This document shows, piece after piece, positions 1-64,000 of a stretch of 64,000 bases of DNA; within the stretch, counting starts at the first letter, position 1; the number at the start of each line of letters is the position of its first letter. Position numbers and translations under genes: made by a program. The notes beneath the pieces are model-generated. The model made no database searches and was not told the origin of the DNA. It worked only from the letters and a program-made list of their open reading frames with translations. This DNA comes from Chitinophagaceae bacterium (GTDB lineage: Bacteria; Bacteroidota; Bacteroidia; Chitinophagales; Chitinophagaceae): NCBI GenBank assembly GCA_022841365.1, contig JALHRP010000008.1, positions 1 through 64,000 of the forward strand, given 5' to 3'.

Positions 1-101
1 TCTTCTAAAAATGAATGGGAACGGCCGTTTTTGAGGTTTTCGAACAAACGTAGCAGCTCTTTGATTTCTTCTCTGTCTTGACGGAAAGGATTTTGCTTCA
101 T
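1..101 (-). CDS. N-terminus of a TPR-type protein, cut by the window edge
   Basis: The first 33 codons of a gene read leftwards out of the window. The start is the ATG at 101. The sequence begins MKQNPFRQDREEIKELL and is rich in charged, helix-forming residues. It resembles the opening of Bacteroidota tetratricopeptide-repeat proteins, but no whole repeat lies inside the window, so the family call is from recall of similar N-termini and is tentative. The frame is open to the edge. Confidence 0.5.
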   Translation of the reverse strand, partial: MKQNPFRQDREEIKELLRLFENLKNGRSHSFLE

Positions 102-235
102 TTCGTTGTGGGTTATCCCAAGTTAGCCTTAATTCAAGAAAAATTACCATAGGTATGTAACATTTAGTTATCAACATACGTTAATATAAATATAAAATAA
201 TGACAGGTGGTTGGGAAAGCCCGATTATTAATTCA

Positions 236-243
236 TAAATTTG
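236..243 (+). promoter_or_regulatory. Possible -7 box (TAAATTTG) of the 251 gene
   Basis: TAAATTTG matches the Bacteroidota -7 consensus TAnnTTTG and ends 7 bases before the ATG at 251. A TTG lies at 211-213, but the spacer is 22, slightly long. If used, the leader would be only a few bases. Confidence 0.35.
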
Positions 244-250
244 TAACAAC

Positions 251-604
251 ATGCAAACCAAAACAACCTCTTTACCAAAATTGCTGAGAAACAGTTTACT
301 GTTGATTGGATGTTTTGCTATGTTACATTCAGCATCATCTGCAACATTTTCTACCGGTGGCGGTAAAAATAAAAATGCAAAGAAAGCTCCTGTTACAACA
401 TTAAGTTTAAAAAACAGTCCGCTCAGTTTTAACAACGGTTACCGTTTCAGAAGTGGATTAAGCTTTTCAACCAATTCATCTAACACATTGGTGATGCATG
501 GTAACAGTATCCGGTTTCAAAAAGGCAACAGCCTGTATGTATTACCGGTAAAACAGAAAGTGATTTTCACGAAATTTAAAACTCCTCAAAAAGAAAACAG
601 ATAA
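251..604 (+). CDS. Small secreted protein of unknown function
   Basis: A 117-residue protein I do not recognise. Residues 1 to about 31 form a signal peptide: basic start (KLLRNS), hydrophobic core (LLLIGCFAML), small residues before ATFSTGG. The mature part is short, basic and rich in Ser, Asn and Lys (GGGKNKNAKKAP), with no cysteine after the signal and no clear domain. It is probably exported to the periplasm or cell surface. A candidate -7 box lies just upstream and a strong terminator starts one base after the stop, so it looks like a single-gene transcript. The antisense frame over it is a shadow. Confidence 0.65.
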   Translation: MQTKTTSLPKLLRNSLLLIGCFAMLHSASSATFSTGGGKNKNAKKAPVTTLSLKNSPLSFNNGYRFRSGLSFSTNSSNTLVMHGNSIRFQKGNSLYVLPVKQKVIFTKFKTPQKENR

Positions 605-637
605 ATAAAAAAACCTCCGCTTGGAGGTTTTTTTATT
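605..637. terminator. Bidirectional intrinsic terminator
   Basis: AAACCTCC-GCTT-GGAGGTTT (611-630) has A-runs on the left and T-runs on the right, so it can end the rightward 251 gene and the leftward transcript that ends at 656. Confidence 0.85.
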
Positions 638-655
638 TACATCTATTCTGTTGAA

Positions 656-1324
656 TTAATTTTTACTTCTTGCATTTTTCACCTGCTCGTACGTCATTTC
701 TCTGTAGCCCGATTTAGGTACATCGTACAATGCTGCTGCAACGGGATCAAAGCTTACTTTATCTGCAATGTAGGTGACCTTCATTTTACCCAACTCCGAC
801 TCATATTCTAAAGGAAAACCGGGCAGGTTCTGAAACTGTACACCATAATCTTTATTCTGGAAAGCAATTTCAGGAGTGTAATACACTCTGAACGTTGAGC
901 CATCTTTCATTTTAGCAATGGCCAGTTTACAGTTGTACCCAAGAATTTTTTTAGTATCGGGCAAAAACTCATATTGTATGCCTGCGTATTTGCTGTTACG
1001 GTCCTGGTAATTCTCTTTCGTCATCCGGATCAGAATTTTCTGATCACCATATTCATTCATCACTACGGCATTACCAGCTTTTGAATCGTGCAGGGTGATT
1101 GTTTTACCTAAGATGCTTGTAAGCTCTGTACGGGTATTAACACCTTTGAACCAAATTTTTTGTGTGGCCCCATCCAGTAAATCAGCCGCCTTTGCTTCGT
1201 TATTACCGGTATTTACAATTACATTGTAAACAACCACACCCTCGCTGTACGCCTGCTGGGCCTGTGCCTTTACTGCCAGTAATGCTAATCCAAACATCCA
1301 TCCAATCTTAATCATCTGCTTCAT
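656..1324 (-). CDS. GLPGLI family secreted protein
   Basis: 222 residues with a signal peptide cut near AQAQ (residue 23). The mature part has the pattern of the Bacteroidota GLPGLI family: an N-terminal YSEGVVVYNV strand, a central stretch on conversion of a bound group (KKILGYNCKLA), and the family signature here as NLPGFPLEYES near residue 166. These proteins are exported and their function is unknown. The gene follows the yidC terminator and ends at the shared terminator at 605-637, so it is probably monocistronic. Confidence 0.8.
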   Translation of the reverse strand: MKQMIKIGWMFGLALLAVKAQAQQAYSEGVVVYNVIVNTGNNEAKAADLLDGATQKIWFKGVNTRTELTSILGKTITLHDSKAGNAVVMNEYGDQKILIRMTKENYQDRNSKYAGIQYEFLPDTKKILGYNCKLAIAKMKDGSTFRVYYTPEIAFQNKDYGVQFQNLPGFPLEYESELGKMKVTYIADKVSFDPVAAALYDVPKSGYREMTYEQVKNARSKN

Positions 1325-1390
1325 AGTTTTTATTGATTCTGTACAGGTTAAAGATATAGAAATAGTATGCCAAGTTGCATGAGTTGAAGA

Positions 1391-1420
1391 TAAAAAAACC
1401 CCGGTTGAGTGACCGGGGTT
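1391..1420 (-). terminator. Terminator of yidC
   Basis: On the minus strand AACCCCGGT-CACTCA-ACCGGGGTT is followed by a run of T. It lies about 20 bases after the yidC stop. Confidence 0.85.
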
Positions 1421-1438
1421 GTATAACTGCTGTTAATT

Positions 1439-3286
1439 TTATTTTTTACCGCCTTTATTCTGCATATCCTTTAACTTTTGGTTGCTCTGCTGCACCTGTT
1501 CCAAACGTTCCTGCCATTTGGATTTGGTGACGGGCTTCTTTTTATTTTCCTGCATCTTGGCATGGATTTTTTCATCGCTGATAATAAACTTCTGAATCAC
1601 AAACTGCAACACCAGTGTTACAATGTTTGAAACGGTATAGTACCAGGTTAATGCCGATGGTAAACTGTTAAAGATGAACAACAGCATAATGGGGAAGAAA
1701 TAGATCATGTACTTCATTACAGGATTATCCTGCGTTGGAGTCATTTGCATGTTGTATGCTGAAATCAAAAAGCTGGTCAACGTAGCGGTGATGGTAAACA
1801 AACTTACATGATCACCGTAAAAAGGAATGTTAAACGGAAGATGAGCAATGGTATCGTACGACGACAAATCCTGTGCCCACAAAAAGCTTTCGCCACGCAA
1901 ACCAATGTTGGCGTTAAAGAAACTGTATAAGGCAAAGAAGATCGGGATCTGCAGCAATGCAGGAATACATCCACCCAATGGATTTACACCGGCCTGACGA
2001 AACAGTTTCATCTGTTCCATACTCATGGCCTGTTGATCACTACCATGCTTTTTCTTTAACTCATCAATTTCTGGACGTAACACTTTCATCTTTGCACCAC
2101 TGAGGTAGCTGCTGTATGTAAGTGGAGAAATGATTAAACGGATAAAGAATGTCAACAACAAAATTACAATACCTACGCTGCCAATGTATTTATCAAAGAA
2201 ATCAAACACAGGCATCACCACAAAACGGTTGATGTATTTTACAAAAGCAAAAATGCCATAGCCTAATTGTACATGACTCTCTAAACTGTTGTTATACGTT
2301 TTGAGGATGTGATAATCATTGGGGCCGTAATACAACTGCAACGGAACTGTTGCTGAAGTTGTACCTGCAAGATTAAAACGAAGGACACTCTTTACATCCA
2401 TTACTTTTTGTAATGAATCCTCTTCTTCAGTTGGAACAGTCCAGTTAGTTTCTGCATAGCTGAATGTATTGCCCGCTAAAACAGTTGTATTAAAAAACTG
2501 TTGTTTTACACCTACCCATTTTGTTTTATCGCCTAGTTTTTTACTGTCGCCTGTACCAGCAGCTGCAAAATCATAATCACCATCTTCTACATACGCCACA
2601 TTGCTCTGGCCTTTTTCATATTTGATATCTTTTTCCTGCTGCTGCGCAGTGATATCCCAGTTGAGATTTAAAATTCCCTGTGTAAGTAATTTATCTGCAC
2701 CTGCCAGTTGAATAGTCCAACCTATCAGATAATCGTTGTTCTTAATGGTATACACATGTTCTACTGATTGTCCGGATGAATCAGCAATTTTAAATGAAAT
2801 GGTTTGTCCATCGGCAGTTTTGGTAACGGCACCTGCAGTAAAGTTTAACTGTGAGGTAAGAGCCGATTTATTGTTGCCTGTGTTGACAGCATAAATCAAC
2901 TGGTGATTGGCACCACCAAGCACTACCTGTTTGCCATCATACTTTTTAAACTTCTTCAGTTCGATGAATTTGGGGTATCCGCCTTTATTGGTGAAGCTCA
3001 CTTTGATCAACTCATTTTCTACCACAGTCAGTTGCTCAGCTCCGGCAGATTGAAAACCACCAGCTGCCTGTAAATTGGCTGCGGTCTCTCTGTTGGCTGA
3101 ATCCTGTTTCAGCGCAACGGTATCAACCAGTTTCTTTTTAGCAGCTTCAATTTGAGCCAATGAATCAGCTGCACGTTGTTTATCCTGCTCCAGAGCGCCT
3201 GCCTGGCGTTGGGTAAAAAAGATATAGCCAAAAAGCAAAACCATCATTGCAACAAAACCAATAATCGTATTCCGGTCGAAATTCAT
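1439..3286 (-). CDS. yidC: Membrane protein insertase YidC
   Basis: Inserts and folds inner-membrane proteins, alone or with SecYEG. From the ATG at 3286 (MNFDRNTIIGF) it is 615 residues: a first membrane helix (about 4-24), a large periplasmic beta domain (about 70-340), then the conserved Oxa1-type helices beginning near FDFFDKYIGSVGIVILL, and a basic tail (KKKPVTKSK) that can contact the ribosome. An upstream ATG at 3307 exists, but a TACCTTTG -7 box at 3305-3312 overlaps it, so transcription should begin after it and the start at 3286 is preferred. Length and domain order fit the Gram-negative type. Confidence 0.95.
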   Translation of the reverse strand: MNFDRNTIIGFVAMMVLLFGYIFFTQRQAGALEQDKQRAADSLAQIEAAKKKLVDTVALKQDSANRETAANLQAAGGFQSAGAEQLTVVENELIKVSFTNKGGYPKFIELKKFKKYDGKQVVLGGANHQLIYAVNTGNNKSALTSQLNFTAGAVTKTADGQTISFKIADSSGQSVEHVYTIKNNDYLIGWTIQLAGADKLLTQGILNLNWDITAQQQEKDIKYEKGQSNVAYVEDGDYDFAAAGTGDSKKLGDKTKWVGVKQQFFNTTVLAGNTFSYAETNWTVPTEEEDSLQKVMDVKSVLRFNLAGTTSATVPLQLYYGPNDYHILKTYNNSLESHVQLGYGIFAFVKYINRFVVMPVFDFFDKYIGSVGIVILLLTFFIRLIISPLTYSSYLSGAKMKVLRPEIDELKKKHGSDQQAMSMEQMKLFRQAGVNPLGGCIPALLQIPIFFALYSFFNANIGLRGESFLWAQDLSSYDTIAHLPFNIPFYGDHVSLFTITATLTSFLISAYNMQMTPTQDNPVMKYMIYFFPIMLLFIFNSLPSALTWYYTVSNIVTLVLQFVIQKFIISDEKIHAKMQENKKKPVTKSKWQERLEQVQQSNQKLKDMQNKGGKK

Positions 3287-3304
3287 GTTTTTAAAATTGA
3301 GCCG

Positions 3305-3312
3305 CAAAGGTA
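3305..3312 (-). promoter_or_regulatory. -7 box of yidC (TACCTTTG)
   Basis: TACCTTTG on the minus strand, 18 bases before the yidC start. It matches TAnnTTTG. No clear TTG -33 element lies at the right distance. Confidence 0.5.
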
Positions 3313-3335
3313 AGTATTTGAGGCGAAGTACAGGG

Positions 3336-3581
3336 TTAGAAGTACGAGGTTAAAGAAGAAAACCCAAGGTACAAGGCACAAGATTCAAGGTTTAAATTCG
3401 GCCATCTTGTTCTTTTCTTGTGCCTTGCTTTCCTGCTTGTGCCTTGAATCTTGTGCTTTGGATTTTCTTTATAGCTCTTTACCATTTCCTTTACAATAAC
3501 TATTTTTACCACTCGTTTAATTCCTGCTTTAACCACGTTCGCTGTTCCGGCCTTAACCAAGCCAACTATTAAATCAAACAA
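3336..3581 (-). CDS. Doubtful small ORF, half of it repeat-derived
   Basis: 81 codons from a TTG start that lies 2 bases from the ATG of the divergent DUF4407 gene. The first 42 residues look protein-like (Lys/Val-rich, amphipathic: KAGIKRVVKIVIVKEMV). The rest is translated from the inverted repeat at 3364-3461 and is low in sense. It may be the remains of a short gene whose 3' end was replaced by the repeat, or chance. I recognise no family. Confidence 0.25.
   Translation of the reverse strand: MFDLIVGLVKAGTANVVKAGIKRVVKIVIVKEMVKSYKENPKHKIQGTSRKARHKKRTRWPNLNLESCALYLGFSSLTSYF
3364..3461. repeat. Inverted and direct repeats of GCACAAGATTCAAGG
   Basis: The 15-mer GCACAAGATTCAAGG at 3376-3390 is matched by its exact reverse complement at 3442-3456, and CTTGTGCCTTG occurs at 3417-3427 and 3436-3446 with its complement at 3372-3382. 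The whole could form a long imperfect hairpin between yidC and the DUF4407 gene. Confidence 0.75.
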
Positions 3582-3583
3582 TT

Positions 3584-4780
3584 ATGACCAAAGAGGCTAC
3601 TCCCATGTATGCCGGGGATGCGTATACTCCTTCGCAAACAGATGAACTATTGTGGTGGCTGGCAACAGCCGAAAAAGAACTGATCAAAGATTGCGTGGTA
3701 GACAGGAACCGCTACCGTATTGTGGGCATGAGTGTGCTGGCCACCTGGACTTTTGCCAGTCTTGCCTGGACTTATTTTTTCTCCACTGTTGTTGACAATG
3801 TATTTCTTTATGTGTGCAGTGGTTTGTTTATGGGCTTTGTGATTCTTACCATTGACCGTGCACTCATTAAAGGCATCAATCAATTCAACAAACGAAAATT
3901 TACTCCTCTCCTGTTTCGTGGTTTACTGGCATTAACCATTGGTACATTTATGGCGCAGCCTGCCATCCTTTACATGTTTGATAAAGAAATCAACATGCAA
4001 GTATCGCTGGATAATGAAAAACGAAAGCTCAGCAAACGTACAGAGCTCGATCTGTTGTATAAAAACAGAAAGGATGAACTGTTGAAAGAAAAAACCGGCA
4101 TACAAAAAGAGCTGGATCTGAAATATGCGGATGTGAATACTGCACGTGAAAAATTTATTGCAGAAACAGATGGCAGTGGCGGCAGCGGTAAAGTAGGTAT
4201 ACAGGATATTGCTATTGCTAAACGCAATGAGTATCAAAAACTGGATGCAGAATATAAAGCATTGCAGGGGCAACAACAACAACGCATAACTGCCATAGAT
4301 GAAGAATTGAACCAAATGGAAACGACCATTAAAAAACAGGAAGCCGATTTTCTCAATTATCTCAACACCGGTTTTTTAACCCGTATTGAAGCCATGAATA
4401 ATTTGCTGAAGGATAATGCTGCATTGCAATTCCGTTACTATCTTATTCTGGTGATTTTAATGTTGATTGAACTGATGCCGGTTATTGCAAAAACATTGTT
4501 ACCTGTAGGTGTGTACGATGAAAAAGTAAAACAACGGGAGGCACTTGAAAAAATCATGGCCGAAGAAAGTGCAGATTATGAAAAGGACATGAAACGGTTG
4601 TACAATAAATTATCTATGCAGCAGGATACAGAAACCATGGAAGAATTTTTCCGCATGCAGAAAGAAGAACAAAAAGCCAAGCTCAACCATTTTGGAAAAG
4701 ACTGGAAACGAAATGATGAAAATGTGCAGGGCTTCTGGGAAAAAATAAAACAGCAGATGATTGGGAGGCCGGAAAATTAA
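3584..4780 (+). CDS. DUF4407 domain membrane protein
   Basis: 398 residues. N-terminal motif DELLWWLATAEKELIKDC, two membrane helices about 47-67 and 73-92 separated by a short loop, then the typical LTIDRALIKGINQF and a third helix near 108-127. A long charged coiled coil (about 135-270) follows, then a fourth helix near 283-303 (LILVILMLIELMPVIAKTLL) and a charged cytoplasmic tail. This is the layout of the DUF4407 family, whose function is unknown; the coiled coil probably projects into the periplasm (inference). It stands alone, divergent from yidC. Confidence 0.85.
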   Translation: MTKEATPMYAGDAYTPSQTDELLWWLATAEKELIKDCVVDRNRYRIVGMSVLATWTFASLAWTYFFSTVVDNVFLYVCSGLFMGFVILTIDRALIKGINQFNKRKFTPLLFRGLLALTIGTFMAQPAILYMFDKEINMQVSLDNEKRKLSKRTELDLLYKNRKDELLKEKTGIQKELDLKYADVNTAREKFIAETDGSGGSGKVGIQDIAIAKRNEYQKLDAEYKALQGQQQQRITAIDEELNQMETTIKKQEADFLNYLNTGFLTRIEAMNNLLKDNAALQFRYYLILVILMLIELMPVIAKTLLPVGVYDEKVKQREALEKIMAEESADYEKDMKRLYNKLSMQQDTETMEEFFRMQKEEQKAKLNHFGKDWKRNDENVQGFWEKIKQQMIGRPEN

Positions 4781-4793
4781 TACAGTTTGCAGT

Positions 4794-5438
4794 TTATTTT
4801 ACATCATAGCAGATACCGAAACGATAGTTCAATTGTTTAAATCCAAGCCCGGGTAAATAATTAACAGACTTTTGGGGGGCCACATACTTATATCCAACAT
4901 TCCATAATAAGCCTACTCCTTTATACTTAAAAGCCGCACCTAAGTTCGATTCAAAAGCAATGCTAGTACCCCTAAAGTCTCTGGCATAAACTCCGTTATT
5001 ATAGGCCGGATAAAAGAACTCACTGGAAACTGAGCTAAAGGAACCTATTCCTGCGTTAAGAAAGAACCAGGAATTTTTATCTTCAAACCTTATTTCGGGC
5101 AGGAGGGAAAAATTGAGATAGCTAGCAGAATACTCACTGTTCACAGTTGGTTTTACACCATAACTCTCAATAAAACTTGCTTCTAAACGATTCTGGATTT
5201 TATTATATCCAATTTCAGATTTAAGATAAAGAAACTTATAAATTTTCCCGCTTACACCAATGGAATAGGTTGGTTGCATTTTACTAAACTGATGATTCCT
5301 GTCGCTGATAATACCTTCACCTTTTAAAAAGGTACGTGAAAGTGAATTCCCGATGTTCAATTCCAAAACAACCTTTTGACTAAAAAGACAGTTACTGAAA
5401 AAGATCATGAAAAGAAAAACTGAAATTGCTTTTTTCAT
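4794..5438 (-). CDS. Outer-membrane beta-barrel protein, unknown function
   Basis: From the ATG at 5438 (MKKAISVFLFMIFF) it is 214 residues. A signal peptide is cut near LFSQ, which is why this start is chosen over the ATG at 5510. The mature part alternates polar and aromatic/hydrophobic residues in strands of about 10 (SYLNFSLLPEIRF, GLLWNVGYKYVAPQ, LNYRFGICYDVK) as in the small 8-stranded barrels common in Bacteroidota. It ends in an aromatic/valine strand. No specific ligand or partner can be inferred. It converges on the DUF4407 gene with 13 bases between stops. Confidence 0.65.
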   Translation of the reverse strand: MKKAISVFLFMIFFSNCLFSQKVVLELNIGNSLSRTFLKGEGIISDRNHQFSKMQPTYSIGVSGKIYKFLYLKSEIGYNKIQNRLEASFIESYGVKPTVNSEYSASYLNFSLLPEIRFEDKNSWFFLNAGIGSFSSVSSEFFYPAYNNGVYARDFRGTSIAFESNLGAAFKYKGVGLLWNVGYKYVAPQKSVNYLPGLGFKQLNYRFGICYDVK

Positions 5439-5653
5439 TTTTGAGTCTTTACTTTTATAAGCGAAAGAAGTTCCCAAAGGCAATACACTACCGTTAAAAT
5501 TAATACCCATTTCAAATGTTTCATAACCAAGTTTTCTGATTTATCAATAACTTGAAAGAGATTATGGTTATACCATACATTTCAAAAAATTCTAATTTTA
5601 ACACAGCTGATATGTGAAACTTACACTTTGTTTGCTGACCAAAAAGACTTGCC

Positions 5654-6619
5654 ATGATTAAACACATTCAGGTAGACTTTCTCCAACAAATAGCACATAA
5701 AATAGGAGCTGATAAAATATTAGCAGTTGAACTGAGCAGTGTATTAGGTATTTCTAAAAGTGAAGCTTACGGAAAAGCAAACGGATCAAGTTTACTTACA
5801 ACAACACAGATTTTACAACTTTGTGATACTTATGGTATAGACTTCAACATCGTCCGTGAAAAAGGAAAATCGTCTGCAAAAGTAAGTTTCATTCCTTTTC
5901 ATGCAATTGAATATACAGTACATGATTATATTCAATCATTAGAATCATTCCTTGTAAAAATGAGTCAGGCAAAGCACAAAAAAATTATTTGTGCCACAAA
6001 CGATATCCCTCTTTTTCACCTGTTTAAATATCCGGAGCTTGCTGCATTTAAACTGCATTTCTGGAATTTACGAATTGCAAATCATTCCACTGCTGAATTT
6101 GATTACACCGGTTTTGATCAATCTGTATTAAAAACTGCCGAACAACTTTACCAACTGTATAAAAATATTCCATCAGTTGAAATCTGGACCAATCATTTAT
6201 CACTCAACAGTATTGAACAAATAAAATATGCAGCAGAGAACGACTTATTTGCCAATAAAGAAACCGGTAAGATTGTATGTGCCCAGTTAATCAGCACCAT
6301 AAAAGATATTGAAACTTATGCCGTAAACGGAAACAAAGGTGATGATTCCGAATCTGCGTTCGAATGGTATTTCTATGACATCATTGGCGGTATAACCTAT
6401 CTGGCAGAAGCAGATGGCAACAGATCTGCCTTCATCTGTTTCAACACCTTTAATAATCTGCAGGCAGAAAACGGTCCTTTATGCGATGAAGTTGCTGATT
6501 GGCTGAACAACATGATAGCAGATAGTACCGGCTTCAGCAAACAAGGGAGCACACAACGGAATAAGTATTTAAAGAAAACAATTGAGAGTTGTGAAATGCT
6601 TTCCAAAATGTTTGACTGA
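5654..6619 (+). CDS. Helix-turn-helix regulator-like protein
   Basis: 321 residues. Residues about 8-70 look like a helix-turn-helix of the XRE/BetR kind: LQQIAHKIGADKILAVELSS, then VLGISKSEAYGKANGSSLLT, then TTQILQLCDTYGIDFN. The remaining 250 residues form a globular, non-membrane domain with no motif I know; similar HTH-plus-unknown proteins occur across Bacteroidota. It is probably a cytoplasmic DNA-binding regulator with an effector domain (inference). Single gene, followed by a weak hairpin terminator. Confidence 0.55.
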   Translation: MIKHIQVDFLQQIAHKIGADKILAVELSSVLGISKSEAYGKANGSSLLTTTQILQLCDTYGIDFNIVREKGKSSAKVSFIPFHAIEYTVHDYIQSLESFLVKMSQAKHKKIICATNDIPLFHLFKYPELAAFKLHFWNLRIANHSTAEFDYTGFDQSVLKTAEQLYQLYKNIPSVEIWTNHLSLNSIEQIKYAAENDLFANKETGKIVCAQLISTIKDIETYAVNGNKGDDSESAFEWYFYDIIGGITYLAEADGNRSAFICFNTFNNLQAENGPLCDEVADWLNNMIADSTGFSKQGSTQRNKYLKKTIESCEMLSKMFD

Positions 6620-6626
6620 CAAAAAA

Positions 6627-6658
6627 GTGAAGCCTTACCAAGCTTCGTTTTTTATTTT
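6627..6658 (+). terminator. Probable terminator of the HTH gene
   Basis: GAAGC-CTTACCAA-GCTTC (6629-6646) followed by GTTTTTTATTTTT, 10 bases after the stop. Confidence 0.6.
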
Positions 6659-6830
6659 TCACCCAGACTTATCAGTTATAAGCTAAAAGTCATCCCTCTT
6701 TTCTTTTTAATCCTGTCAGAGACTGAATGCTTAACACCAAAGTCCTAAGACCATGAAGATCAGTCAGAAATTCCGTTTCCTGTTTTTATACTCTTGTTTT
6801 GTTAATTATCTAACAGGTAATCATACTGCC

Positions 6831-6845
6831 TGTCCCGGCGGGACA
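6831..6845. repeat. REP-like palindrome, left outer
   Basis: TGTCCC-GGC-GGGACA. One of four small palindromes around the tyrosine transposase gene; it shares its stem with the right outer copy at 7439-7453. Confidence 0.75.
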
Positions 6846-6879
6846 AAATATTGGTAATAATATATGATGCATTACCTGA

Positions 6880-6892
6880 GCCCCTTAGGGGC
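6880..6892. repeat. REP-like palindrome, left inner
   Basis: GCCCC-TTA-GGGGC, 11 bases beyond the transposase stop codon. Confidence 0.65.
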
Positions 6893-6903
6893 GACATATT
6901 ATT

Positions 6904-7365
6904 CTATTCAATTGCTTTAAAGATATATCGCTCGTCATATTGCACTTCAAATTTTTCAAGAAACTCTTTATACTCTTCGATAAACGTTTTCTTTTGATGA
7001 TGAATTTCCTGATTCTGTACATAGTTGATTACTGCAGGGAGTTGAGATTTAGCATATGAAAAAGCGCCGAACCCTTCCTGCCATTGAAACTTTCCTTTTA
7101 CAAATCCTTTTTCGTTGATCCATTTAGATGAATCACCTTTTATATGTTTCAGTAAATCAGATAAAGCCTGTACAGGCCGCATACCAATTACAAGGTGCAG
7201 GTGATCCGGCATTCCGTTTACAATAATCATTTTATGATCGTTATGCTGTACAATCCCTGTTATGTATTTATACAATTCATCTTTCCAATTTGGGAGAATT
7301 AAAGAAGCTCTGTTTTGAACAGCAAATACAATTTGCAGATGAATTTGGGTGTAGGTATTTGTCAT
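6904..7365 (-). mobile_element. IS200/REP-associated tyrosine transposase (Y1, HUH type)
   Basis: A 153-residue single-strand transposase of the IS200/IS605 TnpA kind. It has the HUH metal motif (MPDHLHLVIGM, about residues 54-64) and the catalytic tyrosine helix (INYVQNQEIHHQKKTF, about 113-128). The full domain is present and the frame is intact. There is no TnpB or other cargo. Two palindromes flank it on each side, all with a GTCCC/GGGAC or GCCCC/GGGGC stem and a 3-base loop. This is the arrangement expected for RAYT genes with their REP sequences, or for an IS200 element with subterminal hairpins. Whether it still moves cannot be told from one copy. Confidence 0.9.
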
Positions 7366-7386
7366 AACGATGTTTTAATAAATATA

Positions 7387-7403
7387 CCGTCCCTACGGGA
7401 CGG
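7387..7403. repeat. REP-like palindrome, right inner
   Basis: CCGTCCC-TAC-GGGACGG, a perfect 7-base stem, 21 bases upstream of the transposase start. Confidence 0.75.
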
Positions 7404-7438
7404 ATACAACTATTTTGATTTTTTTCTACCAATAGTTT

Positions 7439-7453
7439 GTCCCTATGGGACAG
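7439..7453. repeat. REP-like palindrome, right outer
   Basis: TGTCCC-TAT-GGGACA. Same stem as the left outer copy. The rest of 7366-7665 holds no gene that I can support. Confidence 0.75.
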
Positions 7454-7639
7454 TTGAAAGCCAGAGATTCAGATTTAAGGTTTTGAGAAGATATTCTAGA
7501 GCAGATTATTGGGAGAATGGAGAATGAATGCAACTTCAGTTTGAATATCTAAAATTTTATATTGCAATTACAGTCGAATAGCCGGTTTCTTCTTTCATTA
7601 GAAACTATTCTTTTTCATTCTCCTTTATTTGAATAAATT

Positions 7640-7661
7640 GATGCTGCTTTTAAACAGCATC
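7640..7661 (+). promoter_or_regulatory. Hairpin directly before the gntP start
   Basis: GATGCTG-CTTTTAAA-CAGCATC ends 4 bases before the ATG of the permease gene, where ribosomes must bind. It could be a translational control element or the end of an upstream transcript; no T-run follows, so a terminator is unlikely. Confidence 0.35.
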
Positions 7662-7665
7662 CTTC

Positions 7666-8982
7666 ATGACCACACTGCTTGTATTGCTGAGTCTGCTTAT
7701 ACTAATATTGCTGATTGCATGGGCAAAATTTCATCCTTTTCTTGCATTTCTTATTGTTTCATTGCTGGCAGGATGGTGGCTGGGAATACCGGTTGAAAAG
7801 TTGACTACTTCTTTAAAAACAGGCATCGGCTCTCTGTTGGGCGATCTTGCTATGATCATTTGCTTAGGTGCTATGCTGGGGAAATTGGTTGCTGAAACAG
7901 GTGCTGCACAAAAAATTTCAGATACATTATTGAAATTATTTGGAGAAAAAAATCTGCACTGGGCGATGATGATAACAGGCTTTATCGTTGGCATTCCTTT
8001 GTTTTACAATGTTGGTTTTGTATTGCTGGTGCCATTGGTTTTTGCAGTTGTTTACCGAACAGGTATGCCTGCAGTATACACTGCATTACCCATGCTTGCT
8101 GCACTTTCGGTAACGCATGGTTTTTTACCTCCTCACCCATCGCCCCTTGCACTTGCTGCACAATTACATGCCAATCCGGGTACCATTCTTTTTTACGGAA
8201 TCATCATTGCCATTCCAACTATTCTTGTTGCAGGTCCTTTGTTTGCCAAAACATTGAAGAACATGCAGTCAAAACCATTACAATTATTTCAGTCTACCAA
8301 TCAATACCCTGCTAAATTACCCGGAGCATTCAACAGTTTTGTTTGTGCATTACTTCCTGCAATCCTGCTCATGTTATTTACAGCATTGCCTGTAATCATC
8401 AACATTGAAGGAACAGCCATGAACATCATTTCTTTTATCAGCGATCCGGTTCTCATTTTACTTGCATCGCTCTTATTTGCAACAGGTGCACTTGGCGTTG
8501 CCAATGGTTACTCATTAAAAACAATCATGAATTTTTACAGTGAAGCGGTAAAAGATATTGCTGTCATCCTGCTCATTATTGCAGGTGCAGGTGCTTTAAA
8601 ACAGGTGTTGGTTGATAGTGGCGTGAACGAAGCAATTGGCATACAACTGAGCAATCTCTCAATTAATCCGCTTGTTTTGGGATGGCTGATTGCTGCTGTT
8701 ATACGTGTTTGTTTAGGTTCAGCAACGGTAGCAGGTTTAACAGCTGCAGGCATTATTGCACCATTGATTCAAACTGCCCATGTAGATGCGAACCTGATGG
8801 TGCTTTCTGTTGGTGCAGGCAGTTTACTGTTCTCGCATGTAAATGATTCCGGCTTCTGGATGTTTAAAGAGTATTTCAATTTATCTGTAAAAGATACGCT
8901 TCGTTCCTGGTCAGTGATGGAAACAATAGTTTCAGTTATGGGATTGCTTGGCGTATTAGCGCTGCAACTGATCCTCGGTTAG
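7666..8982 (+). CDS. gntP: Gluconate:H+ symporter, GntP family
   Basis: 438 residues, nearly all membrane helices (about 12), matching the GntP family in length. Family features: LIAWAKFHPFLAFLIVSLLAG at the start, IGSLLGDLAMIICLGAMLGK, GIPLFYNVGFVLLVPL, SVTHGFLPPHPSPLALA and, near the end, HVNDSGFWMFKEYF. It imports gluconate or a related sugar acid with protons across the inner membrane. The neighbouring gene, converging with a 2-base gap, encodes gluconokinase fused to 6-phosphogluconate dehydrogenase, which supports gluconate as the substrate (family plus context). No membership of a longer operon is seen. Confidence 0.9.
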   Translation: MTTLLVLLSLLILILLIAWAKFHPFLAFLIVSLLAGWWLGIPVEKLTTSLKTGIGSLLGDLAMIICLGAMLGKLVAETGAAQKISDTLLKLFGEKNLHWAMMITGFIVGIPLFYNVGFVLLVPLVFAVVYRTGMPAVYTALPMLAALSVTHGFLPPHPSPLALAAQLHANPGTILFYGIIIAIPTILVAGPLFAKTLKNMQSKPLQLFQSTNQYPAKLPGAFNSFVCALLPAILLMLFTALPVIINIEGTAMNIISFISDPVLILLASLLFATGALGVANGYSLKTIMNFYSEAVKDIAVILLIIAGAGALKQVLVDSGVNEAIGIQLSNLSINPLVLGWLIAAVIRVCLGSATVAGLTAAGIIAPLIQTAHVDANLMVLSVGAGSLLFSHVNDSGFWMFKEYFNLSVKDTLRSWSVMETIVSVMGLLGVLALQLILG

Positions 8983-8984
8983 TT

Positions 8985-10877
8985 TTATTTCTTTTTCCAA
9001 TCTGTATGAAAAGCCTTTCCTTCCTTATTGTCTTTTCGTTGATAAGTATGTGCCCCAAAATAATCACGCTGCGCCTGAATTAAATTTGCGGCTGACTCTT
9101 TTCTTGCAACTGCATTCAAATAATTCAATGCTTCTGTTAATGCAGGAACAGCAATATTTGATTGCATTGCTGTTGAAGTAACTGTAATCAATGATCCTTT
9201 CTGTTGTTTTACATAATGTACAATAGATGAATGAAACAAAATGTCTTCTGTTGTAAGGAGTACATTCACTAACTCTTCCATGAAAACAGAACGGATGATG
9301 CATCCATTGGTCCATATTCTTGCTACTTCATTAAGCTGAATATGCCAGTTATGCTTTTCTGCTGCTGCTTTAATGAGTTGAAATCCCTGCTGATGATTAA
9401 TGATTCTTGCCAATTGATATGCATGGAGGATGGTATCAACTGTAAGCTGAGATGATAATACAATCTCCTCAGCAAATAACTCCCGGGCTTTTGTTCTTTC
9501 TTTTTGCTGAGCAGAAACAGCCCTTGCAAATAAAGCTGCAGTAATCATTCCACAAGGAACACCCAGTTCAGCAGCAGCAGTAACTGCCCAGCTACCAGTT
9601 CCTTTTCCTGATGCCGCATCCACAATTTGATCCAGCAGCCAGCCATCTCCTTCTTTTGTGCGGAGAATATCAACCGTTATTTCCAGTAAATAACTACCTG
9701 CCTCTGTTTTGTTCCATTGTTCAAACAAGGTTGCAATTGCATCGGGTGGATAGTGCAGTCCGTTACGTAACAAATCATATACTTCGCTGATCAATTGCAT
9801 TTCAGCATACTCAATTCCATTATGAACCATTTTTACAAAATGACCCGAGCCAGCATCAGAAATATACGTACAGCATGGATTACCCTTTTGATCTTTTGCA
9901 GCAATTTTTTCAAGCAAAGGTTTTATTTGTTCATAAGCATCCTTATTGCCTCCCGGCATAATTGACGGACCTTTTAAAGCACCTTCTTCTCCTCCCGAAA
10001 TTCCTGAACCCATGAAATAAACTCCATCCTCAGCAAGTTTTTCTGCTCTTTCTGCTGTGTCTTTATAAAACGAATTACCCCCATCAATCATAATATCACC
10101 CGCAGTTAAAAAAGGCTTTAGCTCATTGATTACATCGTCTATAGCTTTGCCGGCATTCACCATCAGTAAAATCTTTTTCGGACTGCTTAATGAATTTGCA
10201 AATGCAGCAATTGATTCAAATGTTTTTGCAGATTTTAATTGCGGATGTGCTTCAGCAAACTGCGCTGCAATATTCTCTTCTTTACCTGCAACAAACCGGT
10301 TATAAAGTGAAAGTGAAATTCCGTTATTTGCACAATTGAGTGCAAGACTTTTGCCCATTACACCCAAACCAATGATACCTAATGAAGATTGCATTGTTAA
10401 TGTCAACATGATTTGTTCAACAATTGTTTTACTATCAGCTTCGCCATCTGCAATCAATGCATTCGTTGGTTCTTCCAGAGTTTCAAACTGTGATTGCAAC
10501 ATGGAAGCAGGAAAGAAATGATCACTGCGCTGCTGCAATCGTTTAAAAATGGTTGCATAACTGGCTTTTAGTAAAACCCATTGTACGTTTTCCAGTCCAT
10601 TTGAAAGTAATTGCCTGTATGTTTCTTTTAATGCTGAGCAAGCAATTACAGCTCCTTTTATTTGCTGCTGCTCCCTTGCAATTTGGTTGATATGCTGCAA
10701 CCAGCTGAACCGGTCTTCATCAGTCAATGGAATTCCTGCTTTCATTTTTTCAATATTGGAAACAGGATGAAAATCATCTGCATCAAAAAAAGGAACACCT
10801 GTTTTTTGTGAAAGCAACTGAGCAATGGTTGTTTTGCCGCTGCCGGCAACGCCAATAATAAAAGTAATTGAATGCAT
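8985..10877 (-). CDS. Fused gluconokinase / 6-phosphogluconate dehydrogenase
   Basis: 630 residues with two whole enzymes in one frame. Residues 1 to about 160 are a GntK-type gluconokinase: Walker A GVAGSGKTT (9-17), DADDFHPVSNIEKM, ACSALKETYRQLL. Residues about 163-630 are a decarboxylating 6-phosphogluconate dehydrogenase: Rossmann motif GIIGLGVMGKSLALN, then GSGISGGEEGA, the catalytic Lys and Glu in HFVKMVHNGIEYAEMQ, and the C-terminal YFGAHTYQR that binds substrate phosphate. Together they turn gluconate into ribulose 5-phosphate, CO2 and NAD(P)H, feeding the pentose phosphate pathway. Both parts have family-normal length, with only a few residues between them. Stand-alone GntK and Gnd are the usual form. 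No stop or frameshift lies at the junction. Confidence 0.93.
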   Translation of the reverse strand: MHSITFIIGVAGSGKTTIAQLLSQKTGVPFFDADDFHPVSNIEKMKAGIPLTDEDRFSWLQHINQIAREQQQIKGAVIACSALKETYRQLLSNGLENVQWVLLKASYATIFKRLQQRSDHFFPASMLQSQFETLEEPTNALIADGEADSKTIVEQIMLTLTMQSSLGIIGLGVMGKSLALNCANNGISLSLYNRFVAGKEENIAAQFAEAHPQLKSAKTFESIAAFANSLSSPKKILLMVNAGKAIDDVINELKPFLTAGDIMIDGGNSFYKDTAERAEKLAEDGVYFMGSGISGGEEGALKGPSIMPGGNKDAYEQIKPLLEKIAAKDQKGNPCCTYISDAGSGHFVKMVHNGIEYAEMQLISEVYDLLRNGLHYPPDAIATLFEQWNKTEAGSYLLEITVDILRTKEGDGWLLDQIVDAASGKGTGSWAVTAAAELGVPCGMITAALFARAVSAQQKERTKARELFAEEIVLSSQLTVDTILHAYQLARIINHQQGFQLIKAAAEKHNWHIQLNEVARIWTNGCIIRSVFMEELVNVLLTTEDILFHSSIVHYVKQQKGSLITVTSTAMQSNIAVPALTEALNYLNAVARKESAANLIQAQRDYFGAHTYQRKDNKEGKAFHTDWKKK

Positions 10878-10965
10878 TTTTATGAAGATGCATCAAGTTA
10901 CTCAATAATTTGAGTTGATGAAAGATAAAATGAGCTGATCAATTAAACGATCACTCCTGTATCAG

Positions 10966-12615
10966 TTAAATCATTTCACTCTCCAGCAACGGATTTTTAA
11001 CCGACTGCTGTTTTTCTGAATAGTCTTTGGCTGCTTTAATAAAATGTACAAACAAAGGCGCAGGGCTTTCAACTGTACTTTTTAATTCAGGATGATACTG
11101 TACACCAATAAAGAACGGATGTTTGGCGCTCTCAATAATTTCAACCAAACCTGTTTCGGGATTTTTTCCGCTGGGGATCATGCCTGCCTGCTCAAATGCG
11201 TCGAGATATTTATTATTGAATTCGTAACGGTGACGGTGACGTTCGTTGATATGAAGGCTTCCGTAAATCTTCTCAGCCAATGTTCCTTCTTTAATATCAC
11301 AAGGATAAGAACCGAGACGCATGGTGCCGCCTTTAGTCGTAATCTTCTTTTGTTCCTCCATCATATCAATAACCGGATTGGCTGTTTCTGCATTCATTTC
11401 AAATGAATGTGCATCTTTAATGTCTAACACATTTCTTGCAAACTCCACACAAGCCATTTGCATACCCAGACAAATACCAAAAAAAGGCAGACTGTTTTCA
11501 CGGGCATATTTAATGGCTGTAATTTTTCCTTCTATTCCACGGTTTCCAAAACCGGGTGCCACCAGTAAACCATCTAAACCGGAAAGTTTTTCTGCCACAT
11601 TCTGATCGGTAATAAATTCACTGTGCACATTCACCACATTCACCTTACACTCATTCATTGCACCGGCATGAATAAAACTTTCAAGGATGGATTTGTATGC
11701 ATCCTGCAGTTCAATATATTTTCCAATCAACCCAATGTTTACCTGGCTCTTTGGGTATTTTAACTTATCTAAAAACTTTTTCCAGTTTTCAAGATCGGGT
11801 TCAGGGAAAATCGTTACACTCAACTTCTTTAAACAAATCACATCTAATTTTTCACGGAGCATAAACAATGGCACTTCATAAATGGTAGATGCATCCATTG
11901 CTTCAATTACCGCCTCCGGTTTTACATTACAGAACAAGGCAATCTTGCGGCGTATTTCTGTACTCAATGGTTTTTCAGTTCTGCAAACAATAATATCCGG
12001 ATGCACACCTTCCTGACTCAGCATACGCACACTGTGCTGGGTTGGTTTTGTTTTTAATTCTTTCGCTGCTTTTAAATAAGGGATGAGCGTTAAGTGAAGT
12101 ACCAGACAATCTTCTTCGGGTAATTCCCATTGTATTTGACGAACAGCTTCTACAAATGGAAGCGATTCAATATCGCCCACCGTTCCGCCAATTTCAGTAA
12201 TTACAATATCATACTTTGAATCTTTGCCCAACAGCAACATCCTGCGTTTAATTTCATCGGTAATATGTGGTACTACCTGTACCGTTTTACCGAGATAAGC
12301 ACCTTCACGTTCTTTATTAATCACCGTTTGATAAATACGACCTGTTGTAACATTATTGGCCTGTGTGGTATGAATATTTAAATAACGTTCGTAGTGACCA
12401 AGATCCAGATCGGTTTCTGCACCATCTTCTGTTACAAAACATTCACCGTGTTCATATGGATTGAGGGTTCCGGGATCAACATTAATGTAGGGATCGAATT
12501 TTTGAATGGTTACTTTAAAACCACGGGCCTGTAACAGCTTTGCAAGCGATGCCGCAATAATACCTTTACCCAATGAAGATGTAACGCCACCGGTTACAAA
12601 AATGTACTTGGCCAT
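10966..12615 (-). CDS. pyrG: CTP synthase
   Basis: Makes CTP from UTP, ATP and glutamine. The start is the ATG at 12615 (MAKYIFVTGGVTSSLGKG); the frame stays open 67 codons further up, but that part has no CTP-synthase character. 549 residues. The N-terminal synthase domain holds the P-loop-like GGVTSSLGKGI, EHGECFVTEDGAETDLDLGHYERY and IGGTVGDIESLPF. The C-terminal class I glutamine amidotransferase has the nucleophile in FFGICLGMQMACVEFAR and the His/Glu pair in GVQYHPELKS. All key motifs are intact. It lies downstream of a porin gene, with a hairpin in the gap (12668-12708). Confidence 0.97.
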   Translation of the reverse strand: MAKYIFVTGGVTSSLGKGIIAASLAKLLQARGFKVTIQKFDPYINVDPGTLNPYEHGECFVTEDGAETDLDLGHYERYLNIHTTQANNVTTGRIYQTVINKEREGAYLGKTVQVVPHITDEIKRRMLLLGKDSKYDIVITEIGGTVGDIESLPFVEAVRQIQWELPEEDCLVLHLTLIPYLKAAKELKTKPTQHSVRMLSQEGVHPDIIVCRTEKPLSTEIRRKIALFCNVKPEAVIEAMDASTIYEVPLFMLREKLDVICLKKLSVTIFPEPDLENWKKFLDKLKYPKSQVNIGLIGKYIELQDAYKSILESFIHAGAMNECKVNVVNVHSEFITDQNVAEKLSGLDGLLVAPGFGNRGIEGKITAIKYARENSLPFFGICLGMQMACVEFARNVLDIKDAHSFEMNAETANPVIDMMEEQKKITTKGGTMRLGSYPCDIKEGTLAEKIYGSLHINERHRHRYEFNNKYLDAFEQAGMIPSGKNPETGLVEIIESAKHPFFIGVQYHPELKSTVESPAPLFVHFIKAAKDYSEKQQSVKNPLLESEMI

Positions 12616-12667
12616 AAAAAAAGATTTTTGGTTTAACGGACCTGCCTGAATGTAAAATGGAAATAAA

Positions 12668-12708
12668 AAATCGTGGAGGTCGTGCAAACCTACGATGATT
12701 TTTTTGTT
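12668..12708 (-). terminator. Hairpin with T-run between the porin gene and pyrG
   Basis: On the minus strand ATCGTAGG and CCTCCACGAT can pair around a 9-base loop, imperfectly, followed by TTTTTTATTT. It may end the porin transcript or act in the pyrG leader. Confidence 0.4.
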
Positions 12709-12772
12709 TGAAAAAAAGCTTCTGTATGATGTGGAAAAAAGACGGACATAAGTATGCAGTTGCTCTCTGTTT

Positions 12773-13870
12773 TTAGTGTTTCGTTTTTCCTGTAAACTGC
12801 AGATTATAAGATGCAATCAGGAACAGGGTCAACTGGCTTTTTGTGAGCCGGGTTTCTTTAAAAAACAGGCTGTAAGGCGATTGCAGATAATTTGCTTCGG
12901 CCCTCAGCTGCATTTGTTTAAGTGGCTGCCAATCGAGATTAAACGAAGCATGATGGACGTAAAACTGATGGTATATATCAGCGGGGAGTTGAAACAGCAA
13001 ATTCTTTTTATCAACAAACCGCTCATACCTGATTGCTGCATTCCATTTACCGGGAACGATCTGATAATGGAGTAAAGCCTGCAATCCACTCCATGTATCT
13101 GTCCGGTTGGCATCAAACGCATTTTCCTGCAGGCCAACATCCCAGCCAATGGTTAAGCCTGTACGTTCACCAAAACCAAATGTTGCTGATGTGTTTGAAT
13201 AAATTCTTGTGACGTTTCTTCCGTAAAAAACTTTACCGATAAAACTGCTGTGATTGAAACTGAGTTTTTCATTTGGAGTATAATTGATTTGCATACCCCA
13301 ATGTGTACCCAGTTGATTCGCTGGTACAGTAATGCGTTGCCAGCCAGTGAGCATCAATAAAGCGAGATACCATTCGGGTGTTGGTTTATAGCTTACTCTC
13401 AATCCGGTTTCGTAATAAGGCGAATTATCGGCGGTGATGCTTCGGGTTGCGGTCCGGTTATCTTTTCCAATCACCGACTCAAAGCCAATGTGAGAGGGCA
13501 TTACACCTGCATCAAGCCAAACAGGATATTTTTTTGAAAGCAGAACGCCTGCATTGGCCTCATAAATTATTCTGGCCCATTTTTCTTCGTTCGCAAGATT
13601 TGCATTGGCATAGTCGCCGGCCATGAAACCAATATTACTTCGGAAACGTTTGGATGAATAATGCAGTTTGGCCAAAGCCAGATTTACACCGGCGTTGTTT
13701 GCTTTTGTATGATTATAAAAAAAAGCAGGCCGCTGTTTACTCTCCGGTTTATTTGACGTGTAGGTAGCATATCCTTCTGCATAAAATTGAAAAGACAGAG
13801 AATCTGCCTGAGCAAAGCAGGTGATGTTAAAATAAAAAAGCAAATTGATAATTATAATGACCGTTTTCAT
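12773..13870 (-). CDS. Porin of the OmpL-like (BBP2) kind
   Basis: From the ATG at 13870 (MKTVIIIINLLFYF) it has 365 residues with a signal peptide cut near CFAQ; the ATG at 13903 would spoil the signal. Mature motifs fit the putative beta-barrel porin-2 family of Bacteroidota: LSFQFYAEGYATY at the N-terminus, NVGLALAKLHYSS-like strands (here NAGVNLALAKLHY), AGVLLSKKYPVWLDAGVMPSHIGFE, and repeated amphipathic strands to the end. Probably an outer-membrane channel; substrate unknown. It is upstream of pyrG in the same direction, separated by a possible terminator. Confidence 0.75.
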   Translation of the reverse strand: MKTVIIIINLLFYFNITCFAQADSLSFQFYAEGYATYTSNKPESKQRPAFFYNHTKANNAGVNLALAKLHYSSKRFRSNIGFMAGDYANANLANEEKWARIIYEANAGVLLSKKYPVWLDAGVMPSHIGFESVIGKDNRTATRSITADNSPYYETGLRVSYKPTPEWYLALLMLTGWQRITVPANQLGTHWGMQINYTPNEKLSFNHSSFIGKVFYGRNVTRIYSNTSATFGFGERTGLTIGWDVGLQENAFDANRTDTWSGLQALLHYQIVPGKWNAAIRYERFVDKKNLLFQLPADIYHQFYVHHASFNLDWQPLKQMQLRAEANYLQSPYSLFFKETRLTKSQLTLFLIASYNLQFTGKTKH

Positions 13871-13932
13871 TTCATAACAAAGATGAAATAAAATTCCGGA
13901 CACTTACCGATGATTTAACCTGATCCTGATCA

Positions 13933-14727
13933 CTACTCTCCTATTTTTTTATAACTGGCTACAATTCCTTTAATCAATGATGAGCTGAAACCCTGGTGCT
14001 CCATTTCATTGAGTCCGGCAATGGTGCAACCTTTGGGTGTAGTTACTTTATCAATTTCCTGTTCAGGATGTCTTCCGGTTTGTAATAATAATTCAGCAGC
14101 ACCATTCACCGTTTGTGCTGCAATCAATGTTGCTGTTTTCGCATCAAAGCCAATTTCAATACCACCCTGTATGCTTGCACGGATATAACGCAACGCATAA
14201 GCAATACCACATGCACCTAACACAGTTGATGCATCCATCAGCTTCTCTTCAATAACCACCACTTTCCCCAGTTGATTAAACACCGCAGTTACATAATCTA
14301 ACTGTTCACCAGCCACTTCTTTGGAACAAATACAGGTCATGCTTTCCTGTATGGCGATGGCTGTATTTGGCATTGCACGTACGATGGGCATGTTTTTACC
14401 GGCCCATTTCAGCATATCATCAATCAACACTCCTGTTACAACACTCACCAGAGTATGTCTTGCAGGATCAAGTTCATCTTTCATTTGTACAATCACTTCT
14501 TCAATCTGAAAAGGTTTTACAGCCAGCAATACCAGATCTGCAAACGAAACCGCTTCTTTGTTATTATTTGAAACCAGCACTCCTTTTGATTCAAGTGGCT
14601 CCAGTGTTTTGATATTGCGTTTGGTGATGATGATATGGTGCGGCAATACAAACCCGCTTTTAATTAATCCTTCTGCAATAGCAACACCCAGATTTCCTCC
14701 GCCAATGATGGCAATTTTCTTATTCAT
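13933..14727 (-). CDS. proC: Pyrroline-5-carboxylate reductase
   Basis: Last step of proline synthesis: reduces 1-pyrroline-5-carboxylate with NAD(P)H in the cytoplasm. 264 residues, family-normal. N-terminal Rossmann motif IAIIGGGNLGVAIAEG, then LLAVKPFQIEEV, RAMPNTAIAIQESMT, and the C-terminal dimer and substrate region with GACGIAYALRYIRASIQGG and VTTPKGCTIAGLNEM. It lies 74 bases after hldD with a terminator between, so it is probably transcribed separately. Confidence 0.95.
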   Translation of the reverse strand: MNKKIAIIGGGNLGVAIAEGLIKSGFVLPHHIIITKRNIKTLEPLESKGVLVSNNNKEAVSFADLVLLAVKPFQIEEVIVQMKDELDPARHTLVSVVTGVLIDDMLKWAGKNMPIVRAMPNTAIAIQESMTCICSKEVAGEQLDYVTAVFNQLGKVVVIEEKLMDASTVLGACGIAYALRYIRASIQGGIEIGFDAKTATLIAAQTVNGAAELLLQTGRHPEQEIDKVTTPKGCTIAGLNEMEHQGFSSSLIKGIVASYKKIGE

Positions 14728-14745
14728 AACTCGGTTTTTGATAAT

Positions 14746-14776
14746 AAAATGCCGCAGCGATTTTCACTGCGGCAAT
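14746..14776 (-). terminator. Terminator of hldD
   Basis: Minus strand GCCGCAG-TGAAAATCG-CTGCGGC then ATTTTATTAT, 26 bases after the hldD stop. Confidence 0.75.
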
Positions 14777-14801
14777 GCGTTCGTTGATAGCTTAAAGTTA
14801 A

Positions 14802-15827
14802 TTAATAATACTGATGACCGTTGAGATAATTTTTTACATAATCTCCTACACCCTGTTCTAATGAATAAAAGTCTGATGAATATCCTGCAGCTTTCAGTTT
14901 ATGCATATCGGCTTCGGTGAAATACTGGTACTTATCACGGATGTCTTCGGGCATATCAATAAACTCAATGTTGGTTTCCAGATCAAGTGCAGCAAAGGTT
15001 GCAGCAACCAGATCATGAAAAGAACGGGCCTTTCCTGTTCCCAAATTGTAAATAGCAGATGTTAGTTTTGAAGGTGCTAATAGAGCACTATCATCTGACG
15101 ACTGACGACCTGCCTCCTTCATCATCCAGCCAATAACTTTCACTACATCTTTTACATACACAAAATCTCTGAGCTGCTCTCCATCTTTAAATCCTTCTTT
15201 GTGCGATCGGAATAATTTTACCAATCCGTTTTGCTGAATCTGATTATACGAATGAAAAATCACACTCGCCATTCTGCCTTTGTGATATTCATTGGGACCA
15301 TACACGTTAAAAAATTTCAACCCTGCCCAAAACGGTGGATGATCTTCCTGATGTAGTACCCATTTATCAAATTCATTTTTTGAAATGCCATAAGGATTCA
15401 ATGGTTTTAACTGCTCACAAATTGCATGTTCATCTTTATAACCCAATGCACCATCACCATAGGTGGCAGCAGATGAAGCATAGATTAAAGGGATATTATT
15501 TTGTGTACAGTAATTCCAGATCAGCTGAGAATATTCCACATTGAGATGCTGATGAATAGCATAATTAAACTCAGTAGTGTCTGTTCTTGCACCAAGATGA
15601 ATGACAGCATCAACAGTTGGTTTATTTTTCGATAACCAGTTGAACAGATCTTCACGTTCTACTTCAGCTGTAAACTGTTTTTCTTTTAAGTTGGGAATTT
15701 TATCTGCACGGTTAAACTCATCAACAAGAATAAGGTTACTGTAACCCTGCTCATTTAAATACTGCACCATACAGCTGCCAATAAAACCGGCAGCACCTGT
15801 AACAATAATGGAAGAATGTTCTTTCAT
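14802..15827 (-). CDS. hldD: ADP-L-glycero-D-manno-heptose 6-epimerase
   Basis: Short-chain dehydrogenase fold enzyme that epimerises ADP-heptose for the lipopolysaccharide core. 341 residues. Rossmann GAAGFIG (11-17), the active-site Tyr146/Lys150 in NPYGISKNEFDKW, HLGARTDTTE and FFNVYGPNEYHKGRMASV, which are characteristic of HldD. Residues about 238-256 (AGRQSSDDSALLAPSKLT region) look like an extra loop compared with the family, where the helix leads directly into xxIYNLGTG. The gene diverges from an acyltransferase gene. A family 9 glycosyltransferase elsewhere in the window could use the product (inference). Confidence 0.92.
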   Translation of the reverse strand: MKEHSSIIVTGAAGFIGSCMVQYLNEQGYSNLILVDEFNRADKIPNLKEKQFTAEVEREDLFNWLSKNKPTVDAVIHLGARTDTTEFNYAIHQHLNVEYSQLIWNYCTQNNIPLIYASSAATYGDGALGYKDEHAICEQLKPLNPYGISKNEFDKWVLHQEDHPPFWAGLKFFNVYGPNEYHKGRMASVIFHSYNQIQQNGLVKLFRSHKEGFKDGEQLRDFVYVKDVVKVIGWMMKEAGRQSSDDSALLAPSKLTSAIYNLGTGKARSFHDLVAATFAALDLETNIEFIDMPEDIRDKYQYFTEADMHKLKAAGYSSDFYSLEQGVGDYVKNYLNGHQYY

Positions 15828-15848
15828 GAAGGTTTGTAATTAAAAAAA

Positions 15849-15856
15849 TATATTTG
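15849..15856 (+). promoter_or_regulatory. -7 box (TATATTTG) of the acyltransferase gene
   Basis: TATATTTG ends 5 bases before the ATG at 15862, so a transcript from it would have almost no leader. No TTG lies at the right distance upstream. Confidence 0.35.
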
Positions 15857-15861
15857 TCTGT

Positions 15862-16977
15862 ATGCCGGAAACCAGATTGTATTTTCATTCACTCGATGCC
15901 TTAAGATTCCTCGCTTTTTTTCGGGTATTCTTATTGCATCTGCCGCAAAACGAAGATAATCCGTTTTTAGCTACTTTATTTTCCGGCGGCGAAATTGGTG
16001 TTGATCTTTTTTTTGTACTCAGCGGATTTCTGATTACTTATTTATTATGTTCAGAAATCAACAGGACAGGAACGATTCACAAAAAACCCTATCTGGCAAG
16101 AAGAACACTTCGTATATGGCCGTTGTATTTTTTGGGTGTTGCCATTGCATATGCCGGAAATTATATTACTGCAGTTGCAGGCATTGGTGGTACTGAAGGT
16201 TATCAACCGCATCCTTTTTTCTCACTCAGCTTTTTGGAAAACTACCGGATGATTTATCTGGATACATTTCCAAACGGAGCACCGTTAAGAGCGTTCTGGT
16301 CTTTGTGTGTGGAAGAACATTTTTATGTTCTCTGGCTCTTGCTGGTTGTTTTTGTGAAACCGGCAAAGATGCCCCTTGCTTTTCTTACGTTATGGATTTG
16401 TGCAGTTCTTTACAGAGTTGGTTTCTATCAACTCTATCCACACAAAGCGTATTACGACCTGGATGTAATTTCTAAATTAGATTATTTCTGTTTGGGGGGA
16501 TTGAGTGGCTACTACCTCTGCTACAAATACGATCAACTGATGGTTGTCATGAAAAAAATCTCAGCCCGCATCAGGTCAGCAATCATTCTTCTCATTCTGT
16601 TCTTTCTGGTTTCGTATCAATTCATCTTTCAGCTGTCGAGAGTGGATGCCATTTATTTTCCCATTATTTCTGCAGTACTTTTTTCTGTATTAATCTTAAT
16701 CATAGTAAGTTTTGAAAAGAGCTACTTTTCTAATACCAAAAATATCTTCAACAGAATGGGTAAGGTCAGCTTTGGGCTGTATGTCTATCACACGGTGGTC
16801 ATTTCTGTTTTGCTGGTTGTTGCAAACAGGATAGATCTGAATATCAAAACAAGCTGGCTGAACTATACCATTTTCTGCACTGCATGTTTTGTACTGACGC
16901 TGATCATCAGTTCAATTTCATACAAGTATTTTGAAAGCTTCTTTCTGAAGTTAAAAAAGAAGTATACTATAAATTAG
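15862..16977 (+). CDS. Acyltransferase 3 family membrane protein
   Basis: 371 residues, about 10 membrane helices. Family motifs: SLDALRFLAFFRVFLLHL with the conserved His, GGEIGVDLFFVLSGFLITYLL, RRTLRIWPLYF, and SLCVEEHFYVLWLLL. Such enzymes (OafA/NodX type) move acyl groups, usually acetyl, onto surface sugars or peptidoglycan at the inner membrane. It is divergent from hldD with a 34-base gap, which suggests but does not prove a role in lipopolysaccharide decoration. No extra C-terminal SGNH domain is present. Confidence 0.9.
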   Translation: MPETRLYFHSLDALRFLAFFRVFLLHLPQNEDNPFLATLFSGGEIGVDLFFVLSGFLITYLLCSEINRTGTIHKKPYLARRTLRIWPLYFLGVAIAYAGNYITAVAGIGGTEGYQPHPFFSLSFLENYRMIYLDTFPNGAPLRAFWSLCVEEHFYVLWLLLVVFVKPAKMPLAFLTLWICAVLYRVGFYQLYPHKAYYDLDVISKLDYFCLGGLSGYYLCYKYDQLMVVMKKISARIRSAIILLILFFLVSYQFIFQLSRVDAIYFPIISAVLFSVLILIIVSFEKSYFSNTKNIFNRMGKVSFGLYVYHTVVISVLLVVANRIDLNIKTSWLNYTIFCTACFVLTLIISSISYKYFESFFLKLKKKYTIN

Positions 16978-17055
16978 AAGCTGTCTAAAATTAATTTAGA
17001 ATTTCTTACTCGGCTGAAAATAGTTGATGAATCCGCAGGCAATGGCTTGCAAAAA

Positions 17056-17262
17056 TTAATCTAAAAACCAAATAATAAATACAGTTAAAACAAGAAGAAA
17101 AAAAGCAAATCCAATAGATGAGCTTTTTTCATTTTTTAATGCTTCGGCAAAACTTTCTTTCGTAAAAATAAATCGAATACAAGCTCCAACAAATCTAAGG
17201 GCCCCTTCCCATATTAGTTGAACGAAAATTTCACCAACAAAATCAGTTAGAGGCATAAACAA
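17056..17262 (-). CDS. Small membrane protein, unknown
   Basis: 68 residues. Amphipathic N-terminal segment (FVGEIFVQLIWEGALRFVGACIRFIF), a short charged linker (KESFAEALKNEKSS) and a C-terminal membrane helix (GFAFFLLVLTVFIIWFL). Small proteins of this form occur in Bacteroidota; no function is known to me. It lies 39 bases downstream of purL in the same direction and may be cotranscribed. Confidence 0.5.
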   Translation of the reverse strand: MFMPLTDFVGEIFVQLIWEGALRFVGACIRFIFTKESFAEALKNEKSSSIGFAFFLLVLTVFIIWFLD

Positions 17263-17301
17263 GTATTTAGTCTTCGGCTGTAAAAAGTTTTCCGAACCAA
17301 A

Positions 17302-19536
17302 TTACAACGCAGTCAACGCATGTTCACTTTCATGACCGGCCAATAAATTTTCAATGGCTGTATCATACTTTTCTTTCCAATTCAACACAGTTCCCCACTC
17401 CATACCATCTACTTCAATGCTTCCGCTGGTAACTACTCCCAGTTCTGCATACGGATGATTTCCCAATACAGCTTTGAACGAAGCGATCTGCTCTTCTTTT
17501 ACGGTTACAACTACTCTGCTTTGTCCTTCACCAAACCAATACGCATCTTTACGGATGTTACTGTCGTTGGCAACTACATCAAACCCGAGATTATTATTAA
17601 AGGATGCTTCTAATAATGTTGTAAACAAACCGCCTTCACTCACATCATGTGCTGATGCAATTAATTTTTGTTTGATGAGTGAGGCGATCGTTTGCTGCAG
17701 TACAAACTCTTCTTCCAGTTCAAAATGAGGAGCAGGGCTATATTCCACTCCATGCAGTTTATGTAAGTACTCGCTTGAGTTAATATCATTGGTTGATTTT
17801 CCAATCAGGAAAATGGCATCACCTTCTGCTTTAAAATCAAGCGTCATCTTATCATTGATATTTTCCAGCAAACCCACCATGCCGATTGTTGGTGTTGGAT
17901 ACACAGCGCCATCCGGACTTTGATTGTAGAAACTCACATTACCACCGGTAACAGGTGTATCAAATTTCACACAGGCTTCGCCCATTCCTTTAATAGCATG
18001 TACAAATTGATAATACACTTGCGGATCGTATGGATTACCAAAGTTTAAACAGTTGGTAACTCCTAACGGTAATCCGCCACTGCAAACAATATTACGTGCC
18101 GCTTCACTTACTGCAATCATAGCGCCTTTGTACGGATCAGCAAATACATACTTGCTGTTACAATCGGTTGTAACCGCCAACCCTTTGTTCGTTCCTTTTA
18201 CATGCACCACTGCTGCATCCGTTGGTGCGTTGGTGCTTGCGTTACCGGTGCCCACCATGCTGTCGTATTGATGATACACGGTACGCTTGCTTGCAATGTT
18301 GGGGATTTGTATGAGTTGCTCAGCCACTGCTTTTAAATCATCCGGTACTTCAATGGCGTTTGCATCAAATGCTTTTATTTTTTCGAAGTATTTTGGTTCT
18401 GTGTATTCTCTTGTGTACTGTGGTGCACCTCCGCCCAATACTAATTCGTACGCCGGTAATTCTGCTTCAAGTTGCCCATGCATATAAAAACGCAGCATAC
18501 CATCGTCTGTTACTTCACCTATTTCAGAACAGGGCAGATCCCATTTTTCAAACACATCTAACACAGCCTGTTCTTTTCCTTTCTCTACCACCATTAACAT
18601 ACGTTCCTGACTTTCGCTCAACAACAGTTCCCATGTTTTCATATTTTGTTGACGTGTTGGAACTTTATCCAAATCAATCCGCATACCTACTTCACCTTTT
18701 GCACTCATCTCAGCAGTAGAACAAATAATACCTGCTGCACCCATATCCTGCATACCAACCACAGCGCCCGTTTGAATTACTTCCAGACAAGCTTCCAGTA
18801 ATTTCTTTTCCTGAAACGGATCACCCACCTGCACCGCAGGTAAGTCTTCTGCACTATCGGCCGTAATATCAGCACTTGCAAAACTTGCACCGCCAATACC
18901 ATCTTTACCGGTAGCACTTCCAACAAAGAACACCGGATTACCTAAACCAAGTGCAGTAGCAGAAACCGTTTCACCTGCTTTTACAATTCCAACACTCATG
19001 GCGTTAACCAGCGGATTGGTATGATAACATTCTTCAAAATAAATTTCACCACCAACAGTAGGTACACCAAAACAGTTGCCGTAATGACCAATACCATGTA
19101 CAACTCCACCCAACAGGTGCTGTGTTTTTGCTTCTTTCAAATTACCGAAGCGAAGTGAGTTTAATGCAGCAATGGGTCTGGCACCCATCGTGAAAATATC
19201 ACGGTGAATACCACCAACACCTGTTGCTGCTCCCTGAAACGGTTCAATTGCCGACGGGTGATTATGACTTTCAATTTTAAATACCACACCCAGATCGTCG
19301 CCAATATCCATCAGCCCGGCGTTCTCCTCACCTGCTTTTACCAACATGCGTCCGCCTTCACGTGGCAATGTTTTCAGCCATTTGATGGAGTTCTTGTAAC
19401 TGCAATGTTCGCTCCACATGCCGCTGAAGGCACAGAGCTCATTAAAGTTGGGTGTACGACCGAGTTTTTGCTTAATTAACTCAAACTCTTCTTCGGTTAA
19501 ACGAAGTTGCTGTGCGGTTTTAACTGTTACTTCCAT
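17302..19536 (-). CDS. purL: Phosphoribosylformylglycinamidine synthase, PurL subunit
   Basis: Fourth step of purine synthesis: converts FGAR to FGAM with ATP and ammonia delivered by PurQ. 744 residues, the small PurL type without a glutaminase domain, so PurS and PurQ must be encoded elsewhere. Motifs: FSGMWSEHCSYKNS, the ATP/Mg site ESHNHPSAIEPFQGAATGVGG, DMGAAGIICSTAEMS, and a second half with DAAVVHVKGTNKG and AHDVSEGGLFTTLLEA. A TACTTTTG box lies 16 bases before the ATG. Confidence 0.97.
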   Translation of the reverse strand: MEVTVKTAQQLRLTEEEFELIKQKLGRTPNFNELCAFSGMWSEHCSYKNSIKWLKTLPREGGRMLVKAGEENAGLMDIGDDLGVVFKIESHNHPSAIEPFQGAATGVGGIHRDIFTMGARPIAALNSLRFGNLKEAKTQHLLGGVVHGIGHYGNCFGVPTVGGEIYFEECYHTNPLVNAMSVGIVKAGETVSATALGLGNPVFFVGSATGKDGIGGASFASADITADSAEDLPAVQVGDPFQEKKLLEACLEVIQTGAVVGMQDMGAAGIICSTAEMSAKGEVGMRIDLDKVPTRQQNMKTWELLLSESQERMLMVVEKGKEQAVLDVFEKWDLPCSEIGEVTDDGMLRFYMHGQLEAELPAYELVLGGGAPQYTREYTEPKYFEKIKAFDANAIEVPDDLKAVAEQLIQIPNIASKRTVYHQYDSMVGTGNASTNAPTDAAVVHVKGTNKGLAVTTDCNSKYVFADPYKGAMIAVSEAARNIVCSGGLPLGVTNCLNFGNPYDPQVYYQFVHAIKGMGEACVKFDTPVTGGNVSFYNQSPDGAVYPTPTIGMVGLLENINDKMTLDFKAEGDAIFLIGKSTNDINSSEYLHKLHGVEYSPAPHFELEEEFVLQQTIASLIKQKLIASAHDVSEGGLFTTLLEASFNNNLGFDVVANDSNIRKDAYWFGEGQSRVVVTVKEEQIASFKAVLGNHPYAELGVVTSGSIEVDGMEWGTVLNWKEKYDTAIENLLAGHESEHALTAL

Positions 19537-19552
19537 GGTGTGTAAGAAAGCG

Positions 19553-19560
19553 CAAAAGTA
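19553..19560 (-). promoter_or_regulatory. -7 box of purL (TACTTTTG)
   Basis: TACTTTTG on the minus strand matches TAnnTTTG, 16 bases before the purL start. No clear -33 TTG. Confidence 0.4.
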
Positions 19561-19620
19561 TGAATGTGCAATGAATGGTTTGAATCTGTAAGAATAAATA
19601 TTTTAATTTGCTGCAGATAC

Positions 19621-20871
19621 ATGACTTATTTACTGTTTGCTGCATACTTACTGTTTTTCTGCTGGCTTGTTACCAAAAGCCGGTTTATACAACTTGCCGG
19701 TTTAAATAATCAATGGCTCATCGGGCTGTTTGTTATAAAAATAGCTGCAGGCATTGCCTATGGATGGTTTTTTACACAAATTCCCAATTACGAAGAATCA
19801 TCAGACAGCTGGAAGTTTTTCTTTGATGGAAAAAAAGATACCGCATTGCTTTTTCAGGACCCTGTGCAATATTTCAAAAGCATACTTGACAATCCGCATG
19901 ATAAGGAATACCGGCATTTATTTTCAAGTGTAAATTCTTACTGGAACGATCTGAAACATAAATACATGGTGAAGCTGGTTTCACTGTTCAATGTATTTAC
20001 CGGTTCCCGTTACTACGTTAATGTGATTTTTTATTCCTTTCTTACTTTTTTTGGACCCATTGCTTTCATCAGGGTGATGAATGATGTGTTTCCCGGTAAA
20101 GTAAAATTAATAGCCTGTTGCACGTTCCTGCTGCCATCATTTCTGTTCTGGTCATCGGGTATTCATAAAGACGGGCTGGTTTTTACATTCCTTTCGCTGA
20201 TTGTATTTGTGATGTACTTTTCACTCAAAGAAAAAAAATGGGGTGTTCGCCCGTTTTTACTGATTGCCCTCTTACTGGCTCTTATTTTTCCGGTAAGAAA
20301 TCATGTAGTGCTGGCAAGTGTACCGGGTTTATTTGCATGGTGGCTGGCAGAGAACTACTTTAAACGAAAGTGGCTTGCATTTTTACTGGTGACTGTTATT
20401 TGCAGCTCATTATTCTTTTCGGCAAAGTATATCCATCCAAAATTTGATTTACCTATATCCATTGTTTTACGAAACAAAGATTTTATCCGACTGGGAGGCA
20501 ATTCGTTTCTGCCACAACGAAAACTTGAACCAACTTTTACAGGGTTTCTGAAAAATGCACCACAGGCACTCAATCACACATTGGTACGACCGTATATTAC
20601 AGAAATCATCAGTCCTCTGTATTTCATCAGTGCAATTGAAATTCTGCTTATCTGGATCCTGGTATCAGTATGGTTTTTCAGAAACGGACAAAATCCCTAT
20701 CAACATTCAGTTGTTCAGTTTTTATTTCTTGTCTCGATGGTGTTGCTTTTATTAACCGGATATATTGTTCCGCAGTTAGGTGCTATTGTCAGGTATCGAG
20801 CTATCTTTTTCCCCTTTATTCTGGTTCCCATCCTGGCATCAACAGACTGGAAGGGATTCAAATTAAAATAA
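19621..20871 (+). CDS. Multi-pass membrane protein, unknown
   Basis: From the ATG at 19621 (MTYLLFAAYLLFFCWLV) it has 416 residues; an upstream in-frame ATG at 19564 adds an unlikely tail. About 9-10 membrane helices alternate with short loops, with a larger extracytoplasmic loop after helix 2 (YEESSDSWKFFFDGKKDTALL) and a conserved-looking SFLFWSSGIHKDGLVF. The layout resembles EpsG-like and glycosyltransferase-C membrane proteins that handle polysaccharides, but I see no catalytic motif I can rely on. It is divergent from purL. Confidence 0.6.
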   Translation: MTYLLFAAYLLFFCWLVTKSRFIQLAGLNNQWLIGLFVIKIAAGIAYGWFFTQIPNYEESSDSWKFFFDGKKDTALLFQDPVQYFKSILDNPHDKEYRHLFSSVNSYWNDLKHKYMVKLVSLFNVFTGSRYYVNVIFYSFLTFFGPIAFIRVMNDVFPGKVKLIACCTFLLPSFLFWSSGIHKDGLVFTFLSLIVFVMYFSLKEKKWGVRPFLLIALLLALIFPVRNHVVLASVPGLFAWWLAENYFKRKWLAFLLVTVICSSLFFSAKYIHPKFDLPISIVLRNKDFIRLGGNSFLPQRKLEPTFTGFLKNAPQALNHTLVRPYITEIISPLYFISAIEILLIWILVSVWFFRNGQNPYQHSVVQFLFLVSMVLLLLTGYIVPQLGAIVRYRAIFFPFILVPILASTDWKGFKLK

Positions 20872-21039
20872 ATTTATATGTTTTGTTTTTTCAACTAACA
20901 CCTGTTCGAAAATCAGGAATTGCCAAATTTTTTTCCACAATTTTTCGAATTTCAACCGTTTTCGTGTGTTGATATACGTAATACATCACTTTTTTTCATC
21001 TTTTTTCCGTTGCTTTGTGGCCGATAAAATTTACACCAC

Positions 21040-23232
21040 ATGCAATCATTACGATTTAAAGCAATTGACAATTTAAACAACCACGCAGAACCCGTTGTAG
21101 TGGGTTCTACTAAAATCACCGCCATTTTTGGGGAAAATGTTTTTACACTCAAAGTTGCCCGTGCATTTTTGAGCGATGAGGCTTATAAGAGCTTAGTTGC
21201 ATCAATTAAAGGCGGCAAACGTATTGATCGCAGCATGGCCAGCCAGATCGCCAGCGGCATCCGTCAGTGGGCCGAAACAAAAGGCGTTACACATTACACA
21301 CACTGGTTTCAACCATTAACAGGAACTACTGCTGAAAAACATGATTCGTTTTTTACGTTAAAAAGTGATGGTACTGCCATTGAAGAATTCGACGGTGCTG
21401 CCCTCATTCAACAGGAGCCCGATGCATCTTCTTTCCCAAGCGGCGGATTGCGTGCAACATTTGAAGCACGTGGTTATACAGCATGGGATCCATCTTCTCC
21501 TGCTTTTATTATGGAGATAGGCAATGGCAAAACATTGTGCATACCAACTGTATTTGTTTCTTATACCGGAGAATTACTCGATTATAAAGGACCTGTATTG
21601 AAAGCATTGGAAGCGGTGAACAAAGCGGCTTTGGATGTTTGTCATTACTTCGATAAAAACATTACAAAAGTTACTCCAACTCTTGGTTGGGAACAGGAAT
21701 ATTTTGTGGTTGATGAAGCCTTGTTCAATGCACGTCCGGATTTAGTATTGAGCGGACGTACCGTATTTGGTCACTCACCTGCAAAAGGACAGCAGTTAGA
21801 AGATCATTACTTTGGTTCCATCCCTGAAAGAGTGTATGCCTTTATGCGTGATTTCGAAAACGAATCATACAAACTCGGTATTCCTTTACGTACACGTCAT
21901 AACGAAGTAGCACCGGCACAGTTTGAGTGTGCGCCAATTTTTGAAGAAGTGGCTGTAGCCATTGATCATAACTCTTTGTTAATGGATGTGATGGATCGTG
22001 TTGCACGCCGTCATAAATTAAGAGTGTTGCTGCATGAAAAACCATTTGCCGGCATCAACGGAAGTGGTAAACATAACAACTGGAGCCTGGCAACAGATAC
22101 CGGTATCAACTTACTGGCACCGGGTAAAACGCCCAAAACAAATCTCATGTTCCTTACATTCTTTACGAATGTGGTACGTGCAGTTGATCAGTATGCTGAC
22201 ATCTTAAGAGCGTCTATCGCCAGTGCCGGTAACGATCATCGTTTAGGTGCAAATGAAGCTCCTCCTGCTATCATTTCTGTATTTGTTGGTAAGTATTTGT
22301 TTGAAGTATTAGAAGCAGTTGAGAAAAGAGTAACCGATAAATTTGATGAGCAGGATGAAGCGATCTTAAAATTAGATTTACACAAGAGCATTCCTGAATT
22401 ATTGCTCGATAATACAGACCGTAACCGTACATCGCCCTTTGCATTTACAGGAAATAAATTTGAGTTCCGTGCAGTAGGCTCCAGTGCCAACTGTTCAAAT
22501 GCAATGACTGTGCTGAACGCTATTATGGCGCAAACCCTCATTACATTTAAAGCAGAGGTTGATGCCATGATTGAAAAAGGCGATAAGAAAGAAATTGCCA
22601 TCATGCATGTATTACAGCGTTATGTTACTGAAAGTAAAAAAGTATTGTTCGAAGGTGATGGTTACAGCGAAGCATGGGCAAAGGAAGCAGAAAAGCGTGG
22701 ATTGCCGAATGTAAAAACAACGCCGCTTGCATTAGATGCAATGATTACAAAAAAATCAAAAGAGCTGTTTGAAAGTACAGGCGTATTTACACATGCAGAA
22801 CTGGAAGCCCGTCATGAAATTGAACTGGAGAACTATATTAAGAAGGTACAGATTGAAGGACGTATCATGGGTGAGCTTTGCACCAGTCATATTCTGCCTG
22901 CAGCCATTAAATACCAGAATGTATTAATCAACAACATCAAAGGCTTAAAAGAGATTGGTGTCAGCGCCGATTCATATGCAAATCAATTACAGATTCTCGA
23001 AAAGATTTCTTTGCACATCAATAAAGTAAGCAATCTGGTTGAGGAAATGATTGAAGCACGTAAAAAAGCAAATACCCTTACAGACACCAGAGCAAAAGCC
23101 ATTGCTTATTGCGATGATGTGAAAGGTGTGTTCTTTGATGAAATACGTTACCATGTAGATAAGCTTGAACTGTTGGTTGACGATGCCAGCTGGTACCTGC
23201 CGAAGTACAGAGAGCTATTGTTCTTACGCTAA
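21040..23232 (+). CDS. glnN: Glutamine synthetase, type III
   Basis: Assimilates ammonia: glutamate, ammonia and ATP to glutamine. 730 residues, the length of the GSIII family, far longer than type I (about 470). Typical parts are the N-terminal FGENVFTLKVARAFLS, LGWEQEYFVVD, RHNEVAPAQFECAPIFEE, the ATP/glutamate site GSGKHNNWSLAT, and FEFRAVGSSANCSNAMTVLN. The C-terminal region has the GSIII-specific helical extension. A stand-alone gene with a strong terminator. The 168-base upstream gap is the likely site of nitrogen control, but no operator is recognised. Confidence 0.95.
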   Translation: MQSLRFKAIDNLNNHAEPVVVGSTKITAIFGENVFTLKVARAFLSDEAYKSLVASIKGGKRIDRSMASQIASGIRQWAETKGVTHYTHWFQPLTGTTAEKHDSFFTLKSDGTAIEEFDGAALIQQEPDASSFPSGGLRATFEARGYTAWDPSSPAFIMEIGNGKTLCIPTVFVSYTGELLDYKGPVLKALEAVNKAALDVCHYFDKNITKVTPTLGWEQEYFVVDEALFNARPDLVLSGRTVFGHSPAKGQQLEDHYFGSIPERVYAFMRDFENESYKLGIPLRTRHNEVAPAQFECAPIFEEVAVAIDHNSLLMDVMDRVARRHKLRVLLHEKPFAGINGSGKHNNWSLATDTGINLLAPGKTPKTNLMFLTFFTNVVRAVDQYADILRASIASAGNDHRLGANEAPPAIISVFVGKYLFEVLEAVEKRVTDKFDEQDEAILKLDLHKSIPELLLDNTDRNRTSPFAFTGNKFEFRAVGSSANCSNAMTVLNAIMAQTLITFKAEVDAMIEKGDKKEIAIMHVLQRYVTESKKVLFEGDGYSEAWAKEAEKRGLPNVKTTPLALDAMITKKSKELFESTGVFTHAELEARHEIELENYIKKVQIEGRIMGELCTSHILPAAIKYQNVLINNIKGLKEIGVSADSYANQLQILEKISLHINKVSNLVEEMIEARKKANTLTDTRAKAIAYCDDVKGVFFDEIRYHVDKLELLVDDASWYLPKYRELLFLR

Positions 23233-23256
23233 GATTTTTTCAGATTTAGCAATAGT

Positions 23257-23287
23257 AAAAGACCTGCATTGCTGCAGGTCTTTTTGT
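23257..23287 (+). terminator. Terminator of glnN
   Basis: AGACCTGCA-TTGC-TGCAGGTCT followed by TTTTTG, about 25 bases after the stop. Confidence 0.9.
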
Positions 23288-23311
23288 TTGCAGTTTGCAC
23301 AAACCTGAAAC

Positions 23312-23343
23312 ATAAAAAAAGCCACTCGGTTGAGTGGCTTTTA
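23312..23343 (-). terminator. Terminator of accC
   Basis: Minus strand AAGCCACTC-AACC-GAGTGGCTT followed by TTTTT, 20 bases after the accC stop. Confidence 0.9.
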
Positions 23344-23360
23344 ACTGATTCAGTTATTCA

Positions 23361-24698
23361 TTACTTCATTGTAAAACTTTCCAGAAACTTAGTAGTGAAA
23401 TTTCCTGAACGGAAATTTTCATCTTTCATTAATTGCTGATGAAACGGAATGGTTGTTTTTACACCTTCAATTACATACTCACTTAAAGCACGACTCATGG
23501 TGTTGATTGCCTCTTCTCTTGTACGTGCAACAGCAATGATCTTTGCAATCATTGAATCGTAATAAGGCGGAATGACATACCCTGCATATACATGCGAATC
23601 AATACGGATACCATGACCACCCGGCTGATGTAAGGTTGTAATCTTTCCCGGCGATGGACGAAAATCGTTGTATGGATCTTCGGCATTAATACGGCATTCG
23701 ATTGCGTGCATTTGCGGTTCATAATTTTCGCCGCTTATTTTTTCGCCCTGAGCAATTAATATCTGTTCTTTAATTAAATCGAAATTGGTTACCTCCTCTG
23801 TAACACAATGTTCTACCTGGATACGTGTATTCATTTCCATAAAGTAGAAGTTGCGGTGCTTATCAACCAAAAACTCAATTGTGCCCACACTTTCATAACC
23901 AATAGCACTCGCAGCTTTACAGGCAGCTTCGCCCATTGCTTTACGCAACTCAGGTGTCATAAAAGGTGAAGGAGATTCTTCTACCAGTTTTTGATGACGG
24001 CGTTGAATAGAACAATCACGCTCACTTAAATGACAAACTGTTCCATAACGGTCACCGGCAACCTGTATTTCAATATGGCGGGGTTCTTCTACAAATTTTT
24101 CCATGTAGATGCCATCGTTTTTAAACGAAGCACCAGCTTCCTGCTTTGCTGTATCGTAGTTGCGTTCCAGTTCATCTTCGCTCCACACTACACGCATACC
24201 TTTACCGCCACCACCTGCAGTTGCTTTTAAAATAACAGGATAACCTACTTCTTTTGCAATCTGTTTTGCATGAGCCACACTTTCCAATAGTCCGCCACCA
24301 CCGGGTACAACAGGCACACCTGCTTTAATCATGGTTTCTTTTGCAGTGATCTTATCGCCCATCGAACGGATTTGATCCGGTGTGGGACCAATAAACTTAA
24401 TTCCATTTTGACCGCAGATCTCTGCAAATTTTGCATTCTCTGCCAAAAATCCATATCCCGGATGAATAGCATCTGCATTGGTGATTTCTGCAGCAGCAAT
24501 AATGTTGGGCACATTTAAATACGAATCTGCACCGGCAGGTTTTCCAATACACACTGCTTCATCTGCAAATTTCACATGCAGACTTTCTCTGTCGGCCGTT
24601 GAATAAACTGCTACCGTTTTAATTCCCATTTCTCTGCAGGTACGGATAATGCGTAATGCAATTTCACCACGGTTTGCAATTAATATCTTTTTAAACAT
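23361..24698 (-). CDS. accC: Acetyl-CoA carboxylase, biotin carboxylase subunit
   Basis: Carboxylates the biotin on AccB with bicarbonate and ATP, the first half-step of fatty acid synthesis. 445 residues, the stand-alone bacterial length. Motifs: [22 protein letters not shown]-grasp glycine loop [29 protein letters not shown] and [14 protein letters not shown]. It follows efp and accB in the same direction, as in many bacteria. The 154-base gap to accB is filled with inverted TTTGAAAATT repeats. Confidence 0.97.
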
Positions 24699-24703
24699 AC
24701 GTT

Positions 24704-24852
24704 TAAGTTGAAAATTTGAAAATTAGATAGTCTGTAATCTGAAAATTTATCAATTTGAAAATTTGAGAATGAAAAAAACGATGAGCATTGAAGTTGTATG
24801 ACCATTTTCAAATTGACTCATTTTCAAATTTTCAAATTCATTGATTCTCAAA
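24704..24852. repeat. AT-rich inverted repeats between accB and accC
   Basis: Copies of TTGAAAATTTGA(AAAT) at about 24708-24726 and 24751-24773 face inverted copies (CATTTTCAAATT, TTTTCAAATTTTCAAATT, TTGATTCTCAAATT) at 24803-24852. They begin directly at the accB stop codon and can form long AT-rich stems. Similar runs occur at 28829-28844 and 31183-31214. Confidence 0.7.
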
Positions 24853-25335
24853 TTAGCTCGGGTCTACTAAGAACAGAGGCTGATCGTACTCTACAGGAGA
24901 TTGATCTTCTACCAGAATTTTTACAATCTTTCCTTTTACTTCACTTTCAATTTCATTGAAGAGTTTCATGGCTTCGATAATACACACCACTTTACCGGGT
25001 GTAATTTCTGTACCCACTTCTACAAACAATGGTTTATCAGGAGAAGGCTTGCGGTAAAACGTACCGATCATAGGACTTTTAATGGTAATGTATTTACTAT
25101 TGTCATCACCAGCAGGTTTTGTTGCAGTTGGCAAAGCAGGAGCTGCAGCAGGTGCAGCCAAGGGAGCAGGTGCATAAGAAGGCGCCTGTTGAAACTGACC
25201 CGAAATCACCGTTTGCTGGATGATTTCATCTTTCTGTTTTATGGTTACTTTAAAATCTTTTTCTTCAATCGTAAGCTCGCTGAGGTTTGATTTGTTGACC
25301 ATTTTGATCAACTCCTGAATTTGTTTAAAATCCAT
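24853..25335 (-). CDS. accB: Acetyl-CoA carboxylase, biotin carboxyl carrier protein
   Basis: 160 residues. An N-terminal helical segment (DFKQIQELIKMVNKSNLSEL) is joined by an Ala/Pro linker (about 50-78) to the C-terminal biotinyl domain, with the biotin lysine at residue 124 in EAMKLFNEIE. It carries carboxybiotin between AccC and the carboxyltransferase AccAD, neither of which is in this window. Gene order efp-accB-accC is conserved in many bacteria. Confidence 0.95.
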   Translation of the reverse strand: MDFKQIQELIKMVNKSNLSELTIEEKDFKVTIKQKDEIIQQTVISGQFQQAPSYAPAPLAAPAAAPALPTATKPAGDDNSKYITIKSPMIGTFYRKPSPDKPLFVEVGTEITPGKVVCIIEAMKLFNEIESEVKGKIVKILVEDQSPVEYDQPLFLVDPS

Positions 25336-25465
25336 GTTCGCAAGGTTTTATATATGAACAATAATAATGGCGGCTAAGATAGTATTTCAAAATCAGAACA
25401 GTGCGATTTTTTCAAATTTTGCTTCAAAATCCATCATTTTGGCCCAAAAATCGGTGATTTTGTAC

Positions 25466-25500
25466 AAAAAAAGGGCTGTTTTTTAAAAACAGCCCTTTTT
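25466..25500. terminator. Terminator after efp
   Basis: AAGGGCTGTTTTT-AAAAACAGCCCTT flanked by A and T runs. It lies just after the efp stop and before accB, so efp is at least partly uncoupled from accBC. Confidence 0.85.
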
Positions 25501-25515
25501 GCTTATGCCGGATTC

Positions 25516-26082
25516 TTATTCTTTTACACGCTCTACATAATCACCGGTTTTGGTGTTAATGCGTATCAGCTCCCCTTCATTTACAAACAGAGGAACCATA
25601 ACAGTAGCGCCTGTTTCAATGGTTGCCGCTTTGAGTGTACGGGTAGCTGTATCGCCTTTCATACCCGGCTCGCTGTAAGTAACAAGCATCACAATTTTAT
25701 CTGGTAATTCAACCGTCATTGGCAGATCGGTTTCTGTATTAATCAGAACCGAAACCTCACCGCCGTCTTTTAAAAACTGCGGAGCATCAATCATTGCTTC
25801 CTGCACCACCATTTGCTCAAAGGTTTCATTGTTCATGAAATTATAGCCGGTATCATCTTTATATAAAAACTGAAACTCTTTTCGCTCCACACGAACGGGG
25901 TAAATGGTTTCGCCACTGTTCCAGGTTTGTTCTACCGAACGGTTATTGTCAACACCTTTCAGCTTGGCCCACACCTTTGCTGCTGCACGTGCTGTTTTAT
26001 TTTCGCCAAACTCTACAATTTTATACAAGCTCCCGTCGAGCTTAATAATCATACCACGACTGATGTCTGATGTAGTTGCCAT
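25516..26082 (-). CDS. efp: Elongation factor P
   Basis: Relieves ribosomes stalled at polyproline by binding between the P and E sites. From the ATG at 26082 (MATTSDISRGMIIKLDG) it has 188 residues and the three EF-P domains; the C-terminal NTKTGDYVERVKE is typical. The start is set by a promoter ending 27 bases upstream; the frame continues to 26139, but that lies inside the promoter. Odd point: the domain I tip, usually VKPGKG with the modified Lys or Arg, reads EFGENKTARAAAKVW here, so the canonical PGKG loop is absent. Confidence 0.95.
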   Translation of the reverse strand: MATTSDISRGMIIKLDGSLYKIVEFGENKTARAAAKVWAKLKGVDNNRSVEQTWNSGETIYPVRVERKEFQFLYKDDTGYNFMNNETFEQMVVQEAMIDAPQFLKDGGEVSVLINTETDLPMTVELPDKIVMLVTYSEPGMKGDTATRTLKAATIETGATVMVPLFVNEGELIRINTKTGDYVERVKE

Positions 26083-26109
26083 ATTACTGGTGATTTTTAT
26101 TTGAGGCTG

Positions 26110-26140
26110 CAAATATAAGGTAACCGCTCTTGCCTGCAAA
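26110..26140 (-). promoter_or_regulatory. efp promoter (TTTG, 19-20 bases, TATATTTG)
   Basis: Minus strand TTTG at 26140-26137 and TATATTTG at 26117-26110, spacing 19. A close match to the Bacteroidota sigma consensus. Predicted transcript start near 26104. Confidence 0.75.
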
Positions 26141-26271
26141 TTGATGCATTGTATTTAGCTAAAAGGATGAACACCGTCTGCGGATACATACAGTTTTATT
26201 CAAGCCGGCAATTAACAATTCCCCTGGATGCAGAATATCATAAAATGAAGGAATGCCAGTACCTTTCAGCT

Positions 26272-26775
26272 ATGAAAAAACAATTTCTTCTGTTGCTTCT
26301 TTTTACAGGTGCATTTCAATTGACTGTTTTTGCAAGTACTGATTCTATCCCTGCACATCTAAAAGGATTGCCACTACCCGATTTTAAAATTCAACTGGTT
26401 GATGGCAAAACAGATTTTTATACCGAACAGCTTTCGCCTGATAAAAAAACCATGATCATGTATTTCAGTCCGGAGTGTGATCATTGCCGCTATCAAACGC
26501 TGGAAATCATCAAACACATCAATGAATTGAGTGAGTTGCAGATTGTGATGGCAACTGTTTTACCATTTGAAAAAATGAAGCAATTCTATGATGAGTTAAA
26601 AATCAGTCAGTATAAAAACATCATCATGGGCCGGGATGTACTGTTCTTCTTTCCTAAATATTTCAGAAACCAATACCTGCCCGGCATTGCGGTATATGAT
26701 AAAAACAAAACTCTTCTGAACTTTTACGATGGTGGTGTAAAAACAGAAGAGTTGATAAAACTGGTGAACCGGTAA
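26272..26775 (+). CDS. Thioredoxin-like (TlpA/redoxin type) secreted protein
   Basis: From the ATG at 26272 (MKKQFLLLLLFTGAF) it has 167 residues with a signal peptide cut near VFAS. The longer reading from 26149 lacks a signal and would start beside the efp promoter. The mature part starts LPLPDFKIQLVDGKTDF and has the redox motif in YFSPECDHCRYQ (CxxC as CDHC), then a thioredoxin-like end with the cis-proline region QYLPGIAVYDKN. Probably a periplasmic thiol oxidoreductase; partner unknown. Divergent from efp. Confidence 0.8.
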   Translation: MKKQFLLLLLFTGAFQLTVFASTDSIPAHLKGLPLPDFKIQLVDGKTDFYTEQLSPDKKTMIMYFSPECDHCRYQTLEIIKHINELSELQIVMATVLPFEKMKQFYDELKISQYKNIIMGRDVLFFFPKYFRNQYLPGIAVYDKNKTLLNFYDGGVKTEELIKLVNR

Positions 26776-26850
26776 ATAAGGTTTAATGATTTACAACTGT
26801 AATTCGTTTTATTATTCCCAGAGTATTAAAATGATTTGCTAAGAATTTTC

Positions 26851-28824
26851 TTACTTTTTTGTTCTAATAAGGATTACGCCTCCTTTTGCTTTTTCTCCAT
26901 ATATTTTCAGCGCCTGTTCATCTTTAATCACATTGATACTTTCGATCATTGCAGGATTTAGTTTTTCAATTTCTTCCTTAGTTGCTTCCTTTCCATCAAT
27001 ATAGTAGACAGGCTCCTGATTTTGTGATGTGGTCAACCTGATTCTCTGTTCAGATAAACGTGTTTCTTTCAATGCTCTCTCTTTTATTTTTTGCTCATTC
27101 AAACGGTTTTGCTTCAACTCAATTTCCTTTATTTTTTGTTCCCTCAACCGGCTTTCTTTAAGTGCTCTTGCCTTTATTTTTTGTACCTGCACCTGCGCCG
27201 GTGCAACAGCAATTACTTCTACTTCAACTGTCTCGTTTGAAACCGCTCCTTCAGGAGATACTGCTGATACAGGGGCAGTCTTTATTCTTTTTGGTGAAAC
27301 AACCGATACTTTTTCAACAATAACCTTAGAATGATGCACAGGTGCAGCCGGTGGTGGTGGCGGAGGAGGAATTTCACCGTATTGCTTTTCATATTGCTTT
27401 TCTTTCTTTAACCAATCAGTAAGTGTTAATGCTGTAACTATTTTTTGCTGTTTGTCTTTTACAATTACAATACACTCACCCGCATTATCTGCAATGGTTA
27501 CAATATACCCTTTACTGTTGGGTTGATTTATACGATGAATTGGCGGAGCAGCAGGTGCCGGTAATGAATCGCCTGCCTCACTGAAACCAAAATCCTTTTC
27601 AAGTACAATTCGCTGTTGGGGATCATTTAAATCAAAGGTTTCAACTTGTCCATCACTCAAGCGGAGTGTAACTGTGTTTTCTCCATTTTTCTTTTTTACA
27701 TCTACTGTTTCTATAACAGGTTTCAGCTTTCCGTATTTCTTTTCAAAAGCCTCTTTTTGTTTGGGGTCGTTGAGATCATAATTTTCAACGGTACCGTTCT
27801 TGAGTGTAATTTTAATCTGTTGCTGCCCATTCTTTTTTGTAACATCTATACTTGCAATGTTTTCGTTTGCAGATTTCATCCACTGTTCTTCGGTTGGCAA
27901 AGCTGGAGGAGGTGGCGGCGGCACGGTATCTGTTACAATTGGATTTGTGGCAGCAGCAATCTTGTTTTCTTTAACCTGTCTGAATGCAAGTAATAACACC
28001 GCAATGAGCGGTAATACAAATAAAAATCGGATGGCCTGCACACGTGCAGATTTGATTTGATTCATCATGATGATTCGGTTTTTTAGAGATGAGAAATTAA
28101 AATTCGGTGCAATACTGTAATGACTGTTGCCTACCACTTTCAATAACAGGTATTGATATTGTTTTTTATCAACACCATCCTGCAGCACCTGTTCATCGGC
28201 TATAAATTCAAGGTTTTGCCTGATGGCATTCCGGATAAGCCATGCAGCCGGATGAAACCATAACAGCATACATAACAGTTCAGCAAACAGAATATCAATA
28301 CTGTGCTTTTGTTTTACATGAACAAACTCATGACGGATGATTTCCTTTAATTCAGCTTCTGTATGTAACTGCCGGTTGATATAGATACCATTGCTGAAAG
28401 AGAATGGTGTAATCTGTTCATCTACATGAAATAATTTTACAGTTCCTTCATTGAGCAAGGTTGCTTTTGTTTTGATGCGATGTAAACTCAACAACTGCAG
28501 TAACATCCGCACACCCATAATGAGCATACCTGTAATAAGGACTGCAATGGCTATTGTCCATTGGTTCCATTCAAAGCCCGGATCTTTCAGTTCAATATTG
28601 TACACAGGTATTAAGCGGATAATCTGAGTACTTTCCAACTCATGCCTGAACAAAAAATCGGTGATGTTCATAAAGGGTATTGCAAAACAAAGCAGGCTGT
28701 AGCCAACGAGGTACCACCTGTTCCAATGGTAAAATGTTAAACGACGTAATACCAACTGATAAAACAGATACACCACTGCAAGAGCAATGGAAACTTTAAA
28801 GAGATATTCTATGATAACAGGCAT
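26851..28824 (-). CDS. BlaR1-type M56 peptidase with TonB-plug-like C-terminus
   Basis: 657 residues. About four N-terminal membrane helices surround an M56 metallopeptidase with HEFVH at 165-169 and a downstream NLEFIADEQVL. The helix near 265-283 (IRFLFVLPLIAVLLLAF) ends it. The outside part has a Pro-run (VPPPPPPALP), two related modules ending ENYDLNDPKQKEAFEKKYG and ETFDLNDPQQRIVLEKDFG, a second Pro-run, then a charged repeat (LKESRLREQKIK, LKQNRLNEQKIK, LKETRLSEQRI). It ends with a plug-like segment (YIDGKEATKEEIEKLNP ... ALKIYGEKAKGGVILIRTKK). With the adjacent BlaI gene it forms a signalling pair: the sensor peptidase is expected to release BlaI repression (family knowledge). No penicillin-binding domain is seen, so the signal is unknown. 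Confidence 0.88.
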   Translation of the reverse strand: MPVIIEYLFKVSIALAVVYLFYQLVLRRLTFYHWNRWYLVGYSLLCFAIPFMNITDFLFRHELESTQIIRLIPVYNIELKDPGFEWNQWTIAIAVLITGMLIMGVRMLLQLLSLHRIKTKATLLNEGTVKLFHVDEQITPFSFSNGIYINRQLHTEAELKEIIRHEFVHVKQKHSIDILFAELLCMLLWFHPAAWLIRNAIRQNLEFIADEQVLQDGVDKKQYQYLLLKVVGNSHYSIAPNFNFSSLKNRIIMMNQIKSARVQAIRFLFVLPLIAVLLLAFRQVKENKIAAATNPIVTDTVPPPPPPALPTEEQWMKSANENIASIDVTKKNGQQQIKITLKNGTVENYDLNDPKQKEAFEKKYGKLKPVIETVDVKKKNGENTVTLRLSDGQVETFDLNDPQQRIVLEKDFGFSEAGDSLPAPAAPPIHRINQPNSKGYIVTIADNAGECIVIVKDKQQKIVTALTLTDWLKKEKQYEKQYGEIPPPPPPPAAPVHHSKVIVEKVSVVSPKRIKTAPVSAVSPEGAVSNETVEVEVIAVAPAQVQVQKIKARALKESRLREQKIKEIELKQNRLNEQKIKERALKETRLSEQRIRLTTSQNQEPVYYIDGKEATKEEIEKLNPAMIESINVIKDEQALKIYGEKAKGGVILIRTKK

Positions 28825-28844
28825 CTTAATTTGAAAATTTGAAA

Positions 28845-28883
28845 GGCCTCACCCTCGTTCCCTCTCCAAAAGAGAGGGAGGCC
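28845..28883. repeat. GC-rich palindrome between BlaI and BlaR1 genes
   Basis: GGCCTC at the left and GAGGCC at the right enclose CCCTCTC-CAAAA-GAGAGGG. Same general kind as the palindromes found inside the PhzF and E1 genes of this window. Confidence 0.6.
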
Positions 28884-28999
28884 AGGCTATTGTTTACTAA
28901 TTTTATTTCAACTGAACCACTAAACGAATCAACAACTATCATCTACGTTTTATCACTCAACCGTTATAGAACTAAAGACTTGTGACTATCGGCTATCTA

Positions 29000-29359
29000 C
29001 TACTTCTTCCCTTCAATCATCTCTACAATTTCTTTCAGTTCTTTAGGTGTTAATTTTTTTTGCTCCACAAAAAAATTCACCAGCTCTTTGTAAGAATTTT
29101 CAAAATACTCTTTCACAAATCCACTCATGAATTTTTTCTTGTACTCTTCTTCTGTAATGGCAGGTTTGTACAAATAAGCATTGCCTACCAAACGGCTTGT
29201 AAGAAATCCTTTCTTTTCAAGATTCTTGATTGTTGATGCAAGGGTTGTGTAGGGTATATCAATATCCAGATTATCTAAAAACGCTTTTACATTCCCTTCG
29301 CCATTACGCCAAACAGCCTGCATCGCCTCTTCTTCCTGTTGTGTGAGTTTTTCTAACAT
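29000..29359 (-). CDS. BlaI/MecI/CopY family repressor
   Basis: 119 residues, winged helix-turn-helix. It begins MLEKLTQQEEEAMQAVW and has the recognition region PYTTLASTIKNLEKKGFLTS, then RLVGNAYLYKPAITEEEYKK, ending in a helical dimerisation part (KELVNFFVEQKKLTPKELKEIVEMI). Such repressors are cleaved when the paired M56 sensor is activated. It lies upstream of the sensor gene in the same direction with 175 bases between, which contain a palindromic repeat. Confidence 0.92.
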   Translation of the reverse strand: MLEKLTQQEEEAMQAVWRNGEGNVKAFLDNLDIDIPYTTLASTIKNLEKKGFLTSRLVGNAYLYKPAITEEEYKKKFMSGFVKEYFENSYKELVNFFVEQKKLTPKELKEIVEMIEGKK

Positions 29360-29437
29360 TCTACGAAATTTTCGTAAATCTACGACTTATTCGTAATCAA
29401 CAAACTATTTTTTCCTTTTTCTTTGTTAACAACTTGA

Positions 29438-29470
29438 AAAAATAAAAGCCGGTCCAAATGGACCGGCTCT
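29438..29470 (-). terminator. Terminator of the SRPBCC gene
   Basis: Minus strand AGCCGGTCC-ATTT-GGACCGGCT then TTTATTTTTTC. It lies 142 bases after the present stop codon, because an insert separates the two. Confidence 0.8.
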
Positions 29471-29475
29471 CTTTT

Positions 29476-29636
29476 GTATAGTTTGTTCTTTAATTTCTCA
29501 CACATTTCTTTCAGAATCCCACGCCGTGGTCGGTGTCCTCACCGACCACTGTTAGTCGTTTAAGAAATTTACAAAATCATATTCGTACGGCTTCTAGTAA
29601 AGTTTGTTGTTTTATTTCTCACACATTTCTTTCAGA
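29476..29636. repeat. 40-base direct repeat around an 81-base hairpin insert
   Basis: 29476-29515 and 29597-29636 match at 37 of 40 positions and include the last codons of the SRPBCC gene. The 81 bases between carry a perfect 10-base stem, GTGGTCGGTG-TCCT-CACCGACCAC (29525-29548). Confidence 0.85.
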
Positions 29637-30127
29637 TTTTGCAAACCTTCATCGAACTGTTTGTTGAGTTGTTTGGTAATAGACGGTCCCATTAAACGGG
29701 CAACGGGGAAAGGGAATCCACCACTGTTGCGCCATACTACTTTTGTTCCACCATCCACTTCTGTAAAATCCCATGCATCCATTGCATGCGACTTAAATGG
29801 TTTTAAAAACACCAGATCAAAATTAATTGCTTTACTGGGCACAACTGATCGAACGGTTAAACTGCCCTCACCTACTTTCTTACCACTCCAGTGATATTTA
29901 TGCCCTACATGCATGGGATCACCGGTAATGGTTGTTTGTGCATCCGGATCCATTTTAGCCCAAGGGTTCCAGTCACGGTAATGATGCAGATCAGCAATTT
30001 TATTATACACTTCTGCCGATGGCCGATTGATCACTGTTGATTTTTCTACCAGATACTTACCGGGCAGCATTGCTGCAATGATTAACACGAGGGCAATGAT
30101 GCCGAGGAGAACATACAAAATAAGCAT
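29612..30127 (-). CDS. SRPBCC family protein
   Basis: 171 residues. An N-terminal membrane anchor (VLLGIIALVLIIAAMLPG), then a START/polyketide-cyclase-like fold: VEKSTVINRPSAEVYNKIADLHHYRDWNPWAKMD, a middle section on TGDPMHVGHKYHWSG and a closing helix (PSITKQLNKQFDEGLQNLKEMCEK). These domains bind hydrophobic ligands; the ligand is unknown. The last codons are repeated downstream at 29476-29515 in decayed form. Confidence 0.85.
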   Translation of the reverse strand: MLILYVLLGIIALVLIIAAMLPGKYLVEKSTVINRPSAEVYNKIADLHHYRDWNPWAKMDPDAQTTITGDPMHVGHKYHWSGKKVGEGSLTVRSVVPSKAINFDLVFLKPFKSHAMDAWDFTEVDGGTKVVWRNSGGFPFPVARLMGPSITKQLNKQFDEGLQNLKEMCEK

Positions 30128-30168
30128 GATGATTGTTTTTGGTTCCTTTAAAGATAGTAAATCCTTCT

Positions 30169-30200
30169 TTTGACTTTTCGCCTTTCGTCCAATACCTTTG
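30169..30200 (+). promoter_or_regulatory. mdh promoter (TTTG, 20 bases, TACCTTTG)
   Basis: TTTG at 30169-30172 and TACCTTTG at 30193-30200, spacing 20. A very close match to the Bacteroidota consensus; the leader would be about 45 bases. Confidence 0.75.
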
Positions 30201-30252
30201 CGACCCGACGATGATCGGAAAAAATTTCTTCATTTTCTAAATTAAATGTTCC

Positions 30253-31182
30253 ATGAAAGTTACTGTTGTAGGTGCCGGTGCTGTAGGTGCTACCTGTGCC
30301 GATAATATTGCCCGTAAAGAGCTGTGTTCTGAACTGGTTTTGTTAGACATTAAAGAAGGCATTGCCGAAGGTAAGGCCCAGGATATGATGCAAACTGCTA
30401 CCTTGCTTGGTTTTGATACCAAAATAAGCGGCAGTACAAATGATTACAGCAAAACGGCCAACAGTGATGTGGTTGTAATTACGTCAGGCTTACCACGCAA
30501 ACCCGGTATGACCCGTGAAGAACTGATTGGAGTAAATGCAGGCATCGTAAAAGGAGTTTGCGAAAACATACTGAAACATTCTCCCAACGCCATCATCATC
30601 GTTATCAGTAACCCGATGGATACAATGACGTATCTGGCATTAACCTCAACCGGTTTACCAAAGAACCGCATCATTGGTATGGGTGGCACATTAGACAGCA
30701 GCCGTTTCAAATATCAACTTAGTCAGCATTTAGGTTGTTCAGCTTCTGATTTAAATGCTGTAGTTGTGGGCGGTCATGGCGATACAACAATGATTCCATT
30801 GATACGCTTAGCTACATGGAACAGTGTACCTGTAACAAAATTCTTAAGCGCTGAGCAGCAGGAAAAAATTGTAAAAGATACTATGGTGGGCGGTGCTACA
30901 TTAACAGCATTGATTGGTACTTCTGCATGGTATGCACCCGGTGCTGCCGGTGCTGCGTTGGTAGAAAGTATTTTGCGTGATGAAAAGAAACTCTTTACCT
31001 GCTGCGTTGCGTTAGATGGTGAATACGGACAAAAAGATATTTGTTTAGGTGTACCGGTAACTATTGGCCGCAACGGCTGGGAAAAAATTATAGATTTTGA
31101 ATTGAATGCAGATGAACAGGCTGCTTTCAACAAAAGCGCAGACGCTGTAAGAAGCATGAATGATGTGTTGAAGACGCTGTGA
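30253..31182 (+). CDS. mdh: Malate dehydrogenase (LDH-like type)
   Basis: NAD-dependent interconversion of malate and oxaloacetate in the citric acid cycle. 309 residues. N-terminal KVTVVGAGAVGATCADN, acidic ribose-binding LDIKEG, the substrate arginines in SGLPRKPGMTREEL (Arg where lactate dehydrogenases have Gln), VISNPMDTMTYLA, and the catalytic His in VVGGHGDTTMIPL. All active-site residues are present. It has its own promoter and a bidirectional terminator. Confidence 0.96.
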   Translation: MKVTVVGAGAVGATCADNIARKELCSELVLLDIKEGIAEGKAQDMMQTATLLGFDTKISGSTNDYSKTANSDVVVITSGLPRKPGMTREELIGVNAGIVKGVCENILKHSPNAIIIVISNPMDTMTYLALTSTGLPKNRIIGMGGTLDSSRFKYQLSQHLGCSASDLNAVVVGGHGDTTMIPLIRLATWNSVPVTKFLSAEQQEKIVKDTMVGGATLTALIGTSAWYAPGAAGAALVESILRDEKKLFTCCVALDGEYGQKDICLGVPVTIGRNGWEKIIDFELNADEQAAFNKSADAVRSMNDVLKTL

Positions 31183-31214
31183 TTTGAAGATTAGAAAATC
31201 GGATAATTTGAAAA

Positions 31215-31249
31215 TAAAAACGGTTTCACAAATGTGAAACCGTTTTTTT
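31215..31249. terminator. Bidirectional terminator between mdh and the glycosyltransferase gene
   Basis: CGGTTTCACA-AA-TGTGAAACCG (31221-31242) flanked by A and T runs. Confidence 0.9.
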
Positions 31250-32327
31250 ATCGCAATGTTTTTGCCCAGCTCTGTGCAAGTTTTGCTATTTCATTTACAT
31301 TTTGCAGCTCCATGCATTTGAAATGTTTTTTGGGACAGGCATCATGCCCAATTTTTGAACAAGGACGGCAGCTGAGATTTGAGATTTGGAATTTGGAATT
31401 TGGAATTTGGGTATTACTTCCATAATATGCTTCCATTCCAAAAGTAGGAACAGTGTTGCCCCATACACTGATGATTGGTTTTTTAAATGCGGCTGCAATA
31501 TGCATCAGCCCGGTATCATGAGTAATGATGAGTTTTGCTTTGCGTACAAGATCGGCACTTTCGTTAATGGAAAATTTTCCGCAGGCATTGTAAACTTTGA
31601 TTGGATCAATTGCTGCAATTTGATCTCCTGCGGCTCTGTCTTCAGGTCCGCCCATCAATACAATGGGATGATCAAGTGCAGCGCACAATGCCGTTAATTG
31701 ATGGACTGGTAATTTTTTAGTGGCATGCGCTGCGCCAATCACAATTCCGATATAACCCAATGCATGGGCCTGCGGTAAATCTTTCTGCTGTGTTTCTTCT
31801 TCTTTTGGAATAAAATAATCCAGCCCCTTTCCATCATTTTTTATACCGAATGATTTTACAGTATCCATATAGCGGTCCACAATATGCAAAGCCGGCATTC
31901 GGTTAATCTTGAAATTTGTAAGCAACCATTTTTGAATATTGAGTTTTTTGAATGCAAATGATTTTACTTTCAACTCCTTTTTCAATTTGATGGTGCGGAG
32001 ATTATGATGCAGATCTATGATATAATCAAATTGTTCTTCTTTTAACTGATGTATCAGCAGATCCCAATCGTTATTTAAGTAATGGAATTTATCGATGTAT
32101 GGATTCGATGCAATGACTTTATGAAAACTGAATTTGGTGAGATAATGCACTTCAACATCAGATAACTGTTGTTTTAAACAACGTACAACAGGAGTGGTTA
32201 ACACAATATCGCCGATGGAGCTGAAACGGATGATGAGGAATTTAAGCCCCCTCCGCCCCCTGTCCATTCGAGTACGCTCAGGATTAGTACCCGAAACAAT
32301 CTCACTATTTGTAACATCGGTATTCAT
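31248..32327 (-). CDS. Glycosyltransferase family 9 (heptosyltransferase-like)
   Basis: 359 residues. Catalytic fold of ADP-heptose:LPS heptosyltransferases: FLIIRFSSIGDIVLTTPVVR near the N-terminus, DYIIDLHHNLRT, IVIGAAHATKKLP, the donor site LIITHDTGLMHIAAAFKKP and ISVWGNTVPTFGM. The end has SCRPCSKIGHDACPKKHFKC. Two parts are not family-like: the first 29 codons (through RTRMDRGRRG) and the QIPNSKFQISNL stretch near the end. Both are translated from repeats (see those entries). Because the family normally begins at the KFLIIR point, where the codon before AAA is CTT and not ATG, the real start is uncertain: ATG 32327 or ATG 32267. It uses hldD-type products if a true heptosyltransferase. 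Confidence 0.85.
   Translation of the reverse strand: MNTDVTNSEIVSGTNPERTRMDRGRRGLKFLIIRFSSIGDIVLTTPVVRCLKQQLSDVEVHYLTKFSFHKVIASNPYIDKFHYLNNDWDLLIHQLKEEQFDYIIDLHHNLRTIKLKKELKVKSFAFKKLNIQKWLLTNFKINRMPALHIVDRYMDTVKSFGIKNDGKGLDYFIPKEEETQQKDLPQAHALGYIGIVIGAAHATKKLPVHQLTALCAALDHPIVLMGGPEDRAAGDQIAAIDPIKVYNACGKFSINESADLVRKAKLIITHDTGLMHIAAAFKKPIISVWGNTVPTFGMEAYYGSNTQIPNSKFQISNLSCRPCSKIGHDACPKKHFKCMELQNVNEIAKLAQSWAKTLR
31373..31415. repeat. Tandem ATTTGGAA repeats inside the glycosyltransferase gene
   Basis: Tandem units GAGATTT, GAGATTTGGA, ATTTGGA, ATTTGGA, ATTTGGG on the plus strand, read in the gene as QIPNSKFQISNL. The frame is kept. Confidence 0.8.
32245..32305. repeat. GC-rich repeat at the start of the glycosyltransferase gene
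   Basis: Minus strand CCTGAGCGTACTCGAATGG followed by ACAGGGGGCGGAGGGGGC. It resembles intergenic repeats of Bacteroidota and now codes for residues about 12-28 of the protein. Confidence 0.55.
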
Positions 32328-32353
32328 TGAATAGATATTCGATTGTATAATAC

Positions 32354-33613
32354 TTATGGCAATGCCTCACCGCCTTCTACATAATTCAAATCTTTATGAA
32401 AAGTTTCTTCTGTAAAATAGGCTGCTACTAATGTAATGGAGATTACAACCACACCGGTGATGATGCCGCTTTGGGTTAAACCCCATCCCCAGCTTTTCTG
32501 AAACAAATTGAGGAACATGAGATTGATCAATGGCAATGCACCACGCACCATATTGGGAATAGTTGTAGCTGCTGTTGCACGTAAGTTGGTGCCAAACTGT
32601 TCTGCACCCATGGTTACAAAAATGGCCCAGAAACCTGTACTGAAACCAAGCAAGGCACAAATCGCATACATAGCTGTATCAGAATGATTCAATGGCGAAA
32701 AGAAAAGCCCCAAACCAATAATGGTTAATCCATAAAAAAGAAACAACGCTTTTTTCCTGCTCTTGAAATACTGGCTTACAAAACCAATTAAAATATCACC
32801 AACAGCTATAGCAGCATAAGCAAACATGATGGCACGTCCGCTTTCAATATGTGTATCGCCATAAAATTCTTTTGCAAAACGATTGCTGAGGTTTACTAAA
32901 ATACCAATCACATACCAGGTAGGTAATCCAATTAATATAGCCAGTATATACTTTCTGAAACGGGTAGCGTTATTAAAGAACATCAACACATTTCCTCTTG
33001 ACACTTTGAGATCTTTTACTTCTTTAAACATACCGCTCTCAGCTACACTTACACGAAGTAATAACAAACCAATACCAAGGCCACCACCTATCTTATAACA
33101 AAGACGCCAGTCGTTGGTGAATTTATAGGTGAAGTAAGCAAACACAGCACCAAACAAACCTATACCCGCTACAAGTGAAGTGCCGATACCTCTTTTATTT
33201 TTTGGAAGTAACTCACTTACCAATGTAATACCTGCACCAAGTTCTCCTGCTAAACCGATACCGGCAATAAACCTTGCGTATGCATAATGATCAACGGTTG
33301 TAACATAACCGGTAATAAAGTTGGCAACAGAATACAACAGAATAGATCCAAACAACACACTTAATCTTCCTTTCTTATCACCAAGAATACCCCAAAGGAT
33401 TCCGCCAATAAGCAAACCCACCATCTGCCAGTTAATGATCTTTGTACTTGCTGCAATGGCAGATGCAGTATCTGCAAGATTTACTCCAACACCTGCAAGA
33501 CTTGGTTCACGCACAATGGTAAACAGGAGCAGATCATAAATATCAACAAAGTAACCAAGTGCGGCTACAATCACCGGAAGGGATAAAACGGAAGTTGATT
33601 TACGGGCAAGCAT
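32354..33613 (-). CDS. MFS transporter
   Basis: 419 residues, 12 predicted helices. It shows the major facilitator motif between helices 2 and 3 (GILGDKKGRLSVLFGS) and a second set, GIGLAGELGAGITLVSELLPKNKRG, typical of sugar/metabolite:H+ symporters. The first helix runs SLPVIVAALGYFVDIYDLLLF. The substrate cannot be told. It lies 7 bases downstream of the DedA gene and 26 bases before the glycosyltransferase gene, all leftward, so it may share a transcript with them. Confidence 0.85.
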   Translation of the reverse strand: MLARKSTSVLSLPVIVAALGYFVDIYDLLLFTIVREPSLAGVGVNLADTASAIAASTKIINWQMVGLLIGGILWGILGDKKGRLSVLFGSILLYSVANFITGYVTTVDHYAYARFIAGIGLAGELGAGITLVSELLPKNKRGIGTSLVAGIGLFGAVFAYFTYKFTNDWRLCYKIGGGLGIGLLLLRVSVAESGMFKEVKDLKVSRGNVLMFFNNATRFRKYILAILIGLPTWYVIGILVNLSNRFAKEFYGDTHIESGRAIMFAYAAIAVGDILIGFVSQYFKSRKKALFLFYGLTIIGLGLFFSPLNHSDTAMYAICALLGFSTGFWAIFVTMGAEQFGTNLRATAATTIPNMVRGALPLINLMFLNLFQKSWGWGLTQSGIITGVVVISITLVAAYFTEETFHKDLNYVEGGEALP

Positions 33614-33620
33614 GTTTCAA

Positions 33621-34586
33621 TTATTCTGGATTGTGTGTTGGCTTTTTTGCTTTTTTCCCAAAGAAGAATTTCCATATTACCGGAGCTGTGGTAACAGCAA
33701 TAATAATAATGATGATGAGCTCCAGTTTATCCTTCAACTCAATACCAAATTGGTTCTTCACCCATATCTGTAAAAAATGTCCGGCAAAAATCATAGTTAC
33801 AACCCATGCAATACAACCAACAACATTGTAATACACAAATTTCTTGCGGTCCATTTTTACAATGCCTGCAACAATGGGAGCAAATGTGCGGATGAACGGA
33901 AGGAACCTTGCAAACACGATAGCACCACCTCCATATTTTTCATAGAAATCATGAGCCTCATGTAAATAACGTTGCTTGAAAATAAAATTATCTTTCCAGC
34001 TGTACATGGCAGGTCCTACTTTACGTCCGGTCCAGTAACCAACCAGATTCCCCAATATACCTGCAACAGAAAGAAGACCACACAAGACGAGTAGCTCAAG
34101 CCATTCATTTTGCAAACCTTTTAATCCAAACAGTTTTAAAAATTCCTGAGCAAGATTGGTACTGTAAATACCGGCAACAAATAATAAACTGTCGCCCGGC
34201 AAAAAGAATCCAACCAGCAAACCGGTTTCTGCAAAAATGATAAAGATCAGCAACCACAAACCACCGTACTTAATATAGAACATGGGATTGAGAATATCTT
34301 TCCATGTAAAATTTTTACGGATAGTAACGGTACCGCCTTCTGTAATTTCAGTAACAGCAACTTTTACAGCATCATATTCCTTTCCCGCAAATGAAGCAGA
34401 GTCGGTGGCATTGATTACAATCTTTACAGACCCGTCTTTGGTTGTTTTATATTCAACCCCATCAACAGTAAATGCATCCACCGGTGCTTCGTACTGGTTA
34501 ATTACTTTTACAGTTACTTCTTTTTGTGCGTACAAACCGGTGCAGATCATACATCCAATCAAACCAAACATCCATTTCAGCTTCAT
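33621..34586 (-). CDS. DedA family membrane protein with extra N-terminal domain
   Basis: 321 residues. Residues 1-20 are a signal peptide (GCMICTGLYAQ). Residues about 21-90 look like a small beta domain (VTVKVINQYEAPVDAFTVDGVEYKT..., ends VTEITEGGTVTIRK) of the carboxypeptidase-regulatory kind. Residues about 100-300 are the DedA/VTT membrane domain: FAETGLLVGFFLPGDSLLF, GILGNLVGYWTGRKVGP, and FARFLPFIRTFAPIVAGI. DedA proteins act as lipid-carrier flippases/scramblases such as for undecaprenyl phosphate. The outside domain is not part of ordinary DedA. Confidence 0.88.
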   Translation of the reverse strand: MKLKWMFGLIGCMICTGLYAQKEVTVKVINQYEAPVDAFTVDGVEYKTTKDGSVKIVINATDSASFAGKEYDAVKVAVTEITEGGTVTIRKNFTWKDILNPMFYIKYGGLWLLIFIIFAETGLLVGFFLPGDSLLFVAGIYSTNLAQEFLKLFGLKGLQNEWLELLVLCGLLSVAGILGNLVGYWTGRKVGPAMYSWKDNFIFKQRYLHEAHDFYEKYGGGAIVFARFLPFIRTFAPIVAGIVKMDRKKFVYYNVVGCIAWVVTMIFAGHFLQIWVKNQFGIELKDKLELIIIIIIAVTTAPVIWKFFFGKKAKKPTHNPE

Positions 34587-34631
34587 AAATTCCTTTAATA
34601 ATTTAAATACATTGAATAAACAAGAACATAC

Positions 34632-35933
34632 TTAATGACCATGTGCATGATGATCATGCGGATGATTTCCGTGATGATGTGTATGATGATGACCGTGTTC
34701 ATCGGCCAGTTCACCCTCCCACTTGCTCACCACACTTGTTGCAAGAGCATTTCCTACCACGTTTGTCATACTGCGGAACATATCGCAAAAGTGATCAATT
34801 GGTAAAATCAATGCCACACCTTCGGGCGGAATATTAAACATGGCGCAGGTTGCAAGTACCACAACCAGCGAAGCTCTCGGCACACCTGCAATTCCCTTAC
34901 TGGTTAACATGAGTACGAGTAACATCACCAATTGTGTTCCCAGATCGAGATGAATACCATATGCCTGTGCAATAGCCAGGCTGGCGAATGTCATATACAT
35001 CATACTGCCATCGAGGTTAAACGAATAACCGAGCGGTAATACAAATGCAACAATCCGGTCTTTACAACCAAAACGTTCCAGTTCTTCAGTGAGTTTTGGA
35101 AATACTGCTTCGCTGCTGGTTGTACTGAAAGCAATTAATAAAGGCCCCCAGATGCGTTTCAGTAACACTTTCATTCTTGCTCCAAGAATCAGATATCCAA
35201 CACCAATTAATATAAACCATAAAATGGCAATACCCAACAGGAAGTATAAAAAGTAGATGAGATAAAACTGAAAAATACCAAGCCCTTTCGCAGCAACTAC
35301 AGCGGCCAATGCACCAAATACTCCCACAGGTGCAAAGTTCATGACATAGTTCACCATTTTTAAAATGATATGCGATGCTACATCCAAAGCTTTTACCAAT
35401 GGCTTGGTATAATCGCCAATGGCAGCAGCTGCCACACCAAAGAAGATTGAGAAGACAACGATTTGCAGAATTTCATTTGTTGCCATCGCTTCAAACAAAC
35501 TCTTTGGAATAATATGCTCAACAAAATTCTGTAAAGAGAAAGAGGAGGTTTTTGTCATCAGGTCTTTTACACCTTCTGTGTCGGCCTGACTGAGATCAAT
35601 ATAGGTGCCTGGTTTAAAAATATTTACCAGTAACATACCCAATAATAAAGAAGCAAGCGATGCGGTAATAAACCAGAGCAATGCCTTACCTCCTACTCTG
35701 CCAACAGCTTTGAGATCGCCCAGTTTGGATATACCAACCACCAATGTGGTAAACACCAACGGAGCAATAATCATTTGTACAAGTCGTATGAAAATATTGC
35801 TGAGGAGTTTGATGTTTTTTGAAAAGCTTTTGATGAATTCATCCGAAGCAGACACATGTATGGCATATCCAACAACAATACCCAGTACCATTGCCCCTAA
35901 TATATAGATGGTTAAACGATTACCCTTACCCAT
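34632..35933 (-). CDS. Dicarboxylate/amino acid:cation symporter with His-rich tail
   Basis: 433 residues of the DAACS family (GltP/DctA), moving glutamate, aspartate or C4-dicarboxylates with Na+ or H+. Motifs: FIRLVQMIIAPLVFTTLV, AFSTTSSEAVFPKL for the first hairpin, LPLGYSFNLDGSMMYMTFASL, GVALILPIDHFCDMFRSMTNVVGN. About eight helices and two re-entrant loops. The last 23 residues (from DEHG) are 13 His with Gly, Asp and Pro, which normal DAACS proteins lack and which could bind Zn, Ni or Cu (inference). Confidence 0.93.
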   Translation of the reverse strand: MGKGNRLTIYILGAMVLGIVVGYAIHVSASDEFIKSFSKNIKLLSNIFIRLVQMIIAPLVFTTLVVGISKLGDLKAVGRVGGKALLWFITASLASLLLGMLLVNIFKPGTYIDLSQADTEGVKDLMTKTSSFSLQNFVEHIIPKSLFEAMATNEILQIVVFSIFFGVAAAAIGDYTKPLVKALDVASHIILKMVNYVMNFAPVGVFGALAAVVAAKGLGIFQFYLIYFLYFLLGIAILWFILIGVGYLILGARMKVLLKRIWGPLLIAFSTTSSEAVFPKLTEELERFGCKDRIVAFVLPLGYSFNLDGSMMYMTFASLAIAQAYGIHLDLGTQLVMLLVLMLTSKGIAGVPRASLVVVLATCAMFNIPPEGVALILPIDHFCDMFRSMTNVVGNALATSVVSKWEGELADEHGHHHTHHHGNHPHDHHAHGH

Positions 35934-36084
35934 GTAATAAATTTAATGTGCCGCAATATACAGATTCGGGTTTGAAAGCGTACTTCGGCTCACCGTTAAT
36001 AAATCTTTTGGCTCTATTTTAGAATAAATCTCTATTTTTCCAGCTTATTATTGTTAGTCTACTAAAATCTATAACCAATCAAGT

Positions 36085-37623
36085 ATGAGTTTATTTGCAA
36101 AAAAGCCTTTGCACCAGCTTCTGGCTCAGGCCGAAGACAGTGAAAAAGGATTGAAACGTACACTCGGTGCAGGCAATCTTGTTGCATTGGGTATTGGTGC
36201 CATTATTGGTGCCGGTTTATTTGTAAGAACGGCGGCTGCAGCCGGCCAGGCAGCAGGTCCGGGTGTTACATTATCCTTTATCGTTGCAGCGATCGGTTGT
36301 GCCTTTGCAGGTTTATGTTATGCAGAGTTTGCTGCAATGATCCCTATTGCAGGCAGTGCGTATGCCTACAGTTATACAACCATGGGAGAACTGATTGCAT
36401 GGATTATTGGCTGGGCATTGATTATGGAATATGCATTGGGTGCTGCAACAGTATCTATTGCATGGAGTGAATATTTAAACAAGCTGTTTGGAGGGGCCAT
36501 ACCATATGAATGGAGCCACTCACCTTTTGAAAGCTTTACCGATTCTGCAGGCGTTCACCATTCAGGTATTATGAATGCTCCTGCCCTTATCATTTTATTA
36601 CTTCTTACGTTACTCTTGATTAAAGGAACACAGGAAAGTGCCATTGTAAATATGATCATTGTAATTATTAAAGTAGGTATTGTGATCTTATTCATTGCAC
36701 TTGGCTGGCAGTTTATTAATCCGGCTAACCATACGCCTTACCTCATTCCTGAAGGAACTGCTCCTGTTACTGATCAGGCAGGAAAAGTAATTGCCGATTA
36801 CAGCGGATGGAACAAACACGGACTGGGCGGTGTGCTGGGTGGTGCGGCCATTGTATTTTTTGCCTTTATTGGTTTTGATGCAGTGAGTACTGCAGCACAG
36901 GAAGCAAAAAATCCAAAGAGAGATATGCCCATTGGTATCCTCGGTTCATTAGTGGTTTGTACTATCCTGTATATTTTGTTTGGACACGTATTAACCGGTG
37001 TAGCCAACTGGAAAGATTTTGTTGATCCTGAAAAAGGTCGTGAAGCATCTGTTGCTTATGCCATTTCACAATACATGACCGGATATGGATGGCTTGCACA
37101 GGCTGTTACTGTTGCTATTTTGGCGGGTTTCTCTTCTGTAATTTTAGTGATGCTAATGGGACAGAGCCGTATTTTTTATACCATGAGTAACGATGGATTA
37201 ATTCCAAAAGCATTTGGCGAATTACATCCGAAATATAAAACGCCGTACAAAGCCAACTGGATCCTGTTTATTTTTGTAGGACTGTTTGCTGCATTTGTAC
37301 CCGGCCATGTGGCAGGCGACTTAACTTCATTTGGAACCTTGTTTGCCTTTGTGCTGGTAAGCGCAGGTGTTTGGATTTTACGTGTAAAACAACCAAATAT
37401 CGAACGTCCGTTTAAAACACCTATCTATCCGGTTGTATCTGCATTGGGTGTAATTATTTGTACAGCCATGATCATTGGCCTGGATTCACAAACCTTAAAA
37501 GTTGCATTTGCATGGATGGCTGTTGGTCTTGTTGTTTATTTCCTTTACAGCAGGCACCACAGTAAGCTGAAAAACTTCAGTGAAATATTACCGCATGCTT
37601 CTGACTTTGAGCAGAAAAAATAA
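36085..37623 (+). CDS. Amino acid permease, APC superfamily (CAT-like)
   Basis: 512 residues, about 12-14 helices. Conserved start KRTLGAGNLVALGIGAIIGAGLFV, CAFAGLCYAEFAAMIPIAGSAYAYSYTTMGE, FFAFIGFDAVSTAAQEAKNPKRDMPIGI and MLMGQSRIFYTMSNDGLIPK. These match cationic amino acid transporters of the YfnA type. Single gene with its own terminator. Confidence 0.9.
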   Translation: MSLFAKKPLHQLLAQAEDSEKGLKRTLGAGNLVALGIGAIIGAGLFVRTAAAAGQAAGPGVTLSFIVAAIGCAFAGLCYAEFAAMIPIAGSAYAYSYTTMGELIAWIIGWALIMEYALGAATVSIAWSEYLNKLFGGAIPYEWSHSPFESFTDSAGVHHSGIMNAPALIILLLLTLLLIKGTQESAIVNMIIVIIKVGIVILFIALGWQFINPANHTPYLIPEGTAPVTDQAGKVIADYSGWNKHGLGGVLGGAAIVFFAFIGFDAVSTAAQEAKNPKRDMPIGILGSLVVCTILYILFGHVLTGVANWKDFVDPEKGREASVAYAISQYMTGYGWLAQAVTVAILAGFSSVILVMLMGQSRIFYTMSNDGLIPKAFGELHPKYKTPYKANWILFIFVGLFAAFVPGHVAGDLTSFGTLFAFVLVSAGVWILRVKQPNIERPFKTPIYPVVSALGVIICTAMIIGLDSQTLKVAFAWMAVGLVVYFLYSRHHSKLKNFSEILPHASDFEQKK

Positions 37624-37637
37624 ATGATTTTCATTTT

Positions 37638-37674
37638 AAAAAAACCGCTCTGACTATTGCAGAGCGGTTTTTTG
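37638..37674 (+). terminator. Terminator of the permease gene
   Basis: AACCGCTCTG-ACTATTG-CAGAGCGGTT then TTTTTG, 20 bases after the stop. Confidence 0.9.
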
Positions 37675-37717
37675 TTTACAGGCATTCCACTAAATTTGCG
37701 ACCTAATCAGAAAAGTT

Positions 37718-38440
37718 ATGGGACGGATTTTTGAAGTTAGAAAGAGCAGCATGTTTGCCCGCTGGGATAAAATGGCAAAGAACTTTACACGCATTGGTAA
37801 AGAAATTATTATAGCTGTAAAAGCCGGCGGACCGGATCCTGCTACAAATGCTGCACTTCGCAGATGTTTTCAAAACGCCAGAAGTGTGGGTATGCCCAAA
37901 GACCGTGTGGAAGCTGCCATTAAACGGGCGCAGGGAAAAGAGCTGGTGAACTATGATGAAATTTTGTACGAAGGTTATGCACCACATGGCGTTGCCATTC
38001 TTGTTGAAACTGCAACGGATAATCATGTACGTACGGTGGCGAATGTAAAAAGTCATTTTACAAAAGGGCACGGTTCAATGGGTAACAGTGGCAGTGTAAG
38101 TTTTCAGTTTAAAAAATTAGGGGTGTTTAAACTGAAACCCGAGGGTTTAAATGCAGAAGATCTTGAACTGGAGCTGATTGATTTTGGTTTGGAAGAACTG
38201 GGTGAAAGTACCGGTGAAAATGGTGAAGAAATTTTAGTAGTGCGTTGTGCATTTACTGATTTTGGTAATATGCAAAAAGCACTGGAAGAAAAAGGCATCA
38301 CTCCTATCAGTGCAGAACTGGAATGGCTTCCTTCTACAACTGTTCCTGTTACCGACGAGCAGGCAGAAGATGTAAGTAAACTAATTGAACGCCTTGAACA
38401 GGATGAAGATGTGCAAAAGGTGTTTCATAATATGGGATAG
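37718..38440 (+). CDS. YebC/PmpR family protein
   Basis: 240 residues. Starts [23 protein letters not shown]; family motifs [64 protein letters not shown]. YebC-type proteins were annotated as transcriptional regulators; some members act in translation at proline stretches. Compared with the canonical AGHSKW start, the [15 protein letters not shown] opening is the variant found in Bacteroidota. Single gene. Confidence 0.93.
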
Positions 38441-38457
38441 TACAAGGACGAAATACA

Positions 38458-38492
38458 GAAACGGGCTGAATGAATTCAGCCCGTTTCATTTT
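38458..38492. terminator. Strong palindromic terminator between two convergent genes
   Basis: GAAACGGGCTGAA-TGAA-TTCAGCCCGTTTC, a 13-base stem, followed by ATTTTG. Lies between the YebC gene and the secreted protein gene that ends at 38499. Confidence 0.8.
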
Positions 38493-38498
38493 GCCTTC

Positions 38499-39776
38499 TT
38501 AATCGCAACCAACAAGTCCCCGCATAAATAGCTTTGCTTTTTCTGCATATTGCCTTCCCGGTTCGTTTCTGTATTGTGTATTAATCCGCTGGAAAGATTG
38601 CTGTGTACTTCTTTGTTCAGCCAGTTGCCTGTTTAAACAGGTTATTTTTTCCTGTTGCTTTTGTCTGCTGCTTGCAGAAGTTTGCTCACTCATCTCATTC
38701 ATCCGTTGTTCGGCCCTGCAAAGTTTAAGTTCGGTTTCGTAAATCATTTGCTGTATGGCATCATCATAATTCATGAGATTGGCCTGTGCCTGTTGCGTTC
38801 TTACATCCTGCATGGCATTTCCTATTCTTGCTTCCTGCAGGTTTTGCTCCTGCCGGTTTAATGATTCTTTCTGATAATTGAGCAAGGTTGTTTTCTTGCT
38901 TTGGCAGGATGGATATTTTTCAGCCTTCGTTTCCTCTCTTGCAATTTTTTCACGTTCACGCTGAATGCTCTGTTGCATTTTGGTTTCCCGCTCATCTTCC
39001 ATTACCTGATAGGATGAAGGATCAAAACAAACATTCATATCCTGTATCTCTTCAATTTTTGCATTGTAGCCGCTTGCTTCCATTTGCATAATGATGAACA
39101 GGCCTTTATCGGTGTATTGATATCCCACAGCATAACTGCCCAGAAATTTCTTTGGTGTCATGTTAATGCTTTCAGGAAATGTTTTTCCAAACAGAAACCA
39201 TACTTCAGGCCGGCCATCCACTTTATATGCCTGTGCCTTTACTTTATCATTGCAATAACTTCTACGTTCTGTTTTGCGTTTTAACGGCACACTTGAACCT
39301 GTATTGGTAAACTGGTACTCATAGGTTTCACTGTTGCCTGTTTGCACCCAATGTTCAATGGTATTTTTCTTTTTAGCGTTGAGATAAGTATACGTGTTGC
39401 CTTTTAATCCAACGACTGTTAACCGGAAGTCCGGAGCTTCCTGTTTGATATCACAAATACCAACAGCATCCGGTTTTAAAGGAGTGTATGCAATTAATCC
39501 GATTTTGGTATTGATGAACACGCATACTTCTGCAGGGCCCCTGCCTGTCATGGTTTTTATTTTTAAGATTTTATCAAAACAAAGCCGTTGACCCCTGGGA
39601 GTAATGGTTGTTGCGGTTGATGTTCCGTCAAGCACATCTGCATCGAGTATGGAATTGAGGTAAGGGCGATGTGGTGAACCCGACCATGCTGTATCTCTTC
39701 TTGTAGTATCAGGCTGTGCATTTACAACAGAGACAGCAAGTAAAAGTGCGAAAGAAAATACAATTGCTTGTTTCAT
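38499..39776 (-). CDS. Secreted protein with C-terminal coiled coil, unknown
   Basis: 425 residues with a signal peptide cut near VNAQ. Residues about 25-265 form a beta-rich domain with paired cysteines (QRLCFDKI, AEVCVFINT, VGICDIKQE, RRSYCNDK). Residues about 270-415 are a charged coiled coil rich in Gln, Glu and Arg (REREKIAREETKAEKYPSC, EQNLQEARIGNAMQD). The C-terminus is MRGLVGCD. I recognise no family. It is likely periplasmic or surface-held. Confidence 0.6.
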   Translation of the reverse strand: MKQAIVFSFALLLAVSVVNAQPDTTRRDTAWSGSPHRPYLNSILDADVLDGTSTATTITPRGQRLCFDKILKIKTMTGRGPAEVCVFINTKIGLIAYTPLKPDAVGICDIKQEAPDFRLTVVGLKGNTYTYLNAKKKNTIEHWVQTGNSETYEYQFTNTGSSVPLKRKTERRSYCNDKVKAQAYKVDGRPEVWFLFGKTFPESINMTPKKFLGSYAVGYQYTDKGLFIIMQMEASGYNAKIEEIQDMNVCFDPSSYQVMEDERETKMQQSIQREREKIAREETKAEKYPSCQSKKTTLLNYQKESLNRQEQNLQEARIGNAMQDVRTQQAQANLMNYDDAIQQMIYETELKLCRAEQRMNEMSEQTSASSRQKQQEKITCLNRQLAEQRSTQQSFQRINTQYRNEPGRQYAEKAKLFMRGLVGCD

Positions 39777-40013
39777 ATAACATCACTTTTATTTTTTTTT
39801 ATTCATTCTACCCTGCGGTTACCGGCTTTTCCTTCTGCTGTTTTATTACTTGCTATTTGCTGAGTGGCAGAACCAACAGCAAGGCTGTGTATGAAGTTCA
39901 TTAAACAGACCATGTTACAGGTAAGGAAAGAATGACTTCTGCAAATTTCTTTAAAGAACTGGAGGCTGTCAATTACCTGATGGGATAGTATAATTGATGC
40001 TGATGAGTTACAC

Positions 40014-40655
40014 TCAATCAAGCTGAATAATCTTATGGCGCAGAGCTTTTGCCACCGCTTCAGTTCCGCAGTTCACATGCAGCTTGTGGTAAATATTCTG
40101 CAGATGTTTTTTAACCGTATCAATGGAAATCATTGTTTTATCTGCAATCATTTTATAAGAGTTCCCTTTTACCAGTAATTCCAGAATTTCTTTTTCTCTT
40201 ACTGTAAGATGGAACTCTTCTTTTGCTTTATTATTTGTTCTGAAAAACTGAAATACTTTCTGTGCAACAAAGGGACTCATGGCAACACCTCCGTCCATTA
40301 AGTCCTGCAAAGACTGGATCAGCTTGAGCGGAGGAGTATTTTTCAGCATGTATCCATCAGCACCTGCACAAATACTGTCGAAGATCCGGTTATCATCATC
40401 AAACACAGTGTGCATCACCACTTTAATTTCCGGTGAATGTTCTTTGATGCGTTTTACTCCTTCAATACCACCAATGCCGGGCATATCAATATCCATGATC
40501 ACCAGTTCAGGCTTACAGGTTTCAATATCTTCCACCACCCGATCACAATTGGGATAAGAACCTGTAACAGTATAACCCGAAGCCTCGCTTAAAAGCAATT
40601 CCATTGACTGTCGCAACCTTGTATTGTCTTCATATAGAATCAAAGCGGTAGACAT
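40014..40655 (-). CDS. LuxR/NarL-type response regulator
   Basis: 213 residues. Receiver domain with the phosphoacceptor Asp55 in LVIMDIDMPGIGG, Thr in VVMHTVFDDDN and Lys in GYMLKNTPP. A C-terminal LuxR helix-turn-helix follows (LTVREKEILELLVKGNSYKM, IADKTMISIDTVKKHLQNIY). It lies 44 bases downstream of the histidine kinase gene in the same direction, and the two are the obvious pair. The 237 bases beyond its stop hold nothing I can support. Confidence 0.93.
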   Translation of the reverse strand: MSTALILYEDNTRLRQSMELLLSEASGYTVTGSYPNCDRVVEDIETCKPELVIMDIDMPGIGGIEGVKRIKEHSPEIKVVMHTVFDDDNRIFDSICAGADGYMLKNTPPLKLIQSLQDLMDGGVAMSPFVAQKVFQFFRTNNKAKEEFHLTVREKEILELLVKGNSYKMIADKTMISIDTVKKHLQNIYHKLHVNCGTEAVAKALRHKIIQLD

Positions 40656-40699
40656 TTCTGCTAAATTAAACGGTGATTGCTCAATAAACTATTACACAA

Positions 40700-42919
40700 T
40701 CAGGTAATAGGCATTGTTAACGAAACAGCAGTTCCCTCGCCGGGTGCAGATTGTATTTGCAGTGAAGCGCCCAGATCATCTGCCCGTTTCTTCATATTAT
40801 TTAAACCGTTGCCCATTGTAACCATCGAATGCTGAAAGCCCGTTCCATTATCCTGTATCAGTAGTTTAAGTACCTGCTGATTTGTTTGAACACTGATTTT
40901 TGCACTGCTGGCTTTTGAATACTTCACCAGGTTATTCACGGCTTCTTTAAAGATGAGATAAAAATTCCGCCGCTTCTCCATGGAGAAGGAAAGGTTTTCT
41001 GCAGCTTCATCAAAATTCATTTCATAGCTGATATTTTTTCCATCCATCATATCAGCTGCATATCGTTTCATGCGGATGAATAATTTCTCCAGCTCATCGT
41101 ATTTGGGATTGATGTTCCACACAATATCACTTAAGCTTTCACTGATGCGTTGAATATCTTCTCCTGCTTTATTTAAATACTCTGCAGATTTTGGAGTGTT
41201 ATTTAAATTACGCCGTGCCAGCTCTGTTAAAATATGAATATTACTCAACGATGCACCAATATCATCATGCAGGTTTTCGCTGATGTTATTCCTCATTGCC
41301 AGCAGTGAACTTTGCTGCTCCAGTTTTTTCTTGAGCTGATAGCGGTTGAAAGAAAGATAACCGAGCAGTAACAAAAGAGCAAAACCACCCAGCATTAAAT
41401 TACGGAGAAGCGTTTGATTGCTGATTTGTTTTTGCTGAAGCAGTTTTTCTTTTTCTGCAAGCTGCAGCCGTTGCTCGTTGTTTTTTGATAACAGACTTTG
41501 TTTTTCCAGTTCATCGCTTTGGAGCTGCAACTGTTGCTCCTGCAACTCTTTCGACTTTGATAACAGATCAATTTCGTTCTGTTTTTGCAACGCTTCTGCA
41601 GTATTGCCTGCAATGATGGCTTTTTGTTTTTCAATTTCCAGTTCTTTAATCCGCTGCAGGGTATGTAAACGTGTAATCTCAAAATCTTTTTTTTCTGTTT
41701 CAAATTGAGTTTGTAAGGATGCAATTCTGGTGTTGGTTTCGGAATTAATTAAACTGTCACGATACAAAATATACTTTGTGTAATAATCATAAGCAGCTGA
41801 AAAATTCTGCCGGCCTTTATAAAAGTTAGAGAGGTACAGGTACACATTACGAAGCACCGGTTTACTCCCCAATGTTTTTGCAAGCGTCTCCGATTTATTG
41901 AAATACGCAACAGCACCTGCTGAGTCTTTGAGAATATTGCTGTAAAAAGCCGCAGCAATGTATCGGTTAGCCAGCATGTTCTGATCCAGCGATTCTAAAA
42001 TAGCAATGGCTTTTTTTTCATACTCAAACGCTTCGGCATACTTGCGCTGCCTGCTCATTAACAACGACATACTGACATAACTCTGTGCAACACGGGATGG
42101 CACTGCACTCAGCTCTGCATATTTTAATCCTAATTGCTGATAGTGTATGGCCTGTGCAACAGAATCAATCCGCAGATAGGTTTGAGAAATATTATTACAG
42201 GATAGCGCCATGCCGGAAAAATTATTTGCTTTTTCTCTGATGAGCAACGATTGCTTTCCGTATTTAATCGCTTCCTGAAATTGCTCCAGTTCATAATACA
42301 ATGCAGATAAATTACTGAGTGATTGTGCAAGACCGAGATCATCATTATTTTTTTGATGCAGACGAACCGCTTTTAACAACCAGTCCACCTGTTGATCATA
42401 TAATCCGAGCAATCCTGAAAGATTACCCAAATCGTTATACACAAAAGCGGTGTAAGCACTCTGTTCTTTTTCGAACCTGATGGCCAAAGATTTTTGAAAC
42501 AACTGTTCGGCCTCCGGATATTTTTTCACCTCAATAAAATACTGGCCTAACTGAAAGTATGAGAGTGCAATTAAAAAAGTATCTTTTAACTGTTGTGCTG
42601 CACGTAATGCAACAGAATCGTGCCGGCCTAAAAGGGCATAGTCAGCTTTTCTGTATAAAATATCGGCCAGTTTCAGATTGGCATATGCCTGTCCACGTAA
42701 AAATTTTCTTGCTTCGCTTTCTGCAAGGGCCTTGTGTGTATATGCAAGTGCAGAATCGTATTGCGACTTATCTATCAGTTGATCCGCAATAGAGAGGTGG
42801 AAGAAAATTTGTATTGAATCCTGTTTGGTATAGCTTGGCTGAGACTCACCTTGATTTAAACAAAAAAACAAAGTGATTGCCGAAAGAAATAACTTTAATA
42901 GTGTTGCTTGCGGTTTCAT
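40700..42919 (-). CDS. TPR-containing sensor histidine kinase
   Basis: From the ATG at 42919 (MKPQATLLKLFLSAITLFF) it has 739 residues and a signal peptide; the ATG at 42937 adds only six residues. The outside/periplasmic part has several tetratricopeptide repeats (residues about 40-400). A long coiled coil (KDFEITRLHTLQRIKELEIE onward) leads to one membrane helix (LMLGGFALLLLLGYLSF). Then come the HisKA_3-type phosphoacceptor region (ENLHDDIGASLSNIHIL) and the ATPase with EAVNNLVKYSKASSAKI and DNGTGFQHSMVTMGNGLNNM. It senses an unknown cue and phosphorylates the adjacent LuxR regulator (inference from pairing). Confidence 0.92.
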   Translation of the reverse strand: MKPQATLLKLFLSAITLFFCLNQGESQPSYTKQDSIQIFFHLSIADQLIDKSQYDSALAYTHKALAESEARKFLRGQAYANLKLADILYRKADYALLGRHDSVALRAAQQLKDTFLIALSYFQLGQYFIEVKKYPEAEQLFQKSLAIRFEKEQSAYTAFVYNDLGNLSGLLGLYDQQVDWLLKAVRLHQKNNDDLGLAQSLSNLSALYYELEQFQEAIKYGKQSLLIREKANNFSGMALSCNNISQTYLRIDSVAQAIHYQQLGLKYAELSAVPSRVAQSYVSMSLLMSRQRKYAEAFEYEKKAIAILESLDQNMLANRYIAAAFYSNILKDSAGAVAYFNKSETLAKTLGSKPVLRNVYLYLSNFYKGRQNFSAAYDYYTKYILYRDSLINSETNTRIASLQTQFETEKKDFEITRLHTLQRIKELEIEKQKAIIAGNTAEALQKQNEIDLLSKSKELQEQQLQLQSDELEKQSLLSKNNEQRLQLAEKEKLLQQKQISNQTLLRNLMLGGFALLLLLGYLSFNRYQLKKKLEQQSSLLAMRNNISENLHDDIGASLSNIHILTELARRNLNNTPKSAEYLNKAGEDIQRISESLSDIVWNINPKYDELEKLFIRMKRYAADMMDGKNISYEMNFDEAAENLSFSMEKRRNFYLIFKEAVNNLVKYSKASSAKISVQTNQQVLKLLIQDNGTGFQHSMVTMGNGLNNMKKRADDLGASLQIQSAPGEGTAVSLTMPIT

Positions 42920-42951
42920 GCCTGATAAAAAATACAAACTTTAATCTGAAA

Positions 42952-43374
42952 ATGGAATTAAAAGGAGAGGAAAAAAAGCATGACCTGATTGTGTTATTTG
43001 ATGGTGTATGTAATCTTTGTAACAGCAGCGTTCAATTTATCATCCAGAGAGACAGGAAACATCTGTTTCGCTTTGGCTCATTACAGGGAGCCTATGGTCA
43101 GCAGGTGTTGAAACAGTTTGGCATGCACCCAACCGATTTCAATTCGTTTATTCTGTTAGAAAATGGAAAACTATACAGCAAAAGCAGCGGCGCATTGCGA
43201 ATGCTGAAACATTTGGGTGGTGGCTGGAAGCTGTTTTATGTATTTATCCTTGTTCCTGCTTTTATACGAAATGCAGTGTACAACTTTATTGCAGTGAACC
43301 GCTACAAATGGTTTGGAAAGAAAAACTCCTGCAGCATCCCAACACCGGAACAAAGGGAATTATTTTTAGACTAA
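42952..43374 (+). CDS. DCC family thiol-disulfide oxidoreductase-like protein (DUF393)
   Basis: From the ATG at 42952 (MELKGEEKKHD) it has 140 residues. The upstream in-frame start lies inside the divergent kinase gene and is less likely. The DCC motif is LIVLFDGVCNLCNSSVQF with CxxC as CNLC; then RDRKHLFRFGSLQG, and a C-terminal aromatic/hydrophobic part (YNFIAVNRYKWFGKKNSCSIP). A small cytoplasmic or membrane-associated redox protein of uncertain role. Divergent from the kinase, 32 bases apart. Confidence 0.85.
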   Translation: MELKGEEKKHDLIVLFDGVCNLCNSSVQFIIQRDRKHLFRFGSLQGAYGQQVLKQFGMHPTDFNSFILLENGKLYSKSSGALRMLKHLGGGWKLFYVFILVPAFIRNAVYNFIAVNRYKWFGKKNSCSIPTPEQRELFLD

Positions 43375-43478
43375 TTAAACCTCAGGCATCATTTGTGCTC
43401 ATAGATTAGAAATTTGTTAGATATTTGCAGGCTGGAATATCGTACCATTAAAAACGAATCGCTTAAAATCAAATAACG

Positions 43479-44348
43479 TTGAAAAAACTGCTGCAAAAAA
43501 TTATTGCTTTAGCGAATAATTTGAATTTTCTTTTTTTGATCAATGGTATTTTACTCGCCACACTTTTCCATTTTGTCATTGAATCAAAGTATGAGTCAGA
43601 ACTTTTTATTGCCATCAATAAAAACATTAAAACAGGGCTCCCTGAAATTCATACAAAGGAAACGTATGTATTAAAGGCAATGGAAATGGCGAATCAACTG
43701 CAGAAACAGAGATACGAAGTGTTCGGACAACAAAAGCTTGCAGGTTTAAAAGCCAATTTTTTCCGCCCGCCTACATTTGATCTGATGACCGCTAATGGTG
43801 CCTGCGGCAGTTATGCTACAGTGCTGGCAAGGATTTTAAAAGCAAACGATATCCCTGTAAGAATTGGACAGATGAAGGTGAATGACACATATGGCGGTCA
43901 TATTTTTGTTGAAGCAAAAACAGAAAATGGCTGGATCGTTTTAGATCCGATGTATAACCTGGTATTTAAAAAACAAAATGGTGAGCCGGCTACATTTGCT
44001 GACTTAAATAAAGATTGGCAAACGTTTAAACAACAGGTGCCACCGGATTATAATACAGCTTACAATTACAGTGGAGTAAGGTACACGAATTGGAAAAAAA
44101 TTCCGGGTATTACAACAACCATTAAATCCTTGCTGGATGCTGTAATTGGTAAGACGAAGGCCGATCAGTTTTCAGTGCGTCCATATCTGTTACGCACCTA
44201 TCATAAACTGGCCTGTATAACAGCATTTGTTCTGTTTTTTATATTCCTCCGAACAATGAGCCTGTATCGAAGAACAAAACTTTTCCCAACATCAGGTAAT
44301 ACCCTGGAAATACAATCAACATCACATGCAGCAAGCACGGCAGCTTAA
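43479..44348 (+). CDS. Transglutaminase-like membrane protein
   Basis: 289 residues from a TTG start (no ATG fits before the first helix). An N-terminal membrane helix (NFLFLINGILLATLFHFVI), then a soluble transglutaminase-like core with the Cys in ANGACGSYATVLARIL, His in GGHIFVEAKT and Asp in WIVLDPMYN, in the right order for a Cys-His-Asp triad. A second membrane helix near residue 245-265 (ITAFVLFFIFLRTMSL) precedes a short tail. It resembles lasso- or sugar-cluster transglutaminases but no such cluster is here. Its stop overlaps the convergent PhzF gene by 4 bases. Confidence 0.7.
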   Translation: MKKLLQKIIALANNLNFLFLINGILLATLFHFVIESKYESELFIAINKNIKTGLPEIHTKETYVLKAMEMANQLQKQRYEVFGQQKLAGLKANFFRPPTFDLMTANGACGSYATVLARILKANDIPVRIGQMKVNDTYGGHIFVEAKTENGWIVLDPMYNLVFKKQNGEPATFADLNKDWQTFKQQVPPDYNTAYNYSGVRYTNWKKIPGITTTIKSLLDAVIGKTKADQFSVRPYLLRTYHKLACITAFVLFFIFLRTMSLYRRTKLFPTSGNTLEIQSTSHAASTAA

Positions 44349-45175
44349 TCCTGCAAATTGATTATTCCCTGCATATAAAACACACATTCTCCACCCATCA
44401 TTACACGATCAGCATTTTTCTGTTCGCAAACCACATCACCGCCACGTTTGCTTAACTGTTTTGCCATCATTTTCTTTTTATCCAGCTTTTCGCTCCAGAA
44501 CGGAATGAGCTGTGAATGAGCCGAACCTGTTACAGGATCTTCATCTACACCGGCAGTTGGTGCAAAAAAACGGGAAACAAAATCAACCGTATTTCCTTTT
44601 GCTGTAAGTATGATCATGTTGCCGGTCTTTTTCATAGCAGTAAAATCCGGTTTGGCATTAATCACTTCTTCTTCGGTTGCCACTTCAATTAATAAATCAC
44701 GGTATTTATATACACCCAGTATTTCTTTTACGCCGAGTATTTCAGCAATACCGTCCGGATAATCATTCACCCGTTCAGGTTTCCAGGAAGGAAAATCCAT
44801 TTCATACAGATCGCCTTTCTTTTCAACTTTCAACAAACCGCTTTTTGAACTGAAGGTAACAGATGGTTTACTGTAACCCAGCTGGGTGTATAATACAAAT
44901 GCACTGGCCAATGTAGCATGACCGCATAAATTAATTTCAAACTCCGGGGTAAACCAGCGGATATCATAATCAGCGGCCCCCTCCCGGCCTCCCCCGGTTG
45001 GGGAGGAGTTCCCACGCACAGGAACAAAGAAAACGGTCTCAGCCAGATTATTTTCCATTGCCAGTTGCTGCATCAATGCATCATCAATCCATTTATCCAA
45101 TGGTACAACTGCTGCCGGGTTACCTTTGAATAAAGTGGAAGCAAATGCATCAATCTGGTATAAATTCAATTTCAT
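44345..45175 (-). CDS. PhzF family isomerase-like protein
   Basis: 276 residues. PhzF fold with the start LNLYQIDAFASTLFKGNPAAVVPLD, the conserved NLAETVFFVP with catalytic Glu, IRWFTPEFEINLCGHATLAS, FFAPTAGVDEDPVTGSAHS near the end. The family includes epimerases and isomerases; the substrate here is unknown. Between VFFVP and DYDIRWF there is an extra RGNSSPTGGGREGAA loop (residues about 54-68), translated from a palindromic repeat. The frame is intact. Confidence 0.88.
   Translation of the reverse strand: MKLNLYQIDAFASTLFKGNPAAVVPLDKWIDDALMQQLAMENNLAETVFFVPVRGNSSPTGGGREGAADYDIRWFTPEFEINLCGHATLASAFVLYTQLGYSKPSVTFSSKSGLLKVEKKGDLYEMDFPSWKPERVNDYPDGIAEILGVKEILGVYKYRDLLIEVATEEEVINAKPDFTAMKKTGNMIILTAKGNTVDFVSRFFAPTAGVDEDPVTGSAHSQLIPFWSEKLDKKKMMAKQLSKRGGDVVCEQKNADRVMMGGECVFYMQGIINLQD
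44974..45016. repeat. GC-rich palindromic repeat inside the PhzF gene
   Basis: GGCCCCCTCCCGGCCTCCCC then a hairpin CCTCCCC-CGGTT-GGGGAGG (44989-45007), then AGTTCCCAC. It is in frame and adds about 15 residues. Confidence 0.75.
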
Positions 45176-45257
45176 ATTTATTTATTTTGAAGTCTGTAAA
45201 TTAGGAAACTATCACAGACTTCAACTGCCGATTAAATAACAGCTACCGAATAATTGT

Positions 45258-45860
45258 TTAATAAAAACGTGGTAATGCTAATTTATGCCTCACCACAACT
45301 ATCCGGAACACGACAATAAACAAAATAGATATAATGGTGGCCAGGTTGCTGAGCATATCTACTTTTAAGAGCAACAGGTAAAGCAATCCTCCCAAAATAG
45401 AAACGGACGCATAAATTTCTTTGCGGAAAACGAGCGGCACATTGTTCAGTAACACATCTCTAATTACACCACCAAACGACCCTGTGATAGTGCCTAATGC
45501 AATACAAATACCCGGACTGAATTGCAGTTGCATTCCTTTCTCTACACCAATGAGTGTAAACAATCCCAAACCAAATGCATCAAATAAAAATAAAGTGCTG
45601 GTAAAACGTTTCAGATAGTTGCCAAAGAACATGGTGCCAATTGCTGCTGCAATAATAACAATGGTTGTTGTTCCGTCACGTAACCAACCAACAGGTGTAT
45701 CACCAATCAATACATCACGCAAGGTTCCGCCGCCAATTGCTGTAACAAATGAAAGGATGATGACACCAAACGGATCAAGCTTTTTCTCCATGGCAGAAAA
45801 AGCACCTGAAACTGCAAAGGCAAAGGTCCCGAGAATATCAATGATGGAGAGGAAGGACAT
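45258..45860 (-). CDS. TRIC/YicG-type cation channel family membrane protein (UPF0126)
   Basis: From the ATG at 45860 (MSFLSIIDILGTFAFAVSG) it has 200 residues. Two UPF0126 repeats, each with three helices; the signature GGGTLRDVLIGDTPVGWLRD in the first and GGVIRDVLLNNVPLVFRKE in the second. Distant relatives are the TRIC cation channels. The longer reading from 45950 adds an unlikely N-terminal tail. Function in bacteria is not settled. Confidence 0.88.
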   Translation of the reverse strand: MSFLSIIDILGTFAFAVSGAFSAMEKKLDPFGVIILSFVTAIGGGTLRDVLIGDTPVGWLRDGTTTIVIIAAAIGTMFFGNYLKRFTSTLFLFDAFGLGLFTLIGVEKGMQLQFSPGICIALGTITGSFGGVIRDVLLNNVPLVFRKEIYASVSILGGLLYLLLLKVDMLSNLATIISILFIVVFRIVVVRHKLALPRFY

Positions 45861-45957
45861 GGTTATGACTGAATGATAAAAATAGTCAAAGAGTTTAATT
45901 ATTAAATTAGAACCATTGCACTTATTCGTCAGACGAAGCGTACTCATCACTCATCAC

Positions 45958-48342
45958 TCACTCCCTCATCATCTCCAGAATCACCGATGTAATTTCTTCA
46001 ACATTTGGTTTGCTGAAATAATCACCATCACTTCCGTAAGAAGGACGATGTGCTTTACCGGTAATTGTTCTCGGAGCAACATCTAAATATTTATAACCGC
46101 CCTGTTCTTCCATTACTTTGTTAAACATATACGCCGCAGCACCACCGGGAACATCTTCATCAACAAATACAATGCGGTTTGTTTTCTTTAATGATTCAAG
46201 TATGGTATGATTGATATCAAACGGAAGTAAGGTTTGTACATCAATAATTTCACAACTGGTTCCCATCTGCTCCAGCTGTTGTGCAGCTTCATCAATAATA
46301 CGAAGTGTAGATCCGTAAGAAACAATGGTTACATCAGTTCCCTGTCTGATCACTTCGGGTACACCCATCGGCACAGTAAATGAAGAAAGATTCAACGGCA
46401 TTTTTTCTTTTAAACGATAGCCGTTTAAACATTCAATCACCAATGCAGGCTCGTTGCTTTGTAATAATGTATTGTACATACCTGCAGCCTGCACCATATT
46501 ACGTGGCACACAAACATACATGCCACGCAAACTGTTTACAATCATACCCATGGGCGATCCGCTGTGCCAGATACCTTCTAAACGATGACCTCTTGAACGA
46601 ACAATTAACGGTGCACTTTGTCTGCCTGCTGTACGAAAATGTAAAGTGGCTACATCATCACTCAATGGCTGCAAACCATAAAGGAGATAATCGAGATATT
46701 GTATTTCTGCAATGGGACGTAAGCCACGCATAGCTAAACCAACGCCCTGCCCCATAATGGTTAATTCACGAATACCTGTGTCAAATATTCTTGTATCTCC
46801 ATGCTTTACCTGCAAACCGGCGAAACCCTGATTTACATCTCCAATAAATCCGAGATCTTCTCCAAATGCCACCACTTTTGGATTGATGCTGAACAACTGA
46901 TCAAAATAACGGTTCAGAATTTCATATCCATTCATTACAGCAGCATCAGCAGGAATCTGTGCTTTTATTTCACTCACACGCATTGCACTTGCTGCACCTT
47001 CATGATATAAGTGTGAGTTGAAAAGTGATTTGCTTTCTTTCATCAACTCATCATAATACTTTTTTGCGTCGTTCTCTTTAACATTTGAAGTGAGAGAAAC
47101 AGCTTTGTACAAAGTTGTCATTACATCTTTTCTGCCCGGTTCTCTGTTTTCTTCGAGTTGCTGTTTCAGTTTTTGTAATGAAGAAGCATTTGTTGAAACT
47201 ACACTCAGATTCTGCAGTATTTCCGCCACCTTTTGTACCTGTGCTTTGATGGGTTGCTGAAATTCCTGCCAGGCTGTATTCTTTTCGTTTCTTACAAATT
47301 CTTTTGTCTCGGTTTCAACTGCCGCTAATTCTTCTTCATTCGCCAGGGAGTTTTCAAGAATCCACTCTTTCATTTTTTTAATACAATCCCACTCCCGTTC
47401 CCATTGTAAACGGTCGGCTGTTTTATAACGCTCATGGCTGCCCGAAGTGGAATGCCCCTGTGGCTGAGTAACTTCTTCTACATGAAACAATGCAGGTGTA
47501 TGCGTTGTGCGGATTTTTTCAATGCCTGCTTCAAACACTTCGCACATGCCGGCATAATCCCATGCTTTTACTTTATAAATTTCAATACCGTTGGTTCCTT
47601 CTTTTTTCTGAAAACCTTTTAATGCTTCCGAAACAGAACCTTTGGTTGTTTGATATTTCTTGGGAACAGAAATACCATATCCATCATCCCATACAAAAAC
47701 AGCTAAAGGAATTTGCTGCACTGCCGCTGCGTTCATGGTTTCCCAAAAATGGCCTTCACTTGTAGAGGCGTCGCCAATTGTGGCAAAGCAAACTTCATTT
47801 CCATTGTCTGATAATGAAGAAAACTGTTTCAGTTCACTGGTATGTCTGAATAATTTTGATGCAAGTGCCAACCCAACTGAACGGGGCATTTGTGCAGCAG
47901 TAGGCGCCATACCTGATGCCAGATTTTTACGGTTGACCAGATCCAGCATCTCACCATTTTCATCAACCATGGCTGTTGCAAAATGCGAATTCATTTGCCT
48001 GCCTGCACTGTGCGGATCATGACTGGTATCAGGATCAGCATACAGTTGTGCAAAAAATTCTTTTACGGTAGCAGCACCGGTTGTAAAAGCAAAGGTCTGG
48101 TCACGGTAGTAACCGCTGTAAAAATCACCCGGCTTAAAAAACTTGGCCATTGCCAACTGAGGCACTTCTTTGCCATCGCCAAAAATGCCAAACTTAGCTT
48201 TACCTGTTAACACTTCCTTTCGCCCCAGTAAACTGGCTTCACGGCTAAGGCAGGCAAAACGGTAATCCTGTAACACTTCCTGTTTAAAGTGTTCAAATGA
48301 AAGCTGTTGTAAGTGCAGGCTGTCGTTGGTGATTGATTCCAT
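45958..48342 (-). CDS. 2-oxoacid dehydrogenase E1, fused alpha and beta subunits
   Basis: 794 residues. The alpha half (about 1-400) has SGYYRDQTFAFTTG, the thiamine diphosphate motif GDASTSEGHFWETMNAAAVQ ending with the Asp/Asn in WDDGYGIS. The beta half (about 460-794) has GEDLGFIGDVNQGF, GIRELTIMGQGVGLAMRG, FRTAGRQSAPLIVRSRGHRL and FVDEDVPGGAAAYMF. The enzyme decarboxylates a 2-oxoacid and acylates the lipoyl arm of E2. Substrate (branched-chain, pyruvate or other) cannot be fixed, as no E2 or E3 gene is adjacent. A second, different fused E1 is at 54596-56740. A TATTTTTG box lies 4 bases before its ATG. Confidence 0.92.
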   Translation of the reverse strand: MESITNDSLHLQQLSFEHFKQEVLQDYRFACLSREASLLGRKEVLTGKAKFGIFGDGKEVPQLAMAKFFKPGDFYSGYYRDQTFAFTTGAATVKEFFAQLYADPDTSHDPHSAGRQMNSHFATAMVDENGEMLDLVNRKNLASGMAPTAAQMPRSVGLALASKLFRHTSELKQFSSLSDNGNEVCFATIGDASTSEGHFWETMNAAAVQQIPLAVFVWDDGYGISVPKKYQTTKGSVSEALKGFQKKEGTNGIEIYKVKAWDYAGMCEVFEAGIEKIRTTHTPALFHVEEVTQPQGHSTSGSHERYKTADRLQWEREWDCIKKMKEWILENSLANEEELAAVETETKEFVRNEKNTAWQEFQQPIKAQVQKVAEILQNLSVVSTNASSLQKLKQQLEENREPGRKDVMTTLYKAVSLTSNVKENDAKKYYDELMKESKSLFNSHLYHEGAASAMRVSEIKAQIPADAAVMNGYEILNRYFDQLFSINPKVVAFGEDLGFIGDVNQGFAGLQVKHGDTRIFDTGIRELTIMGQGVGLAMRGLRPIAEIQYLDYLLYGLQPLSDDVATLHFRTAGRQSAPLIVRSRGHRLEGIWHSGSPMGMIVNSLRGMYVCVPRNMVQAAGMYNTLLQSNEPALVIECLNGYRLKEKMPLNLSSFTVPMGVPEVIRQGTDVTIVSYGSTLRIIDEAAQQLEQMGTSCEIIDVQTLLPFDINHTILESLKKTNRIVFVDEDVPGGAAAYMFNKVMEEQGGYKYLDVAPRTITGKAHRPSYGSDGDYFSKPNVEEITSVILEMMRE

Positions 48343-48346
48343 GTGG

Positions 48347-48354
48347 CAAAAATA
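48347..48354 (-). promoter_or_regulatory. -7 box (TATTTTTG) of the E1 gene at 45958-48342
   Basis: Minus strand TATTTTTG ends 4 bases before the ATG, which would give a leaderless or nearly leaderless transcript. The -33 element is poor. Confidence 0.35.
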
Positions 48355-48535
48355 AATGTTTTGACTTGCGCATTAACACTTGTAAGTTGATTTGGTGAAA
48401 ACAAATGGGTTGCTGTGCAAAAATGGGTGAAGTGTGGCCCCTGTTCAACGGCCCGTTAACCCATTCTGCCGATTACTCTGGTAAAAAAATGTGAAAGGCA
48501 ACCTTTCCCCACTATGAACTGTCTGTACTTATGCG

Positions 48536-48543
48536 TACTTTTG
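48536..48543 (+). promoter_or_regulatory. -7 box (TACTTTTG) of the first DUF1573 gene
   Basis: TACTTTTG, 20 bases before the ATG at 48564. It rules out the in-frame ATG at 48531 as the start. Confidence 0.4.
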
Positions 48544-48563
48544 AAAGCGCAAAAATCAACAAT

Positions 48564-49037
48564 ATGAAAAAACTATTTGGAACCTTTCTCTTTACTTCTG
48601 TTTTAGCCCTTGCCGGCATGGCACAGTCGCATGATGGTCATAACCACAGCAACCCTGCCCCTGCAGCTGCAAAACCCGAATCAATTAAATTACCTGAGCT
48701 GAGTTTTGACTTTGGGAAAATACCCCAGGGCAAACCCGTTACACACAATTTTATTGTAGAAAATATCGGAAAAGATACTTTACGAATCGAAAATGTGCAG
48801 GCAAGCTGCGGATGCACTACCCCTGAGTGGAGCAATGCACCGATTCTTACCGGCAATAAAACAACTATTAAAGTAGGGTACAATGCAGCAGCTGAAGGTG
48901 TATTTGAAAAATCTATCACCATTTATTACAATGGTGGACAGGTAAAACAAATTACCATCAAAGGGCAGGTTTGGAAAACACCTGATCAATCGGCACCGGG
49001 CAATCAGGCATTGAATGTTTTTAAACAATCACAATAA
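48564..49037 (+). CDS. DUF1573 domain secreted protein (first copy)
   Basis: From the ATG at 48564 (MKKLFGTFLFTSVLALAGMAQ) it has 157 residues with a signal peptide. A His/Pro-rich start of the mature part (SHDGHNHSNPAPAAAK), then the DUF1573 domain: FDFGKIPQGKPVTHNFIVEN, the CGC cluster in QASCGCTTPEWSN, TIKVGYNAAAEGVFEKSITI and a closing KGQVW. DUF1573 is an Ig-like/ASH-type beta domain common in secreted Bacteroidota proteins. A second copy follows 13 bases downstream, so the pair is an operon and probably a tandem duplication. Confidence 0.88.
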   Translation: MKKLFGTFLFTSVLALAGMAQSHDGHNHSNPAPAAAKPESIKLPELSFDFGKIPQGKPVTHNFIVENIGKDTLRIENVQASCGCTTPEWSNAPILTGNKTTIKVGYNAAAEGVFEKSITIYYNGGQVKQITIKGQVWKTPDQSAPGNQALNVFKQSQ

Positions 49038-49050
49038 TAAACAGTATACA

Positions 49051-49431
49051 ATGAAATCAGTATTTGCATCATTTATTGCACTCTTTTTAGTTACAGTAGC
49101 TTTTGGTCAATCAAAGAAACCATCTGATGTTGCAAAGTTTGCCAGCGAAACAGTTGACTTAGGCAAGCCAAAAGTGGGCAACCCGGTTACAGCAACATTT
49201 ACATTTACAAATACCAGCAATGAAGATCTGGTAATTGAAACAGTAACACCCGGTTGTGGCTGTACAAAATCTGATTACACCAAAGAACCCATTAAGCCCG
49301 GTAAAACAGGAACCATTACTGCAACCTATAATGCAGCTTCTGTTGGCACATTTACAAAACCGGTTTATGTAAAATTTCTGGGTATAGATGAGCAACAAAA
49401 ATTAACTATTGTTGGAATTGTTCAGCAATAA
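49051..49431 (+). CDS. DUF1573 domain secreted protein (second copy)
   Basis: From the ATG at 49051 (MKSVFASFIALFLVTVAFGQ) it has 126 residues: signal peptide plus one DUF1573 domain with VDLGKPKVGNPVTATFTFTN, GCGCTKSDYTKEPIKPG, GTITATYNAASVGTFTKPVY. It is a paralogue of the preceding gene, sharing the CGC and the YNAA-xVGxF pattern, but without the His-rich linker. It ends with a terminator 20 bases later. Confidence 0.9.
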   Translation: MKSVFASFIALFLVTVAFGQSKKPSDVAKFASETVDLGKPKVGNPVTATFTFTNTSNEDLVIETVTPGCGCTKSDYTKEPIKPGKTGTITATYNAASVGTFTKPVYVKFLGIDEQQKLTIVGIVQQ

Positions 49432-49448
49432 ACGCATCAACCAATAAA

Positions 49449-49481
49449 ATAAAAACCCTCTGCAGTGACAGAGGGTTTTTA
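49449..49481 (+). terminator. Terminator of the DUF1573 pair
   Basis: AACCCTCTG-CAGTGA-CAGAGGGTT then TTTATTTTA. Confidence 0.88.
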
Positions 49482-49509
49482 TTTTACATACCTCCCCTAT
49501 CTTTGTTTG

Positions 49510-50706
49510 ATGTTACCAATCAGTAAGCGTGGTGAGCAAATGCCACCCTCACCCATCCGGAAATTAGTTCCATACGCAGAAGCTGCCAAGAAAAGAGGCA
49601 CCAAAGTATTTCACCTCAACATTGGTCAGCCCGATATAGAAACACCTGCTGCCATTTTAGATGCGGTGCGTAATGCAGATATCAAAGTGCTGGAGTACAG
49701 CCACAGTGCAGGTAATGAAAGTTACAGACGTAAACTCACACAGTATTACAAGAAAGTTGGTATTGATGTGAACTATGATCAGATATTGATTACTACAGGC
49801 GGCAGCGAAGCAATTATGTTTGGCTTCTTTACCTGTTTTAATCCCGGTGATGAAGTAATTATTCCCGAACCTTTTTATGCAAACTACAACGGCTTTGCCT
49901 GTGCTGCGGGAGTAAATGTTGTACCCATTACATCGCATATCGAAAACAGTTTTGCGTTACCGGATATAGAAGAGTTTGAAAAAGTAATTACAGCAAAAAC
50001 AAAAGCAATCATCATCTGTAGCCCAAATAACCCCACCGGATATTTGTACAGCAAAGAAGAAATGCTGAAGCTGAAAGATGTTTGTGTAAAACACAACCTG
50101 TATTTATTCAGCGATGAAGCATACCGTGAGTTTTGTTATGATGGTGATTATGTAAGTGCATTGCATATTGAAGGACTGGAGCAGCATGTAGTGCTCATGG
50201 ATACTATCAGTAAACGTTACAGTGCATGTGGTGCAAGACTGGGCGCACTGGTTACAAAAAATAAAGCGGTGTATGATGCTTCTATGAAGTTTGCACAGGC
50301 AAGACTCAGTCCGCCGGGATTAGCACAGATCATGGGCGAAGCGGCGGTTGATTTACCGGATGCTTATTTTGATGCACCAAAAGCAGAATATTTATCCCGC
50401 AGAAATTTACTGGTGAAACGATTAAATGCCATGCCAGGAGTTTTTTGTCCCAACCCCGGTGGTGCGTTTTATGCCATGGCTAAATTACCAATTGATGATA
50501 GCGACCGGTTTTGCCAGTGGCTTTTGGAATCATTTTCACATAACGGACAAACCATAATGCTGGCACCTGCAACCGGGTTTTACGGAACAGCCGGGTTAGG
50601 GAAGAATGAAGTACGACTGGCTTATGTACTTAATCTTGAAGCGCTGGATAAAGCCATGGATTGCCTGGAAGAAGCATTAAAAGTTTATCCAGGTAAAACA
50701 AACTAA
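49510..50706 (+). CDS. Pyridoxal-phosphate aminotransferase, class I
   Basis: From the ATG at 49510 (MLPISKRGEQMPPSPIRKL) it has 398 residues; the in-frame ATG at 49465 lies inside the terminator. Fold type I aminotransferase: HLNIGQPDIETP, ITTGGSEAIMFGF, SPNNPTGYLYSKEEM, the PLP lysine in MDTISKRYSACGARLG and the substrate Arg in NEVRLAYVLN. The GQPDIETP opening is close to aspartate aminotransferases of the PatA/AspC-like group in Bacteroidota. The amino donor is not certain. Confidence 0.9.
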   Translation: MLPISKRGEQMPPSPIRKLVPYAEAAKKRGTKVFHLNIGQPDIETPAAILDAVRNADIKVLEYSHSAGNESYRRKLTQYYKKVGIDVNYDQILITTGGSEAIMFGFFTCFNPGDEVIIPEPFYANYNGFACAAGVNVVPITSHIENSFALPDIEEFEKVITAKTKAIIICSPNNPTGYLYSKEEMLKLKDVCVKHNLYLFSDEAYREFCYDGDYVSALHIEGLEQHVVLMDTISKRYSACGARLGALVTKNKAVYDASMKFAQARLSPPGLAQIMGEAAVDLPDAYFDAPKAEYLSRRNLLVKRLNAMPGVFCPNPGGAFYAMAKLPIDDSDRFCQWLLESFSHNGQTIMLAPATGFYGTAGLGKNEVRLAYVLNLEALDKAMDCLEEALKVYPGKTN

Positions 50707-50707
50707 A

Positions 50708-52075
50708 TTATTCATCATTCCCGAAAATCAGGTGTCTGTATTTCTGATACAGAAAAGCAATCACCAGCAGGATAGCTCCTATGGAAACATAGGCAACAAT
50801 CTTTTCGATTGTTGAAAAATTAATACTGTCTAAAACAACCAGTTTTACAAGAGTAATTCCAAACAACAGAATGGAAGCAATGCGCAGCAGTCTGAATCGC
50901 TGCCACAACCCTGCAACGAATAACAATACTGCCATGGATACCCAAACAAGAGAAATGGTTGTGCCTGCAAATTTCTGCGGAACATAAATCACAATCAGGA
51001 TCAGTGCAAGAACAAGGCAGGTATGCCAGATCATTTTCTGCTGATGAAACAACCCTTTACTGATGAACATTAACAGTAAATAAAAGACACTGATTGCGAG
51101 TGTTACAATTGAACCATCTTCTGTATCACCCTTGTAAGTATAAATATACAGTGAGCTGATGTATACAATAAAGCTCTGGAAGATGAGTAACGACAGATCA
51201 GCTGCATCTGTTTCTTCATTTCTTGCCAATCTGAAACCGAAAATGGTTAAAAGAAATTGTACATAAAAAAGAATCAGGAATAGCCATGCTGCACCTGAAT
51301 AAGTTTCATTGTGTTTCATAAACAGCCAGGAAATAAAAATCAGCCAGCTTGCTGCAAACGCTATCACTTTTAAGATATTCCAGCTTCGTTTAAAAGAAAG
51401 GAATAAGATGCCTGTATTGATCAGAAAAATATAAGAAAACAGCATCACCACATTGCCTGAGTTACCTCCTACTAAAAATGGAATACCATATGCACCAACC
51501 AACGCAAGTGTGGCAATTTCCTGACGTTCGAATTTCAATGAAACATAAACGGTAAAAAACGTAAACAGAATCATTACTGCAAACGCAAGCGGTCTTGATA
51601 AAAATCCATAATACTCAAATGCTCCATAAGTAGTAAAATAAAATGCGGCCATTGCACCGCTAAACAGAATAGCACTGAAGGTTTCATATTTTTTCCGCAG
51701 CCGTATGGATATAAACAATAATAATCCGCTTGCCAGATAAGCGAGTATGATGCGGACTGCAGGAGAAATTAAGTTTTTATCAATGGCATATTTTACACCA
51801 ATAGCTATACCTGTAATTAGTACAATAATTCCCGCAAACTGCATCAGCCGCAAACCAACAAACCCTTCAACCCCATTATTTTTTTGAGTTGTTTGCCGGA
51901 TTTGATTTGATTGCGGAGCCACAGGTTTTGGAATTGCTGCGGCAGGTGCAGCAGGATGCAGCTTCATTAACTGCTGTTCAAGAAAAAGCAATTCATTCCG
52001 GTGTTCTTCCTGTTGTTCTTTCAACAGTTGAATTTTCGCTTTCAGATCATTTATTTGCTGTTGATCCATCATCAT
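50708..52075 (-). CDS. DUF2339 multi-pass membrane protein
   Basis: 455 residues. An N-terminal coiled coil (QQINDLKAKIQLLKEQQEEH), an Ala/Pro linker, then about 13-14 membrane helices from residue 75 to the end. The motif GLRLMQFAGIIVLITGIAIGVKYAID and GAYGIPFLVGGN resemble the DUF2339 family. The function is unknown. It lies 18 bases downstream of an amino acid permease gene in the same direction and ends 1 base from the aminotransferase stop (convergent). Confidence 0.8.
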   Translation of the reverse strand: MMMDQQQINDLKAKIQLLKEQQEEHRNELLFLEQQLMKLHPAAPAAAIPKPVAPQSNQIRQTTQKNNGVEGFVGLRLMQFAGIIVLITGIAIGVKYAIDKNLISPAVRIILAYLASGLLLFISIRLRKKYETFSAILFSGAMAAFYFTTYGAFEYYGFLSRPLAFAVMILFTFFTVYVSLKFERQEIATLALVGAYGIPFLVGGNSGNVVMLFSYIFLINTGILFLSFKRSWNILKVIAFAASWLIFISWLFMKHNETYSGAAWLFLILFYVQFLLTIFGFRLARNEETDAADLSLLIFQSFIVYISSLYIYTYKGDTEDGSIVTLAISVFYLLLMFISKGLFHQQKMIWHTCLVLALILIVIYVPQKFAGTTISLVWVSMAVLLFVAGLWQRFRLLRIASILLFGITLVKLVVLDSINFSTIEKIVAYVSIGAILLVIAFLYQKYRHLIFGNDE

Positions 52076-52093
52076 TCAATTTTAAAAAGTTTT

Positions 52094-53524
52094 CTACTGA
52101 TGCCTGTTCTTCCATTTGAAATAAAAATAGAGAGGAACACCAATTGCAGTTAAGATCAACCCAAAAACAGAATTGATCATCTGCGATTTACCCGACATAT
52201 AATTACTGATATCAGTATACAAAGTGGTAACAATATACAGTGTTGTAAAAATCAAAAATAATAATGGGATAATGGGATAACCCCATGCTTTGTAAGGCCG
52301 TTCTGCATGAGGCATCCGTCTTCTCAAAATAAACAGTGCCATAATAACAAGACCATAAAATATCCAGCCAATAAAAATAAACATATCTGCAAGCAGATCA
52401 AACGAACCACTCAATACCAGTAAACTGCTCCACACAGCCAGGAGAAGGATGGCGTTACCCGGCGTTTTAAATTTGGGTTGTACACGACCTGCAAACCGGA
52501 AAAATGTTTTGGATTCACTCATTGCAAAAACAACACGTGCATTGGTTAAGAGATTTACATTTGTTGAACCGAAAGTTGAAATCACAATCAGCAGTGCAAT
52601 AGCCGTACCTCCTGCCGGCCCCATTACAAATGCAGCAGCGTCACTTGCAACTAATGGCGACTTTGCCATAACTTCAACAGGCAACACATACATGTAAGAA
52701 AGTGTAACCAGCATATAAATAATGATACAGGACCATAACCCTATCATTAAACTCCGTGTGATATTTTTTGAAGGATTTTTTATTTCGCCGGCCACCATGT
52801 TGAGATTATTCCAGCCATCGTAAGCTGCAAATGCTCCTGTTGTTGCAGCCATGAATGCGCCCATTAACTTCCAGCCGCTTAAATTAAAATCAGGTGCATT
52901 GGTGAAAAAGTTATGGCTGTTTCCTTTACCTGAAAACAGAATACCAAACACCAGCAACATGATGGCGGCTGTTTTTAATACTGTTGCAAAAAACTGTACT
53001 GCGTTACCTGAGCGCATACTGATATAATTAATGATACTTAAACCCATAATCATTGCAATAGCCAGCGCTTTCACAGAAAAATTCTGCAGCGGAAAAATAT
53101 CACCAATAAGAGGAAGATGCAGTTGAACGGATTGCTGAAGTTCAACACTCAGCTGCGGCAGTTCAATAAAATAATTAGTATAAGAAGCAAATACATAGCC
53201 GATGGCTGCAATAGATGCTGTATTGATAACGGCCATGCTTGCCCAACCGTAGAGATGAGCTATAAAATCGCCGTAAGCATATTTCAGATAAACAAACTGT
53301 CCTCCGGTTTCAGGAAACATGGCACCCAGTTCAGCAAAGGCCATTGCACCAAACATGGAAACAATGCCGGCAATAAGCCATACCAGAATAATTAAATAAG
53401 GTGAGCCAAGCTGTGCAGCCATACTTGCGGGCTTCATAAAAATGTTAGCCCCAATGATGCTGCCAATTACAATGCTGGTGGCAGACCAGACCCCAATTGT
53501 TTTTTTAAGTTGAGCAGATGGCAT
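52094..53524 (-). CDS. Amino acid permease, APC superfamily (LAT-like)
   Basis: From the ATG at 53524 (MPSAQLKKTIGVWSATSIVIGS) it has 476 residues and 12 helices. Motifs: IGSIIGANIFMKPASMAAQLG, GAMAFAELGAMFPETGGQFVYLKYAYG, AAYDGWNNLNMVAGEIKNPSKN and FGSTNVNLLTNARVVFAMSES. The substrate is probably a neutral amino acid (inference from the family). Upstream of its start lies the tRNA-Met repeat region. Confidence 0.9.
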   Translation of the reverse strand: MPSAQLKKTIGVWSATSIVIGSIIGANIFMKPASMAAQLGSPYLIILVWLIAGIVSMFGAMAFAELGAMFPETGGQFVYLKYAYGDFIAHLYGWASMAVINTASIAAIGYVFASYTNYFIELPQLSVELQQSVQLHLPLIGDIFPLQNFSVKALAIAMIMGLSIINYISMRSGNAVQFFATVLKTAAIMLLVFGILFSGKGNSHNFFTNAPDFNLSGWKLMGAFMAATTGAFAAYDGWNNLNMVAGEIKNPSKNITRSLMIGLWSCIIIYMLVTLSYMYVLPVEVMAKSPLVASDAAAFVMGPAGGTAIALLIVISTFGSTNVNLLTNARVVFAMSESKTFFRFAGRVQPKFKTPGNAILLLAVWSSLLVLSGSFDLLADMFIFIGWIFYGLVIMALFILRRRMPHAERPYKAWGYPIIPLLFLIFTTLYIVTTLYTDISNYMSGKSQMINSVFGLILTAIGVPLYFYFKWKNRHQ

Positions 53525-53653
53525 ATGGTTGGATAAATGTGGGATGCATTTCATCTGCATGTCATACAGCGAAATGGTTTCTCAATATAACTGAATAAAC
53601 TGAAAGGGGTACTTAGCTCAATGATTGGAGTAAATTTCGAAAGGAAATCAATA

Positions 53654-53850
53654 AGCCCTTTAAAGAGGGCTAACAAAGTACCGGAGAGCAGACTTGAACT
53701 GCCGTCCGCTGCGGCGGATATGAACCCTCTTTATTATTAATTATTCATAAAAAAAGCCCTCATGAAGAGGGCTAACATCGTACCGGAGAGCAGACTTGAA
53801 CTGCCGTCCGCCGCAGCGGATATGAACCCTCTTCATTATGAATGATACAT
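53654..53850 (-). repeat. Two truncated tRNA-Met copies, each with a terminator
   Basis: Minus strand, after the full tRNA-Met: at 53781-53806 and 53679-53704 the last 26 bases of the tRNA (T-arm and 3' acceptor strand) are repeated exactly. Each is preceded by a palindrome (TCCGCTGCGGCGGA and TCCGCCGCAGCGGA on the minus strand, at 53807-53820 and 53705-53718) in place of the variable region, and by TTCATA from the anticodon loop. Each is followed by the AGCCCTCTT/AAGAGGGCT type terminator (53755-53773 and 53654-53671). The copies start exactly 102 bases apart. The D-arm and 5' acceptor strand are missing, so they cannot be working tRNAs. Confidence 0.9.
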
Positions 53851-53851
53851 T

Positions 53852-53876
53852 AAAAAAGCCCTCTTAAAGAGGGCTA
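53852..53876 (-). terminator. Terminator of tRNA-Met
   Basis: Minus strand AGCCCTCTT-T-AAGAGGGCT followed by TTTTTT, 7 bases after the tRNA. The same hairpin ends both truncated copies further on. Confidence 0.85.
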
Positions 53877-53882
53877 ATATAG

Positions 53883-53956
53883 TACCGGAGAGCAGACTTG
53901 AACTGCCGACCTTCGGGTTATGAATCCGATGCTCTAACCAGCTGAGCTACCCCGGC
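53883..53956 (-). tRNA. tRNA-Met (anticodon CAT)
   Basis: 74 bases. Acceptor 5' GCCGGGG pairs with 3' CTCCGGT (two G-T pairs), D-arm TAGCTCAGCTGGTTAGAGCA, anticodon loop TTCATAA with CAT, T-arm GGCAG-TTCAAGT-CTGCT, discriminator A. No CCA is encoded. The first pair is G-T and not the mismatch of the initiator, so it is probably an elongator; a CAT anticodon could also be a lysidine-modified Ile tRNA. Confidence 0.9.
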
Positions 53957-54027
53957 TAATGGGCGGCAAAGATAAAGGTTTCGGGCTTTTTTTCCGCAGC
54001 ATTTTAAAAGCTTTTTTAATTTTAAGC

Positions 54028-54606
54028 ATGATCAGACCGGTTCAGCTTACTGATGCAGCATCCCTGCTCGATATCTATCGCCCATTCATCCTGAATACAG
54101 GCATTACACAGGAGACAGAAGTTCCATCAGTGGCTGAGTTTGCAAACAGAATTGAACAAACAATTGCAGAAAGGCCCTGGCTTGTTGCTGAAATCAATGG
54201 AAGATTGGCAGGTTATGCATATGCAGGAAAACACCGGGAACGAAAAGGCTATCAATGGTGCGTTGAATCATCTGTATACTTACATGCCGATTATTTTGGA
54301 AAAAATATTGCAGCTGCTTTATACAAAGCTTTGCTTGATCTGTTAACACTGCAAGGTTACGTGAATGTGTATGCTGTTATTACATTGCCGAATGTAAACA
54401 GTGTTTCCTTTCATGAAAAGTTCGGGTTCCGATATTTAACAACATATAAAAAGATCGGTTATAAACTGAATCAATGGCACGATGTAGGTTGGTGGGAATA
54501 TCAAATCAATTCTTATAATGCCAACACCCTCATCCCTTTCCCTGCATTAAATAATGAAACGATTGATGTCATTTGTAAAAATGCTTCTGCATTGATCAAC
54601 GATTAA
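54028..54606 (+). CDS. GNAT family N-acetyltransferase
   Basis: From the ATG at 54028 (MIRPVQLTDAASLLDIYRPF) it has 192 residues. N-terminal GNAT strand/helix typical of the phosphinothricin acetyltransferase group: EVPSVAEFANRIEQTI, PWLVAEINGRLAGYAYAGKH, SVYLHADYFGKNIAAALYKAL with the acetyl-CoA loop, and LPNVNSVSFHEKFGFRYLTTYKKIGYK. The in-frame ATG at 53959 lies against the tRNA and is unlikely. Converges on the E1 gene with an 11-base overlap of the ends. Confidence 0.88.
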   Translation: MIRPVQLTDAASLLDIYRPFILNTGITQETEVPSVAEFANRIEQTIAERPWLVAEINGRLAGYAYAGKHRERKGYQWCVESSVYLHADYFGKNIAAALYKALLDLLTLQGYVNVYAVITLPNVNSVSFHEKFGFRYLTTYKKIGYKLNQWHDVGWWEYQINSYNANTLIPFPALNNETIDVICKNASALIND

Positions 54607-56740
54607 ATAACTGACGTAACCGCTCAGCAACTTTCTCTGCATTCGGCAACATCGCTGTTTCCAACCCTGTATTCATAGGCACTGCTGGCAAATTCAATGA
54701 CCCCATCACTTCAACAGGCGCATCCAAATATTGAAAACAATGATAGCTGATGCGATGCGCCAATGCTTCAGCAAATGAATTATTCTGTTGTTCTTCGGTA
54801 AGCACCAGACATTTGCCGTGTTTTTTCACTGTTTCAAAAACAAGTGCTTCATCTAACGGAAATAATGTACGCAAATCAACAATTTCAACTGCACCCATAA
54901 ATTGCTTGGCTGCCGCTTTTGCCCAATATACACCCATGCCATAAGTAATGATGCAGCAACTTTCTCCTTCATCAACAAGGTCTTCATCTGCTTCAACAAC
55001 TATCGTTGCTTTTCCTAATGGAAGTATATAATCTCTTGATGGTTCAACCGTTTTTGCATCTTCAGTACCCGGCACTTTACTCCAGTACAATCCTTTATGC
55101 TCCAGCATTACAACAGGGTTTGGATCAAGAAAAGCGGCTTTCATCAACCCTTTCATATCAGCAGCGTTGGATGGATACACCACTTTAATTCCTTTAATAC
55201 TGAGCAAGGTTGTTTCAATACTTCCGCTATGGTATGGACCACCACCACCGTATGCACCAATGGGTACACGGATGAGTGTTTGCACAGGAAATTTTCCGCA
55301 GCTTAAATAAGATGATTTTGAAATTTCTGTGACCAGTTGATTTAATCCCGGATAAATATAATCTGCAAACTGTACTTCCACAATCGGCTTGGCACCCACT
55401 GCACTCATACCAACTGTTGAACCGATGATATAAGCTTCCTGTATGGCCGTATTAAAAACCCGATGATCACCAAACTGCTCTGCCAGTGTTGCTGCTTCAC
55501 GAAATACACCACCTAACCGTTTGCCCACATCCTGTCCATACAGCAATGCTTCGGGATATTCTTCCATCAATTCACGAATGGCAAATAAAGCAGCATCTAC
55601 CATCACTATTTTTTCTTTGCCTGCCGGGACACGTTCACCTGTTTCTTCTGTTACAGGTGTAGGAACAAAAACATGTTGCTCAACAGTTAAAGGATCGGGC
55701 TCTGCTGCAGCAACAGCCTTTTGAAAAGATGTGCTGATGAATATTTTTGCATCATCATCTATCTGTTTTAATTCATCATCTGCTATTCCGTTATTGATAC
55801 ATTGCTGATGAAGTTTTGGAAACGGATCGTCTGTGAAATGTTTTTCCAGATCATCATTACTTCTGTAAAATTCTTTACGTACACCACTTGTGTGATGATT
55901 GAGTAAAGGAACATATGCCTGAACCAGATAAGGTTCCTGATGCGTTCGTACATGATCCACCACATGCTGCATGGTTTCAAATGCTTCTGTAAAATCACTT
56001 CCATCACAACGGATGCGGTGCATACCTGGAAAGCCGCCGGCATATTCATACGCATCCATTGCTCTTGCCTCATCTGCACTTACACTAATACCCCAGTTAT
56101 TATCCTGTACCAGATAAATGATGGGCAGTTTTTTTAACACTGCAAATTGAAATGCTTCACTCACTTCACCTTCTGTAATACTTGCATCACCTAATGAACA
56201 AATGACTACATCCCCCCCACCCCCCAAAGGGGGGATTAAAGCCTCCGAGGTTTTTAATGTCTTATTTATCTCAACATCTTTGTCAAGCTGGGTTTTGTGC
56301 AGAAGCGAAGTCCTCCCTCCGGGAGGATTTAGGTGGGCTAAATACTTCAGCCCCTGTGCCACACCGGTAGTAGGAATAACCTGCATACCCGTTGCACTGC
56401 TTTGATGAATAATGTTTGGATGATTGCTCCCCTTATAATTGGGATGCGAATAATATTCTCTTCCTCCCGTAAACGGATCATTCGCTTTTGCAAGTAACTG
56501 GAGCATTAACTGATATGGTTCAAAACCTAGACCAAGCAATAAACTTTCATCACGGTAATAAGGGCTTACCCAATCTTTTGCTGTTAATTGAAATGCTGTA
56601 GCAAGTTGAATAGCTTCATGACCACGTGATGTGGAGTGTACATATTTACAAACAGCACGGTTATTTTCATAAATCTCAGCCATGTGTTTGGCATAACACA
56701 TGAGCCGGTAAGCCTCTCTTAAAATTTCCTGATTCATCAT
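54596..56740 (-). CDS. 2-oxoacid dehydrogenase E1, fused alpha and beta subunits (second)
   Basis: 714 residues from the ATG at 56740 (MMNQEILREAYRLMCYAK). The alpha half has SRGHEAIQLATAFQL, VSPYYRDESLLL, and the thiamine diphosphate motif GDASITEGEVSEAFQFAVLK ... QDNNWGIS; the beta half has GQDVGKRLGGVFREAATL, AYIIGSTVGMSAVGAKPIVE and PYHSGSIETTLLSIKGIKVVYPSN. Between QGLKYLAH and DVVICSLGDASITEG lie about 40 extra residues (NPPGGRTSLLHKTQ ... IPPLGGGG), encoded by two palindromic repeats. The frame is intact, so a working protein may still be made. No E2 or E3 gene is near. It differs from the E1 at 45958-48342 in length and sequence. Confidence 0.9.
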   Translation of the reverse strand: MMNQEILREAYRLMCYAKHMAEIYENNRAVCKYVHSTSRGHEAIQLATAFQLTAKDWVSPYYRDESLLLGLGFEPYQLMLQLLAKANDPFTGGREYYSHPNYKGSNHPNIIHQSSATGMQVIPTTGVAQGLKYLAHLNPPGGRTSLLHKTQLDKDVEINKTLKTSEALIPPLGGGGDVVICSLGDASITEGEVSEAFQFAVLKKLPIIYLVQDNNWGISVSADEARAMDAYEYAGGFPGMHRIRCDGSDFTEAFETMQHVVDHVRTHQEPYLVQAYVPLLNHHTSGVRKEFYRSNDDLEKHFTDDPFPKLHQQCINNGIADDELKQIDDDAKIFISTSFQKAVAAAEPDPLTVEQHVFVPTPVTEETGERVPAGKEKIVMVDAALFAIRELMEEYPEALLYGQDVGKRLGGVFREAATLAEQFGDHRVFNTAIQEAYIIGSTVGMSAVGAKPIVEVQFADYIYPGLNQLVTEISKSSYLSCGKFPVQTLIRVPIGAYGGGGPYHSGSIETTLLSIKGIKVVYPSNAADMKGLMKAAFLDPNPVVMLEHKGLYWSKVPGTEDAKTVEPSRDYILPLGKATIVVEADEDLVDEGESCCIITYGMGVYWAKAAAKQFMGAVEIVDLRTLFPLDEALVFETVKKHGKCLVLTEEQQNNSFAEALAHRISYHCFQYLDAPVEVMGSLNLPAVPMNTGLETAMLPNAEKVAERLRQLFNR
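56213..56332. repeat. In-frame palindromic repeat pair inside the E1 gene
   Basis: About 120 bases, 40 codons. It has CCCCCC-AAA-GGGGGG at the left and CCTCCC-TCC-GGGAGG at the right, with AT-rich sequence between. Such C-run/G-run palindromes with AAATCC/GGATTT flanks are typical intergenic repeats of this phylum (recall). Confidence 0.8.
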
Positions 56741-56778
56741 TTGCAAGCAATTATCTGCAAAATAAAGTGAACTGACAT

Positions 56779-56806
56779 AAAAAAGCCATTCTGTAAGAGA
56801 ATGGCT
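56779..56806 (-). terminator. Terminator of the FAH-family gene
   Basis: Minus strand AGCCATTCT-CTTAC-AGAATGGCT then TTTTTTATG, 22 bases after the stop. Confidence 0.85.
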
Positions 56807-56827
56807 GATACTATTTTTATAAAGCGA

Positions 56828-57439
56828 TTATTTTATTTCTACTTCAAGTAAACTGTCATCTTCAATAAACGCCTCTAGTTGATCGCCTACCACACATTCA
56901 CCTACTCCTGCCGGAGTACCCGTAAAGATTAAATCGCCGATGTTGAGTGAAAAGAATTGTGATACATAAGCAACTATCTGATCAAATGTAAAAATCATTT
57001 GACCAGAATTTCCCTGCTGCACCAATTCCTTGTTATTGTATAAACAGAAATTGATGTCGTTAAAATTCATACCGGGTTTAATATCCATAAACTTACCTAC
57101 GGCTGCAGAGTTGTCCCATGCTTTAGCCAATTCCCATGGAAGGCCTTTTTCTTTCAGTTTCTGTTGCAGATCTCTGGCTGTAAAATCAATTCCTACAGTA
57201 ATACCATTGTAATACTTACTGGCGTGTTTTTCCTGCACATATTTGCCATTTTTTGAGATCCGTAATACCAGTTCTGCTTCGTAATGCAGTTCATTGGTAA
57301 ACTCAGGATAATAGAATGGCATATGAGGCTGCAGGAATGCGCTCTTAGGTTTCAGAAAAATAACCGGTTCGTCAGGAACGTCGTTGCCGAGTTCTTTAGC
57401 ATGGTCAACATAGTTACGACCTACGCAAAAGATTTTCAT
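56828..57439 (-). CDS. Fumarylacetoacetate hydrolase family protein
   Basis: 203 residues, the short FAHD1-like type. MKIFCVGRNYVDHAKELGND, PVIFLKPKSAFL, the metal-binding ELHYEAELVLRI, GIDFTARDLQQKLKEKGLPW, and the closing GDLIFTGTPAGVGE. Members act as acylpyruvate hydrolases, oxaloacetate decarboxylases or related hydratases/isomerases; which one is not clear here. It follows pth after 122 bases and has its own terminator. Confidence 0.92.
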   Translation of the reverse strand: MKIFCVGRNYVDHAKELGNDVPDEPVIFLKPKSAFLQPHMPFYYPEFTNELHYEAELVLRISKNGKYVQEKHASKYYNGITVGIDFTARDLQQKLKEKGLPWELAKAWDNSAAVGKFMDIKPGMNFNDINFCLYNNKELVQQGNSGQMIFTFDQIVAYVSQFFSLNIGDLIFTGTPAGVGECVVGDQLEAFIEDDSLLEVEIK

Positions 57440-57560
57440 TTGGTTGATGGTTTTGGTTCAGAATCAGGTTTAATATTGGTTGATTACAGAACAGTGGATT
57501 ACAATATGCTTCTTCAGCATTAAGTGTAAGTTAGCGAAGGTAATATTAGAAAATTAAAAA

Positions 57561-58136
57561 TTATAGTGTTATTTCAATTTTGTTTGCATTGTTCATAGTA
57601 CGGTCTAACCCAGTGAGAATAAACTGTTCAATTACTTCAACACTTGTTTCAATTTTCTTTTTAATGATTGGCTCTTCTTCGGGTGTCCATTTACCTAAAA
57701 CATAATCAACCTGCATTCCTTTAGGATAATTGTTGCCAATGCCAAAACGAAGGCGTGGATATGTATTTAACTGCAGATGTTCCTGTATGCTTTTTAACCC
57801 GTTATGTCCTGCATCACTACCGCCGGGACGTAACCGCAGTTTTGTAACAGGAATAGCCAGTTCATCTACCACCACCAGTACATTTTCCAGCGAAATTTTT
57901 TCTTTATCCATCCAGTATTTCACAGCCTTACCACTCAGGTTCATATACGTTGATGGCAGAATACAGATAACGGTTTTGCCTTTCAGTTTAAATTCGGCTA
58001 CAGCAGCCAGCCGGTCTGTTCTGAAAGCAGCCTGATGTTTTGCAGCCAAAGCCCCCACTACATCAAAACCAATGTTGTGGCGGGTATGTGCATATTCATT
58101 GCCGATATTTCCTAAACCAACAATTAAAAATTTCAT
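57561..58136 (-). CDS. pth: Peptidyl-tRNA hydrolase
   Basis: Releases peptides from tRNA that dropped off ribosomes. From the ATG at 58136 (MKFLIVGLGNIGNEYAHTRHN) it has 191 residues. The catalytic His is in YAHTRHNIGFDVV, with Asn and Asp in GGSDAGHNGLKSIQEHL and the family motif PRLRFGIGNN. It lies in the prs-rplY-pth order common in bacteria. Confidence 0.96.
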   Translation of the reverse strand: MKFLIVGLGNIGNEYAHTRHNIGFDVVGALAAKHQAAFRTDRLAAVAEFKLKGKTVICILPSTYMNLSGKAVKYWMDKEKISLENVLVVVDELAIPVTKLRLRPGGSDAGHNGLKSIQEHLQLNTYPRLRFGIGNNYPKGMQVDYVLGKWTPEEEPIIKKKIETSVEVIEQFILTGLDRTMNNANKIEITL

Positions 58137-58173
58137 ACAAAGCAAATATCAAAAACTAAAAATGTTTATCAAA

Positions 58174-58200
58174 CAAAAATCCCCCTTTGCAGGGGGATCT
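58174..58200 (-). terminator. Terminator of rplY
   Basis: Minus strand ATCCCCCT-GCAA-AGGGGGAT then TTTTG, between rplY and pth. Confidence 0.85.
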
Positions 58201-58219
58201 ATAAAAGAAATGTACTTTC

Positions 58220-58831
58220 TTATTTTTTCTCTGCTGCTGCAGGGGCCTTTGCACCGGCTGCAGGTGCTGCTGCTTCTTCCTGTTTTAACTGACGGGTTAA
58301 TACAATTGATGCAATGGGAATACGGGGAGAGTTTAACACCTCCATATTATCCTGCTTTACATCTTCTACCCGAATGTTGCCATTCAGTTCCAGTGAAGTT
58401 AAATCAACCTCAATAGACTCTTTCAGGTATTTGGGAAGAGCTTTAATCTTCAGTGATTTGATTTTGGTAATTAATTTACCGCCATCCTTTACACCTTTAG
58501 CTGTTCCTGTAAATTTCAACGGAATGGTAGCTACTACTTTCTTATCATCAACCAATTCCAGTAAATCAACATGAGCTAAAGCATCAGATACTTTATCAAA
58601 CTGCAGATCTTTTAAAATGGTTTTGTAGGTTTTACCATTTACGTTTACCTCAGCAATCTGGAAATCGGGTGTGTAAACCAAAGTCTTAAATGCTTTGGCA
58701 GGAGCGTAGAAATTAATTTCTGCAGAGCCTCCGTAAATTACACCAGGCACCATTTCCTGAGAGCGAAGTTGACGGGCGGCTTTCTTCCCGTTTTCGGTCC
58801 TCAAGTGACCCTCGATAGTAATTGTCTTCAT
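58220..58831 (-). CDS. rplY: 50S ribosomal protein L25 (CTC/TL5 type)
   Basis: 203 residues: an N-terminal 5S rRNA-binding domain (TIEGHLRTENGKKAARQLRS, EMVPGVIYGG), then the C-terminal TL5 domain (LVDDKKVVATIPLKFTGTAK, KSLKIKALPKYLKESIEVDL) and a short Ala/Lys/Pro tail (APAAGAKAPAAAEKK). The long form with two domains is normal for this group. It sits between prs and pth. Confidence 0.96.
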   Translation of the reverse strand: MKTITIEGHLRTENGKKAARQLRSQEMVPGVIYGGSAEINFYAPAKAFKTLVYTPDFQIAEVNVNGKTYKTILKDLQFDKVSDALAHVDLLELVDDKKVVATIPLKFTGTAKGVKDGGKLITKIKSLKIKALPKYLKESIEVDLTSLELNGNIRVEDVKQDNMEVLNSPRIPIASIVLTRQLKQEEAAAPAAGAKAPAAAEKK

Positions 58832-58868
58832 TGTTATTCTAATTTAAAAATTTACTTGTTTGCGTTGT

Positions 58869-59822
58869 TTATTTATTTCTCCGTTGAGAGTGCATAAACA
58901 AACTGGTGATACTCTTGTTCTCAAATGCATTGCGTAATGCTACTCCAAACAACTCTGCCACACTCTGCACTTTAATTTTTGAGCTTTGCTGTTTCAGGGG
59001 AATGGTATCACAAACCACTAATTCTTCCAGCACACTGTTTTCAATGTTTTCGTAAGCCTTACCGCTTAATACAGGATGTGTAATTAATGCTCTTACACTT
59101 CTTGCACCTTTTTCTTTTAAAAGAGCTGCCGATTTCACTAACGTACCACCGGTATCACAGATATCATCAATCAACACAATATCCCTGTCTGTTACATCTC
59201 CAATAACCACCATGCTGGCAATTTCATTTGCCCGTTTACGGTGCTTATCACAAATCACCATTTCAACCTCAAAATAACTGGCAATTTCCCTGATCCTGTT
59301 GGCACTTCCTACGTCGGGGGCCGCAAAGGTAAGGTTTTCAAGCTTTAAACTCTCAATGTATGGGATAAAAATGGAGGAAGATTCCAGATGATCAACAGGA
59401 ATATCAAAATAACCCTGAATTTGTGCTGCATGCAAGTCCATGGTAATCACTCGGTCGGCACCTGCAGCTTCAAGCATATTGGCAATGAGTTTTGAGCCGA
59501 TAGCTACTCTCGGTTTATCTTTCCTGTCTTGCCGGGCATATCCAAAATAAGGGATAACAGGAATTACTTTGTAGGCTGAAGCCCGCTTGGCAGCATCAAT
59601 CATCAGCAACAGCTCCAGAATATTTTCAGCAGGAGAAAATGTACTTTGAACAAGGAAAACAATATCGCCCCTGATGCTTTCCTGAAACATGGGCTGTATT
59701 TCGCCATCGCTGAATTTTTGGGTAATACATTTTCCTAAAGGGATACCAAATTTTTTGGCAATATTCTCGGCAAGGTAAATGGATCCTGTGCCAGAAAAAA
59801 TCTTGGGGGATGGGTTGACCAT
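58869..59822 (-). CDS. prs: Ribose-phosphate pyrophosphokinase
   Basis: Makes PRPP from ribose 5-phosphate and ATP for nucleotide and histidine synthesis. 317 residues. Motifs: SDGEIQPMFQESIRGDIVFLVQST, PYFGYARQDRKDKPRVAIGSKL, ADRVITMDLHAAQIQGYF, the PRPP loop IVLIDDICDTGGTLVKSA. The ATG at 59822 (MVNPSPKIFSGTGS) fits the family length. First gene of the prs-rplY-pth cluster. Confidence 0.97.
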   Translation of the reverse strand: MVNPSPKIFSGTGSIYLAENIAKKFGIPLGKCITQKFSDGEIQPMFQESIRGDIVFLVQSTFSPAENILELLLMIDAAKRASAYKVIPVIPYFGYARQDRKDKPRVAIGSKLIANMLEAAGADRVITMDLHAAQIQGYFDIPVDHLESSSIFIPYIESLKLENLTFAAPDVGSANRIREIASYFEVEMVICDKHRKRANEIASMVVIGDVTDRDIVLIDDICDTGGTLVKSAALLKEKGARSVRALITHPVLSGKAYENIENSVLEELVVCDTIPLKQQSSKIKVQSVAELFGVALRNAFENKSITSLFMHSQRRNK

Positions 59823-59941
59823 TGTATCAGTTTATGAAAGGTTGAAATTTGCGGCGAAGATAAGTTCTTCATTTTATCTTTTGCGCAAAGGATGCATTGC
59901 TTTTCAACAAACTGAACACAACTGCGGCATCAGTATAAAAA

Positions 59942-60154
59942 TCACTGAATATTAGCCAACGTAACGATGTTTTGTGATTTGGTTTCCTGCTGCTTTTTCT
60001 GCACTGTCTGCATGCTGTCCTGTCCGGATGGTTTAGCAATATGCACACCCAGTGATAAAATAAAAATGACAGAAAAAATAAGATTGGCAATAATCAGAAA
60101 CATAAAGGAAGAAGAACGGATGTATTTTCCGCTTATTGGATTACTAGGGGACAT
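59942..60154 (-). CDS. Small single-pass membrane protein, unknown
   Basis: 70 residues: a short polar start, one membrane helix (FMFLIIANLIFSVIFILSLGV), then a polar tail (KKQQETKSQNIVTLANIQ). It looks like a real small gene because the frame is open only for a protein-like sequence and two other frames over it are less convincing. Unknown function. It lies between prs and radC and is divergent from radC. Confidence 0.45.
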   Translation of the reverse strand: MSPSNPISGKYIRSSSFMFLIIANLIFSVIFILSLGVHIAKPSGQDSMQTVQKKQQETKSQNIVTLANIQ

Positions 60155-60208
60155 GGGATGTTGGTTTTTTTGGATAATTGGATAATTAAAAATAAGGCAT
60201 TATTTTGA

Positions 60209-60901
60209 ATGATGCAACAAGACCGCAAGACCATTAAGGATTGGGCAGAGGATGACAGACCCCGTGAGAAGCTGCTTTTAAAAGGCGCAGAAGCACTCAG
60301 CAACTCCGAATTAATTGCTATTTTAATTGGTTCCGGCACAAAAACGAAATCGGCCGTAGATGTAGCGAAATCCTTGCTGGATAAGGCACAGGACAACTTG
60401 AACGACTTTGGAAAACTGAGTGTACAGGAGCTGATGAAAGTAGATGGTATTGGTGAAGCAAGAGCTGTTACCATTACGGCAGCGATGGAACTTGGAAGAC
60501 GACGACAATCAGTAGAAACACTGAAAAAAAACGTAAAAACAAGCGGGGATATTGCCCATTTTTTTCAGGCTCAACTGAAAGATAAACTGCACGAAGTTTT
60601 TGCTGTTGCCTATTTAAACCGTGCCAATAAAATCAATCATCTCGAAATTATCAGTGAAGGAGGTATTACAGGAACGGTTGCCGACCCTCGTATTATTCTT
60701 AAAAAAGCATTGGAGCACAACGCAGTTAATATTGTGTTGTGTCACAACCATCCATCGGGCAGTCTTAAACCCAGCAGAGCCGATGAAGCATTAACCAAAA
60801 AAATTAAAGAGGCTGCTTTATTGCTTGACATGAATGTGGTTGACCACATCATTGTAAGCGATGATGGTTATTACAGTTTTGCGGATGAAGGAATATTGTA
60901 A
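60209..60901 (+). CDS. radC: RadC family JAB-domain protein
   Basis: 230 residues. An N-terminal helix-hairpin-helix part (KDWAEDDRPREKLLLKGAEAL, VDGIGEARAVTITAAMELGRR) and the C-terminal JAB/MPN domain with the metal motif HNHPSGSLKPSRAD and the upstream Glu in LEIISEGGITGTVADPR. The protein is probably a metal-dependent enzyme; its role in DNA repair is disputed. Starts at ATG 60209 or the next ATG (60212). Confidence 0.94.
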   Translation: MMQQDRKTIKDWAEDDRPREKLLLKGAEALSNSELIAILIGSGTKTKSAVDVAKSLLDKAQDNLNDFGKLSVQELMKVDGIGEARAVTITAAMELGRRRQSVETLKKNVKTSGDIAHFFQAQLKDKLHEVFAVAYLNRANKINHLEIISEGGITGTVADPRIILKKALEHNAVNIVLCHNHPSGSLKPSRADEALTKKIKEAALLLDMNVVDHIIVSDDGYYSFADEGIL

Positions 60902-60964
60902 CCGGTAGCTTACAGTAAACTGCAACTCCAAATCAGTTATATTTGATACTGAAAAAAACAAACA

Positions 60965-61375
60965 ATGCAATCGAATCGCAGAAGCTTTTTATCCAGGCTC
61001 AGCATAGCCGCCCTTTCAATTACAGGTTTATCTTCTTTCAAATCCAAACAAACCGGAGATCCCATGAAAAATGTGTTCTTGCATCATGTATTTTTCTGGT
61101 TGAAGCAGCCAAACAATGCGGCAGATGCAGATCAACTTGCGGCAGGGCTTTTAAAATTGAGCAAAGTAAAAACCATTCAACAGTTTCACATTGGCAAACC
61201 AGCAGATACGAACAGGGATGTAGTTGATAAAGGATATGGCATCTCCTGGCTGGCTGTATTTAAAAACGCTGAAGATGAGGAAAGCTATCAAACAGACCCC
61301 ATCCATCTAAAATTTATTGAGGAGTGTGCTCATTTGTGGAGCAAAGTAGTTGTGTATGATTCGGTAGATAAATAA
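60965..61375 (+). CDS. Dabb-domain protein with Tat-like signal
   Basis: 136 residues. An N-terminal twin-arginine-like signal (SNRRSFLSRLSIAALSITGL) and a stress-responsive A/B barrel (Dabb) domain from about residue 35 (MKNVFLHHVFFWLK) to the end, with LLKLSKVKTIQQFHIGKPAD and YGISWLAVFKNAEDEESYQTDP. The ATG at 61064 would give a version without the signal. Probably exported and part of the same carbohydrate/aromatic neighbourhood as the following genes (inference). Confidence 0.8.
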   Translation: MQSNRRSFLSRLSIAALSITGLSSFKSKQTGDPMKNVFLHHVFFWLKQPNNAADADQLAAGLLKLSKVKTIQQFHIGKPADTNRDVVDKGYGISWLAVFKNAEDEESYQTDPIHLKFIEECAHLWSKVVVYDSVDK

Positions 61376-62767
61376 TCAGATCAGTTTCATTTGTTCTGCA
61401 TCCCACCTGATTTCTTTTTTCTGAAAATAACTTTCGTTACAGGCAAGACAGGGCGCTGCTGCACGAAAACCAAAACTGGCGTCTTCAACAACAGGCAAGC
61501 TGTTTCTTACTGAATTAAAAAAGTTGATGAAATGATCTAACCGGTCATCGTACCCATCGGGAGCAGAAAAAGAAAGATCGGGCAGCTGCTGCATTTTTTG
61601 ATCTTCTGCAGAATAGCGTTGATGATAACGGTTCTTGATTTTCTTTTGCTCTTCTTCCGTATATGTATCAAATGTATCCCAACCACCATAACCCGGTGCT
61701 TTGGCAAATCTGTTTCGTCTGATAACAAAATCGTTCCAGCCAAAATCAATTACACCTTCGGTTCCATAAAATTTAACTTTACCGGCTTCCGTTTTTTCGG
61801 CACCGCTTGCAAGGTTTACTTTTAATAACACCTGAAAAGCCGTGTGCTCATTTGTTGCTGCATACTCCATTACACTTGTCATAACATCGGGCACATTCCG
61901 TCCATCTTTCCAATAACTCAACGCACCGGTTGCAAAAATGCGTGAAGGACCTTTTGCATTTGTAAGAAAATGTATACCGCTGAGCAGATGTACAAACAGA
62001 TCACCTGCTACTCCTGTGCCATACTCTTTATAATTCCGCCAGCGAAAAAATCTGTTTTCATCAAATGGAGTAGTTGTATTTCCTCTCAGATATTTTTTCC
62101 AGGCAATCCGGTTTTCATTTGCATCTGTTGGAATGGTATATTGCCATGCGCCCATTGCTGTATGCCTGTCGAATGAAGCTTCAATACAATTCAATTCACC
62201 TATCTCTCCTGCTTGATACAATTCTTTTGCTTTTGCATAAGCAATACTGCTCACCCTCTGACTGCCCACCTGGAGTACAGCACCGGTTTTACGTTGTGTT
62301 TCAATAACCGCCCATCCCTGATTGAGTTGATGCACAACCGGCTTCTCGCAATAAACGGCTTTACCTGCTTTCATTGCATCAATTGAAATCTGATCATGCC
62401 ACTGATCACTGGTGGCAACAATCACCGCATCAATATCTTTTCGCAATAAAATTTCATGATAATCCTGCGTGATGAAAATAGTATTGCCAAATAATTCTTT
62501 ACTTCTTTCCAGTCGTCCTTTATATAAATCACATGCTGCAACAAACTCAACTCCGGGTATCTGCAAAATTGTTTTTACGTTCCGCATACCCATAATTCCC
62601 ATACCAATGCATGCCACACGAATTCTGTCTGTTGAACTGATCTTGTTTTCTGCCAGCAGCAATCGGTGTTCAGTATAATCATCCGCTGCTATCCCCCGCA
62701 AAGAAGATGCAGATGCCATTATTGCTGTTGCTCCTAATTGCTGTAAAAACTTTCGTCTGCCAGACAT
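61376..62767 (-). CDS. Gfo/Idh/MocA family oxidoreductase
   Basis: 463 residues with a Tat-like signal start (MSGRRKFLQQLGATAIMASA). NAD(P)-binding fold RVACIGMGIMGMRNVKTILQ, AACDLYKGRLERSKELFG, the YCEKP motif (KAVYCEKPVVHQL) and a C-terminal GFO_IDH_MocA domain with EASFDRHTAMGAWQYTIP, AGDLFVHLLSGIHFL. Likely a periplasmic sugar oxidoreductase or glycosidase-like enzyme. Converges on the Dabb gene (adjacent ends) and lies 6 bases downstream of the isomerase gene. Confidence 0.9.
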   Translation of the reverse strand: MSGRRKFLQQLGATAIMASASSLRGIAADDYTEHRLLLAENKISSTDRIRVACIGMGIMGMRNVKTILQIPGVEFVAACDLYKGRLERSKELFGNTIFITQDYHEILLRKDIDAVIVATSDQWHDQISIDAMKAGKAVYCEKPVVHQLNQGWAVIETQRKTGAVLQVGSQRVSSIAYAKAKELYQAGEIGELNCIEASFDRHTAMGAWQYTIPTDANENRIAWKKYLRGNTTTPFDENRFFRWRNYKEYGTGVAGDLFVHLLSGIHFLTNAKGPSRIFATGALSYWKDGRNVPDVMTSVMEYAATNEHTAFQVLLKVNLASGAEKTEAGKVKFYGTEGVIDFGWNDFVIRRNRFAKAPGYGGWDTFDTYTEEEQKKIKNRYHQRYSAEDQKMQQLPDLSFSAPDGYDDRLDHFINFFNSVRNSLPVVEDASFGFRAAAPCLACNESYFQKKEIRWDAEQMKLI

Positions 62768-62773
62768 GACTGT

Positions 62774-63589
62774 TTATTTAAGAATTGATAATTGACTGAA
62801 ATAATAACTGATGTTCTTTTTTACATCGGGCACATTGTTGTAAAAATTGGCCTCATGCTCCACAGATAAAAATCCATTAAACTTTTGGCGTTTTAATTCG
62901 GCCATCACTGCCGGTAAATCACAAACACCTGTGCCAAATAAAACATCTGCTGCATCAATCTTGAATCCATCCACATCTTTAAAATGGAGACCCCATATTT
63001 TTCCGTTTAGTTTTTGTAAACATTCTACAACGTTTAATCCATTGCGAGCCCAATGACCAATATCAGCACATACACCAAGATAAGGCCTGCCTTTTATTGC
63101 TGCCTTAACAGAATCGGCATGCCAGTAATCACTTGGCTTTGGATGATCATGAATGGCTACTTTGATATTGTATGCTTTAGCCAGTTCATTTACAACATCC
63201 AGATGTGCCTTCTTAGGTTCTGCAGTGATAAAAGGAATATTCATGTCTTTACAAAATTCAAACACAGGCATCCACTCATCTTCTGCCTCCGCTGTAACCA
63301 CACCAAAAGCAATGATTTTGATGTTGTTTGCCGACAAGAGTTGTTTTAGTTTTTGTCTTTCTTTATAACTCATATCAGGACCCATTGCATGTTCAAACCC
63401 ATCTCCCATTTTTTGCCCCGGATATGCTTCTATAAATTTTAATTCACAACTATCGGCTTTTTTTAATCCTGTTTGAAAATCGTATTTATGGAAGGTCCAC
63501 ATTTGTACGGAAAGTTTCCAGTTCGTTTGTGCATGCAAAAAATTAAAGCAGAAAAAACAGCAAATGAAAACCAGTTTAATAACATTCAT
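62774..63589 (-). CDS. Sugar phosphate isomerase/epimerase-like (TIM barrel) protein
   Basis: 271 residues with a signal peptide (CCFFCFNFLHAQ). AP-endonuclease-2-type TIM barrel: MWTFHKYDFQTGLKKADSC, KIIAFGVVTAEAEDEW, KVAIHDHPKPSDYW, YLGVCADIGHWARNGLNVVE, GLHFKDVDGF, and the last FNGFLSVEHEANFYN. The metal-binding Glu, His, Asp and Glu positions are present. Exported members occur in Bacteroidota polysaccharide-related operons. It is 6 bases before the oxidoreductase gene and 6 bases after the next gene, forming a leftward operon. Confidence 0.88.
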   Translation of the reverse strand: MNVIKLVFICCFFCFNFLHAQTNWKLSVQMWTFHKYDFQTGLKKADSCELKFIEAYPGQKMGDGFEHAMGPDMSYKERQKLKQLLSANNIKIIAFGVVTAEAEDEWMPVFEFCKDMNIPFITAEPKKAHLDVVNELAKAYNIKVAIHDHPKPSDYWHADSVKAAIKGRPYLGVCADIGHWARNGLNVVECLQKLNGKIWGLHFKDVDGFKIDAADVLFGTGVCDLPAVMAELKRQKFNGFLSVEHEANFYNNVPDVKKNISYYFSQLSILK

Positions 63590-63595
63590 AAGTAC

Positions 63596-64000
63596 TTATT
63601 TACGCTTCATGAAAAATGTACCGTCGGTTAATACCTGTCTTAAAAAGAAATCGGATGAAGAATTTAGTATGTGAGCAACTTCTCTTCTCTTCAAAGGCCT
63701 GTTTGTTTCTATGGCAGATTTTAATTCAGGGAATCTGTGTTGTCCATCATCGCCAATTAAAGGAGGAAAAAATTGCTGCATATCTCCATCAGCATTTTGT
63801 TGAAAACAATGCTGAATAATTTCTGCTAAAAATGAATAGGTAACTAAAGCATCTTTTGAATAGTTATTTTTTATACCGACAGTAAAAAACTGATTTAACC
63901 CATCAACCATTTCGTGTTGATTGATTGTACTATCAGGATAAAAAAATGTTTTATTACTCCAGCCTTCCGGCTTTCCATAACCTTTCAGGATGCCTGTTAC
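63596..64000 (-). CDS. C-terminal end of an unidentified protein, cut by the window edge
   Basis: The frame is open from the window edge to the stop at 63596 (about 134 residues). It contains a GKPEGWSNKTFFYPDSTIN segment, a helical part (LVTYSFLAEIIQHCFQQN), FPPLIGDDGQHRFPEL and NRPLKRREVAHILNSSSDFF. The FYPD...RREVA spacing reminds me of domains at the end of FAD-dependent oxidoreductases of Bacteroidota, but the evidence is thin. First gene seen of the operon with the isomerase and the oxidoreductase. Confidence 0.5.
   Translation of the reverse strand, partial: VTGILKGYGKPEGWSNKTFFYPDSTINQHEMVDGLNQFFTVGIKNNYSKDALVTYSFLAEIIQHCFQQNADGDMQQFFPPLIGDDGQHRFPELKSAIETNRPLKRREVAHILNSSSDFFLRQVLTDGTFFMKRK

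Follow-up and report, generated by a model that had tools for sequence, protein, structure and literature searches.

Tandem partial copies of a tRNA-Met gene in a Chitinophagaceae genome: probable remains of small GIY-YIG nuclease cassettes nested in tRNA genes

The nearest known system to the arrangement reported here is SegB, a free-standing GIY-YIG homing endonuclease encoded in a tRNA cluster of phages T4 and T6 (PMC13096335; PMC2988022) which cuts inside tRNA genes and causes tRNA-Tyr to multiply in tandem along with a truncated segB (PMC13096335). The cassettes described below may work in a similar way. As in the available part of the SegB account, a GIY-YIG nuclease is encoded beside tRNA genes, here of many isotypes, and tRNA sequences and whole or truncated nuclease genes form tandem repeats; no hairpin-swapped partial tRNA copies are described in that part (PMC13096335). 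Unlike the phage-borne SegB, the cassettes lie in bacterial assemblies, encode a bare domain of ~80 aa, and comprise a replacement tRNA 3' half and partial tRNA copies into which a hairpin has been swapped. The Ssn family of Neisseria consists of small GIY-YIG nucleases that cut single-stranded DNA site-specifically at palindromic repeats of constant arms and variable centre. A small GIY-YIG protein and palindromes of this build are found here as well; what differs is the position of the palindromes, which lie next to the nuclease gene and within copies of its cognate tRNA. In REP/RAYT pairs the palindromes are accompanied by a Y1 HUH transposase; the linked gene found here is of the GIY-YIG type. 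More generally, tRNA genes are landing sites for integrases and for group I introns, the latter entering anticodon loops. Unlike with group I introns, no intron RNA was found in the window defined below (Rfam returned only RF00005 matches at gathering score) and the tRNA is apparently restored by a second 3' half and not by splicing; unlike with integrase att sites, the contig bears no PF00589 integrase. Finally, tandem repeats also lie downstream of the tRNA gene at tyrT/rtT of Escherichia coli and Salmonella, where each repeat holds a tRNA 3' end and where we know of no nuclease gene or hairpin-swapped anticodon arm. The rtT RNA is listed with a variable tandem repeat of 175 bp (PMC2658671). 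A literature search of partial coverage found no title or abstract describing this combination of tRNA, GIY-YIG gene and hairpin, and the recurrent arrangement is apparently undescribed so far.

The window, that is the whole stretch of DNA analysed, comprises the first 64,000 nucleotides of contig JALHRP010000008.1 (C8) of a Chitinophagaceae genome of 4.56 Mb, labelled G000 below. The features of the locus are collected in Table 1; going by its sequence, we take the tRNA-Met to be of the elongator type. Repeat detection recovered a 102-nt family with 89% identity and a 48-nt family whose three copies are 92-94% identical to the reference copy, which confirms the two half copies at an exact 102-base period that a first-pass annotation of the sequence had reported behind the tRNA. 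The same annotation described the last 26 bases of the tRNA as recurring identically at 53781 and 53679: the copies are identical, but the shared stretch is 27 bases long and the coordinates were off by one or two. The terminator hairpin it assigned to each copy was found again: there are three terminator-like hairpins, one behind the tRNA and one behind either copy. A palindrome was also said to replace the variable region; it is present and covers the tRNA positions given in Table 1, but the anticodon-loop letters TTCATA are retained directly before it in both copies, so that these are not pure 3' halves. Each unit is ordered as a terminator-like hairpin, a short AT-rich spacer, TTCATA, a 14-base palindrome and a 27-base tRNA 3' half.

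Table 1. The tRNA-Met locus and its two tandem units (positions counted from the first letter of the window)
Feature	Positions	Strand	Remarks
Intact tRNA-Met(CAT)	53882..53956	-	ARAGORN; Rfam RF00005, 62.9 bits; sole tRNA found at the locus
Unit 1, 102 bases (terminator, GIY-YIG gene-start remnant, anticodon-loop remnant, palindrome, tRNA 3' half)	53780..53881	-	Aligns to the ORF-bearing unit of G292, ORF missing
Terminator-like hairpin after tRNA-Met	53857..53875	-	
ATGTATCAT, probable nuclease-gene remnant	53842..53850	-	Letters correspond to the gene start in G292 (alignment)
Palindrome TCCGCTGCGGCGGA, perfect 5-bp stem	53807..53820	-	Replaces tRNA nt 39-48, between +3 and +14 from the first anticodon base
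First tRNA 3'-half copy, 27 identical bases	53780..53806	-	
Unit 2, 102 bases	53678..53779	-	Spacer similar to that of the leading, ORF-less unit in G292
Terminator-like hairpin of unit 2	53755..53773	-	
Palindrome TCCGCCGCAGCGGA	53705..53718	-	Junction as for TCCGCTGCGGCGGA
Second tRNA 3'-half copy, 27 bases	53678..53704	-	
Terminator-like hairpin after the last copy	53654..53671	-	

On the transcribed strand, the palindromes TCCGCTGCGGCGGA and TCCGCCGCAGCGGA, each of 14 bases, are mutual reverse complements. The pattern TCCGCNGCNGCGGA has only two sites in the whole 4.56-Mb genome, both at this locus, and shuffled window sequence contained no occurrence of the palindrome pattern; a chance origin of the repeats and palindromes was rejected on these two results. 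The transcript of the locus folds strongly (z -5.2, over a stretch that includes the real tRNA). The half copies match no tRNA model up to E = 1 and no other RNA family near its gathering score.

We compared the locus with the tRNA-Met genes of seven other genomes of the genus (G083, G160, G213, G258, G321, G369 and G292). The sister genome G292 shares the flanking GNAT and permease genes, and its array consists of an ORF-less 102-base unit followed by a unit that carries a GIY-YIG nuclease gene. In the alignment with this gene-bearing unit, the first unit of the window keeps the first letters of the gene, ATGTATCAT, and lacks the rest, while the spacer of the second unit matches the ORF-less unit of G292. 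Judged from these alignments, the locus in the window has the appearance of a nuclease-bearing array that has shrunk, and we infer a loss of the nuclease gene rather than its never having been gained. G083, G160, G213, G258 and G321 have an identical tRNA-Met sequence with no copy in the ~420 bases inspected downstream, and their neighbouring genes differ. In G369 (L050), the tRNA-Met has another sequence, with a gene-bearing GIY-YIG cassette beside it; the acceptor stem of this tRNA is GGCGAGG/CCTCGCT, that of the other six genomes being GCCGGGG/CTCCGGT, and the tRNA possibly arrived together with its cassette. A family-wide DNA search gave a match in 142 of 394 genomes, many of the matches being plain tRNA 3' ends, and several genomes have at least two copies close together. 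Among the 20 stretches retrieved, the 14 inspected nearly all show CATA followed by a GC-rich palindrome, and several have a gene of ~80 codons between the copies. The first-pass annotation was right in proposing a palindrome-cored tandem unit, which recurs in relatives with varying copy number, spacing and content. For the identity of the tRNA parts, in which it saw a sign of selection or gene conversion, a recent duplication or gene conversion suffices, and this identity is not universal, since the last copy in G292 has two substitutions in the 26-mer. Overall, its interpretation is partly supported.

The gene of ~80 codons found between copies encodes a GIY-YIG nuclease (Pfam PF01541, E 3e-13 to 5e-17 in all four proteins of related cassettes); the window locus itself is without it. 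Y, Y, G, R, H, N and E are invariant in the eight aligned GIY-YIG proteins and presumably include the catalytic positions. Homing endonucleases usually carry a DNA-binding part besides the nuclease domain; the cassette protein is hardly more than the bare domain. The closest solved structures are two UPF0213 proteins, then SLX1 and I-TevI. The profile phrog_5123 (homing endonuclease with GIY-YIG motif) matched two of the eight proteins weakly (best E 2.5e-4), and TIGR01453 stayed far below its cut-off in all three proteins concerned. Three of the eight proteins of the alignment (A1) also match the PADLOC candidate defence family PDC-S14 weakly (best E 1e-5), which leaves room for another role. 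The ORF is under purifying selection in the three sets compared: dN/dS is 0.14 for the Ser ORF of G000 against that of G292, 0.18 for the Arg ORF of G000 against L131, a Chitinophagaceae MAG locus with 92% protein identity to this Arg cassette, and ~0.19 for L200 (ten pairs pooled from five tandem ORFs with an exact shared start, out of eight GIY-YIG hits).

Many small GIY-YIG genes of this kind are linked to tRNA genes. Five of the six in G000 adjoin five different ones, Ser(GCT), Arg(TCT), Pro(GGG), His(GTG) and Ser(GGA); the ORF at His(GTG) has one stop codon, the nuclease at Pro lies upstream of its tRNA and the four others downstream, and the sixth gene is interrupted by a contig end. The same genome has ORF-less arrays behind another CAT tRNA on C3, Ala(GGC) and Leu(CAA), and interrupted 5' copies upstream of Arg(TCT), Leu(TAA) and Thr(GGT). 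Altogether, 11 of the 33 distinct tRNA genes inspected in G000 (from 30 loci for 44 RF00005 matches, plus L054-L058) carry cassettes or interrupted copies. At one CAT tRNA (C3:79094-79560, L250), three tandem copies follow at ~130-base steps with TCCCGACTTTTAGTCGGGA exactly replacing the anticodon arm, and a fourth copy is more degraded.

In a family sample of 40 genomes, among the matches listed, a tRNA gene lies no more than 500 bp from 42 of the 67 small GIY-YIG loci (the six of G000 being included, and G038 C140 with three stops and L128 and L130 without tblastn hit being excluded). The nearest tRNA is on the strand of the ORF in all 42, for 20 anticodons, and lies upstream of the ORF in 34 and downstream in 8, again among the matches listed; none of eight large GIY-YIG controls (~480-630 aa) has a tRNA within 500 bp. 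The other 25 of these 67 listed loci have no tRNA within 500 bp. By eye, three unlinked family loci (L105, L123 and L127) show tRNA relics. Five small GIY-YIG genes without a tRNA (L062, L063, L064, L070 and L104) have apparent dispersed repeats behind them, among which are stretches that by eye resemble TGAGCGGAGCCGAAG or CCTCGTGCCTCGGGATGAC; this nuclease family may thus have a second lifestyle. A GTDB scan with the Arg-type protein gave 34 tRNA-linked loci out of 41, with the nearest tRNA always on the same strand; they include Pedobacter, Mucilaginibacter, Flavobacterium, Algoriphagus, Belliella, Spirosoma and Maribacter, together with a Melioribacteraceae bacterium and a Candidatus Magasanikbacteria genome. 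In these last two, records named outside Bacteroidota, tRNA-linked cassettes with interrupted copies were seen at Asp(GTC) (L140) and Lys(TTT) (L135), respectively. Only 7 of the 28 best-scoring small GIY-YIG loci of a phylum sample are tRNA-linked, so that a second, unlinked group of such genes exists. A further set (L200-L219) was hand-picked and gives no unbiased rate, 16 of its 20 loci being linked, one of these to tmRNA. In L218 (G422 C44), two tandem GIY-YIG genes lie directly downstream of a tmRNA on the same strand, with no tRNA-like copy visible by eye.

Across the ORF from the intact tRNA, a partial copy of the cognate tRNA scored better than every tRNA of another isotype in 64 of 79 testable loci (83 regions minus L126, L137, L171 and L186, which were too short). 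The 15 others are mostly Val loci (L076, L136, L138, L145, L149, L153, L183, L103 and L167), with L079 and L155 (Pro), L147 and L148 (Ala), L117 (Ser) and L124 (Leu); L103, L167, L117, L124 and L148 have no clear partial tRNA copy across the ORF. A comparison of stems with mononucleotide shuffles is weak for short stems and was not counted as proof. Hairpin junctions with both flanks mapped onto the tRNA number 78, at 54 of 88 loci (the 83 plus five Met loci, L034, L037, L039, L040 and L050). In 36 of them (25 loci, seven anticodons), the hairpin replaces exactly the 17-nt anticodon arm, from -7 to +9 relative to the first anticodon base. Another 11, all from six loci of the Met nuclease clade, lie at +3/+14, which is the junction of the window; as the 5-bp stems of the window are under the 6-bp limit of the scan, this last junction was checked directly. 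In the remaining ones, the hairpin takes the place of part of the T arm or of the D arm, or is located elsewhere. The arms TCCCG..CGGGA occur in 77 of the 162 palindromes with at least one tRNA flank, at 65 of the 83 loci, in a set that also contains terminators, and TCCCGN3-9CGGGA is found 69 times in the G000 genome against 6 for the reversed pattern. At least one palindrome of this pattern (L239) is followed by a T run and is terminator-like. In L200 (G443 C34), where eight GIY-YIG hits follow each other at ~364-bp steps, the units inspected have TCCGCC..GGCGGA hairpins, preceded by a Met-type 3' half with no tRNA recognised there.

The tRNA-Ser(GGA) gene is found both occupied and empty, in genomes that are different species and not strains. 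In G160 and G213 a terminator-like hairpin directly follows the tRNA, while in G000, G292 and G321 an intact tRNA is followed by the GIY-YIG gene and then by a displaced partial copy, which reaches the tRNA 3' end in G292 and G321 and is shorter in G000; behind this copy, both G000 and G292 have a terminator resembling the one in G160. The alignment of occupied and empty sites opens in the anticodon arm, at a point that cannot be fixed exactly because tRNA sequence flanks both sides. The simplest reading of these alignments would be that the cassette split the tRNA gene, supplied its own 3' half and left that of the host behind. The nuclease tree (86 rows, being 80 of the 83 after hits under 180 bases were dropped plus six added Met loci; 89 columns; 37 of 83 inner branches open) accounts for the tRNA isotypes with 34 changes, where shuffled labels need 61.4, and for the junction classes with 16, where they need 23.8; none of 200 shuffles was as low in either case. 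Plain inheritance may explain part of the clustering by isotype. Junctions of the Met +3/+14 type, and likewise those at Ser(GGA), are confined to one side of a branch with support 97, where rows with unmapped junctions may also lie. Two tRNA-Met loci outside the Met clade (L073 and L142) have the whole-arm junction, so that the junction seems to follow the nuclease and not the tRNA.

We propose that the half copies of the window are, quite probably, nuclease-less and internally deleted units of homing cassettes that are nested in tRNA genes, specific for one tRNA and able to rescue their target. With slightly less assurance, we also favour the more general view that such cassettes are widespread minimal mobile elements (one nuclease gene of ~80 codons in a unit of ~0.3-0.4 kb) which insert in tRNA genes at the anticodon arm, with one lineage per tRNA, restore the tRNA with their own 3' half and mark the displaced copy with a GC-rich hairpin at exact arm boundaries, their nuclease-less derivatives forming arrays like that of the window. 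A full cassette contains a tRNA 3' half, a terminator, the gene for the ~80-aa GIY-YIG protein, a fragment from the tRNA 5' half or from the anticodon loop, and the GC-rich hairpin. Its nuclease would cut the cassette-free gene of one particular tRNA around the anticodon arm; the cut ends would anneal to the tRNA sequence that brackets the donor cassette, which would then be copied in by repair. Since this tRNA sequence flanks the ORF on both sides, it would provide homology in any recipient that has the tRNA. The 3' half of the cassette would then restore a working tRNA, and the original 3' half of the host would be displaced downstream behind the hairpin, which would remove the cut site there, the replaced arm being the segment that would be lost around the cut. 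Recombination between tRNA copies could subsequently yield tandem arrays and delete the nuclease gene, giving units of the window type. Several points count against such homing: the intact tRNA of a carrier retains the presumed cut site, and its escape from self-cutting is unexplained; the protein is hardly more than a bare domain; and many small GIY-YIG genes are unlinked, 25 of the 67 listed in the family sample, with only 7 of 28 linked in the phylum sample. Moreover, the TCCCG..CGGGA arms are common to unrelated tRNA types, which hints at a role of the hairpin beyond that of a blocked cut site and keeps alive a reading in which it is itself the substrate.

In that reading, which we hold to be unlikely though worth keeping in mind, the hairpin and not the tRNA would be recognised: the GIY-YIG protein would act on palindromes, as a nuclease specific for single strands or for structure, a tRNA arm would be a landing place of similar hairpin shape, and the units would move or recombine as hairpin-ended single strands. 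Pairs of a nuclease or transposase with a palindrome, such as Ssn/NTS in Neisseria and REP/RAYT, are its models. The shared arms in 77 of the 162 palindromes (terminators included), the replacement of whole tRNA arms at exact boundaries, the genomic enrichment of the pattern and the structure-specific SLX1 nucleases among the closest solved structures, after the two UPF0213 proteins, all fit it; recognition of palindromes alone does not predict that nuclease lineages track tRNA identity, and the palindrome pattern of the window occurs nowhere else in its genome. A nuclease-driven tandem amplification kept for a benefit to the host, for instance tRNA dosage or resistance to tRNA-cutting defences, would make the half copies by-products; it has a parallel in the tRNA-Tyr and truncated segB of phage T6, according to the available part of that account (PMC13096335), and tandem arrays such as that of G443 do exist here, but the copied tRNAs are truncated and disrupted, which makes a gain in dosage unlikely, and we give this explanation a very low probability.

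Still less probable is that the half copies are stable small RNAs under selection, by analogy with the rtT RNA downstream of E. coli tyrT. Three terminator-like hairpins, a strongly folding transcript and 27 identical bases in the window could suggest it; however, the folded stretch contains the real tRNA, the half copies match no tRNA model and no other RNA family near its gathering score, the units vary in number, spacing and content among relatives and one copy of G292 diverges. A functional tRNA-like RNA was rejected, as no tRNA model matches the half copies. Att sites typically leave direct repeats of a tRNA 3' end as their footprint. Remnants of integrase-borne elements had been offered as a possible origin in the first-pass annotation. 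That origin is the least credible of all: the five matches of the genome to PF00589, the tyrosine-integrase family searched for, all lie off contig C8, the repeats include TTCATA of the anticodon loop and a palindrome and are not confined to the tRNA 3' end, the break is in the anticodon region, and related units carry a GIY-YIG gene instead. It was rejected on the PF00589 search and the position of the junction.

If the homing cassettes nested in tRNA genes are real, many Bacteroidota would carry very small self-spreading elements in their tRNA genes, for at least 20 anticodons, in a bacterial counterpart to the phage SegB. Such an element would supply the replacement half of the very gene that it breaks, a rescue trick similar to that of engineered homing drives with rescue. 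This would account for arrays of odd half-tRNAs like the one in the window, and the family would be a sizeable natural collection of tiny nucleases whose specificities for tRNA genes apparently differ.
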